From NCBI GenBank assembly GCA_017444645.1, contig JAFSWG010000015.1, forward strand, positions 1 through 35,323: a DNA stretch of 35,323 nt, written 5' to 3'. A program made the position numbers and the translations under genes. The DNA comes from Acholeplasmatales bacterium (GTDB lineage Bacteria > Bacillota_I > Bacilli_A > Acholeplasmatales > Anaeroplasmataceae). A model generated the notes under the pieces. That model was given only the letters and a program-made list of their open reading frames with translations, was not told where the DNA came from and did not search any database. Position 1 is the first letter of the stretch. Every line of letters begins with the position of its first letter. Shown here piece after piece: positions 1 to 35,323 of the stretch.

Positions 1-2
1 GT

Positions 3-79
3 GGTCCGGTAGTTCAGTTGGTTAGAATGCCTGCCTGTCACGTAGGAGGTCGCGAGTTCGAGTCTCGTCCGGACCGCCA
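3..79 (+). tRNA. tRNA-Asp (GTC)
   Basis: Full cloverleaf. The acceptor stem GGTCCGG (3-9) pairs with CCGGACC (69-75), followed by discriminator G and an encoded CCA (77-79). The D-loop reads AGTTCAGTTGG, the anticodon loop contains GTC (Asp), and the T-arm has the GTTCGAGTC core. It lies 9 bases upstream of tRNA-Phe with no terminator between them, so the two are probably co-transcribed from a promoter outside the window. Confidence 0.97.
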
Positions 80-88
80 CTTAAAAAT

Positions 89-164
89 GCTTCGGTAGCT
101 CAGTTGGTAGAGCACAGGACTGAAAATCCTGGTGTCGGCGGTTCAATCCCGCCCTGAAGCACCA
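89..164 (+). tRNA. tRNA-Phe (GAA)
   Basis: Full cloverleaf. The acceptor GCTTCGG (89-95) pairs with CCTGAAGC (154-160, one G-T pair), followed by discriminator A161 and encoded CCA 162-164. The anticodon loop CTGAAAA carries GAA (Phe), and the T-arm has GGTTCAATCC. It is the last tRNA of the cluster, and a terminator hairpin follows. Confidence 0.97.
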
Positions 165-200
165 TTTTTATTTTCAAACCTACCTTTCTTATATATTAAG

Positions 201-228
201 CATTGGCTATTGCCAATGTTTTTTATTT
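201..228 (+). terminator. Intrinsic terminator of the tRNA cluster
   Basis: Stem CATTGGC (201-207) pairs with GCCAATG (212-218), loop TATT, followed by a run of six T. It closes the Asp-Phe tRNA transcript. Confidence 0.85.
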
Positions 229-256
229 TTTATATTTAAGAATGACTTTAATTATT

Positions 257-263
257 GTATAAT
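257..263 (+). promoter_or_regulatory. Promoter -10 box for the cdaA operon
   Basis: A perfect TATAAT (258-263) preceded by TTG lies about 60 bases before the cdaA start. No good -35 hexamer is visible at 17 bases. The TTGTATAAT form recurs before glnS and before the glycerol operon. Confidence 0.6.
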
Positions 264-323
264 AATTAATAGAATGTGTAAGTGGGTAATTTCTTACTAA
301 ATCATAGAAAAAGGGGTTTTAGG

Positions 324-1109
324 ATGAATTTTTTAACATTTATTGATGATATCACTAAATTTTTCAATGATAACATAGTTGTTACAATAATTATTGATGC
401 ATATTTAGCTTTATTAATTATTTCATTTGTTATTTTCTTGTGTTTGAAATTCAAGAAAGCCATTAATTTAACTATAATTGGTTTATTGTTATTATTAATT
501 AAATTTGCATCTGATCAATTTGGCTTTAAAATATCTTCAATGCTATATACGGCAGTATTAGTAGCCTATATAGTGATTTGTACTATTTTATTAGCTCCAG
601 AATTAAGAAAAATGATGGAATATCATAAAGCTGATGACAATAAGAAGGCAATGGTTATGTCATCTACTCAAGCAACACGTGAAGCAATAGTAGATGCAGT
701 ATTCAACATGAGTGCTGGTAAGGTTGGAGCCTTAATCACATTTGAACTTCATAATTCACTAGAACAATATGCTGAAAGAGCAATCAACCTAAATTCTGAT
801 ATTTCAAGAGAATTATTAGAACAAATATTCATCAAAGATTCTCCACTTCACGATGGTGGCGTAATTATTAGAGGAAATAAAATAATTTGTGCTGCTGCAT
901 ATTATACATTATCTCAAGATTCAACTCTTGATAAAACAGTTGGTTCAAGACATAGAGCTGGATTAGGTTTATCTGAAATTACAGATTCATTGACAATAAT
1001 CGTATCAGAAGAAACAGGAACAGTTCATATCGCTTGTGCTGGATTAATGAATGTAATGAATTCTAAGAGTGAATTATTAGAATATATAAATATTTATCTA
1101 GGTAATTAA
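324..1109 (+). CDS. cdaA: Diadenylate cyclase CdaA (c-di-AMP synthase)
   Basis: Membrane-bound enzyme that condenses two ATP into cyclic di-AMP, a second messenger controlling potassium uptake, osmolyte balance and wall homeostasis in Bacillota. The 261-residue protein has three hydrophobic N-terminal segments (about 20-41, 47-63, 74-92) and then a DAC domain with the hallmark DGG (177-179) and RHR (209-211) motifs. Length fits the family. I chose ATG 324, which follows an AGG-containing ribosome site; an in-frame GTG at 282 would add 14 poorly matching residues. The usual partners cdaR and glmM do not follow. Instead a small membrane protein and a PAS/degenerate-GGDEF protein follow in the same operon. 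Confidence 0.95.
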   Translation: MNFLTFIDDITKFFNDNIVVTIIIDAYLALLIISFVIFLCLKFKKAINLTIIGLLLLLIKFASDQFGFKISSMLYTAVLVAYIVICTILLAPELRKMMEYHKADDNKKAMVMSSTQATREAIVDAVFNMSAGKVGALITFELHNSLEQYAERAINLNSDISRELLEQIFIKDSPLHDGGVIIRGNKIICAAAYYTLSQDSTLDKTVGSRHRAGLGLSEITDSLTIIVSEETGTVHIACAGLMNVMNSKSELLEYINIYLGN

Positions 1110-1123
1110 AAGGGGGATATAAT

Positions 1124-1300
1124 ATGAAAATTGTTAATTTTATAATTGAAATGTTAATATCTCCATTTGTTGTACTATTTAGAGCTAACGCAAAACCATC
1201 ACCAAATAAGGTTGTAAAGCCTATATTTGTATTTTTGATTTCAGCTGCAGTATTAGCTGTCTTAATTTTGATTGTATATTATGAGGTGATTTTTAAATGA
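1124..1300 (+). CDS. Small membrane protein (58 aa), function unknown
   Basis: An ATG at 1124 preceded by a strong AGGGGG site (1111-1116) opens a 58-residue frame ending at TGA 1298-1300. Residues 4-20 are hydrophobic, 21-32 are polar and basic (Asn, Lys, Pro), and 33-53 form a clear transmembrane helix. The stop overlaps the next start (ATGA), implying translational coupling with the PAS/GGDEF protein. Its good ribosome site and tight fit between two membrane proteins argue that it is real. I do not recognise the family. Being between CdaA and a sensor-like protein, it may modulate one of them, but that is inference. Confidence 0.75.
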   Translation: MKIVNFIIEMLISPFVVLFRANAKPSPNKVVKPIFVFLISAAVLAVLILIVYYEVIFK

Positions 1301-2877
1301 TATTTCAAGGAGTAGAACTTTTAGAATATTTTAATCAAAGTCCTATCATTCCTTTAGCATTATCTGCCTTAATAACATTTATTATAATTATGCAATGCTT
1401 CGCTAAGCACATGTTTTTCAAAATAAGATTATTATTATCTTTTTTATTAACATTTGCTGCAGCATTATGCTTAGTATTTCATCAAGAAATCCAAGCTAGC
1501 AACGAAGTATGGATTAATTTTGAAAGATTTGGCTTAGTAGGTGTTGATGTATTTGTTTGTATTTTATTTTTTACAACTATAGATTTATCATTATCTAACG
1601 AGAAGCTACATAAAATATTAACTAAATCTTTAGATGAATCTAAATATTTCGTTTTATTAGATAAAAGAGATAAGGTTAGAGAAATATCTTCTTTATTAGC
1701 TAAAGATTTAAATGTAAAGCCTGAGGATGCTATTAGAAAGAATTTCTTTGATATAGTAGAAAATAAATATCGTATTGTTGGTCTAAATGGTGAAGAGGCA
1801 ACAAAAAAGAATATTAAAAAATATTTTGAGCATTATGAAAAGAAAGTAAAAGAGGGAGATAAAAAAACTCTTGAGCTAAATATCTTAGATGATAACGCAA
1901 GACATGATGCCTTATATTTTAATGAATCTCCAGTATTCTCTAGAGGTAAATACAAAGGAAGAATATTAATTGGAGATAAGAAGAATGAAGAAACATTAGT
2001 TGGAATGGAAAAAGAATTAAATGATAAAAATGCTGAATTAGATTTAATTAGAAGCCGTTTCTTATCAATTCTTTATAAAACAACTGATGGTATTTATTTC
2101 AATAACTTAAATGACAAATCTATTTGGTTTAATGATATATTAGTTAAAAGATTATGCTTAAATGGAAATACTATCGATAGTAATGAATTTTATTCGAATA
2201 TTCATCCAGAAGATATGCCATTATATCAAGATGTTTTAAACAGTATTACAGAAGATTATTCTATAACATATAGATATAATACAGGTTCATATTATGTATA
2301 TGTAAAAGAACAAGGTGATAAAGTAGTATCAGGCAATACTATTGAGCTTTGTGGAACAATGTCAGTAATTGATAATTATCGTTATGAAAAAACTGATACT
2401 GCACTTGATTCAGTTGGTAGTGAGCCTGAAATGCTTGCAAGATTTAAAGCATTACAAACTAATGATCAAGTATTTGAAGTAGTACACTTTAGAGTCGCAT
2501 CAATTCCAGAAATCAATGAAAAATATGGTAGAGGAATTGGAAATATGATGTTATCAGAATATGTTAACTTCTTTAAACAAACATTTATAGTTGATAATTA
2601 TATTTATAGAGTATCAGGACTTGAATTTGTAGCATTTATAACAAACTATAACAAAATGGAAATGCTAAAGAGTCAATTAAGAAATGAAAATAATTTATTA
2701 GAGCCTTCGGCAACATTAGGTGGAGATAAAATAGTAACAAAGGTGTATATGGGAATTTCTTATTCTAACGATACACCTAATCCACAGGATGCATTAACAA
2801 ATGCTAAGAATGCTTTAAAAATTGCTGCAAATGAGAATTTCGCATCATCATATGCATATTTCAAGGATCTAAGATAA
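1297..2877 (+). CDS. Membrane PAS-like protein with degenerate GGDEF domain
   Basis: 526 residues: three hydrophobic segments (about 17-35, 42-62, 78-95), a PAS-like region (about 112-228), a short helical linker, a second PAS-like region (about 250-362) and a C-terminal GGDEF-type fold (about 380-526). The signature GGDEF reads SGLEF (440-444), and the upstream metal-binding Asp of the consensus DxDxFKxIN is absent, with only EINEKYG retained (405-411). It is therefore unlikely to make c-di-GMP. GdpP, the c-di-AMP phosphodiesterase, also combines membrane, PAS and degenerate GGDEF parts, but this protein lacks the DHH/DHHA1 hydrolase domain. Position in the cdaA operon suggests a sensor or binding role; the exact function is unknown. 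Confidence 0.8.
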   Translation: MIFQGVELLEYFNQSPIIPLALSALITFIIIMQCFAKHMFFKIRLLLSFLLTFAAALCLVFHQEIQASNEVWINFERFGLVGVDVFVCILFFTTIDLSLSNEKLHKILTKSLDESKYFVLLDKRDKVREISSLLAKDLNVKPEDAIRKNFFDIVENKYRIVGLNGEEATKKNIKKYFEHYEKKVKEGDKKTLELNILDDNARHDALYFNESPVFSRGKYKGRILIGDKKNEETLVGMEKELNDKNAELDLIRSRFLSILYKTTDGIYFNNLNDKSIWFNDILVKRLCLNGNTIDSNEFYSNIHPEDMPLYQDVLNSITEDYSITYRYNTGSYYVYVKEQGDKVVSGNTIELCGTMSVIDNYRYEKTDTALDSVGSEPEMLARFKALQTNDQVFEVVHFRVASIPEINEKYGRGIGNMMLSEYVNFFKQTFIVDNYIYRVSGLEFVAFITNYNKMEMLKSQLRNENNLLEPSATLGGDKIVTKVYMGISYSNDTPNPQDALTNAKNALKIAANENFASSYAYFKDLR

Positions 2878-3380
2878 TGGATAAAAAGGATGCTAGAAAA
2901 TATGCATTAGCCCTAAGAAGTAATATAGAAAAGGGCGATAAATTTAATTTTATAGTTAATGAATTAAAAGAAGCAATAAAAAAATATAATAATATTGGTA
3001 TTTATTATCCTATTGGTAGTGAGATAGATATAACTAATATTATGAATATATATCCAAATAAGTCATTTTATTTACCAATTACTAGAGATGAAATATCGTT
3101 TATTAAATATAATCTAAATGACAAATTAATGGATGGTAAATTTCGTACAAAGGAGCCGATTGGAGATATTGTTAATAGAGATGATATAGAATGCTTTATC
3201 ATCCCATGTGTTGCAATATCTAAAGATAAAAAAAGACTAGGCTATGGTAAAGGATATTATGATAGATATTTAAATGGATATAAAGGTTTTAAAATCGGAG
3301 TTATTTATAAAGAATTAAATAATTTAGATTTTGAAGCTGATGATTTTGATGTAGTTCTAGATTTAATTATAGAAGGGTGA
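2877..3380 (+). CDS. yqgN: 5-formyltetrahydrofolate cyclo-ligase
   Basis: Converts 5-formyl-THF to 5,10-methenyl-THF using ATP, returning stored folate to the one-carbon pool. The 167-residue protein is slightly short for the family but carries the diagnostic C-terminal signature RLGYGKGYYDRYL (about 121-133), and the YYPIGSEID segment corresponds to the substrate region. The start ATG shares one base with the previous stop (TAATG), so translation is probably coupled. The product feeds the folate pool also used by TrmFO, encoded later in the window. Confidence 0.92.
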   Translation: MDKKDARKYALALRSNIEKGDKFNFIVNELKEAIKKYNNIGIYYPIGSEIDITNIMNIYPNKSFYLPITRDEISFIKYNLNDKLMDGKFRTKEPIGDIVNRDDIECFIIPCVAISKDKKRLGYGKGYYDRYLNGYKGFKIGVIYKELNNLDFEADDFDVVLDLIIEG

Positions 3381-3386
3381 TTGATT

Positions 3387-4040
3387 ATGGTTTCTGCAAT
3401 ACTTTTAATGGCTGGTAAAGGCGAAAGAATGAAAAAGGATATTAATAAGATTCTTTTACCACTTGGAAATAAAAAAATATATGAATATTCATTAAAGGTG
3501 TTATTAGAAACCGTAGATGAAGTTGTTTGTGTTATTAGTGAAGCAGATAGCCAATTAATGAAAAAATTACCTAAAAAGGTTAAAGTAACTTTTGGTGGGG
3601 CTACTAGACAAGAAAGCGTATTAAATGGATTAAGACTTGTAACAAATGAATATGTATTAATTCATGATGCTGCAAGACCTTTTATTACTACTGAATTAAT
3701 AGAACAAATTAAAATGTTATTAAATCCTAACACTAATGTATTAGTATGTAACGAATGTAAAGATACAATTAAGTTGTTAGAAGGAGAAACAATTCAAACC
3801 TTAGATAGAAATAAACTTGTTCGTGCGGCTACACCACAATGTAGTAGTACTAAATATTTATTAGATGGATATAATATGGCACTTCAAGATAATAATCAAT
3901 TTACTGATGATTTATCTGTTTTAGAATATTATTTTCCAGAGCTTGTTACTGAATTAGTATATGCAAGTGATGACATATTTAAAATAACTACTGAAACTGA
4001 TTATCAATTAGCTGAGCTAATTTGGAGGAAATATGATTAG
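3387..4040 (+). CDS. ispD: 2-C-methyl-D-erythritol 4-phosphate cytidylyltransferase IspD
   Basis: Third step of the DOXP/MEP isoprenoid pathway: MEP plus CTP gives CDP-ME. The N-terminal nucleotide-binding stretch reads AILLMAGKGERM, followed by GGATRQESV, IHDAARPFI and ATPQ motifs typical of IspD. I start it at ATG 3387 (217 aa), 10 bases after AGAAGG; the alternative TTG at 3381 is too close to that site. It overlaps ispF by 8 bases, the common ispD-ispF pairing. This cell therefore likely makes isoprenoids by the MEP route. Confidence 0.95.
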   Translation: MVSAILLMAGKGERMKKDINKILLPLGNKKIYEYSLKVLLETVDEVVCVISEADSQLMKKLPKKVKVTFGGATRQESVLNGLRLVTNEYVLIHDAARPFITTELIEQIKMLLNPNTNVLVCNECKDTIKLLEGETIQTLDRNKLVRAATPQCSSTKYLLDGYNMALQDNNQFTDDLSVLEYYFPELVTELVYASDDIFKITTETDYQLAELIWRKYD

Positions 4041-4512
4041 AGTAGGACATTCTTGGGATACTCATAAGCTTGTAAAAGGTAGAGATTTAATCCTAGGTGG
4101 AATTAAAATTGAATCTGAAATAGGACTATTAGGTCATAGCGATGCCGATGTAGTATTACATGCAGTAGCTGAAAGCTTACTTGGTAGCTTAGCTTTAGGT
4201 GACCTTGGTACATTTTATCCTGATAATAGTGAAAAGACTTTAGGAATGGATTCTAAAATCATTTTAAAAGAATGCTATCAAATGGTTAAAAATAAAGGAT
4301 TTCATTTAAATAATATAGATTTAATCATCTATTCTCAAAATATTAAAATTAGCCCTATTAGAGAAGCTATTAGAGAAAGTATAGCTAATATATTAGAAAT
4401 AGGTACAGATATGGTAAGTGTAAAAGCTACAACATATGAAAAAATGGGCTTTATAGGTAGAGGAGAAGCAATTGCTTGTGAAGCTGTGTGCTTAGTAGAA
4501 AACAATGATTAA
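4033..4512 (+). CDS. ispF: 2-C-methyl-D-erythritol 2,4-cyclodiphosphate synthase IspF
   Basis: Converts CDP-ME 2-phosphate to ME-2,4-cyclodiphosphate with release of CMP. The 159-residue length is typical. The zinc ligands of the family are present: Asp9 and His11 in RVGHSWDTH and His43 in HSDADVVLH. The C-terminal signature VKATTYEKMGFIGRGE, which builds the trimer active site, is intact. The gene overlaps both neighbours by 8 bases. IspE, which acts between IspD and IspF, is not in the window. Confidence 0.96.
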   Translation: MIRVGHSWDTHKLVKGRDLILGGIKIESEIGLLGHSDADVVLHAVAESLLGSLALGDLGTFYPDNSEKTLGMDSKIILKECYQMVKNKGFHLNNIDLIIYSQNIKISPIREAIRESIANILEIGTDMVSVKATTYEKMGFIGRGEAIACEAVCLVENND

Positions 4513-4969
4513 TGTATTATTTGTATGCCATGGAAATATTTGTAGAAGTCCTATGGCTGAATATTTATTTAAATATTATGTAGAAAAAAAGAATGTATCT
4601 AATAAGTTTTATATTGAATCATGTGCTACATCAACTGAAGAAATAGGCAATCATATTCATTATGGAACAAAAAAAGTATTAGATAAATATAAAATAGATG
4701 CTAGTAGAAAGACTGCAAGACAAATCACTAGAGCTGATTATGAGAAATTTGATTATATAATTATTATGGATAGAAATAATTTATATAATATTAAAAGAAT
4801 CATTGGTGAAGATTCTAAAAATAAAATACATATGTTTTTAGAATATGCAGGCTTAAATAGAGATATTAGTGATCCTTGGTATACTGGGGATTTTAGAAAA
4901 ACAGAAGAAGATATTATTATTGGTATTAAGGCATTTTATTCTTATTTAGAAGAAAACGATTTAATTTAA
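4505..4969 (+). CDS. Low-molecular-weight protein-tyrosine phosphatase
   Basis: Cytoplasmic phosphatase of the LMW-PTP family, 154 residues. The P-loop CHGNICRS gives catalytic Cys8 and Arg14 in the CX5R pattern, and the general-acid Asp is in the DPW motif (about residue 123). It starts at ATG 4505 inside the end of ispF and closes the operon. No terminator is evident before the yutD promoter, so some read-through is likely. A tyrosine-kinase or capsule cluster, the usual partner in polysaccharide control, is not adjacent, so its substrate cannot be read from context. Confidence 0.93.
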   Translation: MINVLFVCHGNICRSPMAEYLFKYYVEKKNVSNKFYIESCATSTEEIGNHIHYGTKKVLDKYKIDASRKTARQITRADYEKFDYIIIMDRNNLYNIKRIIGEDSKNKIHMFLEYAGLNRDISDPWYTGDFRKTEEDIIIGIKAFYSYLEENDLI

Positions 4970-4993
4970 CTTTATTAATATGTAATTTTGTTA

Positions 4994-4999
4994 TATAAT
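4994..4999 (+). promoter_or_regulatory. Promoter -10 box before yutD
   Basis: A perfect TATAAT lies about 21 bases before the yutD start codon in the 50-base gap after the phosphatase gene. No clear -35 hexamer is present. Confidence 0.5.
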
Positions 5000-5019
5000 T
5001 CTTTCATGTAGGTGTTATT

Positions 5020-5661
5020 ATGTTGATTAAATGTAGTAAAGGAATGTACAAAGTTGAAAAAAATTATAGGGATGCATTTAAAGTAGAAGAATTCCAAGAA
5101 AAATATTTAGAGGAATGCTTTGATAGATATCCTTATATTGTTGGAGATATTTCATCTAATATCTTAAGATTAAAAGGTTTCGATGATAATCCAAAAAGTA
5201 ATTCTTTCTATAAGAATATAGATAAATATATTGAAGACTCTTGTGCTTTTGGCTGCCCATATTTTGTATTAAGCCGTATCCATAGTGATAATGAATATAA
5301 TAAGCTATTAGAAAATGATCAACCACCTATTACTACAGATCCTAGATTTGATATAACATCAATTCAAAAAGAGAATTTTGATAAAGAATCTCTTATTTTA
5401 AAAACAACACCTAAAACAAAAGTAAATGTAGTAATTGATACAAACAAATTAAATGCAATTCCTAAAGGTGAATTACCTGCTGATTTAGTTGAAATTGCTA
5501 AGGCAGAAAAGAATACTGCTAATAATCAAAGAAAGAACCAGGCTCCTCAAAAAGAAAAAGAGCCAGAACAAACATTTGTTTCTGCGAGCCCTGATTTTGA
5601 TCCTTCAAAGAAGGAGAAAAAAGGAAGATTTAATAACAATCGTAGAAACAAAAATAGATAG
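5020..5661 (+). CDS. yutD: YutD family protein (DUF1027) with basic tail
   Basis: Residues 1-90 match the YutD/DUF1027 pattern: KNYRDAFK near the N terminus, the YPYIVGDISSNILRLKGF segment (about 38-55), then CAFGCPYFVLSR (about 76-87). The role of the family is not established. The protein is longer than the conserved core: residues from about 140 are rich in Lys, Asn, Arg and Glu and end in an RNNNRRNKNR tract. Such a disordered basic tail could contact RNA or ribosomes, which is inference only. AGGTG precedes ATG 5020. The next gene starts 12 bases downstream. Confidence 0.85.
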   Translation: MLIKCSKGMYKVEKNYRDAFKVEEFQEKYLEECFDRYPYIVGDISSNILRLKGFDDNPKSNSFYKNIDKYIEDSCAFGCPYFVLSRIHSDNEYNKLLENDQPPITTDPRFDITSIQKENFDKESLILKTTPKTKVNVVIDTNKLNAIPKGELPADLVEIAKAEKNTANNQRKNQAPQKEKEPEQTFVSASPDFDPSKKEKKGRFNNNRRNKNR

Positions 5662-5673
5662 GAGTAATTATAT

Positions 5674-5925
5674 ATGGAAGCAAGAGATAATGAAACAATA
5701 GTTGCTGAAATTGAAAGAATCTTAGATAAAATTAAGCCTTATCTTAACTCAGAAGGCGGAGATTTAGAATTTTTAAAATTTGAAGATGGAATAGTATATA
5801 TTAGAATGCTTGGTGCATGCATCGATTGTGGTGCTTTAGATTCAACATTAAAAGATGGAATTGAAGCATTATTATTAGAATATGTACCTGAAGTAGTTGA
5901 AGTTAAAAATGTTATTGGTGAGTGA
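5674..5925 (+). CDS. NifU C-terminal-type Fe-S cluster carrier (Nfu/YutI)
   Basis: 83-residue stand-alone Nfu domain that carries and delivers Fe-S clusters to apoproteins. The hallmark CXXC is in GACIDCGALD (about residues 48-57), and EGGDLEFLK near residue 28 and the TLKDGIEALL helix after the CXXC are typical. The usual Cys-Pro after the motif is Cys-Gly here, but both cysteines are kept. An AGGAG site lies before ATG 5674. Likely clients encoded nearby include the 2Fe-2S glycerol-3-phosphate dehydrogenase component. The SUF genes are not in the window. Confidence 0.93.
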   Translation: MEARDNETIVAEIERILDKIKPYLNSEGGDLEFLKFEDGIVYIRMLGACIDCGALDSTLKDGIEALLLEYVPEVVEVKNVIGE

Positions 5926-5930
5926 TTTAA

Positions 5931-6452
5931 ATGAATCAATTTGAAAATGATGCTAGAAACTTAACTAAGGAATTAATGACAACTAGAGCTATGCAAATTA
6001 TTATGTGTAGTTTAATTGCAATGTTCTCTGCCCAATTAATTAAGGTTATTTTATATTCAATTAAAAATAGGAAATTTGAATATAAAATGTTTGTTACAAC
6101 AGGTGGATTACCATCATCACATTCATCACTTTGTGTATGTTTATGCGTTATTTTAGGTATGCTACAATATCATGATGAAGGACAATTAACATGGGCCTTC
6201 GCTGTTGCGGTAGTAGTATCAATGGTTGTAATGTATGACGCTATGGGCGTAAGACTTGAAGCATCTAAACATGCTAAAATTTTAAATAGATTATCTGATG
6301 AAATACCTGAAGATGAAAAGCCTACTCTTTATGGTAAAAAAGGAAAATTAAAAGAGATGCTAGGACACCGTGGACTTGAAGTATTTGCGGGAGCAATGCT
6401 TGGAGCTGGTGTAGGCTTTGCAGGATTTGGAATTGTAATGATGATTGGTTAA
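5931..6452 (+). CDS. yuiD: Divergent PAP2 family membrane protein (YuiD-like, DUF212)
   Basis: 173 residues with several hydrophobic segments. Family motifs: GGLPSSHSS (about 58-66), the DAMGVRLEASKHAKILNRL block (about 103-121), and LGHRGLEVFAGAMLG (about 144-158). These are the divergent PAP2/DUF212 signatures. The canonical PAP2 phosphatase triad is incomplete, so phosphatase activity is unproven. The gene starts 5 bases after the Nfu gene. The neighbours have B. subtilis counterparts named yutD and yutI, and those names suggest old linkage with yuiD. Confidence 0.88.
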   Translation: MNQFENDARNLTKELMTTRAMQIIMCSLIAMFSAQLIKVILYSIKNRKFEYKMFVTTGGLPSSHSSLCVCLCVILGMLQYHDEGQLTWAFAVAVVVSMVVMYDAMGVRLEASKHAKILNRLSDEIPEDEKPTLYGKKGKLKEMLGHRGLEVFAGAMLGAGVGFAGFGIVMMIG

Positions 6453-6471
6453 AATACTAATCATCTTTTTT
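6440..6471 (+). terminator. Intrinsic terminator after the YuiD-like gene
   Basis: GATGATTGG (6440-6448) pairs with CTAATCATC (6457-6465) with one G-T pair, followed by a T run. The 5' arm contains the last codons of the gene, and the stop TAA (6450-6452) lies in the loop. Confidence 0.8.
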
Positions 6472-6496
6472 CATTTAATTTTAATTGTAATTGTAT

Positions 6497-6502
6497 TATA
6501 AT
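6497..6502 (+). promoter_or_regulatory. Promoter -10 box for the t6A operon
   Basis: A perfect TATAAT follows a terminator and lies 31 bases before the tsaE start. The region upstream is A/T only, with no convincing -35. Confidence 0.55.
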
Positions 6503-6533
6503 AGTATGGGAATATTTTAAGAAGGTGATTTAA

Positions 6534-6977
6534 TTGAGAAGCTTTAATTCATATAAGGTAGAAGATACAATTGAATTAGGTAAAAAAATAGGTTCTATTT
6601 TAAAACCTGGAGATGTTGTTTTACTAACAGGTGATTTAGGTGCTGGTAAAACTCATATCGCTAAAGGTATAGGGATTTCTCTTGGTGTTAAAAGAATTAT
6701 TAATTCACCTACTTTTACAATTGTAAAAGAATATAAAGGAGAAAATGTTACATTTTATCATTTAGATTTATATAGACTAGATGGATTAAATAATGATTTT
6801 GATCTAGAAGAATATATAGAATCTGATGGTATTTGTGCAATTGAATGGCCTCACCAAATTGATGAAATAATTCCTGATAATTACTTAAATATAAAGCTTT
6901 CTAGAATAAATGATAATGAAAGAATCATTGAAATAGAAGGTATTGGAAGATACAAAAAATATGAGGAGATGATTTAA
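6534..6977 (+). CDS. tsaE: tRNA t6A37 biosynthesis ATPase TsaE
   Basis: ATPase that, with TsaB and TsaD, transfers threonylcarbamoyl to A37 of ANN-decoding tRNAs. 147 residues with Walker A GDLGAGKT (33-40), switch segment NSPTFTIV (57-64), HLDLYRL (76-82) and IEWP (103-106), all typical of TsaE. The start is TTG 6534, set 8 bases after a very strong AGAAGGTGAT site (6520-6529), and no in-frame ATG lies nearby. The stop shares one base with the tsaB start (TAATG). Confidence 0.95.
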   Translation: MRSFNSYKVEDTIELGKKIGSILKPGDVVLLTGDLGAGKTHIAKGIGISLGVKRIINSPTFTIVKEYKGENVTFYHLDLYRLDGLNNDFDLEEYIESDGICAIEWPHQIDEIIPDNYLNIKLSRINDNERIIEIEGIGRYKKYEEMI

Positions 6978-7558
6978 TGTATTCCTTAATATTAGATTCA
7001 GCAACAAAGCTATTATATGTATGTTTAGTAAAAGATAATAAAGTAGTATATGAAAGCTATACAGAAGGAAAAAATGATCACGCAAAAAATATTGTTTATA
7101 AAGTAGATGAAGCATTAAAAACTAACAACATCACTTCAGATGATTTAAATGAAGTAGTAGTAGGTATAGGACCTGGCTCATATACAGGTGTTAGAATGGC
7201 TGTTGCCGTAGCTAAGATGCTAGCTGTATTTAAAAAGAATATTAAGTTATATACAATATCTACACTAAAACTAATGGCTAGTGGAAAAGAAGGAATTGTT
7301 TTATCTATGATAGATGCGAGAAGAAATAATTCCTTTGGTATGATAATTGATACAAAGAAAAATAAATATATAATTGATGAATGCTTAATATCAAATGATG
7401 AATTAAAATCTAATGACTATGAATATGAGGTTAACGAAGGAGAATTTGTAGTTAATCCATTATATGTATTAGCTAATAAAGTATTAGTAAATGAACCTCA
7501 TTTATTAGTACCTAATTATTTAAGAGATACTGAAGCTGAGAGGAATCTAAATGCTTAG
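6977..7558 (+). CDS. tsaB: tRNA t6A37 biosynthesis protein TsaB
   Basis: Inactive ASKHA-fold paralogue of TsaD that forms the TsaB-TsaD heterodimer in t6A synthesis. 193 residues, somewhat short against the usual 220-230. The N-terminal LILDSAT and the diagnostic GIGPGSYTGVRMAVAVAK (63-80) are present. It lies between tsaE and the rimI-type gene, the standard Bacillota order, and its end overlaps the next start by 8 bases. Confidence 0.94.
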   Translation: MYSLILDSATKLLYVCLVKDNKVVYESYTEGKNDHAKNIVYKVDEALKTNNITSDDLNEVVVGIGPGSYTGVRMAVAVAKMLAVFKKNIKLYTISTLKLMASGKEGIVLSMIDARRNNSFGMIIDTKKNKYIIDECLISNDELKSNDYEYEVNEGEFVVNPLYVLANKVLVNEPHLLVPNYLRDTEAERNLNA

Positions 7559-8684
7559 AAAACTTGAAAATACTGATATTGAATCAGTGGTAGAATTAGA
7601 AAATAACACAATAGGTGAAACCTTAGGCTTTAATATGCTTAATGATATTATTACTAATCCTATTATGGATGCTTATGTATATTTAGATAAAGATATTGTT
7701 AAAGGATATATTTCTGTATCATTTGATGGATATACTTTAGAAATAATAAATTTTTGTGTAGATTCAAATTCACAAAATAAGGGAATAGGTAAAAAATTAT
7801 TAAATTATGCAATTATTAATGCTTACAAGGATAATTGTAAAAATGTTGTTTTAGAAGTAAGAAAAGATAATTTAAGAGCTATTCATTTATATGAATCATT
7901 TGGATTCAAGGTTATTTCTATTAGAAAACAATATTATAAAGATTTATGTGATGCCTTACTATATGAAAAGAAATTAAATGATTATAATATTGTATTAGAT
8001 AAAGAATTAAATAGTCATTGTAAAATAGAAATATTTGATGATTATATTAAATATAGTGATTCAATTCAATTTGATAAATATTATCATAATTTTTATAAAC
8101 TAAATAATGAAAATTGTATTAATAATTTGATTGAAGATAATAAAGATAAGTCATTTTTATGTTTTGAGTATAATAAATTATTAAATATAGAAGGCTTTGA
8201 TGAAATAGATGATAATATTGAAATGGCAGCCTTTTTAAAGGCATTAGATATCAAAACTAAAGATATAGGCAATGTATTTATTGTTGGCAAATCAAATGAA
8301 AAAGAAGTATATGATTTTATATTTGAAGATGCTAAACAATATGGAATAGATTATGCCAAAAAGAATAGTGAAAGAATTATAAATGATATTAAAAATAATA
8401 TAGCCATTGGATTTATTATTAAGGATAATGATAAGATTATTGGCTTTGTTAATACATTTATGGAAAATGATATTTGTCAATTTGAAGATTTCTTTGTTTT
8501 AGATGAATATCAAAGAAAAGGTTATGGCTCAACATTAATTAAATATGTTATTAAGTATTTTATTAATCAAGGTTGTAATATGGTTGTATTAACTGCAGAT
8601 AATGAAGATACTCCAAAGGATATGTATTCTAAATGGGGATTCATTGAAATAAATAGAACATTCTTCTTAAGAAGAGGTGAATAA
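7551..8684 (+). CDS. rimI: Tandem GNAT protein: RimI-like domain plus second GNAT domain
   Basis: 377 residues with two acetyltransferase domains. Domain 1 (1-145) is RimI-like: acetyl-CoA loop QNKGIG (75-80), LEVRKDNLRAIHLYESFGF (101-119), then RKQYYKDLCDALLYEK (125-140). It fits the ribosomal-protein S18 alanine N-acetyltransferase that normally sits here. A less conserved stretch (about 145-290) leads to domain 2, with loop QRKGYG (321-326) and YSKWGF (359-364). RimI proteins normally end near residue 150, so this is a fusion. The substrate of the second half is unknown. Overlaps tsaB by 8 bases. Confidence 0.85.
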   Translation: MLRKLENTDIESVVELENNTIGETLGFNMLNDIITNPIMDAYVYLDKDIVKGYISVSFDGYTLEIINFCVDSNSQNKGIGKKLLNYAIINAYKDNCKNVVLEVRKDNLRAIHLYESFGFKVISIRKQYYKDLCDALLYEKKLNDYNIVLDKELNSHCKIEIFDDYIKYSDSIQFDKYYHNFYKLNNENCINNLIEDNKDKSFLCFEYNKLLNIEGFDEIDDNIEMAAFLKALDIKTKDIGNVFIVGKSNEKEVYDFIFEDAKQYGIDYAKKNSERIINDIKNNIAIGFIIKDNDKIIGFVNTFMENDICQFEDFFVLDEYQRKGYGSTLIKYVIKYFINQGCNMVVLTADNEDTPKDMYSKWGFIEINRTFFLRRGE

Positions 8685-8685
8685 A

Positions 8686-9165
8686 ATGGAAAAGACAAAT
8701 GTAATGCGTATATTAGATCAGAAAAAAATTAAATATGAATTTTTTGAATATCCCCATACTGATGGTGTATGTGTAGATGGTATTGAGGTTGCAATGCTTC
8801 TTGATCAAGATCCAAATCAGGTATTTAAAACATTAGTGACTGTATCTAATACAAAGCATTATTATGTTTGCGTTGTAGGTGTAGCACATGAATTAGATTT
8901 AAAAAAATGTGCTAAAGCATTTAATGTTAAATCATTAGAAATGATACCTGTAAAAGAATTATTAAATATAACAGGATATATTAGAGGTGGATGTTCACCT
9001 ATTGGTATGAAAAAATCATTTGATACTGTTGTTGATATAGATGCGAAAGAATATGATAATATTATTTTTTCTGCAGGAAAGATAGGATATCAAGTTAAAG
9101 TATCACCTAATGATTTATCTAAATTAATCAAAGTTAAATTTGAAGATATTAAGAAGGGAGAATAG
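8686..9165 (+). CDS. ybaK: Aminoacyl-tRNA deacylase, YbaK/EbsC family
   Basis: Trans-editing hydrolase of the YbaK type, which clears Cys mischarged on tRNA-Pro. 159 residues from ATG 8686; a GTG at 8677 would lie inside the ribosome site GAAGAGGTGA (8671-8680). Key family features are the FKTLV segment with conserved Lys48 and [10 protein letters not shown] (101-110) lining the pocket. Specificity for Cys-tRNA-Pro is inferred from the family. It is inserted between the rimI fusion and tsaD, so an editing enzyme is co-expressed with t6A synthesis. Confidence 0.92.
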
Positions 9166-9167
9166 AT

Positions 9168-10166
9168 ATGTTAGTATTAGGAGTTGAATCTAGCTGTGAT
9201 GAAACAAGTGTTTCAATCGTAAAAGATGGTAAGGTTGTATTATCTAACGTAATTAATTCTCAAATAAAAATACATGAAAAGTTTGGTGGAGTTGTTCCTG
9301 AAATAGCTTCACGTAATCATATTTATCAAGTAACTATGGTTTTTGAACAAGCATTTAAGGATGCTAAAATAAAGCCTGAAGATATTGATTTAGTTGCTGT
9401 AACAAAAGGACCAGGATTAATCGGTTCTTTACTAGTTGTTGTTAATGCTGCTAAAACTTTTGCTATGATGTATAATAAGCCAATAATTGGAGTACATCAT
9501 TTAGCTGGTCATATCTATGCAAATGCGATAGAACATGATATGAAATTCCCTTGTGTTGCCTTATTAGTTTCAGGTGGTAATACTGAATTAATTTATATGG
9601 AAGATCATTTTAAATTTGAAATTATCGGTGAAACATTAGATGATGCAGTAGGCGAAGCATACGATAAGGTAGCAAGAGTAGTAGGACTTCCATATCCTGG
9701 TGGACCTCATGTAGATAGATTAGCTCACGAAGGTAAAGATACATATAATTTACCAAGAGTATATTTAGAAGACGGATCATTTAATTTCTCATTTTCAGGT
9801 TTAAAGAGTGCAGTTATTAATTTACATCATAACGCAATGCAACGTGGCGAAGAAATTAGAATAAATGATTTATGTGCATCTTTCCAAGCATCAGTTACTG
9901 AAGTATTAGTAAGAAAAACATTTATGTTAGCAGAAAAAATGAATGTTAAAAATATAATTGTTGCTGGAGGAGTTTCAGCCAATAAGGGACTAAAAGAGAG
10001 ATTTATGGCTGAAAACAATGATAGGTTTAATATTTCTATTCCATCAATTAAATATTGTACAGATAATGCAGCAATGATAGGTGTGGCAGGATATTATCAA
10101 TATAAATGTAATCCAAAACTTGATGATTTAACACTAAACGCTACTGCATCCCTAGAATTAGAATAA
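9168..10166 (+). CDS. tsaD: tRNA t6A37 threonylcarbamoyltransferase TsaD
   Basis: Catalytic subunit that transfers the threonylcarbamoyl group from TC-AMP to A37. 332 residues, full length. The opening [16 protein letters not shown] is the family signature, metal-binding His111 and His115 lie in VHHLAGH, and [10 protein letters not shown] and [10 protein letters not shown] follow. It starts 2 bases after the ybaK-type gene. With TsaE and TsaB this completes the second half of t6A synthesis. TsaC, which makes the TC-AMP intermediate, is not in the window. Confidence 0.97.
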
Positions 10167-10588
10167 TGGTTATAATTAAAGAATTCAAAGAGCTTACTAA
10201 TTGCGAATTAGTAGATATATTTAAAGCTCGAGTTATGGTTTTTGTTGTTGAACAAAATTGCCCATATCAGGAAGTAGATGACTTAGATAAAATAAGCTAC
10301 CATGCATTTATTAAAGAAAATGATGAAATATTAGCATATTTAAGAATTATTTTTAAAGATGATTATGCAATTATCGGTAGAGTAATAACAACAAAAAGAA
10401 GTATGGGATATGGAAAAGAAATATTAAAGAAAGCAATATCTTTTATTAAAGATAATAAATATAATCATATAGAAATAGAAGCTCAAACATACGCGATTGG
10501 CTTCTATCAAAAATGTGGTTTTATTCCATATGGAAATAAATTTATTATGGATGGAATAGAACATATTAAAATGAAATTAGATATGTAA
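10166..10588 (+). CDS. ElaA-like GNAT acetyltransferase
   Basis: 140-residue single GNAT domain. The N-terminal ARVMVFVVEQNCPYQEVD (about 21-38) is the ElaA-type signature. Later parts fit the acetyl-CoA loop (SMGYGKEIL, about 78-86) and the C-terminal YQKCGF (about 112-117). Substrate unknown. Its ATG overlaps the tsaD stop by one base (TAATG), so it is the last gene of the t6A operon. Confidence 0.88.
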   Translation: MVIIKEFKELTNCELVDIFKARVMVFVVEQNCPYQEVDDLDKISYHAFIKENDEILAYLRIIFKDDYAIIGRVITTKRSMGYGKEILKKAISFIKDNKYNHIEIEAQTYAIGFYQKCGFIPYGNKFIMDGIEHIKMKLDM

Positions 10589-10597
10589 AAACTACAG

Positions 10598-10627
10598 GAT
10601 GGTATATAATACCATCTTTATTTTTTA
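10598..10627 (+). terminator. Intrinsic terminator of the t6A operon
   Basis: Perfect 8-bp stem GATGGTAT (10598-10605) / ATACCATC (10609-10616) followed by TTTATTTTTT. Confidence 0.88.
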
Positions 10628-10652
10628 AGTCTAGTTTTTTTATGTGTTTTGT

Positions 10653-10660
10653 TGTATAAT
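10653..10660 (+). promoter_or_regulatory. Promoter -10 box for glnS
   Basis: TTGTATAAT-type element with a perfect TATAAT at 10655-10660, 30 bases before the glnS start and after a terminator. No strong -35. No T-box leader is present: the space between terminator and start is only about 60 bases. Confidence 0.55.
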
Positions 10661-10690
10661 ATCAATGTATTTTTTAAGGACGTGATTTAA

Positions 10691-12337
10691 ATGGCAGAAA
10701 TTAATAATTTTATTAAAACCATTATGCAACAGGATTTAGAATCTAAGAAGGTTGATGAAATCATTACTAGATTCCCGCCAGAGCCTAATGCATATTTACA
10801 TATAGGTCATGCAAGAGCTATTATTACAAATTTTGAATTAGCTAATTCTTTTAATGGTAAGACTAATTTAAGATTTGATGATACTAATCCAGCAAAAGAA
10901 GATAAAGAATTTGTTGAAGGTATTATTGAAGATTTAGCATGGCTTGGATACAAACCTAATAATGTATTTTATGGATCTGATTATTTTGAAAAGACTTATG
11001 AAAAAGCTATTATGCTAATTAAAAAAGGCTTAGCTTATGTTGATGACTTAAGCCAAGAAGAAATATCAGCTTATAGAGGCACATTAAATGAACCTGGTAA
11101 GAATTCTCCATATAGAGATAGAACTGTAGAAGAGAATTTAAAATTATTCGAAGAGATGCGCGAAGGAAAATATAAAGATGGTGAAAAGACATTAAGAGCT
11201 AAAATTGATATGGCTTCACCTAATATTAATATGCGTGATCCAGTAATGTATCGTATATTACATATTAATCACCATAGACAAGGTACTAAATGGTGTATTT
11301 TCCCAATGTATGATTTCGCACATCCACTACAAGATTCATTCGAAGGAATTACTCATTCATTATGTTCATTAGAATATGATAATCATAGAGTATTATATGA
11401 TTGGGTTGTTGATAACTGTGAAATTGAAAAGAAGCCACATCAATATGAATTTGGTAGATTAAATATAACTAATACAATAATGTCAAAGAGATATTTAAGA
11501 GCTTTAGTTGATTCTAAAAAGGTATCTGGATATGATGATCCAAGAATGCCAACCATTTGTGGATTAAGAAGAAGAGGATTCACTCCTGATGCAATTAGAA
11601 ATTTCATCTTAGGAACTGGTTTATCTAGAGTTAATTCAACAGTATCTGCTGATGAATTAGATGAAGCTTTGAGAAATGATCAAAAGCTAAAGGCATTAAG
11701 ACCTAATGCTGTTATTAATCCAGTTAAGGTTATAATTGATAATTATCCTGATGGACAAGTTGAATATTTAGATTGTCCAAATAACCAAGAAAATGAAGAA
11801 TTAGGTTCAAGAAAGATTGCTTTCTCTAAAGAAGTATATATTGAACGTGAGGATTTCATTGAAGAAAAGCCTAATAAGAAATGGAAGAGATTAGCTCTTG
11901 GTGTAGAAGTTAGATTAATGCATGCATATTTCATTACTGCAACATCAGTTGAAAAGGATACTGATGGTAATATTACATTAATTCATGCTACATATGATCC
12001 TGCAACTAGATCAGGTTCTGGATTTGATGAAAGAAAGCCTAATGGTAATATTCATTTTGTAGAAGCTACTACAGCTATTCCTGCAGAATTTAGATTATTA
12101 GAACCATTATTATTAGATGAAACAGAAGAAAATAAGGATTTAGATTTCATGGAAAGATTAAATCCTAATTCATTAAATATCTTAAATGGATTTGTTGAAG
12201 AATCTCTTAAGGATACAAAGCCTTTAGATCATTATCAATTTATTAGAAATGGTTATTATGTAACTGATAAGGATTCTACTAAGGATAAGCTAGTGTTCAA
12301 TAGAACATGTGGTTTAAAATCATCATTTAAATTATAA
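10691..12337 (+). CDS. glnS: Glutaminyl-tRNA synthetase
   Basis: Class I synthetase that charges tRNA-Gln with glutamine directly. 548 residues, close to the E. coli enzyme. The ATP-binding HIGH motif sits in RFPPEPNAYLHIGHAR (27-42); FPPEPNGYLHIGHAK-type sequence is diagnostic of GlnRS/eukaryotic-type GluRS. A KMSKS equivalent IMSKRYLRALV follows (about 263-273), and the two C-terminal beta-barrels for anticodon recognition are present. Many Bacillota lack GlnRS and use GatCAB on Glu-tRNA-Gln instead, so its presence is informative. It is a single-gene unit with its own promoter and terminator. Confidence 0.97.
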   Translation: MAEINNFIKTIMQQDLESKKVDEIITRFPPEPNAYLHIGHARAIITNFELANSFNGKTNLRFDDTNPAKEDKEFVEGIIEDLAWLGYKPNNVFYGSDYFEKTYEKAIMLIKKGLAYVDDLSQEEISAYRGTLNEPGKNSPYRDRTVEENLKLFEEMREGKYKDGEKTLRAKIDMASPNINMRDPVMYRILHINHHRQGTKWCIFPMYDFAHPLQDSFEGITHSLCSLEYDNHRVLYDWVVDNCEIEKKPHQYEFGRLNITNTIMSKRYLRALVDSKKVSGYDDPRMPTICGLRRRGFTPDAIRNFILGTGLSRVNSTVSADELDEALRNDQKLKALRPNAVINPVKVIIDNYPDGQVEYLDCPNNQENEELGSRKIAFSKEVYIEREDFIEEKPNKKWKRLALGVEVRLMHAYFITATSVEKDTDGNITLIHATYDPATRSGSGFDERKPNGNIHFVEATTAIPAEFRLLEPLLLDETEENKDLDFMERLNPNSLNILNGFVEESLKDTKPLDHYQFIRNGYYVTDKDSTKDKLVFNRTCGLKSSFKL

Positions 12338-12348
12338 TAAGAATTAAT

Positions 12349-12376
12349 AAGGGACTGCCTAACAGGCAGCCCTTTA
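12349..12376 (+). terminator. Intrinsic terminator after glnS
   Basis: AAGGG-A-CTGCCT pairs with AGGCAG-CCCTT around loop AAC, with one bulged A. It is GC-rich for this genome, with a short T tract. A TATAAT at 12375-12380 directly after it may serve as the -10 of the next unit. Confidence 0.75.
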
Positions 12377-12398
12377 TAATCGTAAAAAGGAGTATAAA

Positions 12399-13970
12399 AT
12401 GTTAAAGACTGTTAATTTAGGAATACAATATGGCTCAAGAAAGCTATTTCAAAATGTAAATTTATCTTTTGCTAAAGGAAACTGTTATGGAATTATAGGC
12501 GCTAATGGCGCAGGTAAATCAACATTCTTAAAGGTTTTATCTGGTGAGATAGAATCAACAGAGGGTGAAGTATTAATGGATCCTAATGAAAGAATGAGTG
12601 TATTAAAGCAAGATCAACATGCTTATGATAATGAAACTGTAATTAGAACAGTATTATTAGGACATAAAAGATTAATCGAAGTAATGGAAGAAAAAGATAA
12701 ATTATATGAAAAGGCTGATTTTACAGACGCTGATGGAATTCGTGCATCAGAACTTGAAGGTGAATTCGCTGAAATGGGTGGCTGGGAAGCTGAATCAGAT
12801 GCTGAATCTTTACTTTCAGGTCTTGGAGTATCAGATGAATTTTTCTATTCATTAATGGGTGATTTGGATGCTAAAGTAAAAATTAAAGTATTATTAGCTC
12901 AAGCATTATTTGGAAATCCTGATATTTTACTTTTAGATGAGCCTACAAATAATCTTGATTATAAGTCTACTAGATGGTTAGAGAATTTCTTATTGAACTT
13001 TGAAAATACTGTTTTAATAGTTTCTCATGATAGACATTTTTTAAATAATGTATGTACTCATATATGCGATGTTGATTATAAGAAAATTAAATTATATGTT
13101 GGTAATTATGAATTCTGGTATGAATCTTCACAATTAGCTAAAAAACAAGCTGAAGATACAAATAAGAAGTCAGAACAAAAGATTAAAGAATTAAAAGAAT
13201 TTATCGCAAGATTCAGTGCTAATAAATCTAAATCGAGACAAGCTACATCAAGAAAGAAATTATTAGATAAAATTGTACTTGAAGATATTGAACCATCATC
13301 TAGACGTTATCCATATATTGGATTTAAACCAAATAGAGAAGTTGGAAATGATATTTTAATTGTTGAGCATTTATCTAAAGAAGGATTCTTCAAGGATTTA
13401 ACTTTCACAGTTAATAAAAATGATAAAATAGCATTTTTAGCTGAAAACTCAATGCAAATAACTACATTATTTAATATATTATCAGGTAAAGATACTGATT
13501 ATACTGGTAAATTTAAATGGGGTATAACAACAAATGTTGGATATCTATTCCAAGATAATAAAGAATTATTTGATAAGGATTTAAATTTAGTTGATTGGCT
13601 AAGACAATATTCAAAAGAAGATCAAACTGAAACATTTATTAGGGGCTGGTTAGGAAGAATGTTATTTAGTGGTGAAGAGTCACTAAAGAAATGTAACGTT
13701 TTATCTGGTGGAGAAAAGGTAAGATGTAATTTTGCTAAGCTAATGCTAGAATGTCCTAATATTTTAGTATTAGAAGATCCAACTAACCATCTAGATCTAG
13801 AATCAATTACTGCCCTAAATGAGGGTATGACAAATTATAAAGGAAATATCTTATTCTCAAGCCATGATGCTGAATTACTTGAAACAGTTGCTAATAGAAT
13901 TATTTCAATTAATAAAGATGGCTCATATGTTGATAAGATGTCTACTTATGAAGAATTTATAGGAGATTAA
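12399..13970 (+). CDS. ABC-F family ATPase (YbiT/YkpA-like)
   Basis: Soluble tandem-ATPase protein without membrane segments; ABC-F proteins act on ribosomes in translation or antibiotic protection. The first ATPase has an intact Walker A (GANGAGKST, 34-42) and LLLDEPTNNLD (177-187), but its signature is replaced by MGDLDAKVKIK (153-163), a feature of the YbiT branch. The linker (about 240-310) is lysine-rich. In the second ATPase the P-loop is lost: AENSMQITT (348-356) replaces GxNGxGKTT, and LEDPTNHLD has the Asp-Glu pair reversed, while LSGGEK (435-440) is kept. The second site may not bind ATP normally. It ends 1 base before pcrA. Confidence 0.9.
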   Translation: MLKTVNLGIQYGSRKLFQNVNLSFAKGNCYGIIGANGAGKSTFLKVLSGEIESTEGEVLMDPNERMSVLKQDQHAYDNETVIRTVLLGHKRLIEVMEEKDKLYEKADFTDADGIRASELEGEFAEMGGWEAESDAESLLSGLGVSDEFFYSLMGDLDAKVKIKVLLAQALFGNPDILLLDEPTNNLDYKSTRWLENFLLNFENTVLIVSHDRHFLNNVCTHICDVDYKKIKLYVGNYEFWYESSQLAKKQAEDTNKKSEQKIKELKEFIARFSANKSKSRQATSRKKLLDKIVLEDIEPSSRRYPYIGFKPNREVGNDILIVEHLSKEGFFKDLTFTVNKNDKIAFLAENSMQITTLFNILSGKDTDYTGKFKWGITTNVGYLFQDNKELFDKDLNLVDWLRQYSKEDQTETFIRGWLGRMLFSGEESLKKCNVLSGGEKVRCNFAKLMLECPNILVLEDPTNHLDLESITALNEGMTNYKGNILFSSHDAELLETVANRIISINKDGSYVDKMSTYEEFIGD

Positions 13971-13971
13971 C

Positions 13972-16095
13972 ATGGATTTATCAGGGCTTAATAGTCGACA
14001 ATTAGAATCAGTAACAACAACTGAAGGACCTGTAATGGTAATGGCTGGTGCTGGTTCTGGTAAGACTAAGGTTTTAACAACAAGAATTTCATATTTAATA
14101 TCTGAACTTGGTATACCTACTGATAATATTTTAGCTGTAACATTTACTAATAAAGCTGCCAATGAAATGAAAGAAAGAATAGCTAAAATGCTAGATATAA
14201 ATACTAAGGGTATGTGGGTATCTACATTCCATTCATTTTCATCTAGGCTTTTAAGATTAGAAATAGATAAATTACCTCCATATACAAAGTATTTTAATAT
14301 TATTGATGATGATGATTCATTAAAGATAGTAAAAGAAGTAATGAAATCTATGGGTGATTTATATACTGAACCTAAAGAAATGAGAAAACTAATTTCTAAA
14401 TCTAAAAATTTCTTAGATTTTAGTATTAAGGATTTAGAAAAAAGAACTGAATTTCATAAGGTATTAGATGCTTATGAAGCAAGATTAAAAAGTGAGAATT
14501 TATTAGATTTTGATGATTTAATTATTAAAACAATTGAATTATTAACCAAAAATCCTCAAGTATTAGAAAAATATCAAAATAAATTTCAATATATTTTAGT
14601 AGATGAATTCCAAGATACAAATGGACTTCAATATAAATTAATGAGCTTACTTGCTAAAAAGCATAAAAATATATTTGTAGTTGGTGATGATTTTCAATCT
14701 ATCTATGCATTCCGTGGAGCTAAGATTGAAAATATTCAAAAATTCCAAAGAGATTTTATTAATACTAAATTAATTTTATTAGAACAAAATTATAGATCAA
14801 CTGAAGAGATTCTAGAATTAGCAAATAATGTAATCAAAAACAATCCAAATCAAATTAAAAAGGTGATGTTTTCTGATAATAATAAAGGCCTAAAGCCAAC
14901 CTTATATAGTGCCTTTAGCTATTATGATGAAATAATGTATGTTGCTGATAAAATTAGAGAATTAGTCTTAAATGGTGATAATTATAGTGATATGGCTATT
15001 ATGTATAGAGCTAATCATATATCACGTGGATTTGAAGAACAACTAATGAAATATAGAATACCATATAAAATATATGGTGGTGTATCATTCTTCTCTAGAG
15101 CTGAAATCAAAGATATGATTGCATATTTAAGATTATTAGTAATTAGTGATGATGATTTTTCATTTAAAAGAGTTGTAAATATTCCTAAAAGAGGAATAGG
15201 AAAATCTATATTAGATAAATTAAGTGAAACTGCAATAGAAAATAAAACATCACTTTATGAAGCAATTCCATTATATAAAGGAAAAGGTCAAGGAGCTGAA
15301 GGCTTAAAAGACTTTAAGATGATAATGGATTCTATTAAAGCTACTATTGAAAATTCTAAATTAACAGACTTAATTGATATCATCCTAGAAAATACAGGAT
15401 ATGAAGATGAATTAAGAAGAACTGAAGATGAAGATACTGCAGAAGATAAGCTTAATAATATAAAAGAATTTAAATCAGTATTAAAGGATACTGATGAAGA
15501 ATCTGATGATTCTAATGCTAATAAATTATTAGCTTTACTTGGAGATTTAGCTTTAAGGACTAATAATGATGATACAAATGATGGTAATAGTGTTATATTA
15601 ACTACTTATCATCAAGCTAAAGGTCTTGAGTTTAAAAATGTATTTATGGTAGCAAATGAAGAAGGAATCTTCCCTTCATCTAATACTGTTTCTGATGAAG
15701 AAATTGAAGAGGAAAGAAGAATTTGTTACGTAGGTATTACTAGAGCGAAAAAGAGATTATTCTTAACATATTGTAGCCATAGAAGAATATTTGGATATGA
15801 TACAGATATGGAAAGATCTAGATTCATTGATGAAATGGATAAAGATTTATTAGATGATAATAGAATTAGAAGAAAATCATCTACTATTGTTGTTTCAAAG
15901 CCAAAGGAAATTAAAAAGGAAGTTGAAAATACTACTAATGACATATCATTTAGAGTTGGAGATAAAATAAATCATAAAGCTTTTGGTGATGGAATAATTG
16001 TATCAAAGGATGGAATGACTATTACAGTAGCATTTAATCAAGAAGTTGGTATTAAAAAGCTAAAGGCTGATCATCCATCAATTAGAAAATTATAA
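13972..16095 (+). CDS. pcrA: ATP-dependent DNA helicase PcrA/UvrD
   Basis: Superfamily 1 3'-5' helicase for DNA repair and for resolving replication-transcription conflicts. 707 residues with Walker A AGAGSGKT (25-32), the VTFTNKAANEMKERI motif Ia region, DEFQDTN (Walker B), QNYRS (motif IV) and TYHQAKGLEFKNVF (motif V). The C-terminal segment VGDKINHKAFGDGIIVS matches the PcrA tudor-like domain that contacts RNA polymerase. In Bacillus pcrA is followed directly by ligA; here three other genes intervene. It is transcribed with the ABC-F gene and ends at a terminator. Confidence 0.95.
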   Translation: MDLSGLNSRQLESVTTTEGPVMVMAGAGSGKTKVLTTRISYLISELGIPTDNILAVTFTNKAANEMKERIAKMLDINTKGMWVSTFHSFSSRLLRLEIDKLPPYTKYFNIIDDDDSLKIVKEVMKSMGDLYTEPKEMRKLISKSKNFLDFSIKDLEKRTEFHKVLDAYEARLKSENLLDFDDLIIKTIELLTKNPQVLEKYQNKFQYILVDEFQDTNGLQYKLMSLLAKKHKNIFVVGDDFQSIYAFRGAKIENIQKFQRDFINTKLILLEQNYRSTEEILELANNVIKNNPNQIKKVMFSDNNKGLKPTLYSAFSYYDEIMYVADKIRELVLNGDNYSDMAIMYRANHISRGFEEQLMKYRIPYKIYGGVSFFSRAEIKDMIAYLRLLVISDDDFSFKRVVNIPKRGIGKSILDKLSETAIENKTSLYEAIPLYKGKGQGAEGLKDFKMIMDSIKATIENSKLTDLIDIILENTGYEDELRRTEDEDTAEDKLNNIKEFKSVLKDTDEESDDSNANKLLALLGDLALRTNNDDTNDGNSVILTTYHQAKGLEFKNVFMVANEEGIFPSSNTVSDEEIEEERRICYVGITRAKKRLFLTYCSHRRIFGYDTDMERSRFIDEMDKDLLDDNRIRRKSSTIVVSKPKEIKKEVENTTNDISFRVGDKINHKAFGDGIIVSKDGMTITVAFNQEVGIKKLKADHPSIRKL

Positions 16096-16109
16096 ATAAT
16101 ATATAATTT

Positions 16110-16140
16110 AAAAAGTATATCAGAAATGATATGCTTTTTT
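16110..16140 (+). terminator. Intrinsic terminator after pcrA
   Basis: 13-bp stem AAAAAGTATATCA (16110-16122) / TGATATGCTTTTT (16127-16139) with one G-T pair and a GAAA loop. The A tract before and T tract after could let it act in both directions. Confidence 0.85.
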
Positions 16141-16188
16141 AATGTAAAAAGAAAAATGAATATATTATGAAATTTTAAATAATAGCGT

Positions 16189-16194
16189 TATAAT
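16189..16194 (+). promoter_or_regulatory. Promoter -10 box before the O-antigen-ligase-like gene
   Basis: A perfect TATAAT in AGCGTTATAATAAGC, 35 bases before the start codon and after a terminator. No good -35. Confidence 0.5.
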
Positions 16195-16229
16195 AAGCGT
16201 GTATTGTATATAATAGGGAGAAAAAATTC

Positions 16230-17624
16230 ATGGTTAACAATATCGTTAAAAAATTGAATAATATAATTAATATGAAATATTTCTTTGATGTATATTTAGT
16301 ATTATTATCTATAATAACAATAACAAGTTTTATTATTAATCCTGTTATAGGAATAGAAACATTAATAATAACAATGATTCTATTGTTATTATTAACTAGT
16401 GATATGAAATATATTATTCCCAATTTATTATTTTTAATATTTAATTTTAATAATGGTTTTAAAGTGGATGAATTCCCTTTATTTTTAATTATTAATGTCG
16501 CAATAATAATCATTACTCTTGTAATATTTATGATTAAAAATAGAGTCATTTTTAATAAAATGCAATCATGGATTGGATTTGTTGGACTTGCGATTGTTGA
16601 ATTCATTCCAATATTTTGGAATAAGACAATAACTGATGATAATAAAGCATTATATGTATTATATTTTGCTAATATTGGATATTTTTTATTGTATGCATTA
16701 TTAGTTAATGGTATAAAATCTAAATCTAATATTTATCTAGCAAAATCTATTTCTTATTTATTAATAATTATACCTATAGAATGTATATATAAGGTTAGTA
16801 TATTAGCACCTACAGTAGACAATATGTTCACATTACATTATTTTATAGGCTGGGGAATGTGTAATGAAGCATCTATTATGATATTGGTGGCATTACCCTT
16901 TTCCTTTTATCTGATTACAAAGGAAAAAAATATATATCTAATAATGATAGAAATAGTAAAGATAATAATGGCTATTGTTGGAGTTATATTTACTTTTTCA
17001 AGAGGAGGATATATATTCTTACCAATTGAATTACTAGCTTTAGTTACTTTAGCAATTATATTTAATTACAAAAGAAATGGATTTAAATATTTTGTTACCT
17101 GTATATCAATATCATTAATATTATTTTTAATAATTAAAGCAAATGATATACCAGAGTTTAATAATAATGTATTAAATGTAGTATTTAAAAATGGACTAAG
17201 TGATAGTGGAAGAATTAATTTATATAAGGATGCTTTTAAATTATTTAATTCAAATGGTCTATATAATTTATTTGGCTCTGGTATAGTATCTGAGGTAAGA
17301 ACACTACCTACAGCCTATGGTATACAAGAAAATGCTGTAGTTATATATCATTCCACATTGTTTGAAACATTGGTAATAGGTGGTCTTATAGGCTTTATAT
17401 TTATATTGATATTAATAAAGGATAAATATAGTAGTTTAATTAAAACAAATAAGCATTTATTATCTTATTTATTAGTAGGATATTTAGTTGTAGAAATATA
17501 TGGATTATTTGATAATACATATCATATGTACTATTATATGATTATTATGGCTATTATAATGGCAGTTATAGATAATGATAATTATTATGATAATAAAAGG
17601 AAAGATTATTATAAGTTATTTTAA
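16230..17624 (+). CDS. Polytopic membrane protein, O-antigen ligase/polymerase-like
   Basis: 464 residues with about ten or more hydrophobic segments. TFSRGGYIFL (255-264) is the central motif of the O-antigen ligase/Wzy superfamily. It is followed by a long extracytoplasmic loop (about 302-373) holding SGRINLYKDAFKLF, then HSTLFETLVIGGLIGFI (374-390), matching the conserved His-x-x-x-[LF] region after that loop. In Gram-positives such proteins polymerise or attach glycans outside the membrane; the substrate here is unknown. An AGGGAG site precedes ATG 16230. Transport function seems less likely given the SRGG motif and the single long loop. Confidence 0.82.
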   Translation: MVNNIVKKLNNIINMKYFFDVYLVLLSIITITSFIINPVIGIETLIITMILLLLLTSDMKYIIPNLLFLIFNFNNGFKVDEFPLFLIINVAIIIITLVIFMIKNRVIFNKMQSWIGFVGLAIVEFIPIFWNKTITDDNKALYVLYFANIGYFLLYALLVNGIKSKSNIYLAKSISYLLIIIPIECIYKVSILAPTVDNMFTLHYFIGWGMCNEASIMILVALPFSFYLITKEKNIYLIMIEIVKIIMAIVGVIFTFSRGGYIFLPIELLALVTLAIIFNYKRNGFKYFVTCISISLILFLIIKANDIPEFNNNVLNVVFKNGLSDSGRINLYKDAFKLFNSNGLYNLFGSGIVSEVRTLPTAYGIQENAVVIYHSTLFETLVIGGLIGFIFILILIKDKYSSLIKTNKHLLSYLLVGYLVVEIYGLFDNTYHMYYYMIIMAIIMAVIDNDNYYDNKRKDYYKLF

Positions 17625-17646
17625 TATAACTTAAATCACTTTTTTT
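17612..17646 (+). terminator. Weak candidate terminator
   Basis: TAAGTTAT (17612-17619) can pair with ATAACTTA (17626-17633), followed after 6 bases by a T run (17640-17646). The stem is all A/T but one pair, and the T run is displaced, so efficiency is doubtful. Confidence 0.4.
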
Positions 17647-17659
17647 ACATTTTTATCTA

Positions 17660-17668
17660 TGTTATAAT
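17660..17668 (+). promoter_or_regulatory. Extended -10 promoter before the nucleotidyltransferase gene
   Basis: TGTTATAAT (17660-17668) is a perfect extended -10, which relaxes the need for a -35 box. The start codon is 32 bases downstream, after an AAGGAG ribosome site. Confidence 0.65.
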
Positions 17669-17699
17669 TCAAATGGCTAATAAGGAGATTAACTAAAAT

Positions 17700-18773
17700 A
17701 TGGATATATCAAAATTATTAAAAGCATATGTTAATAAAGAAAAAATAAATATGGATATTAATAATTCTGATATAAAATTATTATTAGAACAATCCTTACA
17801 GACTTTGTTATATCCAGTATTTCAGGATAAAAAATATAAAAGCTATTATGTATCTTGGGTTTTAAAACAAGAAAGCTTTTATAAATTACAAGAAGAAATA
17901 ACTAATGTTTTTAATAACAATAATATTAATCACGTTTATTTTAAAGGATCTGTATTATCAAAATTATATGATGATCCAAGTGTAAGAACACGTGGGGATA
18001 TAGATTTATATGTATCACCATTAGATATTAATAAAGCAAAAGAAGTATTATTAAATAATGGTTATATTCCTGATACAGAATCAATTGATTGCATGCATCA
18101 TTACTCATTTAAAAAAAATGATATAGAAATAGAGTTACATTTTAATATGCTTGATCCTGATTGTGATAAAGAATGGATTAATTTATTTGATAATCCATTT
18201 GTATTATCAGATAAAACAAATGGTTTTTTATACGAATATAAGCCAACATATCATTTATTATATTGTATAATTCATTTTGCTCACCATTTGCGTCATGGGG
18301 CAGGAATTAGATATTTAATTGATTTTTATTATATGTTTAAGAAAACTAATATTGATTTTAAATTATTACATGAAAAATTAAATGAATGTAAATTAAATAT
18401 ATTATATAAAAATATAATAAATGCGTTAAGAATGATATTTGATATAGATTTTGATGATAATATAATAAATGAAGATGTTACATTCTTTATTGATTATTTA
18501 TTAAGCTATGGAATACATGGTCATTCTAATAATGAAACATCTGTTCAAGCATCTGTTCATAAAAACAAATTTACTTATTTCATTAGTAGGGTATTTTTAT
18601 TAAATACTCCATATAGAAAAGCTAGATATCCTAAGCTATATCATTGGTATTTATATCCTATTTGTTTAATTAAGCATTGGTTATTCTTAATTACTCATAA
18701 GTTGGGTTCATTCTTTAAATTCTTATTTGGTAAGAATAAAAATAAAGATTTATATAAAAAATTAGGAGTTTAA
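17700..18773 (+). CDS. Nucleotidyltransferase family protein (NTP_transf_5 type)
   Basis: 357 residues. FKGSVLSKLYDDP (81-93) and RTRGDIDLYV (96-105) give the pol-beta-like nucleotidyltransferase signature GS...DxD, with the metal-binding pair in GDID (99-102). This arrangement matches the uncharacterised NTP_transf_5 family often found near glycan genes. Residues 110-320 are helical and His-rich in places (IIHFAHHLRHGAG). The C terminus (about 315-345) is hydrophobic and basic, suggesting membrane association. The nucleotide acceptor is unknown. Next to a ligase-like membrane protein, a role in modifying a surface polymer is plausible but unproven. Confidence 0.78.
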   Translation: MDISKLLKAYVNKEKINMDINNSDIKLLLEQSLQTLLYPVFQDKKYKSYYVSWVLKQESFYKLQEEITNVFNNNNINHVYFKGSVLSKLYDDPSVRTRGDIDLYVSPLDINKAKEVLLNNGYIPDTESIDCMHHYSFKKNDIEIELHFNMLDPDCDKEWINLFDNPFVLSDKTNGFLYEYKPTYHLLYCIIHFAHHLRHGAGIRYLIDFYYMFKKTNIDFKLLHEKLNECKLNILYKNIINALRMIFDIDFDDNIINEDVTFFIDYLLSYGIHGHSNNETSVQASVHKNKFTYFISRVFLLNTPYRKARYPKLYHWYLYPICLIKHWLFLITHKLGSFFKFLFGKNKNKDLYKKLGV

Positions 18774-18775
18774 TT

Positions 18776-19426
18776 ATGAAAATAAATGAATTATATGATC
18801 TAAATTATACAATTGCTAAAGATTATTTATCTAAATTTGAATATCCATGGCAAGCATTAGCTGGTATTAAGGATTTCATTATTGAACTTGGTAAATCATT
18901 AGATAAAAATGAATACAAGGAAATAAAAAAAAATGTATGGGTACATGAAAGTGCTAAGATATTTGATAGTGCATATTTAGGTAGTCCATGTATTATTGGT
19001 AAGAATGTTGAAGTTAGACATTGCGCATTTATTAGAGGTAGTGCGTTAGTTGGAGATAATTCTGTGGTAGGTAATTCTGTGGAATTAAAAAATGTAATTA
19101 TATTTAATAATGTAGAAGTACCACATTATAATTATGTAGGTGATTCAATATTAGGATATAGATCACATATGGGAGCTGGATCTATTACATCTAATGTTAA
19201 ATCAGATAGAACATTAGTAGTAATTCACGGAGAAAGTAATATTGAAACAAATATTAAAAAGGTTGGAGCATTCTTAGGTGATTTTGTAGAAGTAGGATGT
19301 AATTCAGTATTAAATCCTGGCACAGTAATTGGTAAGAATACTACTGTATATCCATTATCTAGTGTAAGAGGTGTAATACCTGCAAATTCTATATATAAAA
19401 ATGGAAAAATAGTAAATAAAAGATAA
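18776..19426 (+). CDS. Left-handed beta-helix transferase, GlmU-like
   Basis: 216 residues. A helical N-terminal part (1-50) is followed by hexapeptide repeats (about 55-205) of the left-handed beta-helix type, seen in CIIGKNVEVRHCAFIRG, LVGDNSVVGNSVELKN and FVEVGCNSVLNPGTVIG. The block HYNYVGDSILGYRSHMGAG (about 119-137) resembles the acetyl-CoA site of GlmU. There is no pyrophosphorylase domain, so it is not GlmU itself. Probably a sugar-nucleotide N- or O-acyltransferase. It starts 2 bases after the nucleotidyltransferase stop, so the two are co-translated. Confidence 0.82.
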   Translation: MKINELYDLNYTIAKDYLSKFEYPWQALAGIKDFIIELGKSLDKNEYKEIKKNVWVHESAKIFDSAYLGSPCIIGKNVEVRHCAFIRGSALVGDNSVVGNSVELKNVIIFNNVEVPHYNYVGDSILGYRSHMGAGSITSNVKSDRTLVVIHGESNIETNIKKVGAFLGDFVEVGCNSVLNPGTVIGKNTTVYPLSSVRGVIPANSIYKNGKIVNKR

Positions 19427-19445
19427 GAATTAATATTAAATATTC

Positions 19446-19475
19446 AAAATACTAGGCACAAACCTAGTATTTTTG
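19446..19475 (+). terminator. Intrinsic terminator after the beta-helix gene
   Basis: Perfect 11-bp stem AAAATACTAGG (19446-19456) / CCTAGTATTTT (19463-19473) with loop CACAAA and a T tract. Confidence 0.88.
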
Positions 19476-19486
19476 TTTATATAAAT

Positions 19487-19518
19487 AAAAAAGATAACTC
19501 CCGGTTTGGAAGTTACCT
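19487..19518 (-). terminator. Terminator-like hairpin oriented for the minus strand
   Basis: On the minus strand, AGGTAACTTCC (19518-19508) can pair with the segment at 19502-19492 with two mismatches, followed by six T (complement of A 19492-19487). On the plus strand no T run follows. No minus-strand gene precedes it, so it could be a relic, or end an antisense RNA from ligA, or be chance. Confidence 0.35.
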
Positions 19519-19547
19519 AAAATTCTTTAATAATTAAAACAATTATA

Positions 19548-21559
<2,012 letters not shown>

Positions 21560-21562
21560 GTT

Positions 21563-21589
21563 AAAAATCCTAGCAAACCTAGGATTTTT
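21563..21589 (+). terminator. Intrinsic terminator after ligA
   Basis: Perfect 11-bp stem AAAAATCCTAG (21563-21573) / CTAGGATTTTT (21579-21589), loop CAAAC. The symmetrical A and T tracts make it potentially bidirectional. Confidence 0.88.
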
Positions 21590-21601
21590 AAATACCCAAA
21601 A

Positions 21602-21618
21602 GCCATTAAAATGATGGT
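21602..21618 (+). promoter_or_regulatory. Operator O1 of the HTH/HipA-like kinase module
   Basis: GCCATTA-AAA-TGATGGT: two inverted 7-base half-sites around AAA. The half-sites read GCCATTA and, on the other strand, ACCATCA. It matches O2 32 bases downstream (centre to centre, close to three helical turns). It lies just upstream of the -35 box. Binding by the HTH protein encoded next is inferred. Confidence 0.75.
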
Positions 21619-21626
21619 AAAATTGA

Positions 21627-21655
21627 TTGAAAAACCATCAAAATAATGGTAATAT
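21627..21655 (+). promoter_or_regulatory. Promoter of the HTH/HipA-like kinase module
   Basis: TTGAAA (21627-21632), a 17-base spacer, and TAATAT (21650-21655). Operator O2 fills the spacer and touches the -10 box, so a bound repressor would exclude RNA polymerase. Leader of about 14 bases with an AGGAGG ribosome site. Confidence 0.75.
21634..21650 (+). promoter_or_regulatory. Operator O2 of the HTH/HipA-like kinase module
   Basis: ACCATCA-AAA-TAATGGT: half-sites ACCATCA and (other strand) ACCATTA around AAA, the same design as O1. It occupies the promoter spacer, the usual place for an autorepressor site. Confidence 0.78.
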
Positions 21656-21675
21656 GAATAAAAGGAGGTATTTTT

Positions 21676-22224
21676 ATGAATAAAAAACTATTCGCAATAC
21701 CAGATTTTGTAACAAAAGATGATATTAAAAGAGTAAGAAAAAAACTAAATATGACTCAAAAAGAATTTTCAGTATTAATCGGATGCTCAAAACCTACTAT
21801 AGAAAGATGGGAAAGTAGTAACGAAAATATAAAAGGAAATATAGTTCTATTACTAAATATGATTGAAAATAATATTGAATATATAGATAAAATAAAAATA
21901 CCAAAAAAAGAATTACCATTAAGATTATTTTATATGCACGACCAAAATATTTGTACATTGATAGATGTAGATATGGTTAAACAAAAAGTTAAAATAATCA
22001 ATTATACAAATAATTTAATGTTTAGAGCCTTTGGTATAAATGAAGAACCAACATATAGTGATTATGAAGAGTTTTTAAAAAGTAGATGTTTTCCTGAAAC
22101 AAGAGATAAATTAAAATTAGTATTAGAAGATTTAAATATACCATTTTATGACCCTTTCTTAATTATTCAAAAGACTGAAGGAAGAATGGCAGAAGATAAT
22201 TTCTGGATTAAAATTGAGGTGTAG
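21676..22224 (+). CDS. HTH protein with unrecognised C-terminal domain (putative HipB-like antitoxin/repressor)
   Basis: 182 residues. A Cro/C1-type HTH covers about 14-52 (RVRKKLNMTQKEF, then CSKPTIERWES). Residues about 70-182 form a second domain that I do not recognise, with FLKSRCFPETRDKLKLVLED (about 134-153), then YDPFLII and KTEGRMAEDNFWIKI at the C terminus. A strong AGGAGG site precedes ATG 21676. The stop lies 2 bases before the HipA-like kinase gene. Two palindromic operators overlap its promoter, so it probably represses its own transcription and may also neutralise the kinase. The second domain could correspond to the separate HipS antitoxin of HipBST systems by size, but I see no sequence proof. 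Confidence 0.8.
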   Translation: MNKKLFAIPDFVTKDDIKRVRKKLNMTQKEFSVLIGCSKPTIERWESSNENIKGNIVLLLNMIENNIEYIDKIKIPKKELPLRLFYMHDQNICTLIDVDMVKQKVKIINYTNNLMFRAFGINEEPTYSDYEEFLKSRCFPETRDKLKLVLEDLNIPFYDPFLIIQKTEGRMAEDNFWIKIEV

Positions 22225-22226
22225 AT

Positions 22227-23051
22227 ATGATTGAATTATTTGAACAAGATATAAGAACTAATGATAGACAATCATCTAAAGGAAACCAATTAAAGTGGAT
22301 GAACAATAACAAGTGGTATAAGGCAGATTTCACTGGATACGAAGGCTTGGTTGAATATGTTGTTTCTAGGTTATTATCATTTTCAAATTTAAATGTTAAT
22401 GAATATGTAATGTATAATCCAATAGAAATAAAATATAAAAATAAGATTTTCAATGGTGTTTATAGTTATAGTTTTTTAAATGATGATTGGCAAATTATAA
22501 CACTAGAAAGATTATTCAAAAATATGTATGGAAAGAGTCTACACCAAAATCTATGGAATATACATGATGCTAGCGAAAGATTGAAATATTTGGTAAATAA
22601 TGTTGTGGAGTTAACAGGATTAAAAGATTTTGGAAAATATATGAATAAATTATTAACAATTGATTGTATGTTTTTAAATGAAGATAGGCATACCCATAAT
22701 TTAGCGGTGCTAATGGACAAAAATGGTAATTTCGATTATTGCCCAATATTTGATAATGGGGCATCTCTATTAGCTGATACAACAATGGATTATCAATTAG
22801 GTGAAGATATTTATAAATTAATAGATGGTGTAAAAAGCAAAACAATATCTTTAAATTTTGAAGAACAAATGGAAGTATCTGAAAATTTATATGGGATGAA
22901 TTTAAAATTTTGCTTTACAAAAAAAGATATTAGAGAAATATTGGCTTTAGATGATAATGTAAATGAATCTTGCATATATCCATTAGAAATAAGAGAAAGA
23001 GTAGAAAAAATAATATATGAACAAATGAGAAAATATCCATATTTATTTTAA
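22227..23051 (+). CDS. Short HipA-like serine/threonine kinase (putative toxin)
   Basis: 274 residues, well short of HipA (about 440) and nearer the compact HipT/CtkA kinases. The N-lobe holds SSKGNQLKW (16-24) and WYKADFTGYEGLVEYVVSRL (30-49), with Lys32 as candidate ATP-binding lysine. The catalytic loop is FLNEDRHTHNLAVL (149-162), giving Asp153, His155 and Asn158, and the metal-binding DFG equivalent is FDNG (175-178). The HipA N-terminal subdomain is missing. Ser16/Ser17 are possible autophosphorylation sites, by analogy only. HipA kinases target aminoacyl-tRNA synthetases; the target here is unknown. A terminator follows, so the two genes form one closed unit. Confidence 0.82.
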   Translation: MIELFEQDIRTNDRQSSKGNQLKWMNNNKWYKADFTGYEGLVEYVVSRLLSFSNLNVNEYVMYNPIEIKYKNKIFNGVYSYSFLNDDWQIITLERLFKNMYGKSLHQNLWNIHDASERLKYLVNNVVELTGLKDFGKYMNKLLTIDCMFLNEDRHTHNLAVLMDKNGNFDYCPIFDNGASLLADTTMDYQLGEDIYKLIDGVKSKTISLNFEEQMEVSENLYGMNLKFCFTKKDIREILALDDNVNESCIYPLEIRERVEKIIYEQMRKYPYLF

Positions 23052-23056
23052 AATCT

Positions 23057-23088
23057 GAGAAAGTCCATTATAGGATTTTCTCTTTTTT
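23057..23088 (+). terminator. Intrinsic terminator of the kinase module
   Basis: 10-bp stem GAGAAAGTCC (23057-23066) / GGATTTTCTC (23073-23082) with one G-T pair, loop ATTATA, followed by six T. Confidence 0.88.
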
Positions 23089-23119
23089 AATAATTTATAT
23101 TATTATTTTTAAAAAAATA

Positions 23120-23128
23120 TGCTATAGT
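23120..23128 (+). promoter_or_regulatory. Extended -10 promoter for uvrA
   Basis: TGCTATAGT (23120-23128): TG-N extended -10 with TATAGT, one change from consensus, 22 bases before the uvrA start. No LexA/SOS box was recognised nearby. Confidence 0.55.
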
Positions 23129-23149
23129 ATTGTATGCGAGGAAATTATT

Positions 23150-25975
<2,826 letters not shown>

Positions 25976-25980
25976 AGCAT

Positions 25981-26010
25981 AGAAGGCATGGAAAACATGC
26001 CTTCTTTTTA
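25981..26010 (+). terminator. Intrinsic terminator after uvrA
   Basis: Perfect 10-bp stem AGAAGGCATG (25981-25990) / CATGCCTTCT (25996-26005), loop GAAAA, then a T tract. Confidence 0.9.
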
Positions 26011-26039
26011 TTGTTTCAAATTCCTATTTATTGTATAAT
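26011..26039 (+). promoter_or_regulatory. Promoter of the glycerol operon
   Basis: TTGTTT (26011-26016), 17-base spacer, TATAAT (26034-26039), starting directly after the uvrA terminator. About 20 bases separate the -10 from the first start codon, so there is almost no leader and no room for a long regulatory RNA. Confidence 0.65.
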
Positions 26040-26058
26040 AAACGTAGTGAGGTATTCT

Positions 26059-27492
26059 ATGTACGATATTATAATTATAGGGGCAGGTATAATTGGTACT
26101 GCCATAGCTAGAGAGTTATCCAAATATAAGGGTAATTTTTTAGTGCTAGAAAAAAATAATGATGTTTCTTGTGGAACAACTAAAGCGAATTCAGGCATTG
26201 TTCATGCTGGATTTGATGCGAAAGAAGGCTCTAGAAAGGCATATTTTAATGTTTTAGGTGCTAAGATGTATCCATCTTTAGCTAAAGAATTAAATTTTCC
26301 ATATAAGAAAAATGGCGCTTTTGTTTTAGCATTTGATGAGGATAAGGATGGAGTATTAGATAATCTGATGAAAAGAGCTAAAGCCAATGGTGTTGAAGGC
26401 TGTAGTATTTTAACAGGCGATGAAATAAGAAAGATTGAGCCTAACGTTAGTATGGAAGTAACAAAAGGATTATATGCCAAAAATTCAGGTATTGTTTCAC
26501 CATATGAAATGTGTATAGCTCTTGCTGAAAATGCATATACAAATGGTGTTAATTTCGAATTTGAAAAGGAAATAATTAATATAAAAAAGAATAATGATTA
26601 TTTTATTATTGAATCAAAGGATGGTTCAGTATACGAAACAAAGGTTTTAATTAATGCGGCTGGATTACATTCAGATGAAATCAATAATATGTTATCAAAT
26701 AATAAATATCATATTACACCTAGAAAGGGTGAATATATGTTATTAGATAAAGAATTTTCTTTTTATACTAAGACAACAATATTCCAACTACCTACTAAAA
26801 TGGGTAAGGGTATATTAGTAGCTCCAACATGTCATTCTAATATATTAGTTGGTCCTACATCAAAGGATGTATTAGATAAAGATGAAACATGGACAACTTA
26901 TGAAGGATTAGATGAAGCATGGAAGAAGGGATTATTAAGTGTTCCATCATTAAATAAGGGTGGAATAATTACTCAATTTAGTGGTAATAGAGCTCATTTA
27001 GATTTAGACGATTTTGTTGTAGAATTTTCAAAGGATGTTAAAGGCTTATTCAATTTAATTGGAATTGAATCACCTGGTCTTGCATCATCTCCTGCGATTG
27101 CGAAATATACAGTTGATGAAGTAAGTAAATATTTATCATTAAAGCCAAATGAGAGCTTTAATCCTTATAGAAAAGCAATCACAAAAATTGCTAATTTAAG
27201 TAACGAAGAATTAAATGAATTAATAAAAGAAAACCCATTATATGGTCATGTAATTTGTAGATGTGAGGTTGTTAGTGAAGCTGAAATAGTAGAAGCTATC
27301 CATAGATTCCCAGGAGCCCGTGATTTAGATGGTATTAAACGAAGAACAAGAGCTGGTATGGGAAGATGTCAAATGGGCTTTTGTACTCCAAGAATAATGG
27401 AGATATTAAAAAGAGAACTTAAGATTGAATTTAAAGATATTACTAAAAATGGTAATAATTCAAAGCTTATAGTATCTTCAATAAAGGAGTAG
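26059..27492 (+). CDS. FAD-dependent glycerol-3-phosphate dehydrogenase, GlpA-like
   Basis: Predicted to oxidise glycerol-3-phosphate to dihydroxyacetone phosphate. 477 residues from ATG 26059 (GAGGT site upstream). Dinucleotide-binding IIIIGAGIIGTAIAREL (4-20), substrate-domain motifs such as GTTKANSGIVHAGFDAK, and a C-terminal BFD-like 2Fe-2S domain with CRCEVVSEAEI, GIKRRTRAGMGRCQMGFC (four Cys). That domain and the following two genes match the GlpA-type multi-subunit enzyme rather than single-chain GlpD. Related proteins such as L-2-hydroxyglutarate oxidases share the fold, but the glycerol kinase downstream settles the pathway. Confidence 0.88.
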   Translation: MYDIIIIGAGIIGTAIARELSKYKGNFLVLEKNNDVSCGTTKANSGIVHAGFDAKEGSRKAYFNVLGAKMYPSLAKELNFPYKKNGAFVLAFDEDKDGVLDNLMKRAKANGVEGCSILTGDEIRKIEPNVSMEVTKGLYAKNSGIVSPYEMCIALAENAYTNGVNFEFEKEIINIKKNNDYFIIESKDGSVYETKVLINAAGLHSDEINNMLSNNKYHITPRKGEYMLLDKEFSFYTKTTIFQLPTKMGKGILVAPTCHSNILVGPTSKDVLDKDETWTTYEGLDEAWKKGLLSVPSLNKGGIITQFSGNRAHLDLDDFVVEFSKDVKGLFNLIGIESPGLASSPAIAKYTVDEVSKYLSLKPNESFNPYRKAITKIANLSNEELNELIKENPLYGHVICRCEVVSEAEIVEAIHRFPGARDLDGIKRRTRAGMGRCQMGFCTPRIMEILKRELKIEFKDITKNGNNSKLIVSSIKE

Positions 27493-27498
27493 ATTATT

Positions 27499-28749
27499 AT
27501 GGATGTTAAAATATTAATTATTGGTGGAGGTCCTGCAGGACTTGCTGCGGCAATAAGTGCTTATGATAAAGGTGAAAGAGATATTCTAATTCTTGAAAGA
27601 GAAGACAGATTAGGTGGAATATTAAATCAATGTATTCATAACGGATTTGGTCTTCATACTTTTAATGAAGAATTAACAGGGCCTGAATATGCAGCTAGAT
27701 TTATAGATGAAGTTAAAAAAAGAAATATAAAATATTTATTGAATACAACAGTAATTAGATTAGACGAAAATAAAAAGGTTGTTGCCCTAAATGAAACTGG
27801 AGTATTAGAAATTAATGCCAAGGCTATAATTTTAGCTTGTGGATGTAGAGAAAGACCAAGAGGAGCTATAAATATTGCAGGAGCTAGATGCAGTGGTATT
27901 TATTCAGCAGGAACTGCTCAAAAGCTTGTTAATATTGATGGATATATGCCAGGTAAAGAGGTTGTAATACTAGGTAGCGGTGATATTGGTTTAATTATGG
28001 CAAGACGTATGACATTTGAGGGGGCTAAGGTAAAGGCTGTATTAGAATTGATGCCATATTCTAGTGGATTAAACAGAAATATTGCCCAATGCTTAAATGA
28101 TTTTAATATTCCACTTATGTTATCAACTACAGTAGTTGAGATATTAGGTGAAGATAGAGTAGAGGGCGTAGTAATAGCGAAGGTTGATGAAAAGCTTAGA
28201 CCTATTATGGAAACAAAAGAAACTATTAAATGTGATACTTTATTATTATCTGTAGGATTATTACCAGAAAATGAATTAGCTAGAAATGCTAATATAGATA
28301 TATCAAGAATTACTAGAGGAGCCAATGTAGATGATATGTTAATGACTAGTATTCCTGGTATTTTTGAATGTGGTAATGTGTTACATGTTCATGATTTAGT
28401 AGATTTTGTTTCTTTAGAAGCTAAAAAGGCTGGAGAAAACGCAGTTAAATATGTAAATAGTAACGATAATAATAAATACGATAAAACAATTATAGAAACA
28501 TCAGGTGGAGTTAGATATGTAGTTCCTGAAATGATTGTTAAAAATAATGATTTAGATCCTATATCTTTAAAACTAAGAGTATCAAATGTATTTAAAAATG
28601 TATATCTTGAGGTTATGGCAGATGATAGTGTCATTTATTCTAAAAAGAAACAGGTATTAACACCTGGTGAAATGCAAAGCATTGATTTAAAACCAGAGGA
28701 TGTTAAAAAGCTTAGAGAAGCTAAAAATATTAAGGTTTATTTGAGGTAA
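27499..28749 (+). CDS. FAD-dependent pyridine-nucleotide oxidoreductase, second subunit of the G3P dehydrogenase
   Basis: 416 residues. N-terminal FAD site LIIGGGPAGLAAAISAYDKG (6-25), then GGILNQCIHNGFG, the mid-protein NAD site VVILGSGDIGLIMARRM (about 154-170) and a GIFECGNVLHVHDLVD segment near the C-terminal FAD contact. It probably passes electrons from the GlpA-like subunit to NAD or another carrier, in the role GlpB plays elsewhere. The same trio order (dehydrogenase, oxidoreductase, DUF1667) is known from Clostridia and Thermotoga glycerol loci. It starts 6 bases after the previous stop. Confidence 0.87.
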   Translation: MDVKILIIGGGPAGLAAAISAYDKGERDILILEREDRLGGILNQCIHNGFGLHTFNEELTGPEYAARFIDEVKKRNIKYLLNTTVIRLDENKKVVALNETGVLEINAKAIILACGCRERPRGAINIAGARCSGIYSAGTAQKLVNIDGYMPGKEVVILGSGDIGLIMARRMTFEGAKVKAVLELMPYSSGLNRNIAQCLNDFNIPLMLSTTVVEILGEDRVEGVVIAKVDEKLRPIMETKETIKCDTLLLSVGLLPENELARNANIDISRITRGANVDDMLMTSIPGIFECGNVLHVHDLVDFVSLEAKKAGENAVKYVNSNDNNKYDKTIIETSGGVRYVVPEMIVKNNDLDPISLKLRVSNVFKNVYLEVMADDSVIYSKKKQVLTPGEMQSIDLKPEDVKKLREAKNIKVYLR

Positions 28750-28753
28750 GTTT

Positions 28754-29116
28754 ATGAAAGAATTTGTATGTATATGCTGCCCAATGGGCTGTCATCTAGT
28801 TGTAGATGATAGTGATAAATCAAATATAAAAGTTACTGGAAATACCTGTAAGCGTGGAGAAGTATATGGAATAAATGAAGTTACTAATCCTAAACGAATG
28901 GTTACATCAAGTGTTAAAGTTAGTGGTGGTGTTGATTTAGTTGTTTCAGTTAAAACAAAAGAAGCTATTGATAAGAAATTAATATTTGATGTATTAAATA
29001 AACTTAAAGATATTACATTAAAGGCGCCAGTTAATATTGGAGATATAGTTATTAAAAATGTTTTAAATACAGGCATAGATATAATTGCCACAAGAAATGT
29101 AGGTGAGAATAAATGA
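28754..29116 (+). CDS. DUF1667 Cys-rich small protein
   Basis: 120 residues. [10 protein letters not shown] (6-15) and [11 protein letters not shown] (29-39) give four conserved cysteines, a spacing that suggests an Fe-S cluster or metal site. This is the DUF1667 family, found with the two oxidoreductases above, and it is thought to be the third part of the G3P dehydrogenase complex. A GAGGTAAG site precedes ATG 28754. The end overlaps the glpK start (ATGA), so expression of the enzyme and kinase is coupled. It could carry electrons, but direct evidence is lacking here. Confidence 0.88.
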
Positions 29117-30612
29117 GTGAAAAATATATATTAGCCCTAGATCAAGGAACTACTTCATCAAGAGGAATAGTATTTAATAAAAAAGGAGAAATCCTTGGTA
29201 TGGCTCAGGAAGAATTTATGCAAATTTATCCAAAACCAGGCTGGGTTGAGCATGAGCCTAAGGAAATATTATCAAGTGAATTAGCATCAAGCCTACAAGC
29301 TGTAATTAGAGCTGGTCTATCTATGAGTGATATTGCCGCAATTGGTATTACTAATCAAAGAGAAACAACAATATTATGGGATAGAAAAACTGGTACTCCA
29401 GTTTATAATGCTATTGTATGGCAATGTAGAAGAACTGATGATTATTGTAAAGAATTATCAAAAGATAAATCAATTGATGATATGATTTATGATAAAACAG
29501 GATTAAGAATTGATGCATACTTTTGTGCATCAAAAATTAAATGGATTTTAGATAATGTAAAGGAAGCAAGAGAATTAGCTAATAAGGGTGAATTATGCTT
29601 TGGTACTGTTGATACATTCTTACTTTGGCATTTGACTGCGGGTAAGGTACACGCAACAGATTATACTAATGCATCGAGAACATTATTATTTAATATTCAT
29701 GAATTAAAATGGGATGATGATTTATTAAAACTATTTGGTATTCCTAAATCAATCTTACCTAATGTTTATCCATCAAGCCATTTATATGGATATACAGATG
29801 TATCTAAGTTTGGTGCATCTATTCCTATTACTGGAATCGTTGGTGACCAGCAAGGTTCATTATTTGGGCAATTATGTGTTAATAAAGGTGATATTAAAAA
29901 TACCTTTGGTACAGGATGCTTCATGTTAATGAATACAGGAAATGATTGTATTAGAAGTAAGCATGGATTAATCACAACACTTGGTGCAACAGTAGAAGGA
30001 GGGAAACCTGATTATGTACTCGAAGGTTCTGTCTTTGTTGGTGGAGCTGCAGTAAAATGGTTAAGAGACGAAATGAGATTAATCAAGAAAAACAGCGATA
30101 CTGAAACATATAGTAAAAAAGTAAAAGATACTGATGGCGTATATGTTGTACCAGCATTCACTGGTCTAGGTGCCCCATATTGGGATGGAGAAGCTAGAGG
30201 TATTATTGTTGGTATAACAAGAGGTACATCTAAAGAACATATAATTAGAGCGACAATGGAAGGTATTGCATATCAGGTATATGATGTTTTAAAGGCTATG
30301 GAAAATGATTTAGGAATAGATATTAAAACATTATGTGTTGATGGTGGAGCTTCAATGAATGATTTTTTAATGCAATTTGAAGCTGATATTTTAAAAGCGT
30401 CAGTAAAGAGACCAAAGGTTGTAGAGGTAACTGCCTTAGGGGCAGCATATCTTGCTGGATTAAATATTGGTTATTGGAAAGACTTAGACGATATTAGAAA
30501 TAATAAAGAAATTGATAAAGAATTTATGCCAACTATGCCACAAGAGGAAAGAACTAAAAAGATTCATGGATGGCATAAGGCTGTTAGATTATGCCAAATT
30601 CATGAAAAATAA
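29113..30612 (+). CDS. glpK: Glycerol kinase GlpK
   Basis: Phosphorylates glycerol to sn-glycerol-3-phosphate with ATP, supplying the dehydrogenase encoded upstream. 499 residues, full length. FGGY-kinase landmarks: [17 protein letters not shown] (5-21), the glycerol-site region WVEHEP and [17 protein letters not shown], and [19 protein letters not shown] near the C terminus. Glycerol is the expected substrate by strong similarity, and the context agrees. No GlpF facilitator follows, so uptake must be encoded elsewhere or be passive. Confidence 0.97.
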
Positions 30613-30616
30613 AATT

Positions 30617-30644
30617 AGGTGCTAAATAAAATGGCACCTTTTTC
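30617..30644 (+). terminator. Intrinsic terminator of the glycerol operon
   Basis: Stem AGGTGC (30617-30622) / GCACCT (30634-30639), 11-base loop, then TTTTT. Short stem but GC-rich. Confidence 0.75.
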
Positions 30645-30667
30645 TATGGCACATTGATATTTAATTA

Positions 30668-30676
30668 TGGTATAAT
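30668..30676 (+). promoter_or_regulatory. Extended -10 promoter before the HD hydrolase gene
   Basis: TGGTATAAT (30668-30676), a perfect extended -10, 24 bases before the start codon. It would drive the HD hydrolase, nitroreductase, trmFO and xerC genes, which are tightly packed. Confidence 0.65.
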
Positions 30677-30700
30677 TAAAACAATTGGGTAGGTGGAAAT

Positions 30701-31324
30701 ATGGATTTTATAAAAATGAAACAATATCTAAAGGAAACATTAGAAAAGAATGATGCGATATTAGATAAAAGACACAATTTAACATTTAGAAATAGATACG
30801 AACATTCATTAAGAGTTTTTAAATGGGTAAAAAGATTAAGTGTTGATTTTGATAATTTTGATTATGATGTTGCCTTAACTGCCGCATTATTCCATGATAT
30901 TGGATATGCACATGGTCACTGTGATCATAATATTGGATCATCAAAAATTTTCCTAGAATATGCGAATGAAAATAATTTTGATAAAGGATTTACTGAAAAA
31001 GTTAACTATATTATTTTAAACCACTCAGATAAAAAAATGTTAAAGAGTAGTAAAAATATAGAATTCATAGTTGTACTTGAAGCTGACCTATTAGATGAAG
31101 AGGGTTCCCTTGGTATCGTATGGGATTTATTAGCTGCAGGACAAAAAAATGCTAAAAGCTATTTAGATGCGATAAATGAAATAAAGAAACATTCAATTCA
31201 TATTTTATCTCAAGATTATATGGTAACACCTACAGCTATTAAAATATGGGATGAAAAGAAAAATTTAGTTAAAGATTTTATTAGTCAATTATATGAAGAT
31301 TTATTTGTCGAGGAGGATTTATAA
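30701..31324 (+). CDS. HD-domain phosphohydrolase
   Basis: 207 residues with a single HD domain: His35 in YEHSLRV, the His65-Asp66 pair in ALFHDIGYAHGH, and a later Asp in LEADLLDEEG. These are the metal ligands of HD hydrolases, which cleave phosphate esters such as nucleotides or ppGpp. It lacks the synthetase part of RelA/SpoT and YqeK features, so the substrate cannot be named. It starts after AGGTGG and ends one base inside the next start (TAATG). Confidence 0.85.
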   Translation: MDFIKMKQYLKETLEKNDAILDKRHNLTFRNRYEHSLRVFKWVKRLSVDFDNFDYDVALTAALFHDIGYAHGHCDHNIGSSKIFLEYANENNFDKGFTEKVNYIILNHSDKKMLKSSKNIEFIVVLEADLLDEEGSLGIVWDLLAAGQKNAKSYLDAINEIKKHSIHILSQDYMVTPTAIKIWDEKKNLVKDFISQLYEDLFVEEDL

Positions 31325-31836
31325 TGTTTTCAAAGAAAGAGTTTGACAATGTAGTAAACGAAAGATTTTCATGTAGAAGCTTTAAGCCAGAAAGGATAAC
31401 AACTGAAGAGCTTAATTATGTATTAGAGGTTGGAAGATTAGCTCCTACTGCTAAAAATAAACAGCCAGAAAGAATTATAGTTGTTGAAAACGAAGGCTTA
31501 TTAGAAAGACTAAAGGAGGCAACTCCTTGTACATTTGATGCTAAAACAGTATTAATTGTATGTTATGACAAAAATGAATGCTGGATTAGAAGCACTGATG
31601 CAAAATATCATGGGGAGATAGATGCTACAATTGTTGCTACACATTTAATGCTCGCTGCTACAGCAATTAATCTTGGAACAACATTTGTTTGTGCATTCAA
31701 TAATGAAATATTAAAAAATGTATTAGATTTACCAACTAATATAGAACCTGTTTGTATGCTTCCTATTGGTTATCCTAAGGAGATTAAGGCACACAATACA
31801 AGATTAGATTTAGAAGATATTGTAATTTATAAATAG
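31324..31836 (+). CDS. Nitroreductase family FMN oxidoreductase
   Basis: 170 residues. RFSCRSFKPERIT (about 14-26) and GRLAPTAKNKQPERIIVV (about 37-54) match the FMN-binding N-terminal signature of the nitroreductase family, and the C-terminal IGYPKE is typical too. Such proteins reduce nitro groups, quinones or flavins with NAD(P)H. The specific substrate is unknown. A strong GAGGAGG site lies at 31310-31317, before ATG 31324. Confidence 0.88.
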   Translation: MFSKKEFDNVVNERFSCRSFKPERITTEELNYVLEVGRLAPTAKNKQPERIIVVENEGLLERLKEATPCTFDAKTVLIVCYDKNECWIRSTDAKYHGEIDATIVATHLMLAATAINLGTTFVCAFNNEILKNVLDLPTNIEPVCMLPIGYPKEIKAHNTRLDLEDIVIYK

Positions 31837-31848
31837 AAGGAATTTATT

Positions 31849-33147
31849 ATGGAAATTAATGTAATTGGAGCTGGACTAGCTGGATGTGAAGCAGTTTGGT
31901 ATTTGTCAAAAAAAGGATATAAAATAAATTTGTATGAAATGCGTCCTAAGAAAATGACGCCTGCACATAAAACTGAAAAATTTGCTGAGCTTGTTTGTTC
32001 TAATTCATTAAGAAGTGATTCATTAGAAAATGCATGTGGTATTTTAAAAAAGGAAATGGAAATGCTAGACTCTATTATCATTAAGGCAGCAAGATTACAC
32101 CATGTTGAAGCTGGTGGAGCTTTAGCTGTAGATAGAGAAGGCTATAGTGAATTTGTAACTAATACAATAAAATCATTACCTAATGTAAATATCATATATG
32201 ATGAAGTTACAAAAATAGATACAACAAAGCCTACGATTATTGCCACAGGCCCTTTAACATCAGGCCCATTATGCGAAGAAATTAAAAATTTATTTGGCTT
32301 TAATGATTTTTATTTTTTTGATGCACAAGCACCAATCATATATGCAGATTCTATAGATTATAATAAAGTGTATTTAAAAAGTAGATATGATAAAGGCGAA
32401 GCTTCATATTATAACTGTCCTATGACAAAAGAAGAATTTGATAGATTCTATGAAGCTTTAATTACAGCTGAAGGTGTAGAGCCACATGATTTTGAAATAA
32501 AAGTATTTGAAGGCTGTATGCCTGTTGAAATAATGGCAAAAAGAGGACCTCAAACATTAACATTTGGTCCAATGAAGCCAGTTGGTTTAAAAACGCCAGA
32601 TGGTTGGGCTCCATACGCTGTAGTTCAATTAAGACAAGATGATGCAGCTAAAACTATGTATAATTTAGTAGGATTCCAAACTCATTTGAAATTCCCAGAA
32701 CAAAAAAGAGTATTTCAAATGATACCAGGACTAGAAAATTGTAGATTTGCTAAATATGGAAGAATGCATAAAAATACATATATTAACGCCCCTGAAATAT
32801 TAAATCCAACTTTCCAAACAAAGAAGTATCCTAATATATTTTTTGCTGGTCAAGTAAGTGGTGTTGAGGGATATGTTGAAAGCGCGGCATCAGGTATTTA
32901 TGCTGCCATAAATATGGATAGATATTTAAAAGGAAAAGAATTAAAGGTATTTCCTGCATCTACTGTAATGGGATCTATGTCTTTATATATTTGTAATGCA
33001 GCAAAAGATGGCTTCCAACCAATGAACGCTAATTTTGGTATTATGAGTGATTTAGATATCCCTCATAAAAAGCATGAGAGAAAATCTTTATATGCTAAAA
33101 GAGCATTAGAGACAATGCAAAGGGAGGTAGATTCACTTGATGACTGA
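31849..33147 (+). CDS. trmFO: Folate-dependent tRNA (uracil-54-C5)-methyltransferase TrmFO
   Basis: Makes ribothymidine at position 54 of tRNAs using 5,10-methylene-THF as carbon donor and FAD. 432 residues, full length. FAD site [17 protein letters not shown] (3-19), [14 protein letters not shown] (about 29-42) and [20 protein letters not shown] (about 50-69) are family hallmarks, and [16 protein letters not shown] lies near the C terminus. It precedes the XerC-type gene with an 8-base overlap, the classic gid-xerC pairing of Bacilli. Confidence 0.97.
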
Positions 33148-34075
33148 TGAAGAAGCATTAAATGAATTTATTAATGACCTTACAGTAATTAAAAATTATT
33201 CTCCTAATACAATTGAATCATATAAAAATGATATTTTAGAATTTCAAGCTTTTTTAAAAACAGAAAAGATGGCTAGAGGATTGTTGTTTATAAGAAATAA
33301 GGTTCCTCAAAATTATGTATCATATTTATCAAGAAAGGACTTTGCTTCTACAACAATTCATAGAAAGATCTCATCTTTATCTAGCTTCTATGATTTTTTA
33401 GTGAAAGAAAATTTATTTCCTGAGAATTATTTTATAGGTCTAGATGAACCTAAGATTCCTAAGAGATTACCGAAAGTAATAAGCACTGATGAAATCCAAA
33501 TGATGATGGATTCCTGTGATAAAGAAAATAAATTAGGGTTTAGAAATTATTGTTTACTTGGATGTTTATTTGGATGTGGACTTAGAGTTAGTGAATTATG
33601 TAATATGGAAATCAAGGATATTGATTTCAGGGAAAGAACTATTCAAATCCATGGTAAAGGTAGTAAGGATAGAATTGTTATAATGTATGATGAATTAGCA
33701 TCATCCTTAAAACATTACATAACTACTTTTAGAGTTGAACTATTGTATAATTCTGGCAGTACAGAAAATAGACATGTATTCCTAAATAAGAATGGTACTA
33801 CATTAACTAGAGTTGGTGTTAGAAAGATATTAGAAAAGGTTGTTAATGATTGTGGAGAAACGTTCCATATTTCACCACATATGTTAAGACACAGCTTTGC
33901 GACAGCTTTATTAAATAAGGGAATGGACCTAAGATATGTCCAAGAATTATTAGGACATGAATCATTATCAACGACTCAAATATATACACATGTTGGATAT
34001 GAGACAATTAAAAAAAGTTATTCAATAGCTCATCCTAGAGCTATGAAAATAGATAATAAGAAGATTAAAAATTAG
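33140..34075 (+). CDS. xerC: Tyrosine recombinase, XerC-type
   Basis: 311 residues, typical for XerC/XerD. N-terminal SAM-like DNA-binding domain (about 1-105), then catalytic residues Arg149 (GLRVSEL), Lys173 (HGKGSKDR), His247 and Arg250 (HMLRHSFA), His273 (LGHES) and nucleophile Tyr282 (IYTHV). All six are present. Placement after trmFO suggests the chromosome-dimer resolvase XerC rather than a mobile-element integrase. I use ATG 33140; TTG 33137 is an equally close alternative after AGGGAGG. No dif site was recognised in the window. Confidence 0.92.
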
Positions 34076-34092
34076 ATAATTTATTATTTTTC

Positions 34093-34121
34093 TTGATATA
34101 AATCTAGTAATTTGTTATAAT
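34093..34121 (+). promoter_or_regulatory. Strong promoter of the lipoprotein gene
   Basis: TTGATA (34093-34098), 17-base spacer, TATAAT (34116-34121), also with the extended TG (34113-34114). One of the two best promoters in the window, 29 bases before the start codon. Confidence 0.8.
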
Positions 34122-34150
34122 TGTTTCGTTCGAAGGAATGGTGAGAATTG

Positions 34151-34942
34151 ATGAAAAAACTATTCGGAATAGTTGGTATAGCATTTGCTGGTTTATTTGC
34201 TTTAACTTCTTGTAAGAATTCACAAGACCTTGAAACAGTTAGATCAAATGAAATTTCAAGCGAATTAAAAACTACATATAAATTGGATTTTGATTCAACA
34301 AATGGTAAGAGACTTTACAACCAAGACCGTGGTGATAATAAGAGCTATTATGACATTTATTTAGCTAACGACTATAAGGCTAGTCTTTTAACATATACTA
34401 TAAGCTTAGATACATTAAAGGAAACTGCAACTGATTTAACTAAGAGATTAGAAGAAAGAAAACTAACTTCTATTCCTGTTTATACATTAATGTTCTCAAG
34501 CGAATTATATTCAGATGAATCTTCTGAATTTATAAAGGAAATTTATAATTCAACTTATGGTATTACATCAGTAACTAAGGCTGATGGTAATGAAACTAAG
34601 AATTATGATTTTGGTATTTCTGTTGATACAGAAGCATCATGGAATAGATCATTAACTGGTAAGTATTTAAATGAAGCATATTTAGATGGAAAGACTAATA
34701 TTGATATTGTTATTACATATTTACCTGTATTCTTAAGTAGATATTATAACGGTGTTGAAATTGTTAAATTCTATGCTTTCTTACCTATTAATGAATCAGC
34801 AGTAGTTGATGGAAAGAAGATTGTTGAACCAACAGATAATACAGTTAAGTATTCTTTAGCTGATTATACTAAAGTTGGAACAGATGTTAAATTTAAGTTC
34901 AATACTGATGAAAAAACTAAGAATTTATTAGCAACAAAGTAA
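34151..34942 (+). CDS. Predicted surface lipoprotein, function unknown
   Basis: 263 residues. Type II signal peptide: MKK, hydrophobic core FGIVGIAFAGLFAL, and lipobox LTSC (Cys21). The mature part is polar, with many Ser/Thr/Asp/Lys, and has no motif I recognise. It would be anchored to the outer face of the membrane by a lipid. ATG 34151 is chosen over TTG 34148 because MKK gives a normal signal start. It has its own strong promoter and terminator. It stands where hslV-hslU-codY lie in Bacillus and Staphylococcus. Confidence 0.85.
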   Translation: MKKLFGIVGIAFAGLFALTSCKNSQDLETVRSNEISSELKTTYKLDFDSTNGKRLYNQDRGDNKSYYDIYLANDYKASLLTYTISLDTLKETATDLTKRLEERKLTSIPVYTLMFSSELYSDESSEFIKEIYNSTYGITSVTKADGNETKNYDFGISVDTEASWNRSLTGKYLNEAYLDGKTNIDIVITYLPVFLSRYYNGVEIVKFYAFLPINESAVVDGKKIVEPTDNTVKYSLADYTKVGTDVKFKFNTDEKTKNLLATK

Positions 34943-34963
34943 GCCAAGAAATTGGCTTTTTTT
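34941..34963 (+). terminator. Intrinsic terminator after the lipoprotein gene
   Basis: Stem AAGCCAA (34941-34947) / TTGGCTT (34952-34958), loop GAAA, T run. The stem begins inside the stop codon. Confidence 0.88.
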
Positions 34964-35037
34964 GTTGTATATGCTACTAGATATGCGGACTAATAATAAT
35001 ATATTATTATGGGAAATGAAAATAATATTAAAAATAG

Positions 35038-35066
35038 TTGAAAAAGATAAATCTTTGTGTTATTAT
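35038..35066 (+). promoter_or_regulatory. Strong promoter of rpsB
   Basis: TTGAAA (35038-35043), 17-base spacer, TATTAT (35061-35066) with the extended TG (35058-35059). Start of transcription expected near 35073, giving a leader of about 114 bases. Confidence 0.78.
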
Positions 35067-35072
35067 GTTAAA

Positions 35073-35186
35073 GGCACAAAAATACACATGCTGTTGGAGC
35101 AGGCCGTCGTGTGCAAGTAAAATTGATGGAGGCTTGTGTTGAAAATAGCAGAGGACATAACAAAAATAAAATGGAGGAAATTAAAA
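35073..35186 (+). promoter_or_regulatory. Structured rpsB 5' leader, candidate ribosomal-protein-binding RNA
   Basis: GC content rises here above the surrounding spacer. An outer stem GCACAA (35074-35079) / TTGTGT (35134-35139) can enclose CACATG (35085-35090) / CGTGTG (35108-35113), topped by CTG (35091-35093) / CAG (35100-35102) with a 5-base bulge. The true ribosome site ATGGAGG (35171-35177) lies 3' of it. An S2-responsive leader is known for rpsB-tsf in E. coli; equivalence here is only a hypothesis. Confidence 0.5.
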
Positions 35187-35323
35187 ATGTCTGAATCAGT
35201 AGTTTCAATGAAACAATTATTAGAGTCAGGTGTTCATTTTGGACATGCTACTCGTAGATGGAACCCTAAAATGGCTAAGTACATCTTCACTGCAAGAAAT
35301 GGTATTTATATCATTGACTTACA
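35187..35323 (+). CDS. rpsB: 30S ribosomal protein S2 (partial, 5' end)
   Basis: The first 45 codons are present before the window ends. [20 protein letters not shown] (residues 7-26) and [19 protein letters not shown] (27-45) are the conserved N terminus of S2, a small-subunit protein that binds late in assembly. The ribosome site GGAGG lies 10 bases before ATG 35187. tsf (EF-Ts) is expected next, beyond the window. Confidence 0.97.

Follow-up and report, generated by a model that had tools for sequence, protein, structure and literature searches.

Among the described systems closest to the locus presented here are those in which a short kinase of the HipA superfamily is accompanied by HipS or by a comparable partner. 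In HipS, as described, four N-terminal strands of a sheet are followed by three helices facing the kinase HipT and by a fifth strand (PMC10627512), and in Legionella pneumophila it neutralises HipT through a shift of the P-loop (PMC9325769). A question posed by HipBST is why part of a toxin, N-subdomain 1 of HipA, can serve as an antitoxin. In the hipJS, hipIN and hipMP systems the kinase gene comes first, while in hipRG an HTH antitoxin, HipR, with a ‘Stl-like’ second part precedes a short kinase, HipG; HipG kinases are reported to lack a conserved Ser/Thr beside the Gly-rich loop (PMC8262856).

The window analysed here (the whole stretch of 35,323 nucleotides of Acholeplasmatales DNA, from a gut bacterium) contains a compact gene pair which we read, with a probability of about 0.74, as a mobile, autoregulated type II toxin-antitoxin (TA) module composed of a fused HipB/HipS-like antitoxin and a HipA-type kinase toxin. 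As a HipA-superfamily TA module it would be ordinary in kind; its arrangement is new.

A gene pair with its own promoter, putative operators and terminator

An earlier note on this DNA had described two open reading frames, of 182 and 274 amino acids, lying between ligA (19556-21559) and uvrA (23150-25975), with 2 bases between the stop codon of the first and the ATG of the second, and with a promoter and terminator of their own. This layout was confirmed throughout, the promoter and terminator by reading of the sequence, and it comprises the following features:

21561-21591, strand not assigned: terminator-like perfect 13-bp inverted repeat 3' of ligA (sequence)
21603-21617, + strand: putative operator O1, CCATTAAAATGATGG (direct repeat with O2, 32-bp spacing)
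21627-21655, + strand: sigma-70-type promoter TTGAAA-17-TAATAT (sequence)
21635-21649, + strand: putative operator O2, CCATCAAAATAATGG, within the promoter spacer (repeat and genome motif count)
21663-21668, + strand: ribosome-binding site of gene 1, AGGAGG (direct reading)
21676-22224, + strand: gene 1, 182-aa protein with XRE-HTH and HipS-like parts, putative antitoxin and autorepressor (Pfam, alignments, model, Foldseek)
21709-21891, + strand: XRE helix-turn-helix domain, about residues 12-72 (Pfam HTH_3 1.6e-7; Foldseek HigA2/MqsA)
21907-22221, + strand: HipS-like domain, about residues 78-182 (alignments, family profiles, predicted bbb-aaa-b order, Foldseek 4pu4)
22216-22221, + strand: ribosome-binding site of the kinase gene, GAGGTG, within the end of gene 1 (direct reading)
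22227-23051, + strand: gene 2, HipA-type kinase, 274 aa, putative toxin (profile, alignment, model)
22272-22295, + strand: Gly-rich loop S16-S17-K-G-N-Q-L-K23 (alignment of 18 kinases)
22677-22700, + strand: catalytic loop N151-E-D153-R-H155-T-H-N158 (alignment, profile)
22749-22760, + strand: Mg-binding motif F175-D176-N-G178 (alignment)
23057-23082, + strand: intrinsic terminator of the module, 10-bp stem followed by TTTTTT (sequence)

A search against Rfam was negative for RNA elements in the vicinity of the module.

The 15-mer operator motif has just two exact matches in the 1.59 Mb genome, both at this module, and its reversed control pattern has none. Since, in addition, the pair and its spacing are kept in eight genomes, the module lies beyond what chance would produce. 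The promoter and operator layout is repeated at five further loci (L002, L003, L005, L021 and L012) and approximately at another, L020. In the congeners and in L020 the tandem sites are spaced by 32-33 bp, the second lying in the promoter spacer; in L021 and L012 a different palindrome, TACCCTA...TAGGGTA or similar, occupies that same spacer. At five loci the repeat score was reached by only 0-2 of 200 shuffles. This layout predicts repression of the operon by the HTH protein. Two features of a type II TA module, an adjacent gene pair and putative autoregulatory operators, are found here at the level of sequence, with co-transcription and operator binding being predicted.

The first protein begins with an XRE-type HTH (Pfam HTH_3 at 1.6e-7, above the cut-off), followed by an extra domain of some 105 residues, close to the figure of about 110 given in the earlier note. 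The best named family for the HTH is of MqsA type, and the Foldseek matches of the protein model, which fall mostly on the HTH part, include HigA2/MqsA as well as Stl structures at ranks 19, 23 and 25. The HTH is closer to the HigA2/MqsA antitoxins than to HipB.

The product of the second gene carries the catalytic residues previously claimed for it: across 18 aligned kinases D153, N158 and D176 are invariant and H155 nearly so. In the Gly-rich loop S17, K18, G19 and K23 are likewise invariant and S16 nearly so, with S16 at the place of HipA S150 in a hand alignment. The D..H..N catalytic loop, the Mg-binding Asp and the Gly-rich loop of the HipA superfamily are therefore all present. N-subdomain 1, said to be missing, is indeed absent, the Gly-rich loop (residues 16-23 of 274) following only 15 N-terminal residues. 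Pfam HipA_C matches the kinase at 16.2 bits, below the gathering cut-off of 30.5, and gives a score of 60.6 in a more distant kinase of the same genus (L016). The single sequence found no match in the PDB; matches came solely with a profile built from 18 relatives, at 5.5e-9 for CtkA and 0.015 for HipT. The PADLOC model PDC-M03A matches at 1.5e-12 (45 bits). The best PDB matches of a low-confidence structural model (mean pLDDT 55.5, alignment of 3 rows) are again CtkA, HipT and HipA, with E-values down to 1.6e-6, and support the kinase fold. By profile and predicted fold, the protein is a Ser/Thr kinase of the HipA superfamily in minimal form, and its place is closer to the CtkA / PDC-M03A (hipI/J/M-like) group than to HipT. 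The short kinases of this group are mostly annotated as hypothetical, and surveys based on HipA_C miss them.

Insertion, patchy spread and decay

Intact pairs with conserved spacing were found in eight genomes: five congeners, the source included, two members of other genera and one Lachnospira eligens, where the pair is carried on a megaplasmid. The five congeners come from 27 sampled genomes of the genus, and the two members of other genera belong to another family of the same class. In an even sample of the phylum the kinase is present in only 4 of 392 genomes. Neighbouring genes vary between loci. In 14 congeners no more than about 30 bp separate the end of ligA from uvrA, so that the copy in the window is an insertion between genes that are otherwise adjacent. 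Judged by this insertion, by the copy on the L. eligens megaplasmid and by a variant beside a serine integrase on a viral contig, the module is mobile. The same junction (window 21559-23150) holds other genes in four congeners (L107, L115, L121 and L124); in three of them the insert encodes a predicted membrane protein of about 165 aa, in the fourth an XRE-type protein.

Decayed copies are of two kinds, with the antitoxin alone or with operators and a kinase tail. An Oribacterium locus retains an intact antitoxin gene beside a kinase cut to 64 aa by an in-frame internal deletion, and in two genomes (G009 and G026) tandem operators are joined to the 3' end of the kinase gene; a kinase fragment at a contig end (G020) is left out of this count. 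All 19 intact short kinases of the group, that of the window included, have an adjacent HipS-like partner. Remnants with antitoxin only, together with strict pairing, are expected if the toxin cannot be kept without the antitoxin, small as the numbers are. Distances between antitoxin domains correlate with those between kinases (r = 0.96, 17 pairs, a value reached by none of 5000 permutations), supporting inheritance of domain and kinase as a unit, although shared descent contributes to the figure.

Scans of viral contigs yielded a single full variant and one pair of hipJS-like type, besides fragments. The full variant, on a 99-kb viral contig (L095, 3403-4777), encodes a resolvase-HTH-like plus HipS-like protein and a kinase, with lysis genes on one side and a serine integrase on the other (neighbours named by eye). 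The records labelled ‘UNVERIFIED: Bacteriophage sp.’ (four loci, L060-L063) are possibly bacterial in origin, and phage carriage is not argued from them.

The HipS-like domain and its DNA-binding partners

No Pfam model covers any part of the extra domain. Alignments give it the motif RCFPxTRD...YDPxxIIxKTxGRMAxDxxW, within which RCxP..R and GRMA..D..W are invariant. In HHalign comparisons its profile matches the standalone S proteins encoded downstream of Bacillales plasmid kinases at 99%, the N-terminal part of HipP-like partners at 93% and the N-terminus of kinases of 377-396 aa at 91%. HipP-like and other relatives match the PADLOC partner model PDC-M03B across the same HipS-like stretch; it is these distant relatives alone that do so, the first protein itself giving no match to the model at E<=1. 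Such profile matches make the extra domain a member of a domain family that accompanies short HipA-type kinases.

Its likeness to HipS was assessed by structure prediction and by alignment. The AlphaFold2 model of the first protein, of low confidence (mean pLDDT 68.5, alignment of 4 rows), shows three strands, three helices and a last strand (bbb-aaa-b) in the extra domain, an order that agrees with HipS as described (PMC10627512). In a fold search, a check proposed in the earlier note, Foldseek matched Shewanella oneidensis HipA (4pu4_B) with a probability of 0.96 over 102 columns and E = 0.19, and we infer from the aligned length that this match belongs to the extra domain. A broad alignment of the extra domain with HipS / HipA N-subdomain 1 scores 18.3, against a maximum of 12.8 for column shuffles, and lies in the expected register; HHalign against 20-odd sequences of HipS and HipA N-subdomain 1, however, returned a probability of 1-3%, which is not significant. 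A direct claim of HipS homology from sequence was dropped on account of that last figure. Aligned by hand, Pro140 and Arg143 of the invariant RCxP..R fall at a Pro and at Trp65 of HipS; because an Arg would stand in the place of Trp65, the detailed mechanism may differ from that of HipS. Overall, the domain is likely to be HipS-like. The antitoxin proposed in the earlier note, a fusion of HipB-like and HipS-like parts, is partly supported, by the pairing of the domain with such kinases in several other arrangements, by the HipS order of strands and helices and by the match to HipA; it needs qualification in that sequence does not prove homology to HipS, the HTH resembles HigA2/MqsA more than HipB and the kinase CtkA / PDC-M03A more than HipT.

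When encoded upstream of the kinase, the domain has more than one kind of companion. It is joined to an XRE HTH in the window and seven other cases, to a resolvase-type HTH in L061 (HTH_7, 3.2e-9) and L095 (by likeness to L061), and probably to AbrB/MazE-like sequence in L062 (by eye) and L063 (E 0.037); in L060 it has no DNA-binding part at all. Only 3 of 21 branches in the kinase tree are starred and, the tree being weakly supported, we claim no number of domain swaps. On balance we lean, by a modest degree, towards seeing Hip antitoxins of this kind as a modular class: a single HipS-like neutralising domain, always with a short HipA-type kinase, would repeatedly have been joined to an XRE HTH, a resolvase-type HTH, probably an AbrB/MazE-like domain, or none. 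If so, neutralisation and choice of operator evolve separately. The window would hold the XRE form, for which no earlier account came to light: we found no description of an HTH-HipS fusion in the openly available papers.

Further combinations were seen in passing. L022 (1075-1902) encodes a HipS-like domain with about 165 further residues and without an adjoining short kinase; the opposite strand encodes a kinase of 396 aa that has an N-terminal domain of its own. On a Streptococcus salivarius plasmid (L059, 2628-3681) a very short kinase, of 231 aa, has a small HipS-like protein encoded upstream, and in a Clostridioides phage (L064, 2199-4099) and a viral contig (L096) a Fic-type gene immediately precedes a short kinase, with a HipS-like protein encoded downstream. 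The source genome itself encodes a second short HipA-type kinase of 270 aa on contig C11 (L135, 1321-2836); after it comes a protein of 242 aa, HipS-like at its start and HTH-like at its end, resembling hipMP/PDC-M03. It also has two full-length HipA proteins: one, on C28 (L133), is preceded by a HipB-like HTH gene, and the other, on C21 (L134), has no obvious adjoining HipB.

Interpretation and comparison with known systems

As regards the working of the module, we infer its toxicity, neutralisation, repression, target and trigger as follows. The second gene product would be toxic, probably through phosphorylation of a host protein, which by analogy may be an aminoacyl-tRNA synthetase. The first would be a fused antitoxin whose residues 78-182 restrain the kinase as HipS does, again by analogy; neutralisation could also come from the HTH part. 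The N-terminal HTH would bind the two operators, one of them between the -35 and -10 boxes, and so repress the operon; loss or titration of the antitoxin would free the kinase and open the promoter.

The same mechanism might serve a different purpose. In a candidate phage-defence pair, infection would activate the kinase and abort phage growth, the HTH-HipS protein acting as sensor and brake. The match of the kinase to PDC-M03A, that of its relatives' partners to PDC-M03B in the HipS-like stretch and the position of one variant beside the integrase of a viral contig all fit this idea; since the window module sits among housekeeping genes rather than defence neighbours, and the PADLOC class is itself only a candidate, we regard it as possible but tentative. 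A non-toxic signalling or regulatory operon, with a CtkA-like kinase and the HTH protein as a plain repressor, would accord with CtkA being the best solved match of the kinase. Such an operon would hardly lose its kinase while keeping the antitoxin, spread patchily, turn up in mobile contexts or keep the kinase so strictly adjacent to the HipS-like domain, and we think it very improbable.

Two alternatives accept a TA module and concern its identity. The extra domain might be a distinct kinase-binding fold that has converged on the position of HipS and brings a new neutralising mechanism: its profile matches neither HipS nor Couple_hipA significantly, no Pfam family covers it, and its two invariant motifs differ from those of HipS. 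Convergence would have to extend to the predicted order of strands and helices, the Foldseek match to HipA, and the register and score of the alignment, and the same domain stands at the N-terminus of longer kinases, the position of N-subdomain 1 in HipA; we consider convergence unlikely. Alternatively, the pair could be an instance of the published hipRG family (PMC8262856), with which, compared by description, it has in common the gene order, a two-part HTH antitoxin and a short kinase. The second part of HipR is described as Stl-like and that of the window protein is likely to be HipS-like, a difference softened by the matches of the window HTH to Stl structures, which mean that the label ‘Stl-like’ could stem from the HTH alone. 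Nevertheless, the Gly-loop Ser/Thr reported missing from HipG is conserved here (S17 in all of 18 kinases, S16 in nearly all) and, at 16 HipA_C bits against 30.5, the window kinase would probably have escaped that survey, so membership is doubtful. The preferred reading thus remains the TA module with a fused HipB/HipS-like antitoxin.

The hipBA systems of E. coli K-12 and S. oneidensis resemble this module in having an HTH protein followed by a kinase and autoregulation through palindromes, predicted for the window; there, however, the matching N-subdomain 1 sits in the toxin HipA, whereas in the window its likely counterpart sits in the antitoxin. CtkA of Helicobacter pylori, the best solved match of the window kinase by profile and fold, is not known to come with an HTH-HipS partner. 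The hipJS, hipIN and hipMP systems (Hip Tree clade XI; PADLOC PDC-M03) have short kinases related to that of the window, and their HipS-like partner domain is homologous to the one found here. Their partner comes second and either stands alone or carries HIRAN or a resolvase-type HTH at its C-terminus, while that of the window comes first and has an N-terminal XRE HTH; this reversed order and the fused HTH rule out identity with them.

The main interest of the comparison is the exchange of DNA-binding domains around a single putative neutralising domain. The piece of HipA that acts as an antitoxin in HipBST, or a close analogue of it, would here be the movable half of an antitoxin and elsewhere the N-terminus of a kinase, giving a ready series in which to test the passage of a regulatory domain between toxin and antitoxin. 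With HipBST of E. coli O127 and L. pneumophila the module shares a short kinase without N-subdomain 1, a probably HipS-like domain encoded upstream, a predicted HTH repressor, putative operators in the promoter and the order B-S-T. It differs in that the B and S parts, separate there among the three genes hipB, hipS and hipT, form one reading frame; in its HTH, nearest to HigA2/MqsA, and its kinase, nearer to CtkA/PDC-M03A; in its SSKG Gly-loop; and in the operators, whose sequence is different and of which O2 lies in the promoter spacer. The module would work like HipBST, yet it is not HipBST.
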